60,525 nucleotides of DNA from Bacillota bacterium (lineage in GTDB: Bacteria; Bacillota; Dethiobacteria; DTU022), in assembly GCA_019428945.1 (NCBI GenBank), contig JAHYJM010000007.1, forward strand, positions 1 through 60,525, given 5' to 3'. The notes below the pieces were generated by a model, which did no database searches, was not told where the DNA came from, and saw only the letters and a list, made by a program, of their open reading frames with translations. Position 1 is the first letter of the stretch; each line of letters starts with the position of its first letter. Position numbers and translations under genes: made by a program. Shown here piece after piece: positions 1 through 60,525 of this stretch.

Positions 1-9
1 ATAAAACAT
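1..9 (-). CDS. possible start of next ABC permease gene, cut by window edge
   Basis: An ATG lies directly after the TAG stop of the DppB-like gene and gives only three codons (Met-Phe-Tyr) before the edge. In dipeptide/oligopeptide ABC operons the second permease (DppC/OppC) normally follows the first, and the zero-gap junction would fit translational coupling. Only position and operon logic support this; there is no protein sequence to judge. Confidence 0.3.
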
Positions 10-930
10 CTATTCAAATTTAATTCTCGGATTAGCTACAGCAATCAATATATCAGCCACAATGTTGGCAACAATAACACAAATAACAAGGAATATGAGC
101 ATTCCCTGGACCATAGGGTAATCACGCATCAAAATCCCCCTGACCAGCAGCTGACCCATCCCCGGCCGGGCAAAAACCATTTCTAGAGCAACACTCCCGG
201 CAAGAAGCCAGCCAAGACTGAGGCCCATAATTGTAATCACAGGAAGCAGGGCATTACGCAGAGCATGGCGATAGATGACTACCCGTTCCGATAAGCCTTT
301 GGCCCGAGCAGTCCTGATGAAATCCTGCTGCATTACTTCAAGCATGCTCGAGCGCATAACCCGGCTAATCAGAGCAGCCCCGGCTGTGCCGAGAGCAACT
401 GCAGGAAGAATTAACTGTGCAAAAGTGCCATACCCCGAAGTTGGAAGAATAGGCAATTTCACAGCGAAGGCGAGCATCAGCAAAATACCGAACCAAAAAG
501 CAGGTATAGATACCCCCAAAAGTGATCCGAAAAGAGCAACCTGATCAATAATAGATCCATGTTTAACTGCAGAAATAATACCCGCCGGAATACCGATCGC
601 TAATGATACAAAAAGGGCAGCCAGGCTCAGCTCAAGCGTAATGGGCAGAGATATCCTGATCAGATCGGCAACAGGCCGGTTCCTTGTTATAGACATGCCA
701 AAATCGCCCTTTATGATTCGGCCGAGAAAGGTAAAATACTGAACATAGGCAGGTTGATCAAGACCCCAGTCCCGGGTGATCCTTTCAATCCTCTCCGGCG
801 TAGCTCTCTCCCCCGCCAGAAGCAGGACAGGGTCTCCCGGAGTAAGCTGCAGCATTAAAAATACTATTAATGATGCAACAAGAAGGACCGGTATTATTCC
901 CAGTAATCGTTTGATAAAATATGATAGCAT
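10..930 (-). CDS. dppB: dipeptide/oligopeptide ABC transporter permease, DppB/OppB type
   Basis: This is an inner-membrane permease subunit that with a DppC partner forms the channel for peptide or nickel-type import. The 306-residue product begins with a typical DppB amphipathic/TM start (MLSYFIKRLLGIIPVL), has a TPGDP segment near residue 30, about six membrane segments, and the EAA-loop region around 'RTARAKGLSERVVIYRHALRNA' expected to contact the ATPases. The ATG at 930 is preferred over one 33 bases upstream because GGAGGAG lies 8 bases before it and the family starts there. It follows the DppF gene by 4 bases, in the order D-F-B-(C). The substrate-binding protein is not in the window, so peptide rather than nickel or opine specificity is inferred. 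Confidence 0.9.
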   Translation of the reverse strand: MLSYFIKRLLGIIPVLLVASLIVFLMLQLTPGDPVLLLAGERATPERIERITRDWGLDQPAYVQYFTFLGRIIKGDFGMSITRNRPVADLIRISLPITLELSLAALFVSLAIGIPAGIISAVKHGSIIDQVALFGSLLGVSIPAFWFGILLMLAFAVKLPILPTSGYGTFAQLILPAVALGTAGAALISRVMRSSMLEVMQQDFIRTARAKGLSERVVIYRHALRNALLPVITIMGLSLGWLLAGSVALEMVFARPGMGQLLVRGILMRDYPMVQGMLIFLVICVIVANIVADILIAVANPRIKFE

Positions 931-934
931 TTTC

Positions 935-1984
935 TCACTCCTCCCCAGACCGTTCCGGGTCAAAGGAACAGACAGGTCCTTCGCTTTTATCTACCAGATG
1001 GCAGGCAACAAAATGCCCACTGCCGCAATGATCAAATGAAGGCTCAACTTCTCTGCATATATCTTCGGCCAGCCAACAACGGGTATTAAAACAGCAGCCC
1101 AGACCACGATCTTGCGCACTGGGCACGGAACCTTCAAGGATTATTCTTTTCTTTTCCAGCCTCGGATTTGGTACGGGTACAGCCGATAAAAGCGCCTTTG
1201 TGTAAGGGTGCAGTGGCGCGCTGTATAAATCAACCCTGTGGGCAAGCTCAACAATTTTGCCAAGGTACATAACTGCGATACGGTCAGATATGTGCTTTAC
1301 CACAGAAAGATCGTGCGAAATAAAGAGGTAAGTTAAACCAAACTCTTGCTGTAAATCTTCAAGCAGGTTGATTGTTTGAGATTGAATTGACACATCAAGA
1401 GCTGAAACCGGTTCATCGCAGACAATAAATTTAGGGTTTAGAGCAAGCGCTCTGGCCACACCGATTCGCTGCCTCTGTCCACCGGAAAATTCATGAGGAA
1501 AACGCTTTGAATGTGAGGGGCTCAACCCTACGACTTCAAGCAACGAGGCAACTCTCGTTTTCAGTTCGGCCTTTTTATGAACACCATATATGATCAGCGG
1601 TTCAGAAACTATTTCTTCAACCGTCATTCTCGGGTTTAATGAATCGCAGGGATCCTGGAATATTATTTGCATGTTTCGACGGAAATCGCGAAGATCTTTT
1701 TTCGACAGGTTAAACACATCAGTATCTTCAAAATAGACATTCCCGGATGTAGCTTTCTCCAGGCAAATGATCACACGGCCCAATGTCGTTTTACCACAAC
1801 CCGATTCACCAACGAGACCCAATGTTTCTCCCCTCAGGATATCAAAACTTACTCCATCAACAGCTTTCAAAAAATCGCTTTTGAGCGACATAAGCCCTTC
1901 TCTTACCGGAAACCATTTTGTAAGCTGATCCACTTTGATTAAAGTTTCAGCACCAACTGTCACTTCCAGTTCGGTGATGTTCAA
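935..1984 (-). CDS. dppF: dipeptide/oligopeptide ABC transporter ATP-binding protein, DppF/OppF type
   Basis: This cytoplasmic ATPase powers the peptide importer with its DppD partner. From the preferred start, the Walker A is at about residues 59-66 (GESGCGKT), the ABC signature FSGGQRQ at about 166-172 and Walker B FIVCDEP at about 186-192. A C-terminal Cys-containing oligopeptide-transporter extension (around '[11 protein letters not shown]') follows. I take TTG at 1984 as the start: GGGAGG sits 10 bases upstream and the codon lies one base after the dppD stop. An ATG-type reading from 2023 would overlap dppD and add an unlikely N-terminus. The downstream dppB follows at 4 bases, so the genes are clearly co-transcribed. 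Confidence 0.9.
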
Positions 1985-1985
1985 A

Positions 1986-2993
1986 TTAAACCAGCCTCCC
2001 TTCGGGTTTTTTATCGGCAACAAGCCAGCAGCTCACGCTGCGATTTTCTCCCAGGTTAGTAATATGTGGCTCTTCCATTCTGCATTTTTCCATAGCAAAA
2101 TTACAGCGGGGGTGAAACTTACAGCCCTGGGGAAGGGAGGAAAGATCAGGCACTGTGCCAGGAATTACCTGCAGCCGATCCTTGATTTCGTCTATCCTGG
2201 GAAGTGAATCCAGAAGACCGCGGGTATAGGGATGTTTGGGATCCTCAAAGAGAGTAATCACATCAGCCTCTTCAACTATTTTGCCACCATACATAACAAT
2301 TACCCTTTCAGCAACTTCGGCTATGACACCGAGATCATGGGTGATAAACATAATTGCTGTGCCGATTTCTCTTTTTAGTTTTTTCATCAGCTCCAGAATC
2401 TGTGCTTGTATAGTTACATCGAGGGCAGTGGTCGGTTCATCGGCGATCAGCAGTTTAGGATTGCATGAAAGAGCCATGGCGATCATCACCCGCTGTCGCA
2501 GGCCGCCTGAAAGTTGAAAAGGGTAAGACCTGAAACGCAAATCTGGTTGGGGGACACCAACCAGATCAAACATCTCTATCGTTTTTTCTTTTGCTTTTTG
2601 CTTTGATAGATTCTGGTGCAGACGGAAAACTTCAACCAACTGATCCCCGACTGTCATTACAGGGTTTAAAGAAGTCATCGGTTCCTGGAAGATCATCGAA
2701 ATATGATTTCCTCTGACTTTACACATTTCATGATCATTCTTCTGAAGGAGATCTTCATTTTCAAAAAGAATCGTTCCTGCTTCGATTTTACCAACGCGTT
2801 TGGGGATTAATCCCATCACGCTTAGCGAGGTCACGCTCTTGCCGCATCCCGATTCACCCACAATGCCAAGGGTTTCACCACTCTTGATCTTAAAGCTAAC
2901 CCCATCAACTGCTTTTACTACTCCGCCGAAAGTATAAAAGTATGTTTTCAGGCCATTTACATCCAGCAGATTATAATTAGAACCTAAATTCAT
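1986..2993 (-). CDS. dppD: dipeptide/oligopeptide ABC transporter ATP-binding protein, DppD/OppD type
   Basis: This is the first gene of the leftward peptide-uptake operon and encodes the second ATPase subunit. Walker A GESGCGKS is at about residues 46-53, the Q-loop FQEP near 102, signature LSGGLRQ at 161-167 and Walker B LLIADEP at 181-187. The C-terminal extension has the typical GCKFHPRC motif of DppD/OppD proteins. ATG at 2993 is chosen because AAAGGTGG is 6 bases upstream; an ATG-equivalent 24 bases further up lacks a ribosome site. The gene opposite is a divergent-free gap of about 265 bases, where the operon promoter should lie. I saw only a weak CodY-like sequence there. Confidence 0.9.
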
Positions 2994-3258
2994 CAAATTC
3001 CACCTTTCTAAAACCAATCAGCAGCGGTAATAATATACTTTGGGGTGCCGGGAATCCGGCAAACATTAACTTACAGATTAATAGGCTATTGTTCGCGATT
3101 AACATAATAATTCCCTGCAAAAATTATTATTTTCTCATAAAACTGTATTAAATGCAGATTCCACTATCTTTAAAGATTCGCTTAATCCAACTGGAAAATA
3201 CAAATTAAAAGAACTTTTGTATCTGGAGGTAAAAAAAGAAGAATATAGAGGAAGGTAA

Positions 3259-3909
3259 TCAGGAAGATTGCAGAAGCGCCCGGGCCGGAAGAGCTTCAAC
3301 ACCTTCTATCTTCAGCGGCATTAAAATAAGGGTGTAATCACCGGCTGGAACTTCAGCCAGCCGCAAACCTTCCAGGATCCAGATACCGGCTTTCAGCAGA
3401 GTTTTATGGGTATCATGCTCAGGTTGATCTCTTTCAATACCGAGGGCATCAATACCCACCCCTGCAACCCCTTTTTCTGTCAGGTATTCTGCCCCGCTTT
3501 TTTCCAGAAAAACAAATGAAAAATCGAAAATATCGTTTAAGGAATTTACTGTTTTAAGCAGAACAGAGCTTCCGGGCCTGATTAATGCTGCACCTGGAGG
3601 CGCTGTTTTTTCTTTCTCTTTCAGGTCAGAAACAGTGATTCGATCCCGGGAGAGCGAAGTAAAATCGAGAAGAACAGCGGAAGTGAAAAAGTTTTCTTCA
3701 CTCCATGATTCCGATGAATCTCCATCCGGAATCATATGCCTGGGCATATCAACGTGGGTACCGGAATGCAGGTCAAAATCGAGGCGGGTTTCATAGACTG
3801 AACCACTTTTAAAATCACTGCTAATTGTAAAGCGGGGTTTTTTATCATCCCTGTTCTTATACACGGTCATGTCAGGCTTTATAGCCATCGAAATGTCGTA
3901 GAGAACCAT
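3259..3909 (-). CDS. cyclase family protein (kynurenine formamidase/KynB-like)
   Basis: This 216-residue protein matches the metal-dependent cyclase/arylformamidase family (PF04199 type). The diagnostic metal-binding motif HSGTHVDMPRH is at about residues 48-58, and a conserved 'GVGIDALGIERDQPEH' stretch lies near 150-165. The family hydrolyses N-formylkynurenine or related amides and lactones. No tryptophan catabolic gene is nearby, so kynurenine is not assured as the substrate. GGAGG lies 8 bases before the ATG at 3909. The gene stands alone between the peptide operon and the broken zwf remnant, both on the same strand. Confidence 0.8.
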   Translation of the reverse strand: MVLYDISMAIKPDMTVYKNRDDKKPRFTISSDFKSGSVYETRLDFDLHSGTHVDMPRHMIPDGDSSESWSEENFFTSAVLLDFTSLSRDRITVSDLKEKEKTAPPGAALIRPGSSVLLKTVNSLNDIFDFSFVFLEKSGAEYLTEKGVAGVGIDALGIERDQPEHDTHKTLLKAGIWILEGLRLAEVPAGDYTLILMPLKIEGVEALPARALLQSS

Positions 3910-3954
3910 TTAACAAACCTCCATTTACAGCCAGTGTAAAATATTTATGAGAAC

Positions 3955-4590
3955 TCAGCTCCACCACTGCAGCCCAAGATCGGTAAGCATCCGGTCAGCT
4001 TCAGCCGGGCCCCAACTCCCTGGTTTATATGTATAACCATTTCGGGCTGACAGTTCATGACCCTTGCAGATGCTATCAACCAGGTCCCAGGACTTTTCAA
4101 TTTCATCCCAACTGGTAAAGCGCGATTTGTCACCGGCAATGGCATCGGCAATGAGCCGCTCGTATGCTTCGGGGGTATTGATACGGTAAGCGCAGGGCTG
4201 ACAAAAATCCATTGTAGCAGGAACGATCTCGTTTACGGTTGCCGGTTTTTTTATATTAAACTGAAAGGCGACCCCTTCCTTCGGCTGCACTTTTAAGGTA
4301 AGCAGATTAAGCAGACTGCTATCATCAACGCCAAGTCCTTCGATGATATTTCCGGTATAGCTGGCAGCCGGTTTCTTAAATTGAATTGATATACGGGCCT
4401 GTTTCTCCTCAAGATATTTGCCGGTGCGCAGAAAAAATGGCACACCCTGCCAGCGAGGTTTATCAACAGCAAGTTTCAGGGCTGCATAGGTTTCAGTCAG
4501 GGAATTTTCCTCTACATCTCTTTCCTGTCTGTAACCATCGTACTGACCGAGAATAATATTGTTCCCGGGGTCGCGAACAGATATCTTTAA
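3955..4590 (-). pseudogene. zwf: 3' half of glucose-6-phosphate dehydrogenase (zwf), remnant
   Basis: The translated segment matches the C-terminal half of Zwf: GQYDGYRQE, a TETYAALKLAVDK segment, GVPFFLRTGKYL and the end motif PGSWGPAEAD. About 210 residues remain out of the usual 480-500. The NADP-binding Rossmann domain and the catalytic lysine/histidine region are missing. Upstream the reading passes, with a change of frame, directly into a truncated gnd at about 4580-4592. There is therefore no start codon or ribosome site for a zwf product. I read it as the product of a deletion between neighbouring gnd and zwf genes; an assembly misjoin is the alternative. Confidence 0.85.
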
Positions 4591-5044
4591 GGAGCGGCTC
4601 CAGATAGGTAAAAGTTTCTTTAGGAGCGCCAATCATCATGCAGGCCTCTTTACGGGCGCCTTCAGGACCACCGCTGATACCGGCGTCAACGTAAACAAGT
4701 TTATGTTCCTCTAACCCTTCTGATCGTCTTAAGGAATCGTGATAATGAGAATTTCCGCCGTCGACAATAATTTCGCCAGGGCTTAGCAGGGGTATAAACT
4801 GGTCGATCATCCGGTCGACGGGATCACCGGCGGGCACCATAAGCCAGATCAGTTTTCTTGCGCTGAACATTTTGGTAAAAGCCACCGGATCACTTATGCC
4901 TTCAATATTATCACCTGAAACAGCTGCAGCCTTAACAGAACTGCGGCTTAAAGCAAAAACCCTGTGCCTCTTTTCAAGCATATTTAAAGCCAACGGGTAG
5001 CCCATCTTACCCAGACCGACTAAGCCAATTTCCATCGAAAACAC
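4580..5044 (-). pseudogene. gnd: 5' part of 6-phosphogluconate dehydrogenase (gnd), truncated and fused out of frame to zwf
   Basis: Residues 1 to about 155 look like the NAD(P)-binding domain of a decarboxylating 6-phosphogluconate dehydrogenase: IGLVGLGKMGYPLALNM, then IIVDGGNSHYHDS and DAGISGGPEGARKEACMMIG. After 'EPLLKDI' the similarity stops and the other frame becomes Zwf-like. The usual C-terminal helical domain is absent. The start is GTG at 5044 (AAGGAG 5 bases upstream) or ATG at 5035. The two frames differ by one base class, so no fusion protein would result without a frameshift. The original order gnd-zwf on one strand is a common arrangement. Confidence 0.85.
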
Positions 5045-5163
5045 CTTTTCTCCTTTTATTACTACTATCTTACCTTAAAACCTGCCGCTCAACAAACAAG
5101 AAAAAAACAGGCCCGTTATAACAAACGAACCTGTTTGAGCTACAAGAAGGGGTTGTGGTATTT

Positions 5164-5598
5164 TTAACCTTCTTTAATTTTGATCGTTCTGCTCTTCAGT
5201 TCATCGATCTTCGGCATTTCAATTTTCAGAACCCCGGATTTGAAGCTGGCTTCAACCTGATCGGCTTTTATCGGTACCGGCAGCTTGAAGCTGCGGTAGA
5301 AATTGCCTGCAGTTCGTTCCTGCCAGAGCAGATCACCTTCTATTGATTGCAGTTTCACTTCACCGGTAATTGTCAGAGTGTCATTATTGGTGGTGACCTC
5401 AACATCAGTTATCTCTGCACCAGGCAGATTAACCAGGGCTACAAGCGATCCTTCAGTATTGAAGAGATCAACCTGCGGATAAGAACTTTGCCCGCCTACC
5501 GGCCAGTTGCGGAAGAAGGCATCAGCAAATACCTGATCGATTCCGGAGCGAATTCGATCCATTTCATTACCGGAATTTCTCCTCACAATATCTTTCAT
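5164..5598 (-). CDS. hsp20: small heat-shock protein, Hsp20/alpha-crystallin family
   Basis: This 144-residue ATP-independent holdase binds unfolding proteins in the cytoplasm. The alpha-crystallin domain runs from about residue 42 to 144, with the conserved LPG near 58-60 and GVLKIEMPK at 122-130. A short N-terminal arm (MDRIRSGIDQVFADAF) precedes it. GGAGG lies 10 bases before the ATG. A perfect CIRCE operator lies 31 bases upstream of the start codon, downstream of a sigma-A-type promoter. HrcA-dependent heat induction is therefore the expected control, a step unlike the more common CtsR or sigma-B control of this family. Confidence 0.93.
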   Translation of the reverse strand: MKDIVRRNSGNEMDRIRSGIDQVFADAFFRNWPVGGQSSYPQVDLFNTEGSLVALVNLPGAEITDVEVTTNNDTLTITGEVKLQSIEGDLLWQERTAGNFYRSFKLPVPIKADQVEASFKSGVLKIEMPKIDELKSRTIKIKEG

Positions 5599-5629
5599 GA
5601 TGGTTATCCCTCCACATCAGTAGTTATTA

Positions 5630-5656
5630 TTAGCACTCTCTATCTTAGAGTGCTAA
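5630..5656 (-). promoter_or_regulatory. CIRCE element (HrcA operator)
   Basis: The sequence is TTAGCACTC, a 9-base spacer, then GAGTGCTAA, which equals the CIRCE consensus with no mismatch. It lies just downstream of the predicted -10 box and 31 bases before the hsp20 start codon. HrcA binding there would block transcription, and loss of HrcA activity in heat would release it. Confidence 0.95.
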
Positions 5657-5660
5657 TAAT

Positions 5661-5689
5661 ATTATGCAAAGTATTTTTTAGGCGATCAA
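5661..5689 (-). promoter_or_regulatory. sigma-A-type promoter of hsp20
   Basis: Reading leftward: -35 TTGATC (5689-5684), a 17-base spacer, and -10 CATAAT (5666-5661). The CIRCE element begins 4 bases after the -10, so it would cover the transcription start. The fit to consensus is moderate; its position relative to CIRCE is the strongest support. Confidence 0.6.
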
Positions 5690-5837
5690 GTATTAAATAT
5701 CGGGGAGAACAGTTATAATCAAATGATTTTAGCTAAGAATAGAGCTTATAACCACATTTCTCATTTTATCTTTAAATTTCACTTAATATCACCTTGTTTC
5801 TTTTAAGTCCACCTGTTGACCTAAAATCTCTGTTTCA

Positions 5838-5869
5838 CACCCTAAATTAAAGTATACTGATTTAGGGTG
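5838..5869. repeat. inverted repeat with 10-base arms in the hsp20-CBS intergenic region
   Basis: CACCCTAAAT at 5838-5847 is repeated in inverse as ATTTAGGGTG at 5860-5869, around a 12-base centre. It lies about 170 bases before the CBS-protein start and about 240 bases from the hsp20 start. There is no T-run on either side, so it is not a standard terminator. A protein-binding site or a structured leader is possible. The rest of the 5690-5946 stretch is AT-rich with no gene that I can see. Confidence 0.5.
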
Positions 5870-5946
5870 CATCTAATTATTGCCGGTTAAGCAATGGGGT
5901 AAACGGATCATATGACTTGGGTCCTGCAGGAAATCAGCTGTTTCTG

Positions 5947-5975
5947 TTGAAATATTTAACAAGCATAAATATTAT
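5947..5975 (+). promoter_or_regulatory. sigma-A-type promoter of the CBS-domain gene
   Basis: TTGAAA at 5947-5952, a 17-base spacer and TATTAT at 5970-5975. It lies 30 bases before the ATG of the CBS gene and overlaps no other gene. Confidence 0.6.
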
Positions 5976-6005
5976 GCCCTAAATAATTGTTAGGAGGGAA
6001 TAAAA

Positions 6006-6476
6006 ATGCTTCTAGCCAGAGATATTATGACCGCACCGACAATTTCCATAAATCAGGGTAAAACTGTTAAAGTGGCGCTGGATCTGCTTGCCGAACACAA
6101 TATCAGCGGTCTACCCGTTGTAGATGATGATGAGAATGTTGTGGGTGTTATATCCGGCAGCGATATTATGCGTTACTCCCAGAATAAAAAAGTATTACCG
6201 TCAAGCAGCACTTCTTTCTGGGTTTCACCTTACAGCGAAACAGATGATATAGCAACCATCCGGAACGGTTTCGAGGCTCTACACAGAACAATCATCAAAG
6301 ATGTGATGACCAAGAAGGTTTACACTGCCAACTTTGATACTCCTATATCAGAAGTGGCGCAACTGATGATAAAACGTAAAATAAACCGCGTTCCCGTCGT
6401 TACCGACGATAAAAAACTGGCCGGTATTATATCCAGGGCCGACCTGGTTAAATTTATGGCAGAAACAGAGAATTAA
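6006..6476 (+). CDS. CBS-domain pair protein
   Basis: The 156-residue protein consists of two CBS motifs (about residues 6-62 and 99-152) joined by a 35-residue insert. Each has the usual pattern DIMT/DVMT, a 'SGLPVVDDDENVVGVISGSDIM' or 'NRVPVVTDDKKLAGIISRADL' segment. Such stand-alone Bateman modules bind adenosine nucleotides and act as energy sensors or partner regulators; the partner is unknown here. TAGGAGGG lies 6 bases before the ATG. The gene is monocistronic, with its own promoter and a terminator 22 bases after the stop. Confidence 0.9.
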   Translation: MLLARDIMTAPTISINQGKTVKVALDLLAEHNISGLPVVDDDENVVGVISGSDIMRYSQNKKVLPSSSTSFWVSPYSETDDIATIRNGFEALHRTIIKDVMTKKVYTANFDTPISEVAQLMIKRKINRVPVVTDDKKLAGIISRADLVKFMAETEN

Positions 6477-6497
6477 TTTACTGCACGTCAAATATTT

Positions 6498-6533
6498 AAC
6501 CCCTTCCAATAATTAATGCTGGGAGGGGTTTTT
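6498..6533 (+). terminator. rho-independent terminator after the CBS gene
   Basis: AACCCCTTCC pairs with GGGAGGGGTT (one G-T wobble) around an 12-15 base loop and is followed by TTTT. It begins about 20 bases after the CBS stop codon. Confidence 0.75.
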
Positions 6534-6634
6534 AGATCTTAATAGGCTTTAATTTGGCCTGATAATAACCAGCGAAATAACAGCCGTACAAAAATCTCAG
6601 AGTAAGTAAGCTATGTTCTTATTCTTATAGATTA

Positions 6635-7036
6635 TCAAGCACTTCCCTCTTGATAAATTATTTCACCAACTTTTTCTGCGATTAAGAGCAGATGTTTTTC
6701 GAGATATGCCTGTTCCCCCCAGTTCATCTCAGACAACCATTTTGAAGCAAAACTATTTATTGAAAGCTCTTTGTCTTGGCGTTCTTCATAGGAATCGAAT
6801 AAAGAAAAGAGTAACCTAAGAATATGATCGCTAAGTGAACCTACCCACCAAGCTCCTGGCAGGTATGATCCTGATCTACTCTTATTAAACCTCATAGAAA
6901 CAACTGCTTGAGGAATAAAATCAAATCTTTCCTCTTCTACAATATTGCAATTTGGACAAGGCACTTTTTCATCATAAGGTATATATTGTGCTTTGCAATT
7001 ACTACAAGAATGATCGTAGTTTATATGTAGGGTCAT
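6635..7036 (-). CDS. hypothetical zinc-ribbon protein
   Basis: The 133-residue protein opens with two Cys pairs, CSNC at about 11-14 and CPNC at about 27-30, a small zinc ribbon. A predicted mostly helical part follows (WWVGSLSDHILRLLFSLFDSYEE). I do not recognise the family. GGAGG lies 8 bases before the ATG at 7036. It lies in the accessory stretch before tRNA-Gly, on the same strand as the ADP-ribosylglycohydrolase but separated by 170 bases, so co-transcription is uncertain. Its base composition is AT-rich like its neighbours. Confidence 0.65.
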   Translation of the reverse strand: MTLHINYDHSCSNCKAQYIPYDEKVPCPNCNIVEEERFDFIPQAVVSMRFNKSRSGSYLPGAWWVGSLSDHILRLLFSLFDSYEERQDKELSINSFASKWLSEMNWGEQAYLEKHLLLIAEKVGEIIYQEGSA

Positions 7037-7207
7037 TATTTATACCTCCGATGAATTAGTAACTCAACTGTTCATTCTATTATCCTGGAATATCGTGACA
7101 TTAATAGGTTATTAAACCAACCTATACCTTGTTGTGATACCTTTTCTTTTTAAAAAGCTCTCAGAACGCCCCAGGTTAGGTCTGAGGGGTATTAAGGATA
7201 GAGAGAT

Positions 7208-8242
7208 TCAGTACACCTTATGTTTCTGATAAAAGCCTAATAGGTCATCAGCCATCTTCATGATTACCTCTTTTAATTCAAGCTTCCCTACCCACTCTTC
7301 TGGAATACTGCTCAAACCAAGATAAGCTCCTACTATGTTTCCTGTTATCGCTCCAGTGCTGTCGCTATCTCCGCTGTGATTAACCGAAGCAACAATTGCT
7401 TTTCTATAATCATCTTTATGTTTTAAAGAACAATATACTGCAATAGCCAGAGACTCTTCACCGACCCAGCCTTCTCCAAGGATCTTTATTGCTTCACTAT
7501 CTGGCAGTTCACTATCAACCAGCTCTACTGCTTTCTCAAGGATTACAGCACATTCTTCATGCCCTTCATGAGTTTTAAGAGCTGCCAATGCTCCTTCTAC
7601 AGCTTCTTCAAGATTACTACCTTCAATAGTTGAAGCGATAATATATGCTAAAGCTCCTGCTGACAGATAACCTGAGGGATGACCATGTGTGATAACAGCA
7701 AATTCAGCTCCCATCTCGAACGCTTTCTCTTTTGGGTAAGCCAAACCTGCTGGAGCTACTCTCATCACTCCTCCGCAGCCTTTACTATTATTTAAAGGTT
7801 TTTCTAAAGTTCCTTTTTCTTTACTTAAAAGAGCCGATAAGCAAGTATTGCCCGGAGCTCTACTAGCATGAAGTTCTTTTTCTTCCAACAACCAGCCATC
7901 ATAAATCTCGTTGAACTCTTCAAACTTAGGATAGCCCTGAGTTATTAACCATCTGAGGTAGGCATGGGATACACTTAATGATGCTTGTTCAATCCTATTA
8001 CCGCTATTATTGCTATCAGCTCTTAAGATACCTTCTGCTGTAAACAAGGTCATCTGGGTATCATCTGTTATCTCTGCCAAGCCTGATTCACCACAAACTA
8101 AATCAGTGATGCCTGCTTCTCCATATTTCTCCCTAATAGCATCGATACTGAGAAATTCAACAGCAGAACCGAACGCATCTCCGATTGCTCCTCCTATTAG
8201 GCATCCCCTGTAATGCTCCTTATTTTTTTTCATGGTCAGCAA
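7208..8242 (-). CDS. ADP-ribosylglycohydrolase (DraG/ARH family)
   Basis: The 344-residue enzyme would remove ADP-ribose from proteins, nucleic acid or small molecules. Visible family marks are the N-terminal 'GCLIGGAIGDAFGSAVEF' segment, the metal-binding TDDT at about 59-62, HGHPSG in the middle and GDSDSTGAI at about 291-299, which supplies the second set of metal aspartates. The start is TTG at 8242 (GGAAGG 4 bases upstream) or ATG at 8233; both keep all motifs. It has no toxin or nitrogenase-type ADP-ribosyltransferase beside it, so the substrate is open. Neighbouring mobile-element remnants make horizontal acquisition possible. Confidence 0.9.
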   Translation of the reverse strand: MLTMKKNKEHYRGCLIGGAIGDAFGSAVEFLSIDAIREKYGEAGITDLVCGESGLAEITDDTQMTLFTAEGILRADSNNSGNRIEQASLSVSHAYLRWLITQGYPKFEEFNEIYDGWLLEEKELHASRAPGNTCLSALLSKEKGTLEKPLNNSKGCGGVMRVAPAGLAYPKEKAFEMGAEFAVITHGHPSGYLSAGALAYIIASTIEGSNLEEAVEGALAALKTHEGHEECAVILEKAVELVDSELPDSEAIKILGEGWVGEESLAIAVYCSLKHKDDYRKAIVASVNHSGDSDSTGAITGNIVGAYLGLSSIPEEWVGKLELKEVIMKMADDLLGFYQKHKVY

Positions 8243-8299
8243 GATACCTTCCTATATGTGGTAAATTCCATCCATTTTTATTGACCGATTTCAAATTAT

Positions 8300-8416
8300 T
8301 CAATAACTGAGGGTTTCAAACACATTAAACTGGCTCAGCATATTTTCAAGCTTATCTAATTCAGGGTTTTTTAGAATGAAGTCTTCAAGCAATTCTTCCT
8401 CATTACAATCATTCAT
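8300..8416 (-). pseudogene. 38-codon remnant resembling the N-terminus of a PD-(D/E)XK nuclease-like protein
   Basis: The reading begins ATG at 8416 with GGAGG 8 bases upstream and ends at TGA after 38 codons. The central 'LDKLENMLSQFNVFETLSY' resembles the N-terminal 'LExLLSxFNIFExLG' signature of the PDDEXK_4-type nuclease family. These proteins are normally 300 residues or more and continue with 'RQExRHSxFLAxLLDP', which is absent here. I infer a truncated gene. A genuine micro-protein is the alternative, since the ribosome site is intact. Confidence 0.45.
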
Positions 8417-8571
8417 TAGGAGAACCTCCATCAATTGTGAGGCTTATATAAACTAAATGACTTTATTATCGGGGTCACGCAATAATCATAATATATGGAC
8501 ACTTACTTCACGATTTAATGGAAGTAGTAAGTTTTTGACCCAAACCCGTTATAATTAGACACGTTTAATGG

Positions 8572-8835
8572 CTACCTCGGCTCCACTATTAATCTGATAG
8601 CCGTTCTTTCCTCACCATCGATCTCAACATCACAAAAAGCAGGGATACAGATTAAATCTATCCCTCCAGGAGCAACAAAACCTCTGGCAATTGCTATCGC
8701 TTTTATCGCTTGATTAAGTGCACCTGCTCCGATAGTTTGCAGTTCTGCTTTCCCCTGTTCCCTGATTGTTCCTGCTAGTGCTCCTGCTACTTTGTTCGGA
8801 TTTGATTTTGTTGATACTTTCAGTACTGGGGTCAT
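8572..8835 (-). CDS. spoVS: stage V sporulation protein S
   Basis: The 87-residue product is nearly the SpoVS consensus: 'VLKVSTKSNPNKVAGALAG', 'IGAGALNQAIKAIAIARGF' and 'DLICIPAFCDVEIDGEERTA' ending in IVEPR. It is an Alba-like nucleic-acid-binding fold needed for spore coat and cortex stages. The ATG at 8835 gives the family length. It is 13 bases after AAAGGAGG, a long spacing, and an in-frame ATG at 8871 would add 12 residues not seen in the family. The gene stands alone between two degenerate genes. It supports a spore-forming lineage but SpoVS also occurs in some non-spore-formers. Confidence 0.93.
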   Translation of the reverse strand: MTPVLKVSTKSNPNKVAGALAGTIREQGKAELQTIGAGALNQAIKAIAIARGFVAPGGIDLICIPAFCDVEIDGEERTAIRLIVEPR

Positions 8836-9159
8836 TAGTGTAGGTGAGCCTCCTTTGAAGTTATTAATCATTGCCGTAATCCGATATTATTTTTTTGAGC
8901 ATGAACCATTCCTTACAATAAGAATATATAGAATAGTAATTCAATATTACAAAGCTATTTCCTTTTTGCTGGTAAATATAAGATTTTAATATCTCTTATT
9001 ATCTATTTTACATACCTGGGGGGACATATATGTCTGTTGGATAGATATAGGGGAAGAAATTAAACGTTTTTTAATATCGGGTAATCGGTTATGACGTTAA
9101 CATGCACAAAGACATTTAACCTTCTAAATAGCTATCAATGTATAATATCTCATCAGTAT
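8836..9159. other. non-coding stretch between spoVS and the recombinase remnant
   Basis: This is AT-rich, with no gene that I can support. Near 9122-9185 leftward there is a 27-codon open tail (ending YIDSYLEG) in a different frame from the recombinase fragment, which could be the end of another lost gene. No clear promoter or RNA structure was seen. Confidence 0.4.
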
Positions 9160-9399
9160 CTAATATATTATTAATCTGTTCAGCAAAACTCTTTTCCTTA
9201 AAGGATCTGCCATAAAAGTAGTTAATTCTTCTGAAACACCTTCGCATGTATTACACCTCTTGATAAATGCTTTTATTAGATATTTGTGTTCCTCCAGAGT
9301 TGAATCTGCAATTCCTCGTGATTTCCTAAATAATAAAAACTGAGATAGGGCTTGTTCCATACTTACATCTTGTTTGCCAATATTTAGCAATTTTGCCAT
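9160..9399 (-). pseudogene. truncated tyrosine recombinase/phage integrase (N-terminal domain only)
   Basis: The 79-residue reading has the SAM-like core-binding domain of a tyrosine recombinase: 'SMEQALSQFLLFRKSRGIAD' followed by STLEEHKYLIKAFIKRC. Full-length enzymes are about 280-380 residues and carry the R..HxxR..Y catalytic domain, which is missing. ATG at 9399 has GGGAGGG 8 bases upstream. It begins about 105 bases from the 3' end of tRNA-Gly, the classic place for an integrase of a tRNA-targeting element. I infer a decayed island or prophage. Confidence 0.7.
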
Positions 9400-9401
9400 A
9401 T

Positions 9402-9433
9402 AAAAAACCCTCCCTATTTTTGCTCTGGGAAGG
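9402..9433 (-). terminator. rho-independent terminator after tRNA-Gly
   Basis: Reading leftward, CCTTCCC (9433-9427) pairs with GGGAGGG (9414-9408) around a 12-base loop and is followed by six T. It ends the tRNA-Gly transcript. The 3' arm also supplies the Shine-Dalgarno-like sequence of the recombinase remnant. Confidence 0.7.
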
Positions 9434-9503
9434 TGTTTTGGCGGCACTAGCCATTGCTTCATTTGAATTTTCTCGAATTTTGACAATGCCCATTATACTT
9501 GAA

Positions 9504-9577
9504 TGGAGCGGGTGATGGGAATCGAACCCACGTATCTAGCTTGGAAGGCTAGGGCTCTACCATTGAGCTACACCCGC
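9504..9577 (-). tRNA. tRNA-Gly (anticodon UCC)
   Basis: The acceptor stem GCGGGTG pairs with CACCCGC. The D-arm contains GCTC...GAGC, the anticodon loop reads CTTCCAA (TCC), and the T-arm has GGGTTCGATTCCC. The 3' CCA is encoded (9506-9504). Everything needed for a functional tRNA is present. Its 3' end faces the recombinase remnant, which suggests it was an integration target. Confidence 0.97.
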
Positions 9578-9745
9578 ATGCTGCTGCTCTTTTTTCTTCT
9601 TAATAATATAAACGTTTCGGGCAGGGAATGCAAGCCTTTTTAACAACGAAACATCTCAATCAATCAGATTGGATGCAGGAATATTATTCGTATTTATCGA
9701 AAAATATAGAAGATTGGTTATATATCCCTGATCGGAGGAGTTATA

Positions 9746-12145
9746 ATGCGAAAGAAATGGCTTTTAGCTTTAATTCTTATTGTATTTATTTCCCTGTTAA
9801 TCATAACCGGGATAATAATTCAGGTTGTGCGCGGCAGCCTGCCTGAAACCAGTGGAACGATAAAAACAGGTGTCAAGAATAAAGTTGAGATCTACCGTGA
9901 TCAATACAGTGTGCCTCATATAATAGCGGACACTATGGAAGATTTGTTTTTTGCACAGGGTTACGCTCAGGCCCAGGACCGTCTCTGGCAAATGGATATG
10001 AGCAGGCGCGGCGTGGGAGGAAAACTTTCTGAAATATTAGGTGAAGATATGTCAGAAACAGATCTCTTTACCTTAACAGTAGGGTTTTACCGCGCTGCTG
10101 AAAATAATTTAACTCTTCTGGATCCGGAAGCATTGGCACTGCTCGAAGCTTATGCAGAGGGAGTTAATGCCTTTATAGCAGACAACTCAGATCGCCTTCC
10201 CCCCGAATTCAGGCTAATCGGTTACAAGCCAGAGCCGTGGAAACCTCTTGACAGTCTTGCAATTGCAGTCTACATGTCATGGTATTTAGGGGGGAATATG
10301 CAGACCGAGCTTTTTCACAGCGCCCTGATAGAAGTGGTTGGCACCCCGCTTACCAGTGAAATCTTTCCTGATTACCCTGACTATGGTCCTATCATTGCTC
10401 CTGGTGATAACCTGGCAAAACAGGAATACACTGAAGTAAATGTTGAAGGCCTGATCGCTCTTTCAAGAATTGCTGAATTGAGTGGAAAAACAAAATATGT
10501 TCCCGGCCTCGGCTCAAATAACTGGGTGATCAGCGGTGACCTGACTCCGGAAGGCGGAGCCATACTGGCTAACGATATGCACCTTGCGATGGGGTTACCT
10601 TCTATTTGGCACCAGGCTCATCTGATTATCCCTGACCGGTTCAATGTTACAGGGGTTATGTTTCCTGGCATTCCCGGTATTATTGTCGGGTTCAATGAAA
10701 ATATAGCATGGGGTGTAACCAATACCGGGCCTGATGTGCAGGATTTGTACCGGCTTGAACTTAACCCTGATAACACACATCAATACCGCTATCTTGATCA
10801 GTGGGTCGACGCAGAAATTATTCGCGAAGAATTCTGGGTAAAGGGAGAAGATAGGCCAAGAGAGATTGAGGTTATGATCACCCGGTTTGGGCCGGTAATA
10901 AGTTCTGTTGTTGAAATTGAAACTCCGCTTAGCTTACGCTGGGCAGCGCTTGAAGGAACTAAAGAGTTCAGAGCAATTCTGGATCTTATGTCAGCGGCCG
11001 ACTGGAACGACTTCACTACTGCGCTTGAAAACTTCATGGTTCCAGCTCAAAACTTCGTCTACGCAGATGTTAATGGGAATATTGGTTATCGTGCAAACGG
11101 GCTTATCCCAATTCGCCGCAGCGGAAATGGCCTTCTGCCTGCAGATGGCACTACAGATGAATTTGAGTGGACCGGTTATATACCATGGGATGAACTGCCA
11201 ACGCTCTACAACCCTCCGGAAGGCATAATTGTTACAGCCAACCACCGCATCACTGATGATGATTACCCCTACTTCATCACTACCTCCTGGGCACCCCCAT
11301 ACAGGGCGATGGGAATCTGGCGGGAATTTGAAGGGGCAGAGAACTTTACACTTGAAGATATAATCAGAGCCCAAACCAGCTTCTACAATACTCAGGCAGA
11401 AACTCTGGCTCCAGTGCTGACAAGGGCGCTGGAAGAAGCAACCCTGGAAGAAGCTGAGTTGAGCGCAGCGGAACTTTTTATGGAATGGCTGGAAAGCCCC
11501 TATGAAACTGTTGATTCAGTCGGCGCAACCATATATAACTGTCTTTATGCCCAGATGCTTGAGAAAACGTTTGCTGATGAAATGGGTGAAGAGCTTTACG
11601 AACGCTTTCTGCATAACAGGGCCAGTTCAAATGCATTTGATCGGATGCTTCTTAGCGGTGAATCGGGCTGGTTCAACAATGTCAGCACAGAGGAAACAGA
11701 AACCCGTGATGACATGATAGAAGAAGCTTTTAAATCAACTGTTGCATTCATCAGTTCGGAATTGGGCGCTGACCAGGCCAATTGGAACTGGGGAGAACTT
11801 CACACAATTACACTGAAGCATAATATGGGCTCAGTAGCTCTGCTGGCCCGCTTTTTCAACCGCGGGCCCTACCCGGTCGGCGGCAGTTTTCATACACCTG
11901 CTAATATGAGCTACCTGTTGACTGAACCCTTCGAGGCAACTCATTCCGCTCCCTGGCGTTACATGATAGATCTAAGCAATCACAGGGCCATAGATGCCTT
12001 AGCCGGGGGCAATTCAGGTCATCTTCTGAGCGATCATTATGATGACCAGACTAATATGTGGTTAAACGGTGAATATAAAAATATGATCTTCTATCCGGAC
12101 GAAGTCAGATCATTAACCGAAAAACTTGTGCTCGAACCGAAATGA
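9746..12145 (+). CDS. penicillin acylase family protein (Ntn hydrolase), membrane-anchored or secreted
   Basis: The 799-residue precursor resembles penicillin G acylase and acyl-homoserine-lactone/cephalosporin acylases. An uncleaved anchor or signal segment occupies about residues 5-28. The alpha chain contains 'YGxxxxAQDRLWQMD' near 73-84. The beta chain would begin at Ser257 in GLGSNNW, where the family self-cleaves so that this serine is the catalytic N-terminal nucleophile. NDMHL near 275 and VTNTGPDVQDLY follow as expected. GGAGGAG is 5 bases before the ATG. No operon partner is tight: the PFK gene follows after 73 bases. The substrate (beta-lactam side chain, acyl lactone or N-acyl amino acid) cannot be told. 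Confidence 0.92.
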   Translation: MRKKWLLALILIVFISLLIITGIIIQVVRGSLPETSGTIKTGVKNKVEIYRDQYSVPHIIADTMEDLFFAQGYAQAQDRLWQMDMSRRGVGGKLSEILGEDMSETDLFTLTVGFYRAAENNLTLLDPEALALLEAYAEGVNAFIADNSDRLPPEFRLIGYKPEPWKPLDSLAIAVYMSWYLGGNMQTELFHSALIEVVGTPLTSEIFPDYPDYGPIIAPGDNLAKQEYTEVNVEGLIALSRIAELSGKTKYVPGLGSNNWVISGDLTPEGGAILANDMHLAMGLPSIWHQAHLIIPDRFNVTGVMFPGIPGIIVGFNENIAWGVTNTGPDVQDLYRLELNPDNTHQYRYLDQWVDAEIIREEFWVKGEDRPREIEVMITRFGPVISSVVEIETPLSLRWAALEGTKEFRAILDLMSAADWNDFTTALENFMVPAQNFVYADVNGNIGYRANGLIPIRRSGNGLLPADGTTDEFEWTGYIPWDELPTLYNPPEGIIVTANHRITDDDYPYFITTSWAPPYRAMGIWREFEGAENFTLEDIIRAQTSFYNTQAETLAPVLTRALEEATLEEAELSAAELFMEWLESPYETVDSVGATIYNCLYAQMLEKTFADEMGEELYERFLHNRASSNAFDRMLLSGESGWFNNVSTEETETRDDMIEEAFKSTVAFISSELGADQANWNWGELHTITLKHNMGSVALLARFFNRGPYPVGGSFHTPANMSYLLTEPFEATHSAPWRYMIDLSNHRAIDALAGGNSGHLLSDHYDDQTNMWLNGEYKNMIFYPDEVRSLTEKLVLEPK

Positions 12146-12218
12146 CATAGCTGCAGAAATTATGATAACCTATAGAGAAAGATACTTCACTTGCAATTAT
12201 TAGAAAAGAGGTTTTCTT

Positions 12219-13358
12219 ATGGCGCGTAAAATAGCTTTGATCACCGGCGGAGGAGACTGCCCGGGCATAAATGCATTTCTTGCATCAGCGGTGCGAAGAG
12301 GTAACCGGGAATATGGCACTGAGTTTATAGGAGTGCGCAATGCTTTTGCCGGCCTGGCGGCAGATAATCTTGATAATCATCTTCTATCCCTGGATACTGA
12401 AAAAGTAATCGGCCTGGAAAACCGGTCGAGCACAATCCTTGAATCATCTCGCTTCAACCCATTTACAATAGAAAATGAAGCGATCGGTTACCCTGAAAAG
12501 ATTCTGGCGAACCTGAAGCGAATTGGTGTGGACGGAATATTGGGCACCGGCGGCAACGATACCATTTTGTCGGCTATGCGTTTGGAAAAGCGTGGTTTCC
12601 CGACTGTTATGGCCCCTAAAAGCATTGATAATGATGTCTCCGGAACAGATGTCATGCTCGGTTTCCGCACAGCGATCTTTTTCGGGGCACAGGCGGCAAG
12701 AAGCACTGCCGATTCAGCCCGCGCTCACCGGCGGATCTCACTGGTTGAAGTGATGGGAAGACATGCAGGATGGCTGGCCCTGGAAATCGGGGTTGCTTCG
12801 GGGGCTGATCTGATCACCATTCCCGAGCGCCCGGTAAACCTGGGTGAATTCTGCACAGAAGTTGGTCGGTTATACAGCGACAGGCAATATGTTAACCTGG
12901 TTGTTGCAGAAGGCACCAGCATTGCCTGCAGTGACCCTGTAATCCTCAGGGCTCAAAAAGAGAGCGATGTTGTTCGCTCCCTGATGGAAGAAACTCCAGA
13001 GCTGGATACTTTCGGCAATCCGAAGCTGGGAGGGATATCACAGATTCTCAGGCGTGTGCTGAGAATAGAGCTCGGCCTGAAAAAGATCGAGGAAATCAGA
13101 ACAACTGACCTCGGTTTTACTTTACGCGGACTCGCTCCGGCAGCTGATGATATTATTCTCGGGATCAGGTTTGGCATCCGGGCAGCAGATATCCTGCTCG
13201 GCGAAAAACGTTCAGGTGTTATGGTCGGCATCCATGGTCTGGAAATAGGCGAGGTACCTTATGAACAGGCTTTAATACCGAAAACAGTAAACCGCTCTGA
13301 TCGGGAGCTTCAGGCTCTGGGTGTATTTATCTCATCAGGCTGCGTTAACCAAATGTAA
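12219..13358 (+). CDS. 6-phosphofructokinase, signature residues of the PPi-dependent type
   Basis: The 379-residue PfkA-superfamily enzyme phosphorylates fructose 6-phosphate in glycolysis. GGGDCPG is at 10-16, GGNDT at 111-115, PKSIDND at 133-139 and MGRHAGWLA at 179-187. In the E. coli numbering the residues at 104 and 124 are Asp and Lys here, the pair associated with pyrophosphate rather than ATP as donor (ATP enzymes have Gly-Gly). The aspartate before Asp104 is replaced by Asn, which is unusual. An AAGAGG sequence precedes the ATG by about 9 bases. PPi specificity is an inference from two residues. Confidence 0.9.
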   Translation: MARKIALITGGGDCPGINAFLASAVRRGNREYGTEFIGVRNAFAGLAADNLDNHLLSLDTEKVIGLENRSSTILESSRFNPFTIENEAIGYPEKILANLKRIGVDGILGTGGNDTILSAMRLEKRGFPTVMAPKSIDNDVSGTDVMLGFRTAIFFGAQAARSTADSARAHRRISLVEVMGRHAGWLALEIGVASGADLITIPERPVNLGEFCTEVGRLYSDRQYVNLVVAEGTSIACSDPVILRAQKESDVVRSLMEETPELDTFGNPKLGGISQILRRVLRIELGLKKIEEIRTTDLGFTLRGLAPAADDIILGIRFGIRAADILLGEKRSGVMVGIHGLEIGEVPYEQALIPKTVNRSDRELQALGVFISSGCVNQM

Positions 13359-13371
13359 ATTAAAGGCATGA

Positions 13372-14472
13372 TTAATCATTCTCATTGCAGCAGGATAAGG
13401 CCAGAATTTCAACAAGATCCAAGACCTTTCTGCCCTCCTGCAGCAGTCCTTCCCGGCAGAAAGGGCAGGCGGTGGCGATAGTTGCTACCGGTGAGAAATC
13501 ATTTAAACGGCGTGCTGCGACAGCAGCAGCGGTAACCGGAAATGAGAGCTGAAACATTCTGCCGCCACCGCAGCAGTGTGTCTCTTTTCCGTTGTAAACA
13601 GGCTCTTCAATCGTAATTCCCGGAATTTTATGGATCAACTCGCGCGGCTCAGATATTTTTTCAGCCGTCCTGGCCCAGATACAGGGGTCATGATAGCTGA
13701 TTTTTTTAAGTTCAATAAATTCAGGCTTAAGCTGCCCTTCTTTAATCAAGTTTAAAAAATAGGTAGATCCGTCAATTATTTTCACAGGAAGCTCATGCCC
13801 CCAATAAGGATAGCGCTCGCTGAATGTCTGCCAACACTCGGGGCAGCCGGTAACTAAAACTTTAGCTCCGCTTTCAGCGATCTTCCGGCAATTTTCTGCT
13901 GCCAACTGGCCAGCCAGTTCCAGATCTCCCCAGGTTTCAGCGGGATAACCGCAGCAATCTTCACTTATCAGCGTATAAGAGACCCCGGCTTTTTTCAACA
14001 GCTGCTGAGCCGCATCCAATACCCCGGGGTTATTGGCCAGGGTGGTGCACCCGGCATAGTAGACAACTTCGGCTTCTTTCGCGACTTTAACTGCCTGATC
14101 AGCTGTTTTCTGTCCATAAGGGCTCCCATAGCGTTTCAGGTTATTCAGGTAAGGCTCCCATGAAGGCAGGCTGAATCCGGCTTTCTTTTCCCCGGTACGC
14201 GAGTATAGAAGCTCATCACAAAGATTTAAATCGGGGAAGGGGCACAGAACCGTGCAGTTGCGGCAGCCGAGACAGTTTGAAACCGCTTCAAGCAGTTCAC
14301 TGTTCCAGACCATAAAATCCTGCTGAACCTGGGCTGCAAGCCTTGCTTTACCGGCAGGGGCTACCGCTTCGCGCCCGGTAACCTGCAGCACAGGACAGTC
14401 ACAGCGGCAAAGGTTAGGACATAAAGCGCAGTTTAAAAGCTGCTCCAGATCAACTTGATTTATTTCTGCCAT
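13372..14472 (-). CDS. iron-sulfur (CCG-domain) subunit of a GlcDF-like oxidase
   Basis: The 366-residue protein accepts electrons from the FAD subunit encoded directly upstream. Two [4Fe-4S] motifs stand at the N-terminus, around Cys15-26 (CALCPNLCRCDCP) and Cys67-77 (CLGCRNCTVLCP). Two cysteine-rich CCG domains follow, one ending EDCCGY and one ending THCCGGG, like GlcF, GlpC and HdrB proteins. ATG at 14472 has GGAGG 7 bases upstream and overlaps the end of the FAD gene by 13 bases, so translation is coupled. The final acceptor (quinone, flavoprotein or another disulfide system) is not visible. Confidence 0.9.
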   Translation of the reverse strand: MAEINQVDLEQLLNCALCPNLCRCDCPVLQVTGREAVAPAGKARLAAQVQQDFMVWNSELLEAVSNCLGCRNCTVLCPFPDLNLCDELLYSRTGEKKAGFSLPSWEPYLNNLKRYGSPYGQKTADQAVKVAKEAEVVYYAGCTTLANNPGVLDAAQQLLKKAGVSYTLISEDCCGYPAETWGDLELAGQLAAENCRKIAESGAKVLVTGCPECWQTFSERYPYWGHELPVKIIDGSTYFLNLIKEGQLKPEFIELKKISYHDPCIWARTAEKISEPRELIHKIPGITIEEPVYNGKETHCCGGGRMFQLSFPVTAAAVAARRLNDFSPVATIATACPFCREGLLQEGRKVLDLVEILALSCCNEND

Positions 14473-15923
14473 GTCGACACCTCCGCTAGTCCCAGTTTAC
14501 CGGGGTTCATAATATTGTTCGGGTCAAGCGCTTTTTTAATGCTGCGCAGCACTTCCAGACCTGCGCCATGTTCGTCTTTCATCCAGAGGCCGCGATGCAA
14601 ACCGATACCGTGATGGTGAGAGATTGCCGCCCCTTCGGCCAGGCAGGCTTCCATCGCCGCCTGCCAGATTCTCTTGTAGAAACCAATCTTATCATCTCCG
14701 GGGAAACCGACTGTTGTCAGGTAGAGCGCTGCTCCGTCAGGATATACATGAGAGTAATGGCCGGAGGCGAGCATGGTCCCTTCCACCGCCATCAAGGCTT
14801 GCTGCATGGCGATATAAGTGGAATGGGCATTGTGCCAGTTAGCAGAGACCTCAATAGTGTCAAGGACAGCCCCCTTCTGAAAAAGGGTCGATGCAACGCT
14901 GACATCAAATCTTTTCTTCAGCCAGTGTTCCACATGCGTAGGTCCTTCTTCAATTGCACCGTGCGCCATGGCAATCTTTTCAATAACCGCCGCTTCCGCA
15001 TCCACTATCTTACTGTTCCCTTCTATGAGCAGAATCAGACCGCAGCGTTTATCACCAAGTTCGGGAAAATGATGACCCGTTTCCTGGGCATCATAAAGAC
15101 GGACAACAGCAGGGCGCGCACCGCTGTGCATCACCAGACGGATTGCTTGCAGCGATTCTTCCAGGTTTTCAAATGTATAAGTAACCATGTGCCGTTTTTC
15201 CGGCAGGGGCCAAATCCTCAGGGTTGCAGCTGTAATGATCCCGAAAATTCCCTCCGAACCGAGAAAGAGCTGATCAACCCTGGGACCGGTGGCAGTACGG
15301 GGCACACTGCGTCCGCTGAAGATTGTGCCATCCGGCAAAACCGCTTCAAGAGTAACAGCAATATCTTCAATTTTCCCATACCTTGTTGAAAACTGCCCGG
15401 CAGCCCGACAGGCCAGCCAACCGCCAACTGATGAACAGCGCAGCGACTGGGGGAAATGACCGCCCGTGTAACCTTCCCTGTTCAGATTTTCTTCATAAAG
15501 GGCGCCATTCATGCCGCATTCCACGTTAACCATGAGGCTCTCTTTATCTATGGAACGAATCCGGTTCATTTTTTTCAGATCAATCATAACCCCGCCGTAA
15601 ATGGGGACTACTCCTCCCATGGTTCCGCTGCCTTCGCCATAGGGAATGACCGCTACTTTTAGTTCATTGGCAAGCTTCAGCAGCGCTGCAGCGTCTTCTG
15701 TGCTGCAGGGCCACACAACCAGCTGGGGCAGAGCCGGCACAGAACCTTCAAGCATCCAGATGCTATTAACGGGCCAGAAATCGCGGCAGGTCGAGAGCAG
15801 ATCTGCCTGGTCTGAAGAAACATTATCTTCACCAATTATTTCTAATGCCTTACGGGAAAATTTTTCAATTAGTGGCTGTTCAACCCGGCTTTCCTGAACA
15901 GTTGTCGGTATATAATCGTTCAC
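14460..15923 (-). CDS. FAD-linked oxidase (GlcD/D-lactate dehydrogenase or AGPS-like)
   Basis: The 487-residue flavoprotein has a PCMH-type FAD-binding domain. Its 'VIPYGEGSGTMGGVVPIYGG' segment sits near residues 92-112, and an FAD-linked oxidase C-terminal domain follows. The C-terminal 'ISHHHGIGLHRGLW' and the VRLYDAQE segment recall alkyldihydroxyacetonephosphate synthase more than classical glycolate oxidase. Its pairing with a CCG iron-sulfur subunit argues for a 2-hydroxyacid or glycerol-phosphate type dehydrogenase. The start is GTG at 15923, 4 bases after GGGGGTGA. No lactate permease is adjacent, so the substrate stays open. Confidence 0.85.
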   Translation of the reverse strand: MNDYIPTTVQESRVEQPLIEKFSRKALEIIGEDNVSSDQADLLSTCRDFWPVNSIWMLEGSVPALPQLVVWPCSTEDAAALLKLANELKVAVIPYGEGSGTMGGVVPIYGGVMIDLKKMNRIRSIDKESLMVNVECGMNGALYEENLNREGYTGGHFPQSLRCSSVGGWLACRAAGQFSTRYGKIEDIAVTLEAVLPDGTIFSGRSVPRTATGPRVDQLFLGSEGIFGIITAATLRIWPLPEKRHMVTYTFENLEESLQAIRLVMHSGARPAVVRLYDAQETGHHFPELGDKRCGLILLIEGNSKIVDAEAAVIEKIAMAHGAIEEGPTHVEHWLKKRFDVSVASTLFQKGAVLDTIEVSANWHNAHSTYIAMQQALMAVEGTMLASGHYSHVYPDGAALYLTTVGFPGDDKIGFYKRIWQAAMEACLAEGAAISHHHGIGLHRGLWMKDEHGAGLEVLRSIKKALDPNNIMNPGKLGLAEVSTWQK

Positions 15924-16036
15924 GAAATCACCCCCCTGAGGGATATTATTCTGTAAGCAGATTAGATAACCTTCCAGGGTTTATCTGAAATTTAACTTTG
16001 CTTCAACTGCTGGCTTATTATGTTTTTGTTTACTCC

Positions 16037-16065
16037 TTGTTAATTGCTTTTTAGTATTTTAATAA
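16037..16065 (+). promoter_or_regulatory. possible sigma-A-type promoter before the SnoaL-like gene
   Basis: TTGTTA at 16037-16042, a 17-base spacer and TAATAA at 16060-16065. It lies 83 bases before the ATG at 16149. The surrounding sequence is AT-rich, so chance similarity is possible. Confidence 0.35.
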
Positions 16066-16148
16066 GAGAATATTTCAATCATGTCTCAGGGAGGTGCAAA
16101 GATTAAAGATCAGTTTGTTTGTAATTACCAATTTGAAAGGAGTAGAAA

Positions 16149-16577
16149 ATGATTACTGAAGAGATAAAAACCAGATTTATTCAAGCAGTAAAAGATGGCT
16201 GGCAAAATGGCAACCTTGATGCATGGGATATGTTTTATGCTCCCGACTGTGTTTTTCATAAACCTCCCTTCCCTGACACAACAGGGCTGAAAAATGTAAA
16301 AGAGTCAAGGAAAGATACACTCAAAGCATATACAGATATCAAAGTAGAAATTGACGGCCTGATTGCAGAGGGCAATATGAGTTCGTGGCAAAGCACATGG
16401 CAGGCCACTCACAGCGGGCAATCAGCAAGCCTGCCCATCCCCCCGACAGGAAAAAGGGTTACACTGTCAAGCTGTCTCGTTAATCGTTGGCAAGATGGTA
16501 AGATTGTCGAAGAATGGGAATACTCCGATCACCTCGGGTTTTTACAGCAGCTCGGTATAGTTCCCCAGATGGGTTGA
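16149..16577 (+). CDS. SnoaL-like/ester cyclase-family protein
   Basis: The 142-residue protein has the NTF2-like SnoaL fold pattern: 'DAWDMFYAPDCVFHKPPFPD' early, then GLKNVKESRKDTLKAYTDIKV, and 'PPTGKRVTLSSCLVNRW' and GKIVEEWEYSDHLGFLQQLG at the end. Homologues include polyketide cyclases and many stand-alone proteins of unknown role. No polyketide genes are near, so only the fold is claimed. AAAGGAG lies 8 bases before the ATG. It is monocistronic, with a strong terminator after it. Confidence 0.85.
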   Translation: MITEEIKTRFIQAVKDGWQNGNLDAWDMFYAPDCVFHKPPFPDTTGLKNVKESRKDTLKAYTDIKVEIDGLIAEGNMSSWQSTWQATHSGQSASLPIPPTGKRVTLSSCLVNRWQDGKIVEEWEYSDHLGFLQQLGIVPQMG

Positions 16578-16611
16578 ATTTCATCTTTTTTACCTAAATT
16601 CATCTTTTTTT

Positions 16612-16650
16612 ATGAAGCACGGTTATTCAACACGTGCTTCATATCTTTTA
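16612..16650 (+). terminator. rho-independent terminator after the SnoaL-like gene
   Basis: ATGAAGCACG (16612-16621) pairs perfectly with CGTGCTTCAT (16633-16642) and is followed by ATCTTTT. It begins 35 bases after the stop codon. Confidence 0.75.
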
Positions 16651-16780
16651 GCTTCCTTATTCTATTGCCATGTCTTAAATTATATAGTATATTATAAATG
16701 TCTATTTTTCTAAATATTGTGATAACGTTTACATTCTTCCTGGTGCAAAGCTCGCGAGATTTTAGGCTGGGGCTGTTAAA

Positions 16781-19700
16781 ATGGCTGAAATTTTGCTCAG
16801 CAAGTTGATGCCACCGGAAAAAAGTCCATCTCTGCTTTACAGGGAAAGGTTAGTTGGAGTTTTAAAAAAAGACTTTACACCAAATATCATCATTATAACC
16901 GCCCCTGCCGGATACGGTAAAACAGTATTGGCCTTCCAACTTTGCCAGGAGTTTAACAGCCCGCTTGTCTGGATTCACCTCGATAAACGAGATAACGATC
17001 CAACCCATTTTATGCAATTTATAATTAAAGGCCTTCATCAGCACTGGCCGGATTTATGTTCGCGCATTATGCAGTTAAGCAGCCAGCCGGAAACTATTAT
17101 CAAGCAACCTCTGTTCATTGCCACTCTGCTTATTAATGATTTAATATCATCAGGGGCAAACCCGGTAATTGTTCTGGATGACTACCATGAAATAAAAGAA
17201 CCGATTATACATACAATAACCCAGGAGATCATGGACCATCTTCCTCCCAATGTAACTATGATTATGACATCTCGAACTGCAGTGCCTCTTTCCCTGGTCC
17301 GGCAGTACATTTCAGGTAAAGCCCGACAAATTAACACCGCCGAGCTTAATTTCATTGGGGATGAAATTGCCGAATTCTTAAATAATCAGTACGGCCCTCA
17401 GCCTGCCGAGGTGATCAGTAAAATTGAGCAATACACCGGAGGGTGGCCGGCAGCCCTGATCCTGGCAGGAACACTAATATCCGAAGGCTTCGATGACTTT
17501 AATTACGGTTCTCCGATTACATCATCTCTTTATAGCTATCTTGCTTCGGAAGTACTGGAAAAACTACCTCCCTCTTATCAAAAGTTTCTGCTCGAAACTT
17601 CAGTATTAAAAGTCCTCAGACCTGATCACTGCAACCTTCTTCTTAATTGTAGCAACTCTGATGAGATCTTAAAAGAGCTTTCAGAAAAAATGCTGCTGCT
17701 TTCTGCCCTGGGCGAAGAACAGAATACCTATTGCTGCCACCAGCTGCTTAGAGACTTTCTGCTCGAGAGACTTGGCGACAAAAAATATTTGTTATATAAG
17801 CATGCGGGAAGATTGGCCCAGTTTAAGGGAAACATTGTAAAAGCTGTTGAAGCTTTTCTTAAAGCAGGGGTAGACGAAGAGACGATCACCGCTGTGGAAG
17901 CAGGCGGTAAAGAATGTCTTGTTTCCGGACACTGGCAGACATTAGGGCGCTGGTTGGAACAACTGTCAGAAAACCTGAAAAAAGCGAGACCGTGGTTATC
18001 CTATTTTGAAGCTGTCGTAAATACCTACAGAGGGCAAATCGATGTGGCAGAATCATGGGTTACCCATGCTGTAAAAGCTTTTAGATCAACCGGTGACAAT
18101 ATCGGTCTCGCTGAATGCTACCTGCTGCAAGCCAGACTTTTACGCTGTCATGGCTCTTACAAAGAAAGTCTGACCTTAATTGATCAGGCAGAATCAGAAT
18201 TTGAGTTTTTAAAAGTAAGGCCTCGTTTTGATTTGATTCTGGAAAAAGGACTAAGCCTGGCTTTGGCAGGTGATCTACAATCTGCAGAAAATCTCATCGG
18301 TAAAGCCCTGGAAGATGCGAAAGAATCAAATCATGCCTTAGCTGTAGCTCACCTGGCAGAAACTCTGGGACATATCCATTATCAACAGGGAAGGCATGCT
18401 CAGGCTTTAAAAACTTACTCGGAAGCGATCAAATTTTCACCAGATAACACTCTGCCAAACTATTACATTCAGGATACCATACCATATATTTACAGAGACT
18501 GGGGCGAACTGAGTAAAGCCATTGAATGGGCAGAAAAAAGTATAGCGGCCAAGGAAAGATACCGCATGATAGAAACACTGCCTTCTGCTTACTGTGCCCT
18601 GTCATATATATATTTTGAACTAAATGATTTTATCAAGGTTGAAGAACTGATCAGTAAGGCTCTTAAGCTTCAGTACGAACATGGCTCCGAGCGATACTTT
18701 CTTTTACTCAACCAATCTTTACTGGCATGGAGCCGATTTGCCCGGGGGCACTGGGTCGATGCCAGGCAGCTTCTCGACTCCACGCTAACTGCTGCTGAAG
18801 AACAAACAGATCTGGCCTGCGGCCTTGTTCAAATGCTGATCGGCACAGTCTATGCCCTGATGGGCAGCCTGGATGAAGCCCATGAAGTGCTTCATCGCGC
18901 TGAAGTTAATCTGAAGAATATGAACTTTAAAATCAGGCTTTGTGAAGCTTACAAGGCTCTTGCATATGTCCATTATGCCCGAAAAGAAAAGAAACAATTT
19001 ATCGCCTATGCCCGAAAATTCTTGAACCTGGCGGCACGCCTAAATTTCATCGGTTGCGCCTCAGTGCCAACTGTCACGTTAATGGAGCCGATTATACATT
19101 TTGCAATGGAAGAAGATGTAGAAGTGATCTATGCTCAAAGTTTATTAGTCCGGCTTGGTATTCACTCGCATAAAATTATTTCAGAACTTTCACAAAATCC
19201 GAATCCGGCAGTTCGTTACAGAATAATTGCGCCCCTGATTGAGCTATCTGACGAAACTGCGATAGAAATTTTATCGGCGCTATCAAAAGATAAGATCGAA
19301 CATGTCAGCTACAGCGCAGCATCTTACTTTAAAGACAGGTTACCACCCCCTGTAGTCTCGTTCAAAGATCATACAGGAGATATTAGGGAACATAAGCTTG
19401 ACGTTAAAACTTTTGGCACTTTTCAGCTGTTCAGTAAAAAAGATGAAATCTACGGTTGGCGTACCAGAAAAACCCGTGAGTTAATGGCGCTGATGCTTCA
19501 TCTTGAAGCATCTGCGAGCAGAGAAAGATTGGTTGATGAATTGTGGCCGGATACAGATCATCAGAACAGCAGCGCTCTTTTTAGAACCACCATGCATTAT
19601 CTTCGCAGGCAACTGGAACATGAGGGTTTAAATGAGCTTATTGTCTACCAGCATGATATATACTCAATTAAACAGGAGCTCTGCCGGATGGATTATAAAA

Positions 19701-20131
19701 CCTTTGAGGCTCTTATCACTACAGGTATACAGGAAGATCCTTTACGAGAAACAGGCGCCGCTTTACTGTCCAGAGCAGTGCGATTATATAAAGGTGATTA
19801 TTTTGCGGAACCAGCAGACTACAGTTGGGCTATCCCCCGGCAGGTTCGTCTCAAACACCTGTATATTGAAATACTGCTGACCCTGGCCCGTTATTACAGG
19901 ACCAGGGGTAAGCATAGCAGGGCAAGAGATTACCTCTTAATGTTAAAAGAGACTGACCCATTCTGTGAACCGGCACATCGCCTTCTCATGCAGGTATTTG
20001 CTTCTCTCGGAGAAAGAAAAGCGCTGCTTGAAGAACGAACCTGCTTCCTTAGAATACTCCGTGAAGAAATAGGCCTGCCGCCAAGCCCTGAAACCGAGAC
20101 TCTTTACCAGAGCTTAGGCTGCCATCAATAG
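16781..20131 (+). CDS. MalT-like STAND ATPase regulator with HEAT-like segment and C-terminal SARP/BTAD domain
   Basis: This 1116-residue protein is a probable signal-integrating transcription regulator. Walker A APAGYGKT is at 41-48 and Walker B VIVLDDYHEI at 129-138, in a MalT-type NTPase. A winged-helix and a long TPR-like array (about 330-800) follow. A short HEAT-like stretch lies near 815-865. At about 874-970 there is an OmpR/SARP-type DNA-binding domain (DVKTFGTFQLF...LVDELWPD), then a bacterial transcriptional activator (BTAD) domain to the end. MalT itself ends in a LuxR helix-turn-helix instead. The gene is alone between divergent or convergent neighbours and no effector or target is evident. 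The ATG at 16781 has only a weak ribosome site (GGCTGGGG). Confidence 0.88.
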   Translation: MAEILLSKLMPPEKSPSLLYRERLVGVLKKDFTPNIIIITAPAGYGKTVLAFQLCQEFNSPLVWIHLDKRDNDPTHFMQFIIKGLHQHWPDLCSRIMQLSSQPETIIKQPLFIATLLINDLISSGANPVIVLDDYHEIKEPIIHTITQEIMDHLPPNVTMIMTSRTAVPLSLVRQYISGKARQINTAELNFIGDEIAEFLNNQYGPQPAEVISKIEQYTGGWPAALILAGTLISEGFDDFNYGSPITSSLYSYLASEVLEKLPPSYQKFLLETSVLKVLRPDHCNLLLNCSNSDEILKELSEKMLLLSALGEEQNTYCCHQLLRDFLLERLGDKKYLLYKHAGRLAQFKGNIVKAVEAFLKAGVDEETITAVEAGGKECLVSGHWQTLGRWLEQLSENLKKARPWLSYFEAVVNTYRGQIDVAESWVTHAVKAFRSTGDNIGLAECYLLQARLLRCHGSYKESLTLIDQAESEFEFLKVRPRFDLILEKGLSLALAGDLQSAENLIGKALEDAKESNHALAVAHLAETLGHIHYQQGRHAQALKTYSEAIKFSPDNTLPNYYIQDTIPYIYRDWGELSKAIEWAEKSIAAKERYRMIETLPSAYCALSYIYFELNDFIKVEELISKALKLQYEHGSERYFLLLNQSLLAWSRFARGHWVDARQLLDSTLTAAEEQTDLACGLVQMLIGTVYALMGSLDEAHEVLHRAEVNLKNMNFKIRLCEAYKALAYVHYARKEKKQFIAYARKFLNLAARLNFIGCASVPTVTLMEPIIHFAMEEDVEVIYAQSLLVRLGIHSHKIISELSQNPNPAVRYRIIAPLIELSDETAIEILSALSKDKIEHVSYSAASYFKDRLPPPVVSFKDHTGDIREHKLDVKTFGTFQLFSKKDEIYGWRTRKTRELMALMLHLEASASRERLVDELWPDTDHQNSSALFRTTMHYLRRQLEHEGLNELIVYQHDIYSIKQELCRMDYKTFEALITTGIQEDPLRETGAALLSRAVRLYKGDYFAEPADYSWAIPRQVRLKHLYIEILLTLARYYRTRGKHSRARDYLLMLKETDPFCEPAHRLLMQVFASLGERKALLEERTCFLRILREEIGLPPSPETETLYQSLGCHQ

Positions 20132-20327
20132 GCTGGTTTGCTCCCACTACATCTGATAATGAAATTGTCAGCGAATTGATGTACGGGCCATACAGCGATA
20201 ATTCCAGGGCAGACATGCCAGTAATATTCTCGTATTGGAATGTAACAGATTGCATTAAATAGATCAAACCACCTATAAATAATAAAGCAGCAGCAAACAA
20301 AATCATCATCGTCGAAATTCTAATCAT
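20049..20327 (-). CDS. possible small membrane protein overlapping the end of the STAND regulator gene
   Basis: From ATG at 20327 (AGGTGATG upstream) the reading gives 92 residues. One convincing transmembrane segment lies at about 6-28 (MMILFAAALLFIGGLIYLM), followed by a polar tail. Its last 83 bases overlap the opposite-strand regulator, so the C-terminal third may be spurious or an extension through a lost stop. The membrane segment and AT-rich leader make it more likely than a shadow reading, but I do not recognise a family. Confidence 0.35.
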   Translation of the reverse strand: MIRISTMMILFAAALLFIGGLIYLMQSVTFQYENITGMSALELSLYGPYINSLTISLSDVVGANQPIDGSLSSGKESRFQGLAAGLFLHGVF

Positions 20328-20475
20328 AAGATCATCACCTAAATGTTTCGATTTAGGTACTAACATCAGGGTGCAGGGACAATAGCTGTTTTCCGGTTAT
20401 GAAGAAGGTTACAGTTAATGGATCATAAGATTGCAGTAAATTAAATTTAACAGATTTCTGTTAACAAAGAGTAAA

Positions 20476-20501
20476 CAAAAAGAACCCTCAATCAGGGCTC
20501 T
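20476..20501 (-). terminator. rho-independent terminator after the GPH-type transporter gene
   Basis: Leftward, AGAGCCCT pairs with AGGGTTCT around a 5-base loop and runs into TTTTGTTT. It lies about 50 bases after the transporter stop codon. Confidence 0.6.
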
Positions 20502-20549
20502 AATGTTTAATAGAAATAGATTATAAATTACTAACAATCAATTGACTTT

Positions 20550-21905
20550 TTATCCTTCAATGCTCTTTTCTTCTACGCCCAGGGCTGCTATTACTTCAGG
20601 ATCAAGCCGGTAGAAACGCAGCAACAGCAGACTCAAGGCCATCAGAAGCGCGGGCAGCAGGGCAAATCCAATTCGCACACCGACCAAGGCTGATGCGGGC
20701 TGATCAATCAGAATACCGCCTTCAGTTTCCATAAAACCGGTTACAGCGAGAATACCGGCAAAAACAGCCGGCCCTACAGCAAAGCCTGCTTTATCAGCAG
20801 CGGTCCAGACACCCGTGTAGGCCCCGGCCCTTCTCAGACCGGTCTTTATTGTATCTGCGCTGATTGTATCCGGCAGCATTGAATAGGGGAAAAGCTGAGT
20901 GCCTGCGTAGCCCGCCCCCATTACAAAAAGTATTAAGTATACAAGCCAGAGCATTTCTGCTCCGGTTATCATCAGGGCGAAACCGCCCAGGGCGAAGAGA
21001 ATCGTGCAGATAATGTAACCGGTTAACTTGCCAAAACGTCGCCCAACTTTTACCCATAACGGCATGGTAATCAAGGCCGGGCCAATCAGACAGACAAAAA
21101 GTATGCTTGTCTGCCCCGGATCTCCTAAGATATAGCTGGAATAAAAGTCGACTCCGGCAAGCATCGCTCCAATCCCCAGAACCTGAATTATGTAGGAGCC
21201 AAATAGTATAAAAAAGGGCTTGTTTTCAGCAGCAGCGCGCATCTGTTCCCTGAAAGGAACAGTGGTCGGAACAGGATCAACATGAGGCACTTTACGTGTG
21301 CCAAAAAAAGAGCCGATCAATACCAGGAATAATATTACCCCGACCACAATACCCATTAATATGTAGCCTTCCCGGCCGCCTCCGCCGACGCTAACCAACT
21401 CAGGAGCCAGGGCTCCTCCAACCAGAATACCAATTGTCAGAAAGGCAATCCTAAATGACATAATCGTTGTCCGTTCATCGTAATCCTCAGTCATTTCCGC
21501 AGGCATGGCAATATAAGGAACCTGGTAAATTGTATAGAAAGTAGTACAGAGTATGTAAATAAAGAGTACATACCAGGCTGCTGCCATGCCGGTATGTTCC
21601 GGGACCCTGAAGAGCAGGGCAAAAGCAATTGGTAAAGTAAGCGACCCAACCAGCATCCAGGGCCTGCGGGCCCCCCACCTGCTGCGGGTCCGGTCTGAGA
21701 GCGAACCGGCAAAGGGATCGGTAATAACATCCCAGAAACGGGGTATAAAAATAACAGTACCTGCGATTGCAGGCGGTATCTCCAGATAGCGAATCATAAA
21801 ACTGAGTAAAAGCAGCCCCGGAACGGTTGAAAATATTCCGGTGCCAACCGAGCCAACTCCATAACCAAGATAAGTCCCCAGAGACAAGGTCCTTTTTTTA
21901 CCCAT
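20550..21905 (-). CDS. MFS transporter of the glycoside-pentoside-hexuronide (GPH) symporter type
   Basis: The 451-residue protein has about 12 hydrophobic segments and the GPH signature DRTRSRWGARRPWMLVGS at about 71-88, following DVITDPFAGSLS. Such carriers move sugars, glycosides or other small organics with Na+ or H+ across the cell membrane. No sugar hydrolase or kinase is adjacent, so the substrate is unknown. ATG at 21905 is near a weak ribosome site. The gene faces away from the PLP enzyme at 22143; the 237-base gap between holds a clear promoter for that gene. Confidence 0.9.
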   Translation of the reverse strand: MGKKRTLSLGTYLGYGVGSVGTGIFSTVPGLLLLSFMIRYLEIPPAIAGTVIFIPRFWDVITDPFAGSLSDRTRSRWGARRPWMLVGSLTLPIAFALLFRVPEHTGMAAAWYVLFIYILCTTFYTIYQVPYIAMPAEMTEDYDERTTIMSFRIAFLTIGILVGGALAPELVSVGGGGREGYILMGIVVGVILFLVLIGSFFGTRKVPHVDPVPTTVPFREQMRAAAENKPFFILFGSYIIQVLGIGAMLAGVDFYSSYILGDPGQTSILFVCLIGPALITMPLWVKVGRRFGKLTGYIICTILFALGGFALMITGAEMLWLVYLILFVMGAGYAGTQLFPYSMLPDTISADTIKTGLRRAGAYTGVWTAADKAGFAVGPAVFAGILAVTGFMETEGGILIDQPASALVGVRIGFALLPALLMALSLLLLRFYRLDPEVIAALGVEEKSIEG

Positions 21906-22012
21906 CAGACAACAGCTCCATTGGTTATATTTTACATTCGGAATATCAACATAGTATCATAATTGCATATTGTCCGTCAAATTAAATTTTTTATAATATT
22001 ATAATTATATTG

Positions 22013-22042
22013 TTGCTTCATAGTTTGTTTTAGTGATATAAT
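22013..22042 (+). promoter_or_regulatory. sigma-A-type promoter of the PLP-dependent lyase gene
   Basis: TTGCTT at 22013-22018, an 18-base spacer and a perfect TATAAT at 22037-22042. It leaves a leader of about 95 bases before the ATG at 22143. Confidence 0.55.
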
Positions 22043-22142
22043 CAAAATAAATATATGTAAAATATTTACTTAAAGAAAGCCTGGGTTAAATAATCAATTT
22101 GCGCCGCCTTAACAGTTAAAACAATACGGGAGGATTTTTTTA

Positions 22143-23573
22143 ATGGGAGCATTATTGCCTAAGGGTGTTTCTAAAGAAATTGCATTAGAACAGCTGTCTG
22201 GGTTTACAGAAAAAGATGTAAACTGGCGAACTGGAAAAGTAATGACAGGGCTTTACGACCCGGGTGAAACGGCCCATGAACTGGCCGTTGAAGCTTACAC
22301 CAGCTTCCTTGCCCAAAATGCCCTATGGATTACAATGTACCCAAGTATAGGAAAAATAGAAAAAGAAGTTGTAAGCTCGGTTGCAGATCTACTGCGCGCA
22401 GATGATGAAGTTGCAGGCAATATGACCAGCGGCGGTACAGAAAGCATTTTGATAGCCGTAAAAACTGCGCGCGACTGGGCCAGGGTTAACAGGCCGGATA
22501 TAAAAGAACCGGAAATGGTTGTACCGGTAACTGCACACCCGGCTTTTCTAAAAGCTGCTCATTACTTCGGGCTCAATGTAATACAAACTGATGTCGAATT
22601 AAATGAATACAGGGCAGATCTAGACTCTTATAGAAATGCGCTGAGTCAGAACACGATCATTGCAGCCGGATCTGCTCCAAACTATTCGCACGGGTCGATC
22701 GATCCAATCAGGGAGATGGCAGAAATTGCCCGGGAACGCGGTATACTATTTCATGTTGACGGTTGTATTGGCGGCATCTATCTGTCGATTTTACGCCGGA
22801 TGGGTGAACCGGTTCGAGATTTTGACTTTTCTGTTCCGGGAGTTACCAGTATTTCAGCAGACCTGCACAAATACGGCTATACGCCAAAGAATGCTTCAGT
22901 AATTCTCTATCGCAACCGTGAGCTGCGCAAGTACGCCTGGTTCGTCAGCTCCGCAACACCAATCTATGTGTTAATTAATCCAACCATCCAGAGCAGTAAA
23001 ACCGGCGGCCCAGTGGCAGCAGCTTGGGCTACGCAGCGCTTCCTGGGAGAAGAGGGCTTCCAGAACATCGTCCGCGACTCACAAAAAGCAACAAAACTGA
23101 TCCTGAATGGAATAAAAGATATTGAGGGTATTAAGGTTCTGGGAAACCCCGACATGTGCATGTTCACCCTTGCTTCAGACGAAATAAATATTTTTGAGCT
23201 TGATGATCATATGCGTGAAAAAGGATGGCACCTGGCACCTCAATTCGCCTGTGGAGGCAGCCCTCCAAACCTGCACGTAGGTTTGAGCCATGCAAACGTG
23301 CCATATGCAGAAATGTTTGTTAAAGATCTCGAGGAGGTTGTTCATAATTTAAGGCATAAACAATCAGCGATAAATGATAAAGAACTTGCCAAAATCGTAA
23401 ATGACGTATTAAACAAACCGATCGAAGATGTGATGATGGCAATAATTCCCGTGATAGGTTTAACAGGTATGGATCTACCGGAGAAAATGGCCCCTTTGAA
23501 CACCGTGCTAAATCTGCTGCCGGTTAAGCTAAGAGATGAACTGTTAACAGTGTTCTTTAACATGACATCATAA
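22143..23573 (+). CDS. PLP-dependent group II decarboxylase-fold enzyme, sphingosine-1-phosphate lyase-like
   Basis: The 476-residue protein belongs to the glutamate decarboxylase/aromatic decarboxylase superfamily and looks closest to sphingosine-1-phosphate lyase. TSGGTES is at 95-101, the PLP-aspartate region HVDGC at 204-208 and the Schiff-base lysine K243 in ADLHKYGY. A typical membrane anchor of eukaryotic lyases is absent, so the enzyme should be soluble. GGGAGG lies 9 bases before the ATG. The small FmdB-type zinc ribbon follows 45 bases later. Bacterial members may cleave phosphorylated long-chain bases or act on other amines; I cannot choose. Confidence 0.85.
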   Translation: MGALLPKGVSKEIALEQLSGFTEKDVNWRTGKVMTGLYDPGETAHELAVEAYTSFLAQNALWITMYPSIGKIEKEVVSSVADLLRADDEVAGNMTSGGTESILIAVKTARDWARVNRPDIKEPEMVVPVTAHPAFLKAAHYFGLNVIQTDVELNEYRADLDSYRNALSQNTIIAAGSAPNYSHGSIDPIREMAEIARERGILFHVDGCIGGIYLSILRRMGEPVRDFDFSVPGVTSISADLHKYGYTPKNASVILYRNRELRKYAWFVSSATPIYVLINPTIQSSKTGGPVAAAWATQRFLGEEGFQNIVRDSQKATKLILNGIKDIEGIKVLGNPDMCMFTLASDEINIFELDDHMREKGWHLAPQFACGGSPPNLHVGLSHANVPYAEMFVKDLEEVVHNLRHKQSAINDKELAKIVNDVLNKPIEDVMMAIIPVIGLTGMDLPEKMAPLNTVLNLLPVKLRDELLTVFFNMTS

Positions 23574-23618
23574 TTTTTGTTTTAAGATTAAAATCAAGCA
23601 AGGGAGGACGGATACTGT

Positions 23619-23789
23619 ATGCCTGTCTACGAGTATATCTGCAAGGATTGCGGAAAGATCACGGAGGTCAGGGAAAGCCTGGCCGAAAAAGAAAAAGGGC
23701 TGGCTCACACCTGCCCTGCCTGCGGAAGTAAAAGTTTAAGCCAGTATTTTGGTAACATGATCGTAATCTCTTCAACACACCTTCATTAA
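23619..23789 (+). CDS. small FmdB-family zinc-ribbon protein
   Basis: This 56-residue protein starts with the family hallmark MPVYEYICKDCGK and has a second Cys pair, CPACGS, at about 32-37, forming a zinc ribbon. FmdB-like proteins are regulators or accessory factors of unknown partner. GGGAGG lies 12 bases before the ATG. It follows the PLP-enzyme gene by 45 bases and a strong terminator stands 26 bases after it, so the two genes probably share a transcript. Confidence 0.85.
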   Translation: MPVYEYICKDCGKITEVRESLAEKEKGLAHTCPACGSKSLSQYFGNMIVISSTHLH

Positions 23790-23814
23790 AAACAAATCAA
23801 CATTACTCAGAAAT

Positions 23815-23846
23815 GAAGCACCCCGAACCCGGGCGTGCTTCTTCTT
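23815..23846 (+). terminator. rho-independent terminator after the FmdB-like gene
   Basis: GAAGCAC (23815-23821) pairs with GTGCTTC (23835-23841), with inner C/G pairs, and is followed by TTCTTT. It closes the rightward lyase/FmdB unit. Confidence 0.75.
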
Positions 23847-23923
23847 TATTCAGCAATTCCTCCGCAGTCAAACTTGTTCTATATTCAACCTGAATAAGCT
23901 AATCAGTTGATGGACGGGCTTAT

Positions 23924-26458
23924 TTACCGGAGACCTTGAGAGACCAGCAGAAGTATTTCCTGATTTTTGAAAACGATCATACCTGGAGCAGGTGATTGCC
24001 CGATCACGATGTTCTCCGGTACATCATTGCTGTATTGTTTTCTTATTGTACCAACTCTGAGATTTGCCCTGGCGAGGCGAGCCTCGGCAGCCGAGAGGGA
24101 TAATCCCCTGACATTAGGCACCTGGGATGTTGCCGGATCCTGACCGAAACTACCAAAGCCCCCGAATGCGTCCTCGCTGGAAGGCAATTCACCGGCATCT
24201 TCAGGGCCCCTGCCCGCTCCTCCCCTGCCTGACCAACGATGATCGGTTATAATAAAAGGTGGCCGGTCATAAAAGCCGCCTTCATGCATACTGCAGGTTG
24301 TAGTTGGGGCCAGTTCGGCTATAAAATAATCGCTGATAACAGTTCCGGCATCACTGCAATCACTGTTTGGCCTCAAACCTGATTTGTTGCAGACCGACAG
24401 CCTGACAATGCCGTCTGGCTGCTCGAATTCTTTAATCTCTAAAGTTTTAAAGATTTCCCGGAAAACCTCGCGTAAAAAGACAGTTGAGTAGCGCCAGCCC
24501 TGCTCGATGCTGCCGAGTCGCGGCTCATCGTAACCCATCCAGAAAGTGGCAACCAGGTTAGGTGTATAAGCAACGAGGTAAACATCTCTCCAATCGTTGG
24601 TGGTGCCGGTTTTGGCGGCAACCGGTCGATCGCTCCGCAGTTCCCGCCCGAGATAGCCGGTAACGAATTCCTGCAGGATATCATTGACCAGGAATGCAGC
24701 CTGAGGGCTCAAGATCTTTTTAGGCTCAGTTTTGAATTCATAGATTACATTTCCCTGCCGATCAATAATTCTTTCAACAGCATGCAGATCAACTTTCAGC
24801 CCCTGGTTAGCCATAACGCCGTAAGCCTGGGCCATATCAACAGCGCTGACCCCCAAATGAAAACCGCCTAAGGTCAGGCTTAGATTATCAACCTCTTCCG
24901 GGGTTATAGTTGTAATCCCCATTCTTTCGGCATAAGCTGCACCGGTGCGGGTGCCAAGCGCTTCGAAAGAGCGAACAGCCGGCAAGTTATATGAATAGAT
25001 CAGCGCTCTCCTGACCGGGATCATGCCCCGGAATTGGTAGTCGAAGTTTTCCGGAAACCAGTCTCCCCGCGGCCCGATGTAAGGCGAATCATCCAGGGTT
25101 GAACCGGCACCGGCCAGGGTTCCCTCTTCGAAGGCAGGACCATAAGTGATGATCGGTTTGATCGCCGAGCCGGGTTGGCGCAGGCTGATGAAACGCAGCA
25201 CTTCGTCTGCTCCTTTGCGGTATTCCCGCCCCCCGCCAAGGGCTTTTATCTGACCGGTAACCGGATCAGCAATAACGATTGCAGCCTGCGGCTGCGGTAT
25301 GCCATTTTCCTCATCAACCAGTTCTGCCAACTGGTCATTTGAAAGCTCTTCGTCCGGAAGTAATTTGGAGATTGCTTCCCTGGCTTTCTTTATATCAATA
25401 TTGATCGTAGTCGGGTATAGTTCGGCCTGCCCCAACACGCTTTCCACATGGTTCTGAATTGACGGCTCGAGGGTGGTATAGATATGCAGCCCCCCATTAT
25501 ACATGGCCCTGTACGCTTCTTCCCGGGTCCCGATTGAAGGTACTGCCGAAAGAATATTTATCAACTCGTGGTGAATCACGTAATCGACAAAATAGGGATA
25601 GCGGTATTCAATGCTCTGCAGATCGGCGTAATGAAGTTCCTGATCGAGTAAATTCTTATATAGCGTTTCTGAGATAAACCCAAGCCTGAGCATATTAAAC
25701 AGTACATTATGCATTCGTTCTTCTGCTGCAGCTTTGTTGTCAATCGGATTGTAATAATTTGGCGAACGCACTGCACCGGCTAGCATTGCCCCTTCAGGAG
25801 CGCTTAATTCCGCTACACTTTTACCGAAGTAAGTTTGAGCTGCAGCTTCAATACCATAGGCAGTATTGCCAAAGTAAATCCGGTTAAGATACATTTCCAT
25901 GATTTCATCTTTGGTGTAGATTTTTTCGAGTTGGATAGCCAGCCAAATCTCCTGAATTTTACGTTTATAGCTGGTTTCTGTCGTTAAAAAAGCATTTTGG
26001 GCCAGCTGCTGGGATATTGTACTTGCACCCTGCACTATCGATCCGGCCCTAAGGTTTATATAAGCTGCCCGGATACTGCCAATGATGTCAAAACCGAAAT
26101 GTTTGTAAAAACGTTCATCTTCTATGGCGATAAATGCCTGCTGAACATGTTCGGGGATTTCTTCCAAGCTGACTGCTATACGATGTTGATCACCATGTAA
26201 CGGAGTAATCTCATCGCCGTTGATATCATAGAGGAATGAAGTCTGGTTAATTTCAAAGCGGGAGGGATCCAGGGGAGGAGATTCATCAATATAGTTATAA
26301 ATTACTGTCGCTGTAGCACCACCAGCGATCAGCATTAGCAAAAAGGTGACCAAGATGATAATTTTTGCTATGCGGCGTTTTTTTAAAGGTTGTTTGTTGA
26401 CCACCTGGCTATCAACATTATCATTATTTATTTTCGGGTCATCTTTCTCTGTCATTCC
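23924..26458 (-). CDS. pbp1A: penicillin-binding protein 1A (bifunctional transglycosylase/transpeptidase) with PASTA domain
   Basis: The 844-residue class A PBP builds and crosslinks peptidoglycan outside the membrane. A Lys/Arg-rich cytoplasmic tail precedes a membrane anchor at about 31-53. The GT51 transglycosylase has the catalytic EDERF at 112-116 and QGASTISQQLAQN. The transpeptidase has the SxxK motif in PGSAIKP, SYN and KTGTT. A single PASTA domain ends the protein (VPNVRGLSLSAAEARL). ATG at 26458 is preferred because GAGGGG lies 11 bases upstream; the longer reading from 26530 lacks a ribosome site. The gene is alone on its strand. Confidence 0.95.
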   Translation of the reverse strand, partial: GMTEKDDPKINNDNVDSQVVNKQPLKKRRIAKIIILVTFLLMLIAGGATATVIYNYIDESPPLDPSRFEINQTSFLYDINGDEITPLHGDQHRIAVSLEEIPEHVQQAFIAIEDERFYKHFGFDIIGSIRAAYINLRAGSIVQGASTISQQLAQNAFLTTETSYKRKIQEIWLAIQLEKIYTKDEIMEMYLNRIYFGNTAYGIEAAAQTYFGKSVAELSAPEGAMLAGAVRSPNYYNPIDNKAAAEERMHNVLFNMLRLGFISETLYKNLLDQELHYADLQSIEYRYPYFVDYVIHHELINILSAVPSIGTREEAYRAMYNGGLHIYTTLEPSIQNHVESVLGQAELYPTTINIDIKKAREAISKLLPDEELSNDQLAELVDEENGIPQPQAAIVIADPVTGQIKALGGGREYRKGADEVLRFISLRQPGSAIKPIITYGPAFEEGTLAGAGSTLDDSPYIGPRGDWFPENFDYQFRGMIPVRRALIYSYNLPAVRSFEALGTRTGAAYAERMGITTITPEEVDNLSLTLGGFHLGVSAVDMAQAYGVMANQGLKVDLHAVERIIDRQGNVIYEFKTEPKKILSPQAAFLVNDILQEFVTGYLGRELRSDRPVAAKTGTTNDWRDVYLVAYTPNLVATFWMGYDEPRLGSIEQGWRYSTVFLREVFREIFKTLEIKEFEQPDGIVRLSVCNKSGLRPNSDCSDAGTVISDYFIAELAPTTTCSMHEGGFYDRPPFIITDHRWSGRGGAGRGPEDAGELPSSEDAFGGFGSFGQDPATSQVPNVRGLSLSAAEARLARANLRVGTIRKQYSNDVPENIVIGQSPAPGMIVFKNQEILLLVSQGLR

Positions 26459-27288
26459 GAATTTCTGCCCCTCAAATACAGAATTAATTTTAAGTAAAGA
26501 ATCTTCTATATTACAAAAAAATAATACCACGAATTAAGGGTTTAAGGCAAATTGTTGTGAAGTGCTTCATCTTAACATTAGTCAAAAAAATAAACTTAAC
26601 AGGAATTTATTGAATTTGATGCTTCCTTCGACACTAATCAAAATGTACCTGTATAATAAATTGCGTTTACAATAAATTGGATTAATTCATATCTTTTTGA
26701 TAAAATGAAATCGACATATATAGAATAGTATTAAAAAAGCCCTTACAAAACGGTAGAAAAACCTTAGAAGAATTAGACTATTTGGTGGACTTACTTTTAT
26801 ACTAGGATTCCTGACTGCGATCTTTGCTGGAATGCCCTGGGATATCTAACACGACCCTCTTTTGCCCTGATGCCCAGGCTGACTGTTTATCTCATGCTTG
26901 GCAGCATTATAGTGGTCTTATTGGCGGTGGCCATAGAACACAGGGGTATAATAGCCCCGAAAAGGGAACTCCTGTTTGAAAAGACACTACTCCGGGTGCT
27001 GCTTCAGAATACAGCAGAAGTTCCAGGCCGCGAGATCGCCAAGGTTTTAGTTTGGCCAAGGGGCATATTATTTTTACTGTTTCATGACTACTGCAGTCGT
27101 TAGAGCAGCCGCTGAATTTATTGCCTACGGTACGACTGGTAAGCTTAGTGATCGAGCACACACAGAAACAGAGCTTGAAGCCTGTTCACAACCAACACTA
27201 AATCGGAGTCCTGAGAGTTTCTTAAACTAATTTAATTTCTGGCACAAAAACTGGGAGCAAACAGGTGGAGCCGAAGGGAGAAACAGTG
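26459..27288. other. 830-base stretch without an intact gene; possible membrane-protein remnant
   Basis: The first part must carry the PBP promoter (leftward). On the plus strand, 26757-26849 reads FGGLTFILGFLTAIFAGMPWDI and stop, hydrophobic and open but lacking a start, after an in-frame TAG. A 77-codon reading at 26870-27103 starts with a hydrophobic segment (LMLGSIIVVLLAVAI) but has no convincing ribosome site or family. I see no riboswitch-like B12 box before the cluster at 27289. The region looks like degraded coding DNA or an insertion scar. Confidence 0.4.
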
Positions 27289-28353
27289 ATGAATGTTACG
27301 GTCATCGGCGCAGGAAATTCTGGACTTGCTATGGCGGCTCATCTTAGTAAAGAGGGCAATAAAGTGACTTTGTGGAATCATTCAAGATCAACAATTTCAA
27401 AATTAATGGAAACGCATATTATTTATTGCGAGGGAGGCATTCAAGGCGCTATTAACATTGATCTGGTGACAGATAATATAAAAATCGCACTTAAAACACC
27501 CGATATTATTTTAATCACGACACCTGCTCATTCCCATAAAGAACTTGCTGAACTTATTGCTGTAAATATCGAAAAAGAAACGATTATTATATTAAATCCG
27601 GGCAGAACATTTGGGGCGTTGGAGTTTCAGAATGTATATCGGACTCATAACAACAAAATTACACAAACGATTGCTGAAACTCAAACTATTATTTATACAT
27701 GCAGAAAAACTGCAGAAGATGCTGTAAACATCATCACCTTTAAAAATCAAGTTTTAATCTCAACATTTAAGGTCGAAGAAAACCAAGCTGTGATCAATCA
27801 GCTGCCTGAATGCCTTAAAAAATACTTCATTCCAGCTGAATCAATGGTCCAAACATCAATTGGTAATGTTGGAATGGTGTTGCACTGTGCACCTTTACTG
27901 TTAAACACTGGTTGGACAGAGAGTAAAAACAGTACTTACAAATACTATTTTGAAGGAATTACTCCGACCATTGGGAAATTGCTAGAAAGAATTGATGAAG
28001 AAAGAGTGATGGTATCAGAAGCATTAGGGTTTAAGGTCGAAACGACAAAAGAATGGTTGATTAGAACCTATCATGTCACAGGTAAAAATATTTATGAGTG
28101 TATCCAAAATAATAAATCCTATGAAACAATAGAGGCTCCTGGCTCCTTAAAGCATAGATATATTTTTGAAGATATCCCTTGTGGATTGGTTCCGCTGGAA
28201 TCTATTGGGTTAAAATTAGGATTATCAATGAGCCACACTAGCTTAATCATTGATTTGGCAGTAAGATTATTGGATTATGACTTTCGGAAGGAAGGAAGAG
28301 GTTTGTTTTTTCTACACAATGGCAATGGAGAAATGGATATAGAGTCTTTTTAA
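27289..28353 (+). CDS. opine-type (octopine/nopaline) NAD(P)-dependent dehydrogenase
   Basis: The 354-residue enzyme fits the NAD/NADP octopine/nopaline dehydrogenase family. The dinucleotide motif GAGNSG is at 7-12 in an N-terminal Rossmann domain (VTVIGAGNSGLAMAAHL), followed by the opine dehydrogenase helical domain with a GNVGMVLH segment near 200. Members reductively join an amino acid amine to a 2-oxoacid, giving N-carboxyalkyl amino acids. ATG at 27289 is preferred, with AAGGGAG 8 bases upstream. A B12-binding mutase-like gene follows after 15 bases and an ATP-grasp ligase after that; together they suggest one biosynthetic unit. The real substrates cannot be told from sequence. Confidence 0.85.
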   Translation: MNVTVIGAGNSGLAMAAHLSKEGNKVTLWNHSRSTISKLMETHIIYCEGGIQGAINIDLVTDNIKIALKTPDIILITTPAHSHKELAELIAVNIEKETIIILNPGRTFGALEFQNVYRTHNNKITQTIAETQTIIYTCRKTAEDAVNIITFKNQVLISTFKVEENQAVINQLPECLKKYFIPAESMVQTSIGNVGMVLHCAPLLLNTGWTESKNSTYKYYFEGITPTIGKLLERIDEERVMVSEALGFKVETTKEWLIRTYHVTGKNIYECIQNNKSYETIEAPGSLKHRYIFEDIPCGLVPLESIGLKLGLSMSHTSLIIDLAVRLLDYDFRKEGRGLFFLHNGNGEMDIESF

Positions 28354-28368
28354 AGGGTGGGAAAGATC

Positions 28369-30276
28369 ATGTTTGATATTGAATCGAATGTGTATGGATT
28401 TATTAAGCCTACACTTGATGCTCATACACTAGGCATTCACGCAGTGGCTGAGCTTTTAGAAGATTGCGGATATAGAGTGATTATCGCCGGTGATGTGATC
28501 GCCAGGGCAATGGATGACTACCGGCATGAAACAAAAAGAAAAGTTGTTGTGGAGTGGATTCTAAGCAGTAAAATCAATCAAATCGGACTTAGCTATAGGT
28601 TAGATCATAGTGATGCTGTTAACATGATTGGCTTCCTCATTAACGAATTGAAAATAAATCACTTGCTCTCTTATCAGGGCGGACCTATCAAATCTATCTT
28701 TTTTGGCGGTCTTCCCGAGGCGTGTGAAATGATCGAAGCGGCCTTTAGTGGGTTAGTGAAGACATTCATTGGGGGAGAGTCTGTCCGTGAGACACTGATA
28801 AAAATGGACGTACCTGAAATGAAAATTCCAAGGGATATAATTCGAGGCAGCCTATACGATGATGAGCGAATGGAGTTTGGAAAAAAAATAATTGACTCTC
28901 AAGAATATTGTCAATTTATGCCTGTTGATCGTTCTGGTTATTTGGAGTATGGCACAAAAAAAGATACCGTTGTTAAAAGAATTGCAGCAAATTTGGAACC
29001 ATCCTTTGCCCCATTGATACGCGCCCATGCTGGATCTTATTCGTCCTCGATAAGTCGAACGGATTCTGTTAAGGAATTTATATCTTGGTCAAAAATATTA
29101 GCAGACACAAAGTATTTGGATATTCTTTCAATTGGAAGTTCACAATTAACACAATCGAATTTCGGTGAAGTTTGGGAGGGCAAAACAAATGGTGGTGGTG
29201 TTCCCATCAATTCTCCGGAAGAATATCAAATGATATGGGATGCTTCAAGACCACTTTTAGTGAGAACTTATGCAGGAACAAAGAATGTGCCCAGTTTAGC
29301 CCAAATGCATGAGCGGACACTTAATACCTGTTGGCATGCTTTATCGTTATGGTGGTTTAATCAGTTGGACGAAAGAGGCCCATATGATTTATATACTAAT
29401 TTGAAGCAACATATTGATACACTGAAATATATCGCAAAGACGGATAAACCTTTTGAACCCAATGTTGCCCATCATTTTTCGTTCCGTGGTGCTGATGACG
29501 TTACTTATATTGTAGCGGCATATTTATCGGCTAAGCTAGCAAAAAAATACGGTATTAAAAAGCTTATTTTACAAAATATGCTGAACACGCCCAAATTAAC
29601 ATGGGGAATTCAGGATCTGGCAAAATCAAGAGCAATGATCAAATTAATCAAAGGACTGGAAAACGCTAATTTCAGTATATTGTTACAGCCGAGAGCAGGG
29701 TTGGATTATTTTAAACCCAACATGGATGAAGCAAAAATGCAGTTAGCAGCGGTGACTGCATTAATGGACGATATAGATCCGCACAATGAATCAAGTCCTC
29801 CGATAGTTCATGTTGTCAGTTATTCTGAAGCATCCAACCTGGCAACACCAGAGATCATCAACGAAAGCATCCAAATCACACAGTATTCATTACAAGAATA
29901 CCGTAAGTTCAGACGAAACGGAAAAGTGGAGGATATGAGTAAAAATGAAGAATTGCAGGAAAGAATGAACGACCTTTTCCATGCTGCTAGAGCTATCATC
30001 TTCGCCATCGAGACAGTGATATACAATCCATACTCAGCCGAAGGTTTCTACAAAATATTTTCGGCAGGATTCTTGCCGGTACCATATTTATGGAGAGAAG
30101 TTGAAGAATTCAAATATGCAAAAGCATGGAAAACCAGACAGATTAAGGGGAGTGTGAAAATCGTCGATGAGGAAAACAAACCAATGAAAACTGAGCAAGT
30201 ATTAAAAATTGCTATAAATAATATTCATAACGCTGAATACAATTTAAAGCAAAGAATCACTAAAAATTTGAAATAA
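28369..30276 (+). CDS. cobalamin-binding, glutamate-mutase-like protein with fused small and large domains
   Basis: The 635-residue protein begins with a B12-binding domain: D17-x-H19-x-x-G22, GLSYRL at 73-78 and FFGG at 111-114, the same order as in glutamate mutase S subunits. A catalytic-barrel-like domain follows (about 205-560), with 'DILSIGSSQLTQSN', RTYAGT and LQPRAG at 439-444, which recall methylaspartate mutase E. The E and S parts are separate in classical enzymes. An adenosylcobalamin-dependent carbon skeleton or amino group rearrangement is inferred, but no PLP lysine motif is evident. ATG at 28369 has AAAGGGTGGG upstream. The tight position after the opine dehydrogenase implies a shared transcript. 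Confidence 0.75.
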   Translation: MFDIESNVYGFIKPTLDAHTLGIHAVAELLEDCGYRVIIAGDVIARAMDDYRHETKRKVVVEWILSSKINQIGLSYRLDHSDAVNMIGFLINELKINHLLSYQGGPIKSIFFGGLPEACEMIEAAFSGLVKTFIGGESVRETLIKMDVPEMKIPRDIIRGSLYDDERMEFGKKIIDSQEYCQFMPVDRSGYLEYGTKKDTVVKRIAANLEPSFAPLIRAHAGSYSSSISRTDSVKEFISWSKILADTKYLDILSIGSSQLTQSNFGEVWEGKTNGGGVPINSPEEYQMIWDASRPLLVRTYAGTKNVPSLAQMHERTLNTCWHALSLWWFNQLDERGPYDLYTNLKQHIDTLKYIAKTDKPFEPNVAHHFSFRGADDVTYIVAAYLSAKLAKKYGIKKLILQNMLNTPKLTWGIQDLAKSRAMIKLIKGLENANFSILLQPRAGLDYFKPNMDEAKMQLAAVTALMDDIDPHNESSPPIVHVVSYSEASNLATPEIINESIQITQYSLQEYRKFRRNGKVEDMSKNEELQERMNDLFHAARAIIFAIETVIYNPYSAEGFYKIFSAGFLPVPYLWREVEEFKYAKAWKTRQIKGSVKIVDEENKPMKTEQVLKIAINNIHNAEYNLKQRITKNLK

Positions 30277-30313
30277 TAAATATAGGCGATCAAACTGAGG
30301 AGGTATGTACACG

Positions 30314-31294
30314 ATGTACGTAGGACTGTTATGCACACCGGCAGACGCCTTCAAAACAAGAGATGCATCGCTTGATCCTCATGGCTCCGAACAGATGGAT
30401 CTGACCATGAAGGCTATTGAAAAAGCTCTATTGAATATTGGTCATAAAGTTGTGCGGATCCCGGCGACCACAAACTTGCTCGAGGACATCAAAGCCATCG
30501 AAGGTATAGAGATCATCTTCAATACCTGCACCGGTATCACTAGCAAAATGCAGCAAGCAAATGTCGTAGCAATGTTGGAGCTGATGGATCTCCCATTTGT
30601 AGGCTCCGGGTTGTCTGCCCACATATTCGGCTTACATAAACAAATTAGTAAGTACCTGTTTCGGAGCGTCGGTGTCCCGACCGCTAACTTCCAGATATTT
30701 TATAGCGGGGAAGAGGCAGTAGATTTATCACTGAATTACCCACTGATTATCAAACCGGAACACGAAGGATCGAGCCTTGGGATCACCGAAGACAGCGTCG
30801 TCCATGATGAAGAACAGCTCAGGGCCGGTGTCAGGCGGATCTTCAAGCTGTTCCGACAACCCGCTCTCGCTGAGGAATTTATTACCGGGCGCGAATTTAC
30901 AATTGGCGTACTCGGCAATGACAATCTAGAAGTGCTCCCAATTCAGGAGATCATCTACGATACGGCAGACGGCAAAGGCTTTATGACTGTCGACATTAAA
31001 GCCAGAGATGCTATCGGTACCGTTTGCCCTGCCAATCTGGACAATGCAACAGTCGTAAAAATTAAAGATTATGCCACCAAGGCTTTCAAAGTAATTAACT
31101 GTAAGGAATACGCACGTATCGATGTGCGTTTGGATGCCGAAGAAATACCATATTTCCTTGAAATTAACACTCTTCCGGGCATGCAACCTGCATACAGCGA
31201 CTTTCCAAGGGTAGCTTATGCCGCTGGCTATACCTATGATTCCCTGATCCAGAAAATGCTGGCATTATCCATGGATAGAAATGAGAAACGCTAG
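30314..31294 (+). CDS. D-alanine-D-alanine ligase-like ATP-grasp enzyme
   Basis: The 326-residue protein is of the Ddl/ATP-grasp type, joining a carboxylate to an amine through an acyl phosphate. Visible features are 'YPLIIKPEHEGSSLGI' (phosphate loop), EEFITGREFTIGVLG, and EINTLPGM near the end, which holds Mg-ATP ligands. It lacks the classic N-terminal Ddl layout in detail, so it may use non-alanine substrates. GGAGGT is 9 bases before the ATG at 30314, one base before an ATG at 30305, which is less likely. It lies 37 bases after the B12 gene and closes the three-gene cluster. Its role with an opine dehydrogenase and a mutase is unknown; ligation of a rearranged amino acid or opine is a reasonable inference. 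Confidence 0.85.
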   Translation: MYVGLLCTPADAFKTRDASLDPHGSEQMDLTMKAIEKALLNIGHKVVRIPATTNLLEDIKAIEGIEIIFNTCTGITSKMQQANVVAMLELMDLPFVGSGLSAHIFGLHKQISKYLFRSVGVPTANFQIFYSGEEAVDLSLNYPLIIKPEHEGSSLGITEDSVVHDEEQLRAGVRRIFKLFRQPALAEEFITGREFTIGVLGNDNLEVLPIQEIIYDTADGKGFMTVDIKARDAIGTVCPANLDNATVVKIKDYATKAFKVINCKEYARIDVRLDAEEIPYFLEINTLPGMQPAYSDFPRVAYAAGYTYDSLIQKMLALSMDRNEKR

Positions 31295-31511
31295 ACGTTC
31301 TGCTTTAATCTCTTCTAACCGTTCCAATTGTTTTTGATTTTAATATCCTACCTACTACCTACATTTTTATTTATAACGTCTTAGAATCGATTGTTTTTCA
31401 TTAAAAACAACGCTCCGGAAATAGTTCATTCATATTCTTTCTATAACTAAAAAGAAGGATTGGCTTTTACTTCTTGCAGAGATCTAATCGTGAGAGGAGT
31501 TTATTTTTGGA

Positions 31512-31868
31512 TTAGGCCTCCTTGCGCAAGCAAATGGCGGTCCAGAGAGCTGCCAGAGCATCGATGGCCCCAACAAGAACCAGAGTTGCTGGATCTAGCC
31601 CAAGGATTACAAATCCGAGAAAAAAAACCAGCACTGAAAGCCGTCCATATACAGACCATTTGAAGAAGTCAAGTAATTCTTTACCGGATGCCATAAAATA
31701 ATAATAACCAATAATTAAAACCAGCACCCCGGCTACACGGATCCAGATCTCATTGGTCTCCGGCACCTGAAAAACAGCCAGCAGGGTATTAGGAACTACT
31801 ATAAGCAGAACACCAAGCACCATAGCATAGATTGAAAAAACACGCACGCTGAAAGCTGCCTTGCTCAT
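31512..31868 (-). CDS. small four-helix membrane protein of unknown function
   Basis: The 118-residue protein has about four transmembrane segments (10-28, 42-62, 73-92, 94-113 approximately) and no recognised active site. GGGGAGGAT lies 5 bases before the ATG. It faces the ATP-grasp gene convergently, with a 217-base gap, so it is not part of that cluster's transcript. A DUF4345- or DoxX-like role cannot be supported. Confidence 0.6.
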   Translation of the reverse strand: MSKAAFSVRVFSIYAMVLGVLLIVVPNTLLAVFQVPETNEIWIRVAGVLVLIIGYYYFMASGKELLDFFKWSVYGRLSVLVFFLGFVILGLDPATLVLVGAIDALAALWTAICLRKEA

Positions 31869-32267
31869 TTTGATCCTCCCCTTTTACAAAATGAGATACC
31901 CAGTCAGAACTTTCTCCGTTTTATCTTATGCTCCTCTAAGCTACCTCGTTCTTAAATCCCACTTTTAACTAGAGTAGGTCTTTATTATTACTCTCTGACG
32001 ATTAATACGAAGAGCTAATTCACCAAGAATCGATAATGAGTAATATATTGAATATTCCACAATTTATTAAATATACCTTCTTTATTTTATGCCCTCAATG
32101 ACTAATAATTATTACAGGATAGGAGGTTAAGAGCAGTAATTTTAACAAAAAAAGTTGGGAAGTTATATCCCCCAACTTTTTTGTGTCCAAAAAGAATTAA
32201 AAGTGTGTACATCGACGATATTTTAGTTCTTAAAGGCTGTTAATATGTTCAAAAACCCTTTAAATAC
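31869..32267. other. 399-base gap: nothing before the terminator hairpin
   Basis: The left part is AT-rich and must hold the promoter of the membrane protein at 31512-31868. I see no gene in it. The right part holds the tRNA-Pro terminator (annotated separately). An AGGAGGT-like sequence at about 32120-32127 has no usable start codon behind it. Confidence 0.5.
32148..32182 (-). terminator. rho-independent terminator of tRNA-Pro, probably bidirectional
   Basis: AAAAAGTTGGG and CCCAACTTTTTT form a perfect stem around an 11-base loop, with A-runs and T-runs on both sides. It lies 86 bases after the 3' end of tRNA-Pro (leftward) and would also stop rightward transcripts. Confidence 0.75.
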
Positions 32268-32344
<77 letters not shown>

Positions 32345-32519
32345 ATAGATGAATAAATCATTTAACAGCAGAGTTATTGTAGCACAGCGTCAGGTAAATG
32401 GCAAGAAAACATGCCATATTAAAACATGCCATATTGACAGGCCAGGGAGCAGTGCTTTTTACTCTATTTGTTTCAGGGTATAATGGAACCTGAAGTTATA
32501 GAAAGAGGAAGTGCAGCGG

Positions 32520-33551
32520 ATGAAATCATTCTTAAAACGTTATCTCGTTGGCGGCAGGGTTCTGAAAACTGCACTCGCCGTAACTATTTCTATATTTCTG
32601 GCTCAACAGCTTGGTCTCGAGCGAATTACTGTGGCGGCTATTGTTGCCCTGCTTACAGTGCAGAGAAGTTTTTACTATTCACTGGTTCAAAGCATGGCAA
32701 AGCTAGGCAGCGTTCTGATAGGAGGCATACTGGGCACAGCTTTCAGTTACATCTTTGGAATGACACCGCTTGGTTACGGGCTGGTAACCCTGGCTGCCAT
32801 TTATATCTGCCTGCGTCTTAACTGGCAGGATCATATAGCATTAACTTCGGTTACAGCAATTACAATAATTTTTAGCGGCACAAACCTGCCTTTGACTTTT
32901 TCATTTGAACATATTCTGACTGCTCTGCTTGGAGCGGTTTGCGCTCTTGGAGTCAACCTGCTTTTTACACCAAACCACAGGAAAGATGTGCTTGAAAAAC
33001 TGCGGCAGACGGAAGCCGGTTTACGCCGGGCTATCGATTTTATTATTATGGAAATGGAAGATCCCGGCCATGACGATCAGGAATTTCGCGAAGAGGTAGC
33101 CAAGCTTCATCAGATAATTAACGAGGGAATGGAAACGGCCAAGCTACTCAGGGAAGAACAGCGTTTCATCATTACCCGCGAAACTGATTCTGACCGTTAC
33201 CGTCAAACTTTTCATATCTGCAGTTCCCAGTTAAACCGTCTTGAAGAAATGCACAATCTGGCACTGCGCATGCCCGTTAAAGTGCCACATGCTGAACCTC
33301 TGGTCAGGCTGTTTAAGATTGTGCAAAAACTGCAGTTCAGGCGTATCCACGGGAAACAGGGCCATTACGACACTATTGAAAAACTGCTTTTAAAGCTGGA
33401 ACAAAGCTTTGCCAAGCTCGATCTGCCACGGTCAAGAGAAGAATTTATCAGCCGCGCTTCACTTTTTCATCTCTTCCAGGAGATCAAGCGCTACTATCGC
33501 CGGATGCAAAAAATGCCGGAAGATCTTCTTACCAGTCCACTACACAAATAG
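32520..33551 (+). CDS. aromatic acid exporter/FUSC-like membrane protein
   Basis: The 343-residue protein has a cluster of hydrophobic segments over about residues 15-150 (VLKTALAVTISIFLAQQLG, ILGTAFSYIFG and others). A long, charged helical C-terminus with NPGHD-like and RFIITRETDSDRYRQ segments follows, the pattern of the aromatic acid exporter family YgaE/ArAE_1. Such proteins are thought to extrude aromatic acids but few have been tested. ATG at 32520 has AGAGGAAG 8 bases upstream; a GTG at 32511 is too close to that site. It ends 18 bases before the convergent rdgB gene. Confidence 0.8.
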   Translation: MKSFLKRYLVGGRVLKTALAVTISIFLAQQLGLERITVAAIVALLTVQRSFYYSLVQSMAKLGSVLIGGILGTAFSYIFGMTPLGYGLVTLAAIYICLRLNWQDHIALTSVTAITIIFSGTNLPLTFSFEHILTALLGAVCALGVNLLFTPNHRKDVLEKLRQTEAGLRRAIDFIIMEMEDPGHDDQEFREEVAKLHQIINEGMETAKLLREEQRFIITRETDSDRYRQTFHICSSQLNRLEEMHNLALRMPVKVPHAEPLVRLFKIVQKLQFRRIHGKQGHYDTIEKLLLKLEQSFAKLDLPRSREEFISRASLFHLFQEIKRYYRRMQKMPEDLLTSPLHK

Positions 33552-33569
33552 CATTCTGCTTTAAGCTGT

Positions 33570-34163
33570 TTATAATAACTCTTCAAAAAGCTTAAGCACA
33601 CTTTTAAGTGCCAGGCCGCGATGGCTGACTCTGTTTTTTTCAATTGATGACATTTCGGCAAAAGTTTTACCTGCCGGTTCATATAAAAAAAGGGGGTCAT
33701 AACCAAAACCATCTTCTCCCCTTAAATAATCAGTTATAATGCCGGGACAGCTTTCTTCAATAATATAAGTTCGGTCACCGGGGACGCTGACAGCTATAGC
33801 GCAAACAAAACGCGCCCCCCGTTTCTCCGGCGGCACACCCTCAAGTTCTTTAAGCAGCAGAAAATTATTTGCCTTGTAATCAGCCTCTTTTCCTGAATAG
33901 CGGGCGGATAATACGCCCGGGCGCCCCCCGAGAGCCTCCACCTCTAACCCGGAATCATCTGCCAGGGCAATCTCCCCTGTAAATTTTGCCACTGTTTCAG
34001 CTTTCTTAGCAGCGTTACCGGCAAAATCGGGCTGATCTTCTTCAGGCATTTCTAATCCGGGATAATTACTGATTGTCAATATTTCAACCGGTAACCCGGT
34101 TAACAGCTCTTTAATTTCAATAAACTTATCCCGGTTACCGGTGGCCAGAACAATTTTTTTCAT
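33570..34163 (-). CDS. rdgB: XTP/dITP diphosphatase (RdgB/HAM1)
   Basis: The 197-residue enzyme hydrolyses non-canonical purine nucleoside triphosphates (XTP, dITP) to monophosphates and so keeps them out of nucleic acid. The N-terminal ATGNRDKFIEIKELL, ALADDSGLEVEALGG and GFGYDPLF motifs and the final SHRGLAL segment are all present. ATG at 34163 has GGAGG 10 bases upstream; a longer reading from 34184 lacks support. It follows rph by 29 bases, the classic rph-rdgB pairing. Confidence 0.95.
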   Translation of the reverse strand: MKKIVLATGNRDKFIEIKELLTGLPVEILTISNYPGLEMPEEDQPDFAGNAAKKAETVAKFTGEIALADDSGLEVEALGGRPGVLSARYSGKEADYKANNFLLLKELEGVPPEKRGARFVCAIAVSVPGDRTYIIEESCPGIITDYLRGEDGFGYDPLFLYEPAGKTFAEMSSIEKNRVSHRGLALKSVLKLFEELL

Positions 34164-34192
34164 CCCCTGTATACCTCCATGCAAACCAGCTT

Positions 34193-34933
34193 CTAGGCGG
34201 ATCTTTCTATCAACCCAGCAATTTCCGGCCCGAGAACCTGCTTCTGGGTTGCAATTATTTCCAGGACTCCGGCCGAGGCAAGATCGAGCAATTGGTTTAG
34301 CTGTGCCCTGCTGAATAGTTTTTCTTCCGCCGAACCCTGTACTTCAACTAACATGCCGGAAGCGCTCATTACTATATTCATATCAACTTCTGCTGCAGAG
34401 TCTTCCTCAAAAGCCAAGTCAAGAACCGGTAAACCATCAAGCATCCCCACGCTGACTGCCGAAAGAAAGTCATTCAGCGGATAATCAATAATAAGCCCTT
34501 CATTTTTTATTTTAAATAAAGCTTCTGCCAGCGCCACGTAAGCTCCGCTGATTGATGCAGTACGGGTGCCCCCGTCAGCCTGGATAACATCACAGTCAAT
34601 CCAGACAGTTCTTTCCCCAAGCTTTTTAAAATCAACAACAGCTCTCAGAGAACGACCAATCAGACGTTGTATCTCAAGGCTGCGTGAGCTGGCGCTATTT
34701 CTTTCCCGCCCTGAACGAACTGAGGTTGAGCGCGGCATCATAGCGTACTCAGCAGTTACCCAACCCTTCCCCTGGCCTTTTAAAAACTGGGGCACCTTTT
34801 CTTCAATAGAAGCGGTACAGATAACCCTGGTATCACCGAGTTCAATCAAAGCTGAACCTTCAGGATATTTTAAGTAAGATCTGCTAATCTTAAGAGGACG
34901 AAGTTCACTTGCCTTTCTTCCGTCAATTCGCAT
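34193..34933 (-). CDS. rph: ribonuclease PH
   Basis: The 246-residue phosphorolytic exoribonuclease trims tRNA 3' ends and forms a hexamer. The protein begins [16 protein letters not shown] and carries [19 protein letters not shown], the RSGRERN motif and [18 protein letters not shown]. These are the phosphate-binding and catalytic regions. AAGGAATGG lies before the ATG at 34933. rdgB follows directly. Upstream, divergent lemA is separated by 232 bases, which contain a notable inverted repeat. Confidence 0.96.
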
Positions 34934-34972
34934 TTATCCATTCCTTTCTGCTTTTATTAAATCGAACCTGGG

Positions 34973-35010
34973 TGTGTATACTGGAATCAGCCGATAAAAT
35001 TGTATACACA
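34973..35010. repeat. inverted repeat with 9-base arms between rph and lemA
   Basis: TGTGTATAC at 34973-34981 is repeated in inverse as GTATACACA at 35002-35010, with 20 bases between. Each arm includes the palindrome GTATAC. It lies between divergent rph and lemA, about 40 bases before the rph start and 156 before lemA. A dimeric repressor site is possible. Confidence 0.5.
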
Positions 35011-35165
35011 GGGCTTAAAGAATTTTATTCCCCATAAGAACGTTTTATCCTTCATGCAGATTAATCTCTTCTAAATATTATAATATTTAAGATGGCCCTA
35101 AAAAAGCAGAGGAAATAATAAGAAAAAAACGAATATGTACTTTTAGCTCAAAGGGAGGTATCGCT

Positions 35166-35738
35166 ATGAACATTTCACAAATTATACCGGCTATACTAAT
35201 TCTCATCGCTGCATTTACTGTTTACACCTATAACCGCCTGGTAGGACTGCGGAATATGGCCGATACAGCTTATTCAAATATCGATACATTACTGCAAAAA
35301 CGTTTTGATCTGGTTCCAAACCTGGTCAACACTGTCAAAGGTTATATGGAGCATGAACGTGAGCTTCTCGAACAGATTACCAAAGCCCGTACAGACTGGA
35401 TGAGGGCATCTACGATCAAGGAAAATGCCGGCGTTGATGATGTTGCTTCAAGGGCGCTGAAAAGTCTGTTTGCCGTAGCAGAAAATTATCCTGACCTGAA
35501 AGCAAACCAGAATTTCATGATGCTGCAGGAAGAGCTTGTAGGTATTGAAAATAAAATTGCCTATTCTAGGCAGCGCTATAACAGGACTGTTATGATTTTG
35601 AACATGGTAATACAAAAGTTCCCAACCAACTTCGTCGCTAATCTCTTCAGATTCAAAACGAGAGAGTTTTTCGAAGCTGAATCTGATCGGGTTCGTTCAG
35701 TACCCCAGGTCGACATGCAAGGTGGTGACAGTGAATAA
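35166..35738 (+). CDS. lemA: LemA family protein
   Basis: The 190-residue protein has one N-terminal transmembrane segment (about 4-22, IIPAILILIAAFTVYTY) and the LemA helical region: YNRLVGLRNMADTAYSNID, then LLQKRFDLVPNLVNTVKGYM and ENYPDLKANQNFMMLQEEL. LemA proteins are membrane-anchored helical bundles, often next to HtpX-type proteases. GGGAGG lies 8 bases before the ATG. Its stop overlaps the start of the protease gene (TAATG), so the two are translationally coupled. Confidence 0.93.
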   Translation: MNISQIIPAILILIAAFTVYTYNRLVGLRNMADTAYSNIDTLLQKRFDLVPNLVNTVKGYMEHERELLEQITKARTDWMRASTIKENAGVDDVASRALKSLFAVAENYPDLKANQNFMMLQEELVGIENKIAYSRQRYNRTVMILNMVIQKFPTNFVANLFRFKTREFFEAESDRVRSVPQVDMQGGDSE

Positions 35739-36643
35739 TGGACCCCATATATGGTCGTATCGCTGCCAATAAAAGGCGCACATTTTTTCTCTTTTTTCTC
35801 TATGCCGTACTTTTCGGCATAATCGGCTATTTTGTGGGAATCTACATGGGTGAGCCTATTTTCGGTTTAATTCTGGCCGGGCTAGTGTTTGGAGTCTTAT
35901 TCCTGGTCAGTTTTTTCGCAGGCGGAGGCGTTGTAACCTCTATGGCAGGGGCCCGCGAAGTATCTAAGCAGGAAGAGCCCTTTCTTTATAATACAGTTGA
36001 AGCTTTAAGCATGGCTGCCGGAAAACCGATGCCCAAACTTTACATTATTGAAACCGAGGTGCCCAACGCATTTGCCGCGGGTCGCAACCCTCAGAAAGCT
36101 ATGATCGGTGTAACCAGGGGACTATTGAAACGTTTGAACCGTCAGGAAATTGAGGGTGTTATTGCTCACGAAATGGCACACATTAACAACTATGATGTTC
36201 TTCTGGCCACAGTGGCAGTTGTACTGGCAGGCACTATAGTATTTCTCGGAGTAATAGCCCGCAATTCGGTATTTTTCGGCGGTTTAAGGGGCGGCAGCCG
36301 CAGAAGCGGCCAGGGCCAGCTCATAGCATTTATCCTATTTCTGGTTGTCGCCATAATTGCCCCTCTCTTTGCCCAGTTATTAAAGTTTGCGATTTCCAGG
36401 CAGCGGGAATACCTGGCCGATGCCACGGCAGCAGATTTTACCGGTTACCCTGAAGGGCTGGCAAGCGCCCTTGAAAAAATTACCGACATGCAAGTGCCAA
36501 GAAGCCGGCTGGAAAACGCTGCTTTAAATGGTCTCTACATCGTTAATCCTGCCCTGGGAGCCAGGGCTGCAAACAGGGCCAGCGCTCTCTTTTCAACTCA
36601 CCCACCTGCCGAAGAAAGAATTAAGAGGTTGAGGGCAATGTAA
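35738..36643 (+). CDS. htpX: M48 family zinc metalloprotease, HtpX-like
   Basis: The 301-residue membrane protease has two N-terminal transmembrane segments (about 16-35 and 42-62), then the HEMAH zinc site at 144-148. Two more hydrophobic stretches follow (about 157-178 and 194-215), and the third ligand region QREYLADATAAD at 224-235. HtpX-like enzymes degrade misfolded membrane proteins. Coupled start to lemA (4-base TAATG overlap) suggests joint function in the cell membrane. Its last 23 bases overlap the convergent murI gene. Confidence 0.93.
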   Translation: MDPIYGRIAANKRRTFFLFFLYAVLFGIIGYFVGIYMGEPIFGLILAGLVFGVLFLVSFFAGGGVVTSMAGAREVSKQEEPFLYNTVEALSMAAGKPMPKLYIIETEVPNAFAAGRNPQKAMIGVTRGLLKRLNRQEIEGVIAHEMAHINNYDVLLATVAVVLAGTIVFLGVIARNSVFFGGLRGGSRRSGQGQLIAFILFLVVAIIAPLFAQLLKFAISRQREYLADATAADFTGYPEGLASALEKITDMQVPRSRLENAALNGLYIVNPALGARAANRASALFSTHPPAEERIKRLRAM

Positions 36644-37457
36644 CCTGGTAGGCTTTAATTTTGCGGCTTAAAAGTTTTGAGCCAACTTCTTCAAATGAAC
36701 TGGGGTTTCCGCTGACGAAGAAACGGTAACGGGGTTTTTCATAGCTGAGAGGATTGGCTGTTTTATCTCTTTTCAATATGCCGCCGATTTCGGCGGCTAT
36801 TTCTTTGGCTGAATTGATCAGCTTTACAGATGGACCGACTACTTCTTTTATTAGTTCTGACATTAAAGGGTAATGTGTGCAGCCAAGGATAAGTGCATCG
36901 ATATTTTCCCTGACCAATGGATCAAGATATTCATGAGCCACCTGTCTTGCCTCGGGAGTCTCAACAAGATTATTTTCAACCAGAAGAACAAACAGGGGAC
37001 AGGCTTTGCTGGCAATATGCAGATCTCCGTTTTGCCTGCGCAGCGCTTTTTCATACTCAGAACTGTTAATAGTACCTGTAGTGCCAATAACCCCGATATG
37101 ACCACTGCTGCTATGGCTGAGAGCAGCTCTTACCCCCGGTTCAATCACACCGAGCACAGGCAGATCACATGCTTCCTGGTAGTAAGATAAACCTGCCGCT
37201 GTAGCCGAATTACAGGCGACGACAAGCATTTTAATCTCCTGGTGCCTTAAAAATTCGATCATCTGAAAAACAAAACCCCGCACCTCTTGATAGGAACGGG
37301 GGCCATAAGGCATACGGGCTGTATCACCAAAATAAATTATACTTTCGTGGGGCAGGTTTCTGCTGATTTCCTTGACAACTGTTAATCCGCCAACGCCGGA
37401 ATCGATAACACCGATTGCCCTGTGAGCATTTACAAGCTGCTCTTTCGTCAAAGCCAT
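36621..37457 (-). CDS. murI: glutamate racemase
   Basis: The 278-residue enzyme supplies D-glutamate for peptidoglycan. The two catalytic cysteines are C82 (VACNSATA) and C193 (LGCTHYPL), with IGVIDSGVGGLTVV at 14-29 and YFGDTARMPYGP at 42-53. The upstream UPF0316 gene ends 3 bases before the ATG, so both are on one transcript, and the 3' end overlaps htpX convergently. The reading from 37457 has a clear coding start (MALTKEQL) but a weak ribosome site. Confidence 0.96.
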   Translation of the reverse strand: MALTKEQLVNAHRAIGVIDSGVGGLTVVKEISRNLPHESIIYFGDTARMPYGPRSYQEVRGFVFQMIEFLRHQEIKMLVVACNSATAAGLSYYQEACDLPVLGVIEPGVRAALSHSSSGHIGVIGTTGTINSSEYEKALRRQNGDLHIASKACPLFVLLVENNLVETPEARQVAHEYLDPLVRENIDALILGCTHYPLMSELIKEVVGPSVKLINSAKEIAAEIGGILKRDKTANPLSYEKPRYRFFVSGNPSSFEEVGSKLLSRKIKAYQVTLPSTS

Positions 37458-37459
37458 CT

Positions 37460-37981
37460 TTATTTCGCCTTCATTCTTTTAAAGTAGCCACCCATAATCT
37501 GTCGTGCATCATAAACTGAAACAAAAGCATCGGGATCATATTTTTGCATTGTATTCATAAGTATCGGCAACTCCTTACGGGTAACAATTACATTGAGGTT
37601 CAAGTGTTCACCTTCTCTGCCATAGCAGGGCATTGAAGTTACCCCAAATCCTAAATCCCGCAAAACATTTTCCAAAGTCCCACCATTTTGCAGGGTTACG
37701 ATCTGCACGTGGACAACGCCAATTGCGATCTTTTCTTCAATTTTGCTGCCCACAATATTACCGGTTGCATAACCAAGGCCGTAGACAAGGATGTTGGACC
37801 AGTCATTTAGATTGTTCAAAACCATACTCAATGCAATCAGGTAGATAATAATTTCAAAAAAACCAATTACTGCTGCTGGAAAGCTTTTTCCCCTGGTCAG
37901 GTATATTATGCGGATAGTCCCAAGACTGACATGAGCTATTTTGGCAAAAAATATCGCAACTAACGTTAAAATTACTTCCAT
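37460..37981 (-). CDS. UPF0316/DUF2179-family membrane protein
   Basis: The 173-residue protein has three N-terminal membrane segments (about 3-22, 33-55, 62-80) and a C-terminal YitT/DUF2179-type cytoplasmic domain (VTLQNGGTLENVLRDLG, then 'NLNVIVTRKELPILMNTMQK'). Function is not known; a nucleotide- or ion-linked role has been discussed for relatives. ATG at 37981 has GGAGG 8 bases upstream, and a longer reading from 38047 is unsupported. It runs into murI with a 2-base gap. Confidence 0.85.
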   Translation of the reverse strand: MEVILTLVAIFFAKIAHVSLGTIRIIYLTRGKSFPAAVIGFFEIIIYLIALSMVLNNLNDWSNILVYGLGYATGNIVGSKIEEKIAIGVVHVQIVTLQNGGTLENVLRDLGFGVTSMPCYGREGEHLNLNVIVTRKELPILMNTMQKYDPDAFVSVYDARQIMGGYFKRMKAK

Positions 37982-38104
37982 TAAATTTACCTCCGACAGC
38001 TCTAAAGCAGAGCTATTCCTAATGAATATCAGACCATATTGTAACAACCTCCAATGCCTATGTCAATCAAGATCATAGAATTATGATTTCACTTTCATAT
38101 ATAA

Positions 38105-38132
38105 CTTAAAAACGGCGGGTATAACCCGCCGT
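38105..38132 (-). terminator. rho-independent terminator of codY
   Basis: ACGGCGGGT and ACCCGCCGT form a perfect 9-base stem around a 3-base loop, followed leftward by TTTTT. It lies 26 bases after the codY stop codon. Confidence 0.85.
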
Positions 38133-38157
38133 CGCGACTTAACTATTTAACAATTTT

Positions 38158-38967
38158 TCAGGAAAAGTGTCCCATTCTTGAAGAGCGTGAAGCGATCATC
38201 TCAAGTGCATGTAAATTTTTAACCCGGATGAATGTGCCTTTCATCCCAAGCGAACGGGATTCTATAATTCCGGCGCTCTCAAACTTTCTCAGGGCATTGA
38301 CAATTACTGATCGTGTAATACCGAGCCTATCCGCAATCTTGCTGGCTACGACTATACTTTCATTGTTATTAATATTTTTAAGGATCTCCTGAATTGCTTC
38401 AACTTCAGAATAAGAAAGGCTTTCAAAAGCACCTTCAGCAAGTTCTCTGTTCCTGGATTCTTCATCTTCCTGATCATAAGCTTCCTGCCTGAGCAGCATT
38501 CCCAGCAATGTTGCTCCTATTTCAGCAAGTAATACTTCCCTGTCATTTAGTGGTTCCTTTCCTCGGAACAAGAAAAGTTTTGCCGCCGGCTTGACACGCC
38601 CTGAAATTGGTATGACAGTGTAGAGTTCTTTACTTACTGCCGGATCTGCTTTAGCTTCCCCTGTAGAGGTCATTTCTTCAGGGTACGTTTTGTTATACTG
38701 CGAATCTGCTGATTTAATCATAAACATAAATCCGCGATCAGAAGCAATTGTTTCTTCAAGAATTAACTTTTTAAGATAGTTAGCCGGTTGAACGTCTCCC
38801 AGGTTACTTGCCAGAACTTTGCCTTCATTGTCAACAAGCAAGGCGGCAGAGCCAGTGATGTCTGCAACAGCCTGAAGACCCTCGTTCAAACTGGGTGCCC
38901 GGCTATCCGGCTGAAGAAACGTATGGTTTAAAACCTTTATTTTTTCAAGCAACTGATTATCAATCAT
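38158..38967 (-). CDS. codY: GTP- and branched-chain-amino-acid-sensing global regulator CodY
   Basis: The 269-residue protein is CodY-like over its full length. The GAF sensor domain covers residues 1 to about 155 (NLGDVQPANY, the isoleucine pocket region). The winged helix-turn-helix is at about 205-248, with the recognition part around VASKIADRLGITRSVIVNAL. CodY binds GTP and isoleucine and in rich medium represses transport, amino-acid biosynthesis and stationary-phase genes. GGAGG lies 8 bases before the ATG. It has its own consensus promoter and terminator, and is not next to clpYQ-like genes as in Bacillus. Confidence 0.96.
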   Translation of the reverse strand: MIDNQLLEKIKVLNHTFLQPDSRAPSLNEGLQAVADITGSAALLVDNEGKVLASNLGDVQPANYLKKLILEETIASDRGFMFMIKSADSQYNKTYPEEMTSTGEAKADPAVSKELYTVIPISGRVKPAAKLFLFRGKEPLNDREVLLAEIGATLLGMLLRQEAYDQEDEESRNRELAEGAFESLSYSEVEAIQEILKNINNNESIVVASKIADRLGITRSVIVNALRKFESAGIIESRSLGMKGTFIRVKNLHALEMIASRSSRMGHFS

Positions 38968-38989
38968 CTGCTGTGCCTCCTTTGTATAG

Positions 38990-39018
38990 TTTATATTACA
39001 AAATATTGTCTATGTCAA
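38990..39018 (-). promoter_or_regulatory. sigma-A-type promoter of codY
   Basis: A perfect -35 TTGACA (39018-39013), a 17-base spacer and -10 TATAAA (38995-38990) read leftward, 22 bases before the ATG at 38967. A 15-base near-palindrome, AATATTCTAATATTT at 39020-39034, just upstream of the -35 has 11 of 15 matches to the CodY box. Confidence 0.75.
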
Positions 39019-39099
39019 TAATATTCTAATATTTACGAATGCATGGACTCACTCTCAATTTGTCAGTGAGTCTATACAACAGTAATAATATGATTAATT

Positions 39100-40314
39100 T
39101 TAATAAAGGTTCCTGAATAGATGCTCAGCCAAACGGTATACTTCCTTTAACGGAAGTCCAGATTTAGATGCTACAGCAATGCAATCTTCATATTCAGGGG
39201 CGAAGTTTAAGGACATGCGATTATCCATACCCGGTGTATATTTAATGCGAATTGGACCCCATTTGGTTTCTACAGTTATGATATCTCTCTGCTGCATCAC
39301 TTTTCTTACCGAAGAGACGCGAAGACCAAGAGTTGTAGTTTCATTAAATATAACTGCCTGGAGTTTGCTGACAAGGAATGGAGGTGAAAGCACCGTTAGC
39401 TGAACAGACGGTCGATTTTTTTTCATCTGTATAGGCGTAAAATATACATCTTGGGCTCCTGCTGCGAAGAGTTTCTCCATCAGATAGCCAAATATCTCCG
39501 GATTGAGATCATCAATATTTGTTTCTATAAGGCATGCCTCTTCTTCATATGCTACAGCATCCGCGTCTCTGAATCCGTAAATCAAGCGCAGAAAATTGGG
39601 GTAGCCCGGATCGTGTGACCCAGCGCCATAACCAACAGCATCAATATTGAAATCGGGCAACCTGCCGAAAGAACCGGCCAGGGTAACAATTAATGCCGCC
39701 CCGGTAGGTGTAACTAATTCAAAAGCAACATCCCGGCCACTGACAGGCGCCTGTTGCTTTGCTATAAGTTCCAGGGTAGCCGGGGCAGGTAGCGGCAATC
39801 TGCCATGCGCGGTCATTACTTCACCACGGCCAAGAGGCAGGCTGGAGGAAACAATTGTATCAACACCGAGCAGGTAGAGAGCGCAAACACTGCCCACTAT
39901 GTCAACAATTGCATCTATTGCACCTACCTCATGAAAATGGACGCGTTCTACAGAAATTCCGTGTACCGCTGCCTCTGCCTCAGCCAGGCTGCGAAAAACG
40001 GACTCGCTGTTGTCTTTTACCTGATCAGGCAGATCAGAACTCTTAATTATTTTCAGAATGTCGGAAAGATGTCTTTCCACTTTACTGTTTTCTTCGAGAT
40101 TGACAACTGCTCTGGAGCCGGCAATACCTCCCCGGGTTACCCTTTCAACTTCCAGGCTGAATCCGGATAAATTTAACCCGGTCAGCATCTTTTGCAGGCT
40201 TTCTAAATCGAGCCCCAGATCTAACAGCGCTCCCAGAACCATGTCGCCACTAATTCCGCTGTAACAATCAAAATATAAGATTTTTCCGCCACCTGATGCT
40301 GCGTATTCATTCAT
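39100..40314 (-). CDS. larC: nickel-pincer cofactor biosynthesis protein LarC
   Basis: The 404-residue LarC inserts nickel into the pincer cofactor used by lactate racemase. It opens KILYFDCYSGISGDMVLGAL, with 'RVHFHEVGAIDAIVDIVG' near 125, the 'GRLPLPAPATLELI' region and a C-terminal 'CLIETNIDDLNPEIFGYLME' segment. Some homologues need a ribosomal frameshift to make the full protein; here one continuous frame covers it. LarC begins ATG at 40314 and its start overlaps the larB stop by 4 bases (ATGA). LarA and LarE are not in the window. Confidence 0.92.
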   Translation of the reverse strand: MNEYAASGGGKILYFDCYSGISGDMVLGALLDLGLDLESLQKMLTGLNLSGFSLEVERVTRGGIAGSRAVVNLEENSKVERHLSDILKIIKSSDLPDQVKDNSESVFRSLAEAEAAVHGISVERVHFHEVGAIDAIVDIVGSVCALYLLGVDTIVSSSLPLGRGEVMTAHGRLPLPAPATLELIAKQQAPVSGRDVAFELVTPTGAALIVTLAGSFGRLPDFNIDAVGYGAGSHDPGYPNFLRLIYGFRDADAVAYEEEACLIETNIDDLNPEIFGYLMEKLFAAGAQDVYFTPIQMKKNRPSVQLTVLSPPFLVSKLQAVIFNETTTLGLRVSSVRKVMQQRDIITVETKWGPIRIKYTPGMDNRMSLNFAPEYEDCIAVASKSGLPLKEVYRLAEHLFRNLY

Positions 40315-41075
40315 GAATTGTTATTCTCCCCCACCCGGTTGATTAAAGCAGCCATGTAACCTGCCCCGTAACCGTTATCGATATTTACAACTGCAACACC
40401 GGTAGCACAGCTATTAAGCATAGTGAGCAGAGGCGCCAGTCCGCCAAAGTTAGCGCCGTAGCCCACACTGGTCGGAACGGCTATTACCGGACATGTTGCC
40501 AAACCACCAACAACACTGGCCAATGCACCTTCCATACCGGCAATAACAACAATTACCCTGGCGCTATTAATGACTCCAAGATTATCAAAGAGGCGGTGAA
40601 TCCCTGCCACACCAACATCATATAGTTTTTCCACCCGACTGCCGATCAATTCAGCTGTGAGGGCAGCTTCTTCTGCTACAGGAAGATCGGCCGTGCCGGC
40701 AGATATTATCGCAACCAATCCGGCGGGTTCGGAAATATCATCGCCCCTGGCCACAATTGCTCTTGCAGTTAGGTGATATTCAGCTACTGGGTATGCTTTT
40801 TTTACCGCTTCATAAATCTCCGGCTCAGCCCTGGTAGCAAGAACAGTTCCGCCTGAAGCAATAAGACGTCCAAATATGGATACTATCTGTTCAACGGTTT
40901 TACCGGGACAAAAAATCACTTCGGGAAAGCCTCTCCGCAGATGGCGGTGATGATCAACCCGGGCAAAACCCAGGTTTTCATAGGGCAGAATCAGCAGTTT
41001 TTTTACTGCTTCATCAATATTTGTCTGACCGTTTTGAACAGATTTCAGAAGTTCCTGAAGTTTTTTCTCATTAAT
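40311..41075 (-). CDS. larB: nickel-pincer cofactor biosynthesis protein LarB, apparent AUU start
   Basis: LarB carboxylates nicotinic acid adenine dinucleotide, the first step in the pincer cofactor. The C-terminal AIR-carboxylase-like domain is clear (GVAGIHRLFDNLG, VIAGMEGALASVVGGLA, PTSVGYGANFGGL). The conserved N-terminal region (ENLGFARVDHHRHLRRGFPEV) stays in frame upstream of a GTG at 40919. No ATG, GTG or TTG lies in that frame before it, but ATT at 41075 follows AGGGAGG by 10 bases. That gives 254 residues, the usual LarB length. I therefore take AUU as the start; the GTG would delete the DHHR segment. The 3' end overlaps larC (ATGA). Confidence 0.8.
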   Translation of the reverse strand: MNEKKLQELLKSVQNGQTNIDEAVKKLLILPYENLGFARVDHHRHLRRGFPEVIFCPGKTVEQIVSIFGRLIASGGTVLATRAEPEIYEAVKKAYPVAEYHLTARAIVARGDDISEPAGLVAIISAGTADLPVAEEAALTAELIGSRVEKLYDVGVAGIHRLFDNLGVINSARVIVVIAGMEGALASVVGGLATCPVIAVPTSVGYGANFGGLAPLLTMLNSCATGVAVVNIDNGYGAGYMAALINRVGENNNS

Positions 41076-41207
41076 GGCAAACCAGCCTCCCTTTAAGCAA
41101 AATTATGAGGAGATAATTTAAGAAATATAAAAATCTCAGCAAATTACAGTTTAGTCGTTAAAAAAATTATATCACAGATAGAGTAAACAGGATTAAAGGA
41201 AACAATC

Positions 41208-41810
41208 ATGAATAAAGAGAACAAACGAATAGGAATAAACTATTTAAAATGGTTTATGATAAAGCAGAAATGTAAAGTGAGGCGAAATGCGGTGAAGATA
41301 GAATTTGAAGGCAAAATACCACAGGTAGCCGAAAAAACATTTATCGCCCCGACAGCAGCCCTTATCGGCGATGTGATCGTCGAAGAAGGGGCAAGCATCT
41401 GGTTCGGCGCGGTACTGCGGGGCGATTTCGGCCGCATCATCGTTAAAAAAGGAAGTAGCGTGCAGGATAATGCTGTTGTGCATGTTATCCCTGATTGTGA
41501 AACTGTTATCGGGGAAAATGTAACTGTAGCCCACGGCGCCGTTCTTCATGGCTGTAAAATAGAAAAAGGGGCCATTATTGGCATGGGGGCTGTCGTACAG
41601 GACTTTGCCGTCATCGGTGAAGAAGCTATGATAGCGGCAGGCAGTGTGGTACCGACTAATATGATTATACCGGCTCGCCACCTGGCGGCAGGGGTGCCTG
41701 CAGAGATTAAGAAAGAAATTACCGGCGCTTCACTGATGTGGGTGGCAACAAGCGCCTCCACGTATCAGGAGCTTGCACAGAGGTACATGGCCCAAAAAAA
41801 AGTGCAATGA
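41208..41810 (+). CDS. gamma-carbonic anhydrase/hexapeptide-repeat protein (YrdA/PaaY type)
   Basis: The 200-residue left-handed beta-helix protein forms a trimer in relatives. Hexapeptide repeats run from about residue 45 (APTAALIGDVIVEEGASIWFGAVLRGDFG). The zinc-binding histidines appear in VVHV and in VAHGAVLHGC. The start is either ATG at 41208 (AAAGGA 7 bases upstream, extra 28 residues) or GTG at 41292 (GAGG about 9 bases upstream), which matches the family N-terminus KIEFEGKIPQ. Bicarbonate-linked or simply acyl-transferase-like roles are both possible. A strong terminator follows. Confidence 0.88.
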   Translation: MNKENKRIGINYLKWFMIKQKCKVRRNAVKIEFEGKIPQVAEKTFIAPTAALIGDVIVEEGASIWFGAVLRGDFGRIIVKKGSSVQDNAVVHVIPDCETVIGENVTVAHGAVLHGCKIEKGAIIGMGAVVQDFAVIGEEAMIAAGSVVPTNMIIPARHLAAGVPAEIKKEITGASLMWVATSASTYQELAQRYMAQKKVQ

Positions 41811-41848
41811 CTTAAGGTTGAATGATAAAATCTATAATTCTATGTGAA

Positions 41849-41880
41849 GGGCGTTTCCTTTTTGGAAACGCCCATTTTTT
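41849..41880 (+). terminator. rho-independent terminator after the gamma-carbonic anhydrase gene
   Basis: GGGCGTTTCC and GGAAACGCCC form a perfect 10-base stem around TTTTT, followed by ATTTTTT. It overlaps the last bases of the convergent flxA gene. Confidence 0.9.
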
Positions 41881-42706
41881 AGTACTCTCCCGGCAGCTCG
41901 TTCAACTCTGCCAGGCTGAAAACCGGCCCGTCCTTGCAGACATAAACCGATCCCAGGTTACAGCGGCCGCATTTACCCACACCGCATTTCATTCTCATTT
42001 CAAGCGTAGTTATAACCTGTTCCGGGGCAAATCCAAGTTTGTCGAGTGCCTGCAATACAAATTTGATCATAATCGGAGGTCCACAGGTTATGGCAACCTT
42101 GTTTGCCGGTGTAAAAGCCAGTTCAGTTACATAGTTTGGCACAAAGCCAATATGACCTTTCCAGTCGGGAAACTCGGCATCTACTGTCAGGTGTACATTT
42201 GTATTTGGCTGTTCAGCCCAGGTTTCTTTTACTTCACTCTTACGAATCATATCAGCAGGGCTGCGCGCCCCGTATACTATATCAATTTGTCCGTAATCAT
42301 CCCGGTTGGCAAAACAGTAACCGATCAACGAACGAAGCGGTGCCAGGCCGATTCCGCCGCCAATGAAGAGCAGGTCTTTGCCTTTGATTTGATCAACCGG
42401 GAACCCGTTTCCGTATGGCCCCCTGATTCCAATCTGCTGGCCGGGAGCCAGGGAATGCAGGTAGCTTGATACCTTACCAACATTTTTTATGCTAAATTCC
42501 AGGCAATCGCGACAGGTGGGAGATGAGGTAATCGAAAAAATCGCTTCCCCAACCGGAAGCACCGATAGCATGGCACACTGCCCCGGCATAAATTCAAAAG
42601 GCAAGCCATCTTTACCGGATACGCGCAAAGTTTTCACATCGGGTGTTTCAGCAGTTATATCAAGAATTGTTGCCATCTGAGGCATTAATGGATTAGCGAT
42701 GCTCAA
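41879..42706 (-). CDS. flxA: FlxA-like FAD/NAD(P)-binding subunit of the Hdr-Flx complex
   Basis: The 275-residue flavoprotein takes electrons from NADH for the complex. It has an FAD-binding ferredoxin-reductase fold with FSITSSP near residue 55, FIGGGIGLAPLRSL near 115 (NAD domain) and a C-terminal four-cysteine cluster binding site (CGVGKCGRCNLGSVYVC). TTG at 42706, after GGAGG with 8-base spacing, is the start; it overlaps the end of flxB by 14 bases. FlxA ends the seven-gene operon. Related subunits occur in AsrB-type sulfite reductases, the main alternative. Confidence 0.88.
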   Translation of the reverse strand: MSIANPLMPQMATILDITAETPDVKTLRVSGKDGLPFEFMPGQCAMLSVLPVGEAIFSITSSPTCRDCLEFSIKNVGKVSSYLHSLAPGQQIGIRGPYGNGFPVDQIKGKDLLFIGGGIGLAPLRSLIGYCFANRDDYGQIDIVYGARSPADMIRKSEVKETWAEQPNTNVHLTVDAEFPDWKGHIGFVPNYVTELAFTPANKVAITCGPPIMIKFVLQALDKLGFAPEQVITTLEMRMKCGVGKCGRCNLGSVYVCKDGPVFSLAELNELPGEY

Positions 42707-43706
42707 CTTTTTCACCTCCAAGGGCTTTAATAGCCTGAACAATATCAAGGTTTACCGGACAACTCCGCAGACAGCGGCCGCAGCCGACACAGGCAATCTC
42801 ATTATAAACTTCAGGATAATACTGCAGCTTGTGCATAAAGCGCTGCCGCACTCTTTCCTTGCGGCTAGGCCGCGGGTTATGGCCGCCGGCCATCTGGGTA
42901 AAATGGCCGAACATACAGCTGTCCCAGCAGCGGAAGCGCTCACCTTCAGCATCGTGTCCATAATCTTCAACATCAAAACAGTAACAAGTCGGGCATACAT
43001 AAGTACAAACCCCGCAGCTCAGACAACTCTTGTAAAGCTCGTCCCAGGCCGGGTCATCAAAACGGCTTTTCAAATCTTCAGGAAGACCTTTTATATCTAA
43101 GCCAAAATCGGTTGTCTTAATTTCACGCTCGATCTTATCAATAGTACTGTTCTCGAGTAAATCTCCTGCTTCCTCGAGCAGGGCTTTCCCTTTCTCGGTT
43201 CTCGCTTCCAGGTGCATATAACCATCAACCAGGTGAGCCATTACATCTGCACCCGGAGCATCAAGCGGGTCTACATCAAATATTCCACAAAAGCAGAAAG
43301 GATCAGGCTTAGTGCATGAAAGGGCAACTACAGTTGTTTTTTCGCGGCGTTTCTGGTATAGACTGTCAGCCGGTTCCTGCTCCATGAAAACCCTGTCAAG
43401 CATTTCTATCGCTTTCAGATCGCAGGGGTGAATCCCGAAAGCGGTTACCGCCCGGTCATCTTCAACAGCCGCTAATTCCAATGACTGTCCGCTGCAGTGA
43501 TAATGAAGATATGTTTCTTCACGTGGTAAAAAGATATCCTTTGGCGAAATTGCGCTGTTGAATGCTTCAAGTTCAACCTGTGCCCCGTCCTTCCAGGGTT
43601 GATAGAGTACAGTCGGGCCATCCTGAACAGGCAGGAATAGAGTACTCTTCTCAGCCAGGCGGATCCACAGCTTGGCCAGTTCATCTGCAGCTATCATCTT
43701 CTTCAA
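42693..43706 (-). CDS. flxB: FlxB-like 4Fe-4S dicluster subunit of the Hdr-Flx complex
   Basis: The 337-residue iron-sulfur protein likely passes electrons between FlxA and the Hdr side. The N-terminal half resembles AsrA/hydrogenase beta-type subunits with FGIHPCDLKAI. Two cluster motifs follow, CLSCGVCTYVCPTCYC and CVGCGRCLRSCP, each with four cysteines. TTG at 43706 has GAGGTGG 5-8 bases upstream; ATG at 43697 is a second candidate. It begins 10 bases after the flxC stop and overlaps flxA. Confidence 0.85.
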   Translation of the reverse strand: MKKMIAADELAKLWIRLAEKSTLFLPVQDGPTVLYQPWKDGAQVELEAFNSAISPKDIFLPREETYLHYHCSGQSLELAAVEDDRAVTAFGIHPCDLKAIEMLDRVFMEQEPADSLYQKRREKTTVVALSCTKPDPFCFCGIFDVDPLDAPGADVMAHLVDGYMHLEARTEKGKALLEEAGDLLENSTIDKIEREIKTTDFGLDIKGLPEDLKSRFDDPAWDELYKSCLSCGVCTYVCPTCYCFDVEDYGHDAEGERFRCWDSCMFGHFTQMAGGHNPRPSRKERVRQRFMHKLQYYPEVYNEIACVGCGRCLRSCPVNLDIVQAIKALGGEKVEHR

Positions 43707-43716
43707 CTTGACCACC

Positions 43717-44691
43717 TCACTTTTCAGAAAAAGCTGCAGGATCATCAGGCCGGTAGGTTAATAGCGGCGGTTCTTTTTCCGCATCAACACCGGCTTCATA
43801 ATCACCGTACAGCTCATTAATATCTTTGATCAGTTTTCGGTTCAGTTCCTGCAACGGGATGTTGACAGGACAGGCACGCTGGCACTCGCCGCAGTCAATG
43901 CAGCGACCGGCTCCGTGGTAAGCCCTGACCAGGTGGAAAAGAAAATTTTCGCTTGGCTGGTAAGCACGCCCCTGCCAGCGTGGGTTTTCCTGCTCGACAA
44001 AACATTCACGGCAGCTGCAATAAGGGCAGGCCTGGCGGCAGGCATAACAGCGAAGGCAGCGTGAAAGCTCTTTTTCCCAGTAGGCAAAACGCTCTTCTGA
44101 AGAAAGAGCTTCAAGCTCATTTACCGCTTTGAAACGTTCCGGCACTTCTTTCTGCCCCAACGGTTCAAGAAGCATCTGGTCATATACGACAGGATCGGGA
44201 TATAGACACTCGCTGCATTTGACCATGAGCATCTCATCGCGATTAACTTCAATTTCACCATCTTCCGTTTTCAGAATAACCTGCCCGTTTTCTTCGGTAA
44301 TACCCTTTAGTTTACTGCCGGCTTCGGCAGCAAGCAGATTGTAATCAAGGATACCGGGACAGGGCAGCCCATAAAGAATAACGCGATCACGCTGAACCAT
44401 ATTATCCTGAAGCAAACGGTTAAAGGCGCGGGAATCACATCCCTTAACCAGAACTCCGACTTTCTGGTGATCCTTGAGCTCATCTAAGAGGTAACGGCTC
44501 AGGTTCACCGCACAGAAAGAATCCCAGGTGAGTCTGGCTAAATCACCTTCACTGCTGGCGAAAAGAGGCCTTGACTGCCACCAGTAGTGACCCTTTTCCC
44601 AGCCGAGCAGAAGTTCAATCCGCCCGCTGAGCAGGTCCTGGCTTACCGCTTCACGAATTTTTTCAAGCTGTTCTAGGTTACGCTCTGCCAT
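43717..44691 (-). CDS. flxC: FlxC-like iron-sulfur subunit of the Hdr-Flx complex
   Basis: The 324-residue protein has an N-terminal part like coenzyme F420-reducing hydrogenase beta-type proteins (VGVLVKGCDSRAFNRLL) and two 4Fe-4S motifs, CLRCYACRQACPYC and CIDCGECQRACP. In the FlxABCD-HdrABC module it bridges the FAD subunit and FlxD. ATG at 44691 has GAGGGATG upstream and overlaps flxD by 19 bases. Nothing in its sequence suggests inactivation. Confidence 0.85.
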   Translation of the reverse strand: MAERNLEQLEKIREAVSQDLLSGRIELLLGWEKGHYWWQSRPLFASSEGDLARLTWDSFCAVNLSRYLLDELKDHQKVGVLVKGCDSRAFNRLLQDNMVQRDRVILYGLPCPGILDYNLLAAEAGSKLKGITEENGQVILKTEDGEIEVNRDEMLMVKCSECLYPDPVVYDQMLLEPLGQKEVPERFKAVNELEALSSEERFAYWEKELSRCLRCYACRQACPYCSCRECFVEQENPRWQGRAYQPSENFLFHLVRAYHGAGRCIDCGECQRACPVNIPLQELNRKLIKDINELYGDYEAGVDAEKEPPLLTYRPDDPAAFSEK

Positions 44692-45131
44692 CGGGCATCC
44701 CTCATCTTTCTGTTCGGCCCGAGGGCCTTAATTTTTGCTGTCATCTGCTCCATCTCTTCAGCGAATTTATCGCCTTCCGAGCTGGAGATCCAGCGAACTT
44801 CAAACCGATCCGGCTCAAACCCGGCAAACTCAACCAGGCGTTTGAAGGCAGAAAGGCGACGGCGACCGTGGTAGTTACCAGTGCTGTAGTGACAGTCTCC
44901 AGGGTGGCAGCCTGCGACAAGTACCCCGTCTGCTCCGCGCTGAAAAGCTCTGAGAACAAACATGGGATTCATCCGGCCACAGCAGGGCACACGAATAACC
45001 CTGACATTAGCCGGGTAACTCATACGGCTGGTTCCGGCCAGATCACCACCGGCGTAGCTGCACCAGTTACAGCAAAAAGCAACTATTAACGGCTGATAAC
45101 CGGCGCTTTTTTCATTTAGCGCTGTAGACAT
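44673..45131 (-). CDS. flxD: FlxD/MvhD-like [2Fe-2S] electron transfer protein
   Basis: The 152-residue protein matches the methyl viologen-reducing hydrogenase delta subunit family: FCCNWCSYAGGDLAG, then VRVIRVPCCGRM and GADGVLVAGCHPGDCHY. It carries a small iron-sulfur site that docks directly to HdrA. GGAGG lies 10 bases before the ATG at 45131, and the gene overlaps hdrA by 16 bases. Its presence distinguishes this from an hdrABC set working with formate dehydrogenase or hydrogenase alone. Confidence 0.9.
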   Translation of the reverse strand: MSTALNEKSAGYQPLIVAFCCNWCSYAGGDLAGTSRMSYPANVRVIRVPCCGRMNPMFVLRAFQRGADGVLVAGCHPGDCHYSTGNYHGRRRLSAFKRLVEFAGFEPDRFEVRWISSSEGDKFAEEMEQMTAKIKALGPNRKMRDARWQSVT

Positions 45132-47101
45132 ATCGCATCCACCTCCGCCAGAATTTGTTCGTTACTGAACCCTTTCAGATTAACCGATCCCGATCGGCAA
45201 ATTACAGTGCAGGAACCGCAGCCCTGGCACAGGGCAGGGTTAACTTCAGCTACTGTGCGTTTCAGGGTGCCTCCATGATAACGCTCCTCGATTTCAACCG
45301 GATTTATTGCGCTGTAAGGACATACAGCTTCACAGTACATGCAGCCTGAACATTCCGCCTGGTTTACCTCAGCGGTGCAGGCTTCACCCTTTAGAAAATC
45401 TTTGGAGAGAAGTCCAACGGCTTTAACAGCTGCCGCACTGGCCTGGGCCACCGTATCTGGAATATCTTTTGGCGCCTGGCAGGCACCTGCGATGAATATA
45501 CCGGCAGTGTGAGTTTCGACCGGTTTCAGTTTCGGGTGAGCTTCATTGAAGAAGTGGTAACTATCGCTGTTAATTCCAACAATACGTCCAAGATCGGGGG
45601 CATCGGCACGGGCGATCGAAGCTGCGGCAAGGACTACCATATCTGCTTTGATTTCGATTATTTTACCGCTGAGAGAATCTACACCGTGCACAACCAGATG
45701 GTCACCTTCGGGGAATATTTTGCCAACCTGGCCCCGCAAATAAGCTACATCGTACTCTTCAGCAGCTCTACGCTGGAACTCTTCATACCCCTTACCGGCT
45801 GTTCTCACATCTATATAGAAAACATAACTTTTTGCATCCGGTACTTTTTCTTTTAGAAGAACAGCCTGCTTGGCTGTATACATACAACAAATTTTTGAAC
45901 AGTAATTCATACCGCGGGCCTTGTCTCTTGAACCAACACACTGGACAAAGACCACTTTTTTCGGCGGTTTTCCGTCTGAGAGGCGAACAACTTTACCTCC
46001 TGTTGGCCCCGAAGCGTTAAAAAGTCGTTCAAATTCCAGCCCGGTCAGAATATCAGGATGTTGGCCGTAACCATATTCGCCGTACTGTGAAGGGCTCATC
46101 TGGTCAAATCCTGTCGCTACAATTATTGTCCCATAGCGGCGCTCAATGAATTCATCTTTTTGATCATAAACAATTGCCTGGGGAGGACATTCTTTCTCAC
46201 ATATCTGGCAGCGGCCTTTTCTGAAGTAGAGACAGGCATCACGATCTATGACCGGCACATTTGGGACCGCCTGGGGGAAAGGCACATAGATAGCCTTGCG
46301 CTTTGACAAACCCATTTCAAATTCCGAGGAAGCCTTCGCCGGACATTTTTCATAACAGACACCGCAGCCGGTGCATTTTACAGGATCAACACTGCGCGCC
46401 TTTTGCCTGATCTTTACATCAAATTGCCCGACAAACCCTTTTACCTCTTCGACCTCCGAATAGGTAATCAGGTTAATATTCGGATGCTGGGCAGCTTCAA
46501 CCATCTTAGGTGTAAGTATACAGGCTGAACAATCGAGCGTGGGAAAGGTCTTCTCAAGTTGGGCCATTCGCCCGCCGATGCTCGGCTCTCTTTCAACCAC
46601 ATCAACTTCGTAACCTGCTTCGGCAATATCAATCGCCGCCTGGATGCCGGCAATACCTCCGCCGATGACCAGGGCTCTTTTTTCAACTTCCAGTTCCGGC
46701 GCATCCAGGGACTCGTTAAGGACAGCCTTGGCAACCGCAGCTCTTAAAAGAGCAATTGCCTTGGGGGTGCCTTCCTCAATATCTTTGTGGACCCAGGAAC
46801 AATGCTCCCTGATATTGGCCACTTCCAAGAGATATGGGTTCAGGCCGGCCTCAGCAGCGGCCTTGCGAAATGTTCCTTCATGCATGCGTGGAGAACAGGT
46901 CCCTACTACTACCCGCTCAAGCTTATTGTCTTCAATTGCTTTTTTGATCAGATCCTGCCCCATTTCCGAGCAGAGATAACGATAGTCGTCGGCGTGAACC
47001 ACTCCGGGAAAGTTGCGGGATGCTTCTACCGCTTTCTCGATGTCCACTGTACCGGCGATATTCGTGCCGCAGTGACAGATAAATACTCCGGTTCTTGGCA
47101 A
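45116..47101 (-). CDS. hdrA: heterodisulfide reductase subunit A-like, FAD iron-sulfur hub of the Hdr-Flx complex
   Basis: The 661-residue HdrA-like subunit carries an N-terminal Cys cluster (ICHCGTNIAG), the FAD motif GGGIAG at 147-152, FPTLDCSACILTPKM, ferredoxin motifs (CTGCGVCYEKCP, CQICEKECPP), and two at the C-terminus (CSGCMYCEAVCP, CQGCGSCTVIC). HdrA is the flavin subunit proposed to bifurcate electrons. TTG at 47101 follows GGGAGG by 9 bases; the TTG at 47110 is too close to it. No selenocysteine is seen. It overlaps flxD by 16 bases and lies 15 bases after hdrC. Confidence 0.93.
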   Translation of the reverse strand: MPRTGVFICHCGTNIAGTVDIEKAVEASRNFPGVVHADDYRYLCSEMGQDLIKKAIEDNKLERVVVGTCSPRMHEGTFRKAAAEAGLNPYLLEVANIREHCSWVHKDIEEGTPKAIALLRAAVAKAVLNESLDAPELEVEKRALVIGGGIAGIQAAIDIAEAGYEVDVVEREPSIGGRMAQLEKTFPTLDCSACILTPKMVEAAQHPNINLITYSEVEEVKGFVGQFDVKIRQKARSVDPVKCTGCGVCYEKCPAKASSEFEMGLSKRKAIYVPFPQAVPNVPVIDRDACLYFRKGRCQICEKECPPQAIVYDQKDEFIERRYGTIIVATGFDQMSPSQYGEYGYGQHPDILTGLEFERLFNASGPTGGKVVRLSDGKPPKKVVFVQCVGSRDKARGMNYCSKICCMYTAKQAVLLKEKVPDAKSYVFYIDVRTAGKGYEEFQRRAAEEYDVAYLRGQVGKIFPEGDHLVVHGVDSLSGKIIEIKADMVVLAAASIARADAPDLGRIVGINSDSYHFFNEAHPKLKPVETHTAGIFIAGACQAPKDIPDTVAQASAAAVKAVGLLSKDFLKGEACTAEVNQAECSGCMYCEAVCPYSAINPVEIEERYHGGTLKRTVAEVNPALCQGCGSCTVICRSGSVNLKGFSNEQILAEVDAICLQR

Positions 47102-47116
47102 ATTCCACAACCTCCC

Positions 47117-47512
47117 TTACTTGTTATACTTGCGGAACCCGCTGACCAGCGCCTGCTGGGGCAGCTTTTCAAGCTGCTCAGGGGTAAGGTCTGCAGGTCC
47201 GAATTTATTTCCTTCTCGTCGGCGCAGCATGACAAGGCGAATCCCTTCCATCATCCTGGCGAGATCAAGATCGCGGGGACAACGGGCGGCACAGGTAAAA
47301 CACGAAGCGCAGATCCAAGGGGTTTTACTCTTGGCCAGGTCTTCCTCCAGACCGAGCTGCAGATAACGGATAACCTGGTGTGGCAGAAGATCCATGGCAG
47401 CAGTTACAGGACATGCGGCGCTGCACTTGGCACACTGGTAACAGTTATTAGGGTCCTGGCCGCTTTGCATCTTCATCTCATCAACTAAACGGCTCTTGTT
47501 ACTTGTTGCCAT
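47117..47512 (-). CDS. hdrC: heterodisulfide reductase subunit C-like iron-sulfur protein
   Basis: The 131-residue protein has two 4Fe-4S motifs, CYQCAKCSAACP and CASCFTCAARCP, typical of HdrC, linking HdrA to the disulfide-reducing HdrB. ATG at 47512 has GGAGG 10 bases upstream and overlaps hdrB by 14 bases. The final 50 residues are charged and continue the HdrC C-terminal helix. The longer reading from 47533 is less likely. Confidence 0.93.
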   Translation of the reverse strand: MATSNKSRLVDEMKMQSGQDPNNCYQCAKCSAACPVTAAMDLLPHQVIRYLQLGLEEDLAKSKTPWICASCFTCAARCPRDLDLARMMEGIRLVMLRRREGNKFGPADLTPEQLEKLPQQALVSGFRKYNK

Positions 47513-48335
47513 TGCTGCTTCGCCTCCTTTCAAGGGCTGCCGACATCAACTGATCAAACTGCAGCCCCATTGCTTCAGCCAGCAGTTCGCTGAAATAATA
47601 GATCTTCAAAGGCTCTTTACCGTCTTCAGCAGCACAATTCTCCAGGTTATAGCGGCAAAGGGGGCAGGCCGTAATCAAAGCCTCCGCACCGACGCTGCGA
47701 GCTGAATCGATTATGCGGCTTACCGTATCCCGGGCTACCGCTTCTTCAGTAACAGAAAGGTAAGCGCCGCAGCATTCAGTGCGGTAAGGACTTTTTACCA
47801 CATCAGCGCCGATTGCCTTAAGCATATCTTCCATGATTGTCGGGTTCTCGGGATCATCAAACTGCATCACTTTCGAAGGTCTGAGCAGCAGGCACCCGTA
47901 GTAGGCGGCAACTTTGCGGCCTTCAAGAGGCTTTTTAACCATATCAGCCAGCTTGTCGAAGCCAAGATCATCGCGCAGCACTTCGAGAAAGTGAAGAACA
48001 CGACCCTCACCTGTATACTCTACCTCAAGGTAATCAGTAACCTTCTTACGGGCCTCTTCATTCCTCTGCATAAGCTCTTGTGCTCTTTTAAGCACATGGT
48101 GGCAGGCGGCACAGAGAGATACCAGCGGCTCACCCTTGGCCGCAGCCAGAGTGCGAACCGGTGAAAGCAGCGTGATCAGTTCATCCTCGTAGAGTGGATA
48201 AACTGCACCGCAGCACTGCCATTCTTCCAGCTCGACAAGTTCAATACCGAGCGCTGCGGCAGCTGCCATCGTGGTATTTTCCATATTTTTCGCCTGTCCT
48301 TTAAGGGTACAGCCGGGAAAATAATGATAGCGCAA
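47499..48335 (-). CDS. hdrB: heterodisulfide reductase subunit B-like CCG-domain protein
   Basis: The 278-residue protein has two CCG domains. The first holds HYFPGCTLKGQAKN, EEWQCCGAVYPL and LCAACHHV; the second holds YYGCLLLRP, TECCGAYL and ITACPLC. In methanogens these bind noncubane clusters that cleave CoM-S-S-CoB. Bacteria lack that disulfide, so the acceptor is unknown here. The start is TTG at 48335, with AGGAGGT 8 bases upstream. It is the first gene of the operon; ttcA lies 134 bases upstream on the same strand. Confidence 0.93.
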   Translation of the reverse strand: MRYHYFPGCTLKGQAKNMENTTMAAAAALGIELVELEEWQCCGAVYPLYEDELITLLSPVRTLAAAKGEPLVSLCAACHHVLKRAQELMQRNEEARKKVTDYLEVEYTGEGRVLHFLEVLRDDLGFDKLADMVKKPLEGRKVAAYYGCLLLRPSKVMQFDDPENPTIMEDMLKAIGADVVKSPYRTECCGAYLSVTEEAVARDTVSRIIDSARSVGAEALITACPLCRYNLENCAAEDGKEPLKIYYFSELLAEAMGLQFDQLMSAALERRRSSNGNK

Positions 48336-48469
48336 TTATGCGCACCTCCTAATTGGGCAGGTTTTAGAAAACTACCTGTTTAAATTCGACAGGATCGCAA
48401 TATTCCCTTTTTAAATTTTAAAATATTTATTATAAATATTAGAAGTTTTCGGAGAAGGAGCTAGGCATT

Positions 48470-49186
48470 TTACTTCTTCCAGTATGTACTTGAAAGCAAA
48501 GCAGAGCGCCATTTTTCGCGCAGGTCGGGGTAACGTTCAGTTAATTCATCAATTAGAAGTTCCATTTCAGTTCTCTTCGTCCTGCCGCTAACCGGGCAGG
48601 GATTTTTAAGCAAAGGCAGATTTTCTCGCCTGGCCAGAGAGGCCAACACACTTTCCGGCAGCTGAATAAGAGGGCGAATCATGTAAAGGTCTGTTCGATC
48701 AAGGTAGGTAACAGGTTTAAAGGTATCCATATTCCCGGTATAAATCAAGTTCATCAGGAATGTCTGAATAGCATCGTCCAGATGATGGCCCAGGGCGACT
48801 TTGTTACAGTTGAGCTTCAGGGCAGCCTGGTGAAGTGCGCCGCGCCGCATATTTGCGCAGAGCGCACAGGGATTTTTTTCTTTACGTGTTTTGAATACAA
48901 TCCGGGCGATGGCCGTTTCTTCAACATGTAAAGGCAGATCGAATCGGGCTGTCAGGGTTTTTAACGCCTGCAGATCTACCGACCAGCCCATGTGAACATA
49001 AACCGGTTCGAGTATAAACTTAACTGGTGAATGCTTCTGAAAAAGTTTAAGAATATATAAGAGCGCAGCGCTGTCTTTGCCTCCAGAAATGCCCACAGCC
49101 ACCCGATCATTATCGGCAATCATCTTAAAGTTGTAGATAGTCCTTTTAACCCTGGTCAGAAACCATTTTCCATCACTTCTTCGCAA
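48470..49186 (-). CDS. ttcA: tRNA 2-thiocytidine biosynthesis protein TtcA-like
   Basis: The 238-residue protein is an ATP-pyrophosphatase with the PP-loop SGGKDS at 34-39, the Cys pair in CALCANMRRGAL and CPVSGRTKR near 196. TtcA thiolates cytidine 32 in tRNA using an iron-sulfur centre. It is shorter than E. coli TtcA but similar to Firmicute members. TTG at 49186 has AAAGGAAG 8 bases upstream. A separate transcript is probable because 134 bases with AT-rich sequence separate it from hdrB. Confidence 0.88.
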   Translation of the reverse strand: MRRSDGKWFLTRVKRTIYNFKMIADNDRVAVGISGGKDSAALLYILKLFQKHSPVKFILEPVYVHMGWSVDLQALKTLTARFDLPLHVEETAIARIVFKTRKEKNPCALCANMRRGALHQAALKLNCNKVALGHHLDDAIQTFLMNLIYTGNMDTFKPVTYLDRTDLYMIRPLIQLPESVLASLARRENLPLLKNPCPVSGRTKRTEMELLIDELTERYPDLREKWRSALLSSTYWKK

Positions 49187-49552
49187 ACTTTCAGCTTCCT
49201 TTCTAAGACAGGGAAAAGGCAGCCTGGTGATTCAGTTGTCCTGCCTTATTTTATATCCTGAAACAGTATATCATTTACTATCAGGGTAGAACAAATAAAC
49301 ACGATGGTTTTACGGGGCATTAACAGGACATAGGTGCTGGATAGAAATTCTGCCTTGCGGATAAGTTCCAATATCACTTGAAAGAGTTTAAATAATGGCG
49401 TTACGACAGCATGGTTATTCCAGAAAAAGTTCTACCAACAATTATAGTATAAATTGGCGCCTCTGAGCCTTCTTTTACCGCTTTTCCATTTTATATCTCA
49501 ATGAAAGGTGGTAGAATGATATAAACAGTGCGGCGCAAGGGGGTTTTAAAAT
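49187..49552. other. 366-base gap with no recognised gene
   Basis: This must hold the promoter for leftward ttcA and for the small rightward gene at 49553. I see no tRNA, riboswitch or coding pattern. A run of AGGTGGTAGAATGATATAAA near 49506-49525 could be a weak -10 region for the small gene. Confidence 0.4.
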
Positions 49553-49672
49553 TTGGCCCGCCATACAAAAAAGAAAAAAAACGGCAGTCCCTGGCTTATA
49601 TTGATTCTTTCGTGCCTTGCAGCTTTTTTGCTTGGATACTTGTACTCCATAAGCGATCTTTTATTACGTTAA
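49553..49672 (+). CDS. 39-residue single-pass membrane protein, TTG start
   Basis: The reading starts TTG at 49553, with AAGGGGG 9 bases upstream, and ends TAA at 49672. The product has a Lys-rich N-terminus (RHTKKKKN) and one hydrophobic segment at about 14-30 (WLILILSCLAAFLLGYL). I do not recognise a family. The ribosome site, positive-inside charge pattern and the terminator behind it make it more than chance. A signal-less membrane micro-protein is inferred. Confidence 0.45.
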   Translation: MARHTKKKKNGSPWLILILSCLAAFLLGYLYSISDLLLR

Positions 49673-49679
49673 AAATATT

Positions 49680-49715
49680 GAAGGGATAGGTCAATAAATA
49701 CAACCCTATCCCTTC
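49680..49715 (-). terminator. rho-independent terminator of the DUF4870 gene, possibly bidirectional
   Basis: GAAGGGATAGG (49680-49690) and CCTATCCCTTC (49705-49715) form a perfect 11-base stem. Leftward it is followed by an AATATTTTT run, which fits the gene ending at 49738. It could also end the micro-protein gene on the plus strand. Confidence 0.7.
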
Positions 49716-49737
49716 ATACATTAACTGGTAATCAGAT

Positions 49738-50094
49738 TTACTTAAGGAAACGAATTGTCAGCGGATACTGGAACATTTGCCCTTCATTTACCTTGATTGA
49801 AGCCATGATAATCATAACCAGTGAAAAGATTCCAACTGCGATTAGCAGTAAAATGCCAATTACAATCAATGTAAGGATTCCGGCAATAATTGCATAAATG
49901 GCAATGCTGATCTGAAAGTTCAATGATTCTTTCCCCTGCATATCAACCCAGGCTGACTGATCTTTTTTGATCAACCAAACTACAAGTGGGCCGATGATAT
50001 TCCCAAAAGGAATAATAAAACCGGCAAGTGCTGAGAGGTGAGCAAGCATACCAAAGGTTTTTTCATCCTGAGTCAGCTGCATTCCATCAGTCAT
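49738..50094 (-). CDS. DUF4870-family membrane protein
   Basis: The 118-residue protein follows the DUF4870 pattern: 'QDEKTFGMLAHLSALAGFII' at the start, GNIIGPLVVWLIKKD near 30-44, VDMQGKESLNFQISI near 50-64, and about three transmembrane segments. Function is unknown. GGAGG lies 8 bases before the ATG. It is monocistronic, with a strong terminator after it. Confidence 0.9.
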   Translation of the reverse strand: MTDGMQLTQDEKTFGMLAHLSALAGFIIPFGNIIGPLVVWLIKKDQSAWVDMQGKESLNFQISIAIYAIIAGILTLIVIGILLLIAVGIFSLVMIIMASIKVNEGQMFQYPLTIRFLK

Positions 50095-50233
50095 TTCAAT
50101 TACCTCCTATATAATAATTAAGCATGTCAAACCATGGAGTAAAATTCACTAATAATAAACTAATTCTATGATAACCTCAAGATACTTACCAATCTTGATA
50201 TTTACTTAAATTTATCATATATAGCTTTTATTG

Positions 50234-51091
50234 TCAATCGTAGTGCTGTGATTTTGTCTCCAAATATTCCCTTAAAGTTTCCCCCGAGGCCTTCCATTCA
50301 GCAGCGGCTTCGATACCAATATAGCGGTAATGCCACGGTTCAAATATATAACCGGTAATATGCTCTTTTCCTGCCGGATAACTCATGGCAAAACCAAAAT
50401 AATGAGCATTCTCTTTTAACCATTGCCCCTGAAGCGTATCGGCAAAAGCAGCTTTTAAATCAACCGATGTACCGCCAAAGTCAACTGTTGTGCCAAGCTG
50501 GTGCTCTGATTGACCAGCCCTTGCACTGAACCGATTGGCTTCTTCTTCACCATATCTGTTTGCATAATCCTGGAACAGGCCTTTTTGGGTGTTATAACTG
50601 CGGTAGGCTGAACGGATCTTCAGCATAACTCCATCATATGCAGCAGCATTCCACAGCAGTTCAAGCTGCTCAAGTGCATCCGCCCTTAACTGCATGCTGT
50701 AAGCCGGGCTCAAATATTCAGGGACAGTTCTTAAATCTGAAGGTACATAATCACTTTTCAGCGTTGTCTCTTTTGTAACAAGGGCCAGCAGATAATCGCC
50801 GTCCGAAATAACCGGCAGGGACGGCTCTTCAGAATCATTATTATCCGGTGTATGAGGAACCGGCTCATCTGAAGGTTCATCACTATTTTCCGGTTCAGGT
50901 CCTTCTTCCGGAACTGTTGGCTCGCTTACAGGTTCTGGTATCTCTTCATTTAGCGGTTCTTCAGCTTCTTCGTCAGGCTCAGCCACATCTTGATTGAGCA
51001 GCTCATTGCACCCGGCAGATATAAGTGCGAGAGCCAGCATCAGTATTAATAGATGAAGTATATATCTCTTCTTTGAAATGACGTTTATCAC
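50234..51091 (-). CDS. D-alanyl-D-alanine carboxypeptidase, VanY/M15 type, lipoprotein
   Basis: The 285-residue protein has a lipoprotein signal with lipobox LISAGC (Cys28). An acidic, proline-rich linker (about 30-92) follows, and then an M15B VanY-type domain. Zinc-site motifs are SAYRSYNTQ, SEHQLGTTVDF and EPWHYRYIG. Such enzymes trim D-Ala from peptidoglycan stem peptides and in some species alter vancomycin response, but no VanRS or ligase genes are near. The 3' side of tkt follows 10 bases upstream on the same strand, so tkt and this gene are probably co-transcribed. Confidence 0.9.
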   Translation of the reverse strand: MINVISKKRYILHLLILMLALALISAGCNELLNQDVAEPDEEAEEPLNEEIPEPVSEPTVPEEGPEPENSDEPSDEPVPHTPDNNDSEEPSLPVISDGDYLLALVTKETTLKSDYVPSDLRTVPEYLSPAYSMQLRADALEQLELLWNAAAYDGVMLKIRSAYRSYNTQKGLFQDYANRYGEEEANRFSARAGQSEHQLGTTVDFGGTSVDLKAAFADTLQGQWLKENAHYFGFAMSYPAGKEHITGYIFEPWHYRYIGIEAAAEWKASGETLREYLETKSQHYD

Positions 51092-51101
51092 GATCGGCTC
51101 A

Positions 51102-53099
51102 CTACCTGTCTTTCGGCATATGTTCGGCCATTTTCAATATTTTTTCAACAGTTATGCCACGTTTTTCCATTACTGTTTCACCAGGGGCTGAAGCGCCAAA
51201 TTCATCAATGCCAATCACGACACCCCTGCAGAGGGCAATCTTATCCCAACCCATCGGTAATGCCGCTTCAATAATAATCCTGTTTTCAGATGCTTCGGGT
51301 AAAACCTCTTCCCGGTATGACGCATCCTGCGCCAGAAACAGCTCTTTACAAACCATGCTCACCACTCTAACCGAGCGGCCATTTTCCTGCAACTTCTTTT
51401 TAGCTTCCACGGCCAAATGCAGTTCAGATCCTGAGGCGATTAATATAAGATCAGGTTTATTACCATTATCTTCACGGCTGACAATATAACCGCCTTTTAA
51501 TGCCTCCCTGCTGGTGCCTGACAGCTGCGGCAGATTCTGACGTGAAAGAATGAGGGCTGAAGGGCCGCATCGCCTCTGCAGCGCATGCAGCCAGGCAGCG
51601 GATGTTTCTACCCCGTCTGCCGGCCTGAGAACATGCAGGTTAGGTATGGAACGCAGGTTTGCAAGATGCTCGATCGGCTGGTGCGTAGGACCATCTTCAC
51701 CGACAGCGACACTGTCGTGCGTATATACATAAGTTACAGGTATGCCCATCATTGCTGCAAGACGGACTGCCGGTTTCATGTAATCGAAGAAGACCAGGAA
51801 AGTTGAACCATAAGGACGCAACCCACCATGCAGGGCCAGACCGGATAATATTGCACCCATAGCGTGTTCGCGTACGCCAAAATGAATATTGCTGCCGGAA
51901 GGATTATCCGCCTGGAAATCTCCAAAACCTTTTAAATGCGTTTTAGTTGAAGCGTTGAGATCTGCTGAACCACCAATCATATTGGGAAGATATTCAGCAA
52001 TGCTCTGCATTACCTGTCCCGATGCTGAGCGGGTAGCTGCGGCTTTTTCACCAAATTCCCAAAGCCTTTCATCATTAATAAGTTCCTCAGGTATCCGATC
52101 TGAATGCCATTCTTCCCATTGTTCTGCAAGGTCGGGATATTCTCTGCTGTAAGCAATGTAAAGAGCATCCCACTCTTCGCGCTTGGCGATCAAAACCTCT
52201 TTTTTCTCGCTAAAATAATGATATACCTCTTCAGGAATATAAAATTCCGGCTCAAGCGGCCAGTCGAGATTCTTTTTGGTCAGAATTACCTCTTCCGCGC
52301 CAAGAGGAGCGCCATGAACGCCTGAGGTTCCCTGCTTGTTGGGCGAACCATAGCCGATTTCAGTCCGGACCATGATCAATGTCGGACGGTTATGCTCTTT
52401 TCTCGCTTCAGCCAACGCTTCTTCAATCAGTTCCGGCCTGTTAGCTTCTTCAACTTTAATTACCTGCCAACCATAAGCTTCAAACCTCTTGCCGGTATCT
52501 TCAGTGAACGCTATATCAGTTGAACCGTCTATTGTTATATTATTATCATCGTAAAGGCAAATAAGCTTACCAAGGCTGAGATGCCCGGCTAGTGAAGCAG
52601 CTTCAGAAGTTATTCCTTCCATCATGCAGCCATCACCGGCATATGTATAGGTGTAGTGATCAACAAGGTTGAATCCCGGACGATTAAATTCAGCTGCAAG
52701 ACGCCGTTCGGCTATAGCCATTCCTACGGCATTGGCAAAACCCTGTCCAAGAGGACCTGTTGTGGTTTCGACTCCCGGAGTATGAAGATACTCGGGATGT
52801 CCGGGAGTTTTGCTGCCCCATTGACGGAAGTTTTTTATTTCTTCCAGGGGCAGGTCATACCCAAAAAGATGCAGCAGGGCATAAACAAGCATTGAGCCGT
52901 GACCGGCCGAAAGGACAAAGCGATCTCGATCAGGCCATTCGGGACAGTCAGGACAGTGTTTTAAAAAGCGGGTCCACAGCGTATATGCCATTGAAGCTCC
53001 ACCCATAGGCAGGCCGGGATGCCCCGAATTAGCTTTCTCCACAGCGTCAACAGCCAGAAAACGGATAGTATTAACAGCCAGCTCATCAATTCTTTTCAA
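51102..53099 (-). CDS. tkt: transketolase
   Basis: The 665-residue enzyme exchanges two-carbon units between sugar phosphates in the non-oxidative pentose phosphate pathway. It has the thiamine diphosphate fold: '[11 protein letters not shown]' early, '[18 protein letters not shown]' near 120, '[21 protein letters not shown]' (cofactor-binding GDG) and the C-terminal region with [12 protein letters not shown] at 53099 has TTGGAG 8 bases upstream; a GTG-like start at 53114 is less likely. The intact gene contrasts with the broken gnd and zwf elsewhere in this window. Confidence 0.96.
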
Positions 53100-53117
53100 A
53101 AGAAAACACTCCAATCA

Positions 53118-53747
53118 TTAGGGATTATCTATCACTGTCATCTCTATGTCAAAAGCAATATAGTTAAGCGGTTCCGCTGCAATACTTCCTTCTTCCTCTT
53201 TGCCAAGCAGCACTTGTTTTATCTTTACCTCAAAATCTTCGTGTCTTTCAGAGATATTTACTGTAAAATGCTGAAGGCCTTCATCGCCCGGTTCCGGCTG
53301 GAGATCATCGATTCTAAAGTAAAAGGTGCTGCTCGATTCCCATTCAGCCTGATTGTAGTAATCGACATCAAATGTTAATGACACCCATTCGAGCAAAAAC
53401 AGATCAGTGCTGTCAACCCGCCAGAGCAAGCGACCGTCATAGCTGCTTCCAACTGTAAACTCACCGATGAAACCGTGATCGGATTCAAAAAGATCGGGAC
53501 CGATGATTATTTCACCACTTGAAAGTTCGACCTGCCCATGGCTGACCCATGGCCAATAGTAAGTAACTATCATAGCCGGTTCTTCAGCAGACCCCTCTTC
53601 TTCTGTAACCGGATCAGGATCTGCCACTTCTTCGACAACCGGCTCTGAGACCGGTTCATGAAATAAACCACAGCCTGCAATTAAACCAATGCTAACTATA
53701 ACAACAACTCCGAATAAAAAGATCCGGCTGTCTATCATTCTGAGCAT
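53118..53747 (-). CDS. putative lipoprotein of unknown function
   Basis: The 209-residue protein has a membrane-anchored signal (RIFLFGVVVIVSIGLIAGC, lipid Cys26), then an acidic Pro/Glu linker (EPVSEPVVEEVADPD) and a beta-rich region with TYYWPWVSHGQVEL and 'DHGFIGEFTVGSS'. I do not recognise a family. It shares the acidic linker style of the VanY lipoprotein. It runs into tkt with about 18 bases between, so it may be the first gene of that transcript. Confidence 0.65.
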   Translation of the reverse strand: MLRMIDSRIFLFGVVVIVSIGLIAGCGLFHEPVSEPVVEEVADPDPVTEEEGSAEEPAMIVTYYWPWVSHGQVELSSGEIIIGPDLFESDHGFIGEFTVGSSYDGRLLWRVDSTDLFLLEWVSLTFDVDYYNQAEWESSSTFYFRIDDLQPEPGDEGLQHFTVNISERHEDFEVKIKQVLLGKEEEGSIAAEPLNYIAFDIEMTVIDNP

Positions 53748-53869
53748 ATGTAACCATCTCCTTCAACAAGGCAGAATTATTCTGTCTCTATGAACGATAA
53801 GATTAATAAAACTTTCGATGCGGTATCCGTGTAACCTGCATCTTAAGAATACCATTATACCACGACCTG

Positions 53870-55654
53870 TTACAGTCCTGTCGGCCAGAAATACAATATT
53901 AAGGGAATCGCAACCAAAACTATTATAATCTCAAGAGGCAAACCCATCCGCCAGTAATCGCTGAATTTATAACCACCGGGACCCATAACCAGGGTATTAG
54001 ACTGGTGGCCAATCGGTGTAAGAAATGCGCAAGAGGCGCCTACTGCAACTGCCATCAGGAAAGGATCTGCGTTAGATCCGATCCCCCCCGCTATACTAAT
54101 AGCTATTGGAGCCATTAAGACAGCAGCGGCAGCATTGTTAACCAGATCGGATAAGAACATGGTTCCCACTAATACTAAAGTAAGGGTTAACCAGGCAGCG
54201 TAATCAGCTGCCAGGTTAAGAATACCTCCGGCAATAAGCTGTGCGCCACCGGTTGTTTCCAGGGCTCCGCTAACAGGTATCATCGCACCAAGCAAAACAA
54301 TTACCGGCCAATCAACGCTTTCATAAATTTCTTTCAGTGACAGAAAGCCTGCTATAACTAGTATAAAAGCTGCCCCTGTAAATGCAATTTGAATAGGCAG
54401 TATGCCCAGCGCCGCCATCACGATAGCGGAAGCAAAGATAATTACTGCGAGTAGAACCCTGCGGGGCTGCCCAACCCGTAAACCTCTTTCAACCAGGGGT
54501 AAAAGCCCAAGGGTTGGAAGCACCTCATACAGTGTGTCGCCAGGCCCCTGCAATAGCAGGACATCACCGGGGCGAAATTTTACCGTATCGGGAGTGCTGC
54601 GAAGGCGACTGCCCTGTCGGGCCAGACCGAGCATGTTAACGCCATATCTTGAACGCAGTTTATAATTTCGTGCAGTTTGCCCTTCAAGTATGGAATTCTT
54701 CGTAACCGTTGCTTCAATAACCGCAATTTCTTCCGAGCTCAGAGCCTCTTCATCAAACTTATCAGATTCGGCCAATTTTAACCCTGTGGTATCTATAAAA
54801 TCCTGCAGGTCTTCGGCGTTAGCCTTTATAACAAGCGTATCATCTTCCTTAAAAGTTCTGTATGGCGAAGGAGCGGCAAACTTCTGCCCGTTCCGGAGAT
54901 GTCCGACAACAGTAATGTCACCATCGGTTGATTCTTCAAGATCACGCAGCCTCTTACCGGTTAATGAAGATTTTTTAGGGACATGAACCTCCGTTATGTA
55001 ATCCTCGATATGGAATAAATCTTCACGGGAAAGGTTGCCTTTACGCTGCGGCATCAGTCGCCATCCAAGCAGCACAATAAAAATAATCCCGGCCAGGGCT
55101 ACTCCCGCTCCAACAGGAACAAAATCAAACATACGAAAGGGAGCACCTGCAGCCGTTTCAGCTCTGAAAACAGATATTATGATATTTGGCGGTGTTCCCA
55201 CCTGGGTGATTAAACCACCAAGTAGAGAACCAAAAGCAAGCGGCATCAGAAAGAGTGAAGGCGACCTTTCGCTCTTGCGCGCCATGCGTATGGCAACTGG
55301 TAAGAAGAGCGCCAGAGCGCCAATATTGTTCATGAAACCCGAAAATATTGTAACTGCCAGAAGCAAAACCGCTAACTGAACAGTGTAGTTATCTCCGGCG
55401 CGCCCCATCAGGCGAACGATATAATCAACCATTCCAGAGTTAAAAAGTGCCCTGCTGACAATAAGCACGGCAGCAACTGTAATTACAGCAGGGTGTCCGA
55501 ATCCGGAGAAGGCTTCTTCTGCAGGGACCAAACCGAGAATAGTAACTACCAGAAGGGCGAATAAAGCGACAAGATCATAACGCCATTTGCCCCAGACAAA
55601 TAGCACCAGTATTGCAGCAAGGGTGGAAAAGATAATTAACTGTCCGGAATCCAT
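53870..55654 (-). CDS. SLC13/DASS-family transporter with TrkA-C (RCK_C) domains, copy 1
   Basis: The 594-residue protein has an N-terminal set of membrane segments with 'GFGHPAVITVAAVLIVSRAL' and 'LIGGLITQVGTPPNII'-like SLC13 motifs. Two cytoplasmic TrkA-C regulatory domains lie in the middle (about 210-290 and 300-370), and a second membrane half follows. Such carriers move di- or tri-carboxylates or sulfate. ATG at 55654 has GGAGG 7 bases upstream; an in-frame start 96 bases upstream overlaps the next gene and is not used. It follows copy 2 by 17 bases. Confidence 0.88.
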   Translation of the reverse strand: MDSGQLIIFSTLAAILVLFVWGKWRYDLVALFALLVVTILGLVPAEEAFSGFGHPAVITVAAVLIVSRALFNSGMVDYIVRLMGRAGDNYTVQLAVLLLAVTIFSGFMNNIGALALFLPVAIRMARKSERSPSLFLMPLAFGSLLGGLITQVGTPPNIIISVFRAETAAGAPFRMFDFVPVGAGVALAGIIFIVLLGWRLMPQRKGNLSREDLFHIEDYITEVHVPKKSSLTGKRLRDLEESTDGDITVVGHLRNGQKFAAPSPYRTFKEDDTLVIKANAEDLQDFIDTTGLKLAESDKFDEEALSSEEIAVIEATVTKNSILEGQTARNYKLRSRYGVNMLGLARQGSRLRSTPDTVKFRPGDVLLLQGPGDTLYEVLPTLGLLPLVERGLRVGQPRRVLLAVIIFASAIVMAALGILPIQIAFTGAAFILVIAGFLSLKEIYESVDWPVIVLLGAMIPVSGALETTGGAQLIAGGILNLAADYAAWLTLTLVLVGTMFLSDLVNNAAAAVLMAPIAISIAGGIGSNADPFLMAVAVGASCAFLTPIGHQSNTLVMGPGGYKFSDYWRMGLPLEIIIVLVAIPLILYFWPTGL

Positions 55655-55671
55655 AGCTACACCTCCAACAG

Positions 55672-57447
55672 TTAAAGCGGCCATACAAACATAATCAGCG
55701 GTACCGCAACCAGGATAATAAGGATGCTTAGCGGCAGCCCCATCCGCCAATAGTCACCAAAATGATATCCACCAGGTCCCATTACAAGTGTGTTTGACTG
55801 ATGGCCAATCGGTGTGAGAAAAGCACTGGAAGCTCCAATTGCAACCGTCATCAGAAATGGTTCAGCACTGACAGCCATCCCCGCTGCAATACTAAGTGCT
55901 ATAGGCGCCATCAACAGCGCAGCAGCAGCATTGTTAACCACATTGGAAAGGAGCATGGTTATTACAAGGATTATCATTAAAACAGTTACAGAAGTCATTG
56001 AACCCGAAGCATGGTAAATCGCATCACCAATAGCTTTAGCACCACCTGTTGTTTCCAAAGCCCTGCTCACGGGAATCATTGCTCCCAGCAAAATTATAAC
56101 CGGCCAGTCGATGCTTTCATATAATTCGCGGAGAGAAACAAAGCCAGCCAACAGCATTACCACCGCTGCTGCAGTAAATGCCACCTGTATCGGCAGTAAA
56201 CCTGCTACCGTCAAAACCAGGGCAGCAGCAAAAATAGTGGCGGCAGGAAGATAACGGCGGGGTTTGCCCAATTTCAAACCTCTTTCAACCAGGGGGAGGC
56301 AGCCGAGAGTAGTCATAACTTCACGGAGTGCTTCCAACCGGCCCTGTAATAGCAGTACATCTCCCGCCCTGAATCGAACCCGATCCGGGCGGGCGCTCAG
56401 GCGGGCGCCTTCCCTGGATATTCCAAGCAGGTTAATTCCATAGATTGAGCGCAGGTTTAAAGAGCGCACTGTCTGCCCTTCAAGGATTGAATTGGTGGTA
56501 ACAACTGCTTCGACAATACTAATTTCATCAGAACTTAAATCCGCTTCACTGAGTTTTTTTGAAGCGGTAAGTTTTAAACCTGTGACATCGAGAAATTCTG
56601 TAAGATCTTCAGCATTGGCCTGCAATATTATATGATCACCTTTTTCAAAAACACGATAAGGTGAGAAAAAAGGCAGCTTGCGTTTATTGCGAACATGACC
56701 CACTACAACCACAGCGCCATCAGATACCTGTCCCAGATCAAGCAACCTCTTACCGGCAAACTTTGAGCCTTCAGGAACATATACTTCAGTCAGGTAGCTG
56801 TCTATTTCAAATAAGTCTTCCTGCGATACCCTCCCCTGTCGACAGGGAATAAGGCGCCAGCCCAAAAAAACAATAAATATAAGACCGATTAAAGCTACTC
56901 CGGCACCTACGGGAGTAAAATCAAACATACCGAAGGGCTTGCCAACAACAGTCTCTTCTCTGAAAATTGAAATGACAATATTGGGTGGTGTTCCGATTTG
57001 GGTCATCAGGCCGCCAAGAAGCGAGCCAAAAGCAAGCGGCATCAGGTATATTGAGGGAGATCTGCTTCCTTTTCTGGCCATACGAATTGCCACAGGCATA
57101 AACAGAGCCAGCGCGCCAATATTATTCATAAAAGCTGAACAGACAGTAACCGCTCCCACCAGCACACCGAGCTGTAGAGTCTGATTTTTGTTGATCCGTG
57201 ACATTCCCCTCGAAATTGAATCAACGACACCAGAGTTCATAAGTCCCCTGCTGAGAATTAATACCGCAGCTACTGTGATTACAGCGGGATGGCTGAAACC
57301 GGTAAATGCTTCATCACCAGGTATAACTCCAACTACAGTTAAGGAGAGTAGTGACAGCAAAGCCACCACATCATAGCGGAGACGACCCCAGATAAAGAAA
57401 ACCAGGGTCAAAACAAGGACAAGATATACCAAATATTGATTGAACAT
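55672..57447 (-). CDS. SLC13/DASS-family transporter with TrkA-C domains, copy 2
   Basis: The 591-residue protein is a paralogue of the downstream transporter, similar over its length ('GFSHPAVITVAAVLILSRGL', GLMTQIGTPPNIVISI, PIGHQSNTLVMGPGGY). The same two TrkA-C domains stand between the membrane halves. AGGAAGG lies just before the ATG. The two genes make a 17-base-spaced tandem pair on one transcript, and the pair appears to be a duplication that has since diverged. The upstream lipoprotein gene ends 30 bases before the start. Confidence 0.88.
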   Translation of the reverse strand: MFNQYLVYLVLVLTLVFFIWGRLRYDVVALLSLLSLTVVGVIPGDEAFTGFSHPAVITVAAVLILSRGLMNSGVVDSISRGMSRINKNQTLQLGVLVGAVTVCSAFMNNIGALALFMPVAIRMARKGSRSPSIYLMPLAFGSLLGGLMTQIGTPPNIVISIFREETVVGKPFGMFDFTPVGAGVALIGLIFIVFLGWRLIPCRQGRVSQEDLFEIDSYLTEVYVPEGSKFAGKRLLDLGQVSDGAVVVVGHVRNKRKLPFFSPYRVFEKGDHIILQANAEDLTEFLDVTGLKLTASKKLSEADLSSDEISIVEAVVTTNSILEGQTVRSLNLRSIYGINLLGISREGARLSARPDRVRFRAGDVLLLQGRLEALREVMTTLGCLPLVERGLKLGKPRRYLPAATIFAAALVLTVAGLLPIQVAFTAAAVVMLLAGFVSLRELYESIDWPVIILLGAMIPVSRALETTGGAKAIGDAIYHASGSMTSVTVLMIILVITMLLSNVVNNAAAALLMAPIALSIAAGMAVSAEPFLMTVAIGASSAFLTPIGHQSNTLVMGPGGYHFGDYWRMGLPLSILIILVAVPLIMFVWPL

Positions 57448-57477
57448 CGGCCTTCCTGTTTCCCTCCCGGAGCTATA

Positions 57478-58275
57478 CTATCTCAGGGGCGCTAATTCAA
57501 TTGAACCATTTGATGTTTCAAGAGTTATTCTGAGCCCTCCTCCATTCATCTCACCTGACAAATGTGTCCGCTCAAAAAGGGCAGTGTCAATGTTGAGGTT
57601 AGAGATACTAATAGAACCATTTGATGTTTTTGCATCCAGATCTACAGAAAGCGAGGGCGATAACAACAGCGATATCGACCCGTTACTGGTTTTTATCTCA
57701 AGATTTTCATGAAGTTGTGGAAGTTCAGCAAGAATATTGCCATTTGACGTTTTCAACCCTGCAAGACCGCGAACCCCGGTAGCAGTAATGTTTCCATTAC
57801 TGCTATCTGCCTTAACTATACCATTCACTCTCGTCGCATTTATACTTCCGTTGGATGTTGTCAATTCAGGGTTACCGCTAACATTTTCAAGGATTATATT
57901 ACCGTTTGAACAATCTATTATGCCAATTAGCAAATCACCCGGCACTTTTATTTCATAATCTACAGATACCACAGTATTAGCGCTTGGATGTACAGTTTCG
58001 ATCAAGAGCTTATCTGCAATGTCTATATTTATATCAATTTCATCTAACGCTTCCCTGCCGCGCAGGCTCTCTTTAACCGCTTTAATTTCTGTTTCATTCT
58101 GATCCCAACCGGTAATTGTTACACTGCCATTCGGATTAATAATTTCGATTATGGTTCCCGAACGCACCTGGTATGTTTGCATAAACTCTTCGCTGGTTAC
58201 CACATTGCTGCATCCCGTCGCAGTTAACAGCAATAGACTGATGAAAACGGCCGATAAAATTTTCACTTTAACCAT
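57478..58275 (-). CDS. DUF4097-family beta-repeat lipoprotein
   Basis: The 265-residue protein has a lipoprotein signal with lipobox TATGC (Cys22), then a repetitive beta-solenoid. The motif T/S-SNGSI or SNGNI appears about seven times between residues 120 and 260, spaced by 20-25 residues. DUF4097 proteins of this kind often pair with membrane stress or adhesin-like systems, but the function is unknown. The ribosome site GGGGGAGAC precedes the ATG. It opens the leftward SLC13 pair, with 30 bases between. Confidence 0.88.
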   Translation of the reverse strand: MVKVKILSAVFISLLLLTATGCSNVVTSEEFMQTYQVRSGTIIEIINPNGSVTITGWDQNETEIKAVKESLRGREALDEIDINIDIADKLLIETVHPSANTVVSVDYEIKVPGDLLIGIIDCSNGNIILENVSGNPELTTSNGSINATRVNGIVKADSSNGNITATGVRGLAGLKTSNGNILAELPQLHENLEIKTSNGSISLLLSPSLSVDLDAKTSNGSISISNLNIDTALFERTHLSGEMNGGGLRITLETSNGSIELAPLR

Positions 58276-58479
58276 TTACCCCGTCTCCCCCGTAATTTAA
58301 TGATTTTAGTACGTTACAGCTAAAGCTTTCTAAGGAAGCCAACAGTTATCTGGCCTTATAATATCTTGTTTTACAGGTTCAAAGCAAGTGCCGAATCACC
58401 CCTTGAAAGGATATTTTCCTGAAGCACTTTTACACTTCAACTAGATGGTGTATAGTGGTATTTAGTTTATAAGCGAGGA

Positions 58480-59430
58480 TTGATTCAAATTAACCGTTAT
58501 CTGCCTTATCTTGCCGGGTCGGGTGTTGCCCTGACCTGGGGTTTGTCCTTTATGTTCACACGGGGCGCGCTAGATTCAATCACGCCCTTTCACCTGCTGG
58601 GCTTGAGATTTGCAGCTGCTGCATTAGCCATGGCACTGTTGCGAGCATCGGGAATAATTAAATTTAATCTTAAGTTAAGCGACTATTTATACCTGCTTCC
58701 ACTTTCGGTATTTCAGCCTATCCTGTATTTTTCTGCAGAAACTACAGGCATTATGCTAACATCTGCTTCATACTCCGGTATGATCATAGCTGCAATCCCG
58801 ATAGTCGTCGCCATATTATCTGCAATCGTTCTGCGTGAATATCCAAACCGTATCCAGATATTCTTCATTCTAGCTTCTGTATGCGGCGTTATTTTTATTG
58901 TGTTTATGGATAACCAGTCTATTGAAGGCTTTAACCCAATGGGCACTCTTGCCCTGCTGGGCGCGGTTACAGCAGCAGCATGCTACAATATCGCTTCAAG
59001 AAAAGCTTCTGCAAATTATTCACCACTTCAGACAACCTGGGCTATGATGATTGTCGGAGCTGTGGTTTTTAACGCAATTGCAGTTTTTCAAAGCCTTAGC
59101 GCTGGTAAAATTGCCTTCTACTTCGCCCCGCTTAACGAACTTTGGCTTAGCGTGCTTTACCTGGGAGTAATCTCATCTGTAGCAGCTTTCTTTCTTTTTA
59201 ACTATGTTTTAAGTAAAGTTACCGCTACACAGGGGGCGGTATTTGTCAACATGGTTACAGTTGTTGCCATTGCTGCCGGGGTGCTTTTCATGGGTGAAAA
59301 CATCTACTGGTACCACCTGGCAGGCACTACAGCAATTCTACTGGGAATCTGGGGCACTAACCGCTTCGCCCCTCCGCCAACCGAATATCATGAAGCTGAA
59401 ACAACAGGGCGGGCAGCCCAAAAAACATAA
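58480..59430 (+). CDS. EamA-family (DMT) transporter
   Basis: The 316-residue protein has ten hydrophobic segments and the two-EamA-repeat layout of drug/metabolite transporters, with 'VALTWGLSFMFTRGALDSI' at the start and GVISSVAAFFLFNYVLSKV near 225. The substrate is unknown. The start is uncertain: TTG at 58480 has GAGG only one base before it, so ribosome spacing is poor. An ATT at 58489, 9 bases after GAGG, is another candidate. No ATG occurs in the first 24 codons. Confidence 0.85.
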   Translation: MIQINRYLPYLAGSGVALTWGLSFMFTRGALDSITPFHLLGLRFAAAALAMALLRASGIIKFNLKLSDYLYLLPLSVFQPILYFSAETTGIMLTSASYSGMIIAAIPIVVAILSAIVLREYPNRIQIFFILASVCGVIFIVFMDNQSIEGFNPMGTLALLGAVTAAACYNIASRKASANYSPLQTTWAMMIVGAVVFNAIAVFQSLSAGKIAFYFAPLNELWLSVLYLGVISSVAAFFLFNYVLSKVTATQGAVFVNMVTVVAIAAGVLFMGENIYWYHLAGTTAILLGIWGTNRFAPPPTEYHEAETTGRAAQKT

Positions 59431-59469
59431 ACAATTTTAATGATAGCAATGAAAGCATGGAAGTGAAAT

Positions 59470-59509
59470 ATAACGGGGCTTTTGATGAAGGGGAAAAATC
59501 CCCCGTTAT
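59470..59509. terminator. hairpin between the converging EamA and MATE genes
   Basis: ATAACGGGG (59470-59478) and CCCCGTTAT (59501-59509) form a 9-base stem with a 22-base loop. It lies between two converging genes. No long T-run follows on either side, so efficiency is uncertain. Confidence 0.5.
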
Positions 59510-59522
59510 TAATTATAATAAG

Positions 59523-60525
59523 TTATTCTGCCTGTGGCAGCGGATCGTTTATATGCTGCAGCTTCAGCTGTTTTGTTTCAGCCAGCCAGCGGAAGATTAA
59601 GTAGGCAGTAACAAATATTGTGGCGACCTCTGCAAATACAGGTGTAATCCAGATTCCAAATTCACCCCACAGCGCCGGGAAAAGGGTAAGCCCGATGACG
59701 GTGAATACCAGCCCGCGCGATAAAGCCACAAGCAGAGAGCTGCCGGCACGTTCAAGCGCTGTAAAAAACATTGAACTGATTATCCCGATTGGCATTACAA
59801 GGAGCGACCAGCTGATAATTGCAGACGCTCTAAGAGTTATGGCGATAGTTTCCGGGTGATCCGGCACAAAAAGAGCAACCATGCCAGAGGCCTGCCAGCG
59901 AAGCATAAAGAAAAACAAGAGCCCTAGCAGTGACGATGCAAGAATTAGCCTCTTCAGAGTGCTGCGGACCCGGTCTGACAAACCAGCCCCATGATTATAG
60001 CTGAGTATAGGTTGTGAACCCATGCTGATTCCGAGAAAAACAACCGAGCCAAACATTATCAGATACTGAACCATGGCAAAGGCAGCAACACCTTCACTGC
60101 CAATGTAGCTGAGCAGAGCTCTGTTAAATAGAAATGTTGTCAATCCACCGGCGATGCTGTTGAAAAACTCAGATGAACCGTTAACAGCAATTATTCTTAT
60201 AGCATCTAACCCACCGCCGGGAGTATTAATCCGTAATCCGGCAGCATTTTTAAATTTTTTGCGCATAAAATAGCCCAAAAAGATTAATGCCCCAATAGAC
60301 TGTGATATCCCAGTAGCCAGGGCTGCACCGGAGATTCCCATCTCCAATGGAAAGAGGAAAATATAATCCAGGATAATATTCAAAATAGCCATCGACATCA
60401 TCACACCGGTGGCGAGATTCGGTCGCCCATCATTACGAACGGTCTGTTCAAGAATGAAGATTAAAATCATGGTTGTAAAGAAAGGATAGAGTGTAATCAG
60501 ATACTGCCCGGCCAGCTCACCAAGA
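59523..60525 (-). CDS. MATE-family efflux transporter, N-terminus off the window
   Basis: The open frame continues to the window edge without a stop and without a start, so the gene runs beyond 60525. The visible 334 residues are the C-terminal two-thirds of a MATE protein of about 450 residues. Conserved pieces are 'LEQTVRNDGRPNLATGVMM' near the start of the visible part, SQPILSYNHGA in the middle and LERAGSS near 240. MATE carriers export cationic drugs or metabolites with Na+ or H+. An ATG at 60470 lies within the conserved region and is not a real start. Confidence 0.88.
   Translation of the reverse strand, partial: LGELAGQYLITLYPFFTTMILIFILEQTVRNDGRPNLATGVMMSMAILNIILDYIFLFPLEMGISGAALATGISQSIGALIFLGYFMRKKFKNAAGLRINTPGGGLDAIRIIAVNGSSEFFNSIAGGLTTFLFNRALLSYIGSEGVAAFAMVQYLIMFGSVVFLGISMGSQPILSYNHGAGLSDRVRSTLKRLILASSLLGLLFFFMLRWQASGMVALFVPDHPETIAITLRASAIISWSLLVMPIGIISSMFFTALERAGSSLLVALSRGLVFTVIGLTLFPALWGEFGIWITPVFAEVATIFVTAYLIFRWLAETKQLKLQHINDPLPQAE

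Follow-up and report, generated by a model that had tools for sequence, protein, structure and literature searches.

The window, as we call the whole stretch of 60,525 nucleotides analysed here (contig JAHYJM010000007.1 of a Bacillota assembly), carries a compact cluster of three genes with the following features.

27289..28353, + strand: opine dehydrogenase (ODH); ATG 27289, stop 28353; PF02317; 354 aa
28369..30276, + strand: single-chain protein resembling adenosylcobalamin (AdoCbl) mutases; a B12-binding domain at the N-terminus is joined to a glutamate-mutase-E-like TIM barrel
28390..28806, + strand: B12-binding domain of the mutase-like protein; about residues 12-150, placed from model secondary structure, column counts and PF02310 in relatives
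28999..30192, + strand: glutamate-mutase-E-like catalytic barrel of the mutase-like protein; residues 215-612, placed by hhalign and Foldseek
30314..31294, + strand: ATP-grasp ligase resembling Ddl, from a separate subfamily; ATG 30314; PF07478; 326 aa

The first-pass annotation had described three same-strand genes with gaps of 15 and 37 nt, encoding an opine dehydrogenase, a B12-mutase-like protein and a Ddl-like ATP-grasp ligase; the open reading frame coordinates bear out the layout, and domain searches together with the predicted fold of the mutase bear out the three families. The start of the mutase-like protein was taken as ATG 28369; the listed start, GTG 28357, sits 4 codons upstream, and all residue numbers for this protein are counted from that GTG. 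Direct reading of the sequence places a Shine-Dalgarno-like stretch before ATG 27289, ATG 28369 and ATG 30314. No further co-directional genes belong to the cluster in the window, and a search of a plasmid collection gave no match. Within the window, GC3 is 0.31-0.35 for the ODH-mutase pair and 0.51 for the ligase, so the pair and the ligase may have different histories.

The first gene is a member of the opine dehydrogenase family by sequence, and opine-forming activity is predicted for its product. It matches PF02317 (Octopine_DH) at E = 3e-42, with 144.5 bits against a curated cut-off of 30 bits, and among solved structures N-(1-D-carboxyethyl)-L-norvaline dehydrogenase (1bg6) is the nearest, at E = 3e-65. 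The likeness to N-(1-D-carboxyethyl)-L-norvaline and octopine dehydrogenases (PF02317; 1bg6, 3c7a) is full-length homology and takes in the catalytic His/Asp dyad (His199/Asp295) and the NAD(P) motif, here a GAGNSG that fits the Rossmann GxGxxG. His199, Asp295 and Arg106 are invariant in 95/95 ODHs of the module, which differ from these known dehydrogenases in the predicted AdoCbl mutase family that adjoins them.

The mutase-like protein and the ATP-grasp ligase

The second protein is very probably a mutase dependent on AdoCbl, of a predicted non-glutamate type. Searched alone against Pfam, NCBIfam and the PDB, the window protein gave nothing usable (in Pfam nothing above cut-off, with B12-binding at E = 0.01 and no match to PF06368), and a profile of 53 mutase-family sequences returned noise only against PDB sequences. 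The relationship to GlmE was established through member-wise Pfam searches, hhalign and Foldseek. PF02310 (B12-binding) is matched by 28/53 family sequences (best 1.9e-13) and PF06368 (Met_asp_mut_E) by 10/53 (best 1.7e-8), while hhalign of the family against 17 true GlmE sequences gave a probability of 94.6 and E = 6.8e-8. The AlphaFold model (pLDDT 91) retrieves 1cb7_B in Foldseek at E = 1e-10 with a TM-score of 0.64 by target; at the level of fold it agrees with the AdoCbl mutases, matching both glutamate mutase and lysine 5,6-aminomutase. The DxHxxG, GLSYRL and FFGG motifs quoted in the first-pass annotation are present, and in the model D21xH23xxG26 follows strand 1, S79-Y-R81-L82 ends strand 3 and F-G118 follows strand 4. 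H23, G26, R81, L82 and G118 are invariant in 53/53 family sequences, and D21 is found in 43/53. We provisionally assign the family to the AdoCbl mutases because in relatives the protein is joined to the MutL reactivator or encoded next to it or to a CobA adenosyltransferase, because the B12 histidine is kept, and because the fold and the GlmE profile match agree. The window genome encodes two CobA/CobO proteins; MutL was not found in it, a point against the pathway proposed below.

Glutamate mutase (GlmS/GlmE; PF02310 and PF06368; 1cb7) shares with this family the DxHxxG B12 domain and a homologous TIM barrel, but it consists of separate S and E subunits and has different partner genes, whereas the window protein is one chain of 635-639 aa. 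The active sites also differ. The equivalent of GlmE Arg149 is retained as R303, but Arg66 is replaced by His224, Arg100 by Gln266 and Glu171 by Asp338, all invariant in 53/53 sequences, so that 3/4 of the glutamate-binding residues compared (the R66/R100/R149 arginine claw and E171) are replaced. Because Arg66, Arg100 and Glu171 give way to other invariant residues, glutamate is an unlikely substrate.

The third protein resembles Ddl, matching PF07478 at E = 8e-42, and shares with D-Ala-D-Ala ligase the C-terminal ATP-grasp domain. When aligned with three Ddl proteins, one of them from the window's own genome, the window subfamily proved to lack GGxSxEHxVS (the first D-Ala site) and the FYDYxAKY loop and to carry (N/D)PHGxxQ instead of the Ddl signature motifs. 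With these different motifs, and a separate Ddl on another contig (C59), we rejected a role as housekeeping Ddl. The same subfamily adjoins the ODH-mutase pair in 13 distant loci, at 37-56% identity and in several orders and orientations; this count leaves out L145 and L156, where the matching ligases are true Ddls.

Conservation and regulation among relatives

The module is real, and its core is two genes, ODH and mutase. In a sample of 399 genomes of the phylum, whose relatedness means that co-occurrence p-values overstate independence, ODH is present at 200 bits or more in 88, 82 of which have the mutase; conversely, ODH (at least 100 bits) is present in 84 of the 86 genomes with the mutase. 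Roughly one in five genomes of the sample has the pair. Of 63 distant loci that contain a mutase open reading frame, 53 have the ODH next to it, as do the majority of the 61 window-type loci, and ODH distances correlate with mutase distances (Mantel r 0.72, 0/2000 permutations; 0.84 and 0.90 within subfamilies). The grouping is conserved across phyla and is therefore not a chance one. The ligase subfamily, at 200 bits or more, occurs in 26 genomes of the sample, 25 of them with the mutase.

Co-occurrence elsewhere had been set beforehand as a check on the first-pass annotation, and ODH, mutase and ligase are indeed found together in other genomes; the mutase model, the subject of a second such check, came out in agreement at the level of fold. 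Its families, its conserved unit and its opine-like product, which is supported as plausible, hold up; the obligate trio and the order of steps, from mutase through ligase to ODH, do not. Most pairs stand without the ligase, so we rejected an obligate three-gene unit; as the pair does without it in most genomes, the ligase looks like an optional tailoring step. Full-text searches within the searchable literature gave no description of the trio, its substrate or its product, as the annotation had supposed, although a gene table in the primary ydaO papers could still list an 'octopine/nopaline dehydrogenase'. The module is apparently a widespread and undescribed bacterial pathway.

Some relatives are associated with a regulatory element. 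Of 43 distant loci, 22 have a c-di-AMP riboswitch (RF00379) ahead of the module in the same orientation, at a distance of 6-398 nt; among them are the ligase-first operons L163, L170 and L193 and the five-gene operon L166, and a terminator follows the aptamer in 14 of these 22 (0.5 expected by shuffling). In 30 genomes, 24 of 51 c-di-AMP riboswitches stand at the module, which has the sole such riboswitch of several genomes. The riboswitch-bearing subfamily has a mutase only about 30% identical to that of the window; no c-di-AMP riboswitch was found in the window, in its genome or beside the pair in 19 window-type loci scanned, and no cobalamin riboswitch was reported by Rfam in the window or 62 other loci.

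Among Bacteroidales, and in some Clostridia, the pair shows translational coupling with an ATP-grasp ligase within surface-polysaccharide clusters that also hold a DegT aminotransferase, a nucleotidyltransferase and glycosyltransferases; the ligases paired there are other than the window subfamily. Neither this capsule-cluster context nor the riboswitch figured in the first-pass annotation.

A proposed pathway and its alternatives

From the computed families, folds, conservation and co-occurrence, the riboswitches and terminators of relatives and the association with adenosyltransferase and MutL, we infer a small biosynthetic pathway of an AdoCbl mutase and an ODH, with an optional ligase. The mutase would rearrange an amino acid by radical chemistry, and the ODH would reductively condense an amino acid with a 2-oxoacid at the expense of NAD(P)H, giving an opine-type N-(carboxyalkyl) amino acid that holds or derives from the rearranged residue. 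Where present, the ligase would use ATP to activate a carboxylate and form an amide bond. In many Firmicutes c-di-AMP would shut the pathway off, leaving it on under osmotic stress, and such OFF control makes a compatible solute the likeliest product; we consider this reading as a whole, with an opine-type osmolyte, evenly balanced. For the window copy, which would act as its riboswitch-controlled relatives do, the osmolyte role is carried over from another subfamily, since the window-type loci scanned lack the riboswitch. In gut Bacteroidales and Clostridia, the product of the related pairs and another ATP-grasp ligase probably decorates surface polysaccharide.

The riboswitch and capsule-cluster context of relatives favour the making of an osmolyte or envelope component over that of a metallophore. 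Some bacterial polysaccharides contain opines, alanopine and N-epsilon-(1-carboxyethyl)lysine being examples, and the module might accordingly supply an unusual opine or amide block for capsule, O-antigen or peptidoglycan instead of a free osmolyte, with the Ddl-like ligase making a dipeptide-like unit. The coupled pairs in polysaccharide clusters favour this, as does c-di-AMP riboswitch control of cell-wall genes (PMC7288161), but most Firmicutes pairs, that of the window included, lie outside such clusters and the ligase subfamily lacks the Ddl signature motifs, which leaves an envelope role somewhat unlikely. A fermentative role is more doubtful: an amino acid would be rearranged by the mutase, and the product then deaminated oxidatively by the ODH homologue, comparable to lysine 5,6-aminomutase followed by 3,5-diaminohexanoate dehydrogenase. 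The fold match to that mutase and the many hosts that are probably anaerobes fit such catabolism, yet the partner ligase consumes ATP, the opine-dehydrogenase His/Asp is conserved, relatives lie in capsule clusters or under a c-di-AMP OFF-switch with terminators, and no catabolic gene set recurs beside the pair in relatives' loci.

It is also unlikely, though less so than catabolism, that only ODH and mutase work together and that the window ligase lies there by chance and acts on some unrelated substrate. Its base composition differs from that of the pair, its position and orientation vary, it is missing beside most pairs, and one genome (G289) carries it near spermidine genes without the mutase; against this stands the presence of the mutase in nearly every genome with the ligase subfamily. 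Staphylopine-type metallophores, exported and then re-imported with metal, are made by opine dehydrogenases, and the first-pass annotation had named this lead. The module shares the opine dehydrogenase with staphylopine-type operons but has no CntL-like enzyme, exporter/importer or metal regulator: as the annotation had noted, no exporter lies among the window cluster genes, and neither an exporter, a nicotianamine-synthase-like gene nor a metal-responsive element recurs in relatives, many of which would be under c-di-AMP control. With these partners missing, we rejected the metallophore reading as highly improbable.

The proposed opine pathway has parallels elsewhere. Pyrrolysine biosynthesis, with the PylB mutase, PylC ATP-grasp ligase and PylD dehydrogenase, uses the same trio of reaction types, a likeness by logic only; we do not propose that the mutases, or the dehydrogenases, are homologous. 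The N-epsilon-acetyl-beta-lysine osmolyte pathway (lysine 2,3-aminomutase AblA; Na+ and c-di-AMP riboswitches) likewise uses a radical mutase to make an unusual amino acid for osmoprotection and is turned off by c-di-AMP (PMC9337991), but our module would use AdoCbl in place of radical SAM and has an opine dehydrogenase in place of an acetyltransferase.

In summary, the module probably makes a new molecule akin to an amino acid, with a protective or surface role. We advance more tentatively the full proposal that a new single-chain AdoCbl mutase family with a non-glutamate substrate feeds an ODH and a ligase to give new opine-type amino acids, which in Firmicutes would act as osmolytes under c-di-AMP control and in gut bacteria would decorate polysaccharides. 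If right, this would extend the AdoCbl mutases by a new family and perhaps reveal an undescribed class of osmolyte (or envelope amino acid), would give a testable answer to what the c-di-AMP riboswitches at the module control, and would suggest a B12-dependent step in osmotic stress.

Gene families of the module

The three reading frames proposed by the first-pass annotation, separated by gaps of 15 and 37 nt, were confirmed when ATG starts preceded by Shine-Dalgarno-like stretches were used:

27289..28353, (+), opine dehydrogenase (ODH); ATG at 27289, Shine-Dalgarno-like stretch in front
28369..30276, (+), mutase-like gene; ATG at 28369, Shine-Dalgarno-like stretch in front
30314..31294, (+), Ddl-like ligase gene; ATG at 30314, Shine-Dalgarno-like stretch in front

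The identities assigned to the outer two genes were also upheld. The first protein matches PF02317 with 144.5 bits (cut-off 30), its nearest solved relative is N-(1-D-carboxyethyl)-L-norvaline dehydrogenase (1bg6, E = 3e-65), and its catalytic residues His199 and Asp295 are invariant in 95/95 sequences. The third protein matches PF07478 (E = 8e-42).

The middle protein gave nothing above cut-off when searched singly. Its initial description as a B12-binding domain fused to a glutamate-mutase-E-like region is nevertheless borne out by its relatives and its predicted structure. Among 53 relatives gathered by searching whole genomes and by a single scan of a genome collection (alignment A3), Pfam matched the B12-binding domain in 28/53 and Met_asp_mut_E in 10/53, and comparison of the family with a profile of 17 aligned true GlmE sequences covered 338 columns (probability 94.6, E 6.8e-8). 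AlphaFold models the protein with confidence (pLDDT 91.3, pTM 0.91), and the model's top Foldseek match in the PDB is glutamate mutase E (1cb7_B, 1e-10), followed by lysine 5,6-aminomutase and then isobutyryl-CoA mutase. In the model, the B12 motif residues follow strands 1, 3 and 4, the arrangement seen in cobalamin-binding domains; H23, G26, R81, L82 and G118 are invariant (numbered from the GTG at 28357). These features suggest that the protein works as an AdoCbl mutase-like enzyme. Gene context in relatives agrees independently with this reading: the mutase is fused to MutL in L047 (long fused forms also occur, by reading, in L009, L010 and L048) and adjoins MutL in L166 and L180, and a CobA adenosyltransferase gene overlaps the mutase in L081 and, by reading, in L082. 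The window's genome encodes two CobA-type adenosyltransferases; a search of it for MutL found none.

Despite this similarity, the protein is probably not a glutamate mutase, since most residues of the known GlmE substrate claw (Arg66, Arg100 and Arg149, plus Glu171; alignment numbers shifted by an offset of 41) align to other invariant residues. Arg66, Arg100 and Glu171 are replaced by His224, Gln266 and Asp338, whereas Arg149 is kept as Arg303; all four are invariant in the new family.

A two-gene core and an optional ligase

The core of the module is ODH plus mutase. The window-type mutase subfamily (about 630 aa) occurs in Clostridia, Erysipelotrichaceae, Bacteroidales and Aminicenantes, and a wider subfamily (about 550 aa) is about 30% identical to it. 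ODH is paired with the mutase in most of 61 window-type loci and in 53/63 wide loci that have a mutase ORF. Counts across 399 genomes of the phylum (ODH in 84/86 mutase genomes; mutase in 82/88 genomes with a high-scoring ODH), together with adjacency, confirm that the pair co-occurs elsewhere, although hypergeometric p-values ignore the relatedness of genomes and serve only as a guide. Distance matrices of adjacent ODHs and mutases correlate at r = 0.72 overall and at 0.84 and 0.90 within subfamilies.

Window-type mutases without an adjacent ODH were seen in the Clostridium ultunense group and Aminicenantes (L050-L053, L058, L097, L099, L102 and L109, the last with an ODH about 6 kb away), and the L013 mutase gene (genome G224, 1498-3401) is split near residue 390, apparently through a frameshift or an error in assembly. 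Related ODHs without a mutase (L221-L224) have a different context, flanked by a probable RpiR-type regulator on one side and, on the other, by a membrane protein that is probably glutamate-symporter-like and had no Pfam match at 1e-5. Downstream of the pair in L086 (PF04073 confirmed), L088, L089 and L093 and, by reading, a few genes away in L062, a gene encodes a YbaK/ProX-type aminoacyl-tRNA editing protein, as if an unusual, mischargeable amino acid were involved.

The proposal that all three genes form a conserved unit holds in part: co-occurrence and adjacency are real, but the ligase is a genuine yet optional partner. Its subfamily (at least 200 bits) occurs in 26 of the 399 genomes, 25 of which have the mutase. 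It stands beside the pair, in varied order, in 13 distant loci and, among window-type loci, in L055 (61% identical, ligase first); L094 and L106 carry a more distant ligase. Other ATP-grasp families replace it in some loci: an ATP-grasp_4 type of 400 aa immediately precedes ODH or mutase in L078-L080, L083, L090, L098, L100, L101, L103 and L107 and lies downstream, one ORF away, in L096, and L041, L091 and L092 carry a different type close to the pair. The one ligase genome lacking the mutase, G289, carries the ligase near spermidine genes; its neighbours in the row are AdoMet decarboxylase, spermidine synthase, an FMN reductase and a DctM transporter (L206, 4377-8985). L055 has a comparable FMN-reductase-like gene ahead of its ligase.

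Synthesis of D-Ala-D-Ala by this subfamily is unlikely, because on alignment with true Ddls, including that of the window's genome (contig C59), the GGxSxEHxVS and xAKY motifs are missing; most members instead have (N/D)PHGxxQ and GxxPxYSxxP. In the window, the ODH-mutase pair (27289-30276) is AT-rich (GC3 0.31-0.35), whereas the ligase (30314-31294; 0.51) agrees with its surroundings (most neighbours 0.40-0.56). Pair and ligase likely have separate histories, and this difference suggests that the window's particular three-gene assembly may be recent.

The nearest export-type gene in the window encodes an aromatic-acid-exporter-like protein (32511-33551, (+)), 1.2 kb downstream of the ligase, and its co-transcription with the ligase is not obvious. 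The window also encodes a 799-aa penicillin amidase family protein (9746-12145, (+)) and a LarC-type nickel insertion protein (39100-40314, (-)).

Riboswitches of relatives and a possible role

Of 43 wide loci scanned with Rfam, 22 (L145, L153, L166, L173 and 18 others) carry a same-strand c-di-AMP (ydaO/yuaA) riboswitch ahead of ODH or ligase, at a distance of 6-398 nt from the module's first gene. The order is riboswitch-ligase-ODH-mutase in L163, L170 and L193, and riboswitch-ODH-ligase-thioesterase-MutL-mutase in L166. Fourteen of the 22 have an intrinsic terminator behind the aptamer (0.5 expected from mononucleotide shuffles), the layout of an OFF switch. Thirty genomes searched whole contain 51 such riboswitches, 24 of them at the module, and in several the module riboswitch is the only one; in several genomes, the module may rank among the main targets of c-di-AMP riboswitches.

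According to published work, c-di-AMP riboswitches control osmotic-shock and cell-wall genes, high c-di-AMP signals the absence of osmotic distress, and a tandem Na+/c-di-AMP switch governs ablA, an osmolyte mutase gene (PMC9337991, PMC7288161). No c-di-AMP riboswitch was found in the window, its genome or next to the pair in the scanned window-type loci; an osmotic role is suggested by the wider subfamily rather than the window type and would have to carry over to the window's copy. The pair lies inside polysaccharide clusters in Bacteroidales and in some Clostridia, among them wide-type L225; a DegT aminotransferase and glycosyltransferases belong to these clusters.

Our literature search, which did not include the primary ydaO papers, found no description of this gene combination. 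The individual enzymes all come from known superfamilies; no earlier account of either the pathway or the mutase family appears to exist. The order first suggested, with the ligase acting before ODH, is not favored, since most genomes have the ODH-mutase pair without the ligase. In our best reading, mutase and ODH together would produce an opine-type amino acid, to which the ligase, where present, would add an amide, and the product would serve as an osmolyte or a surface substituent.
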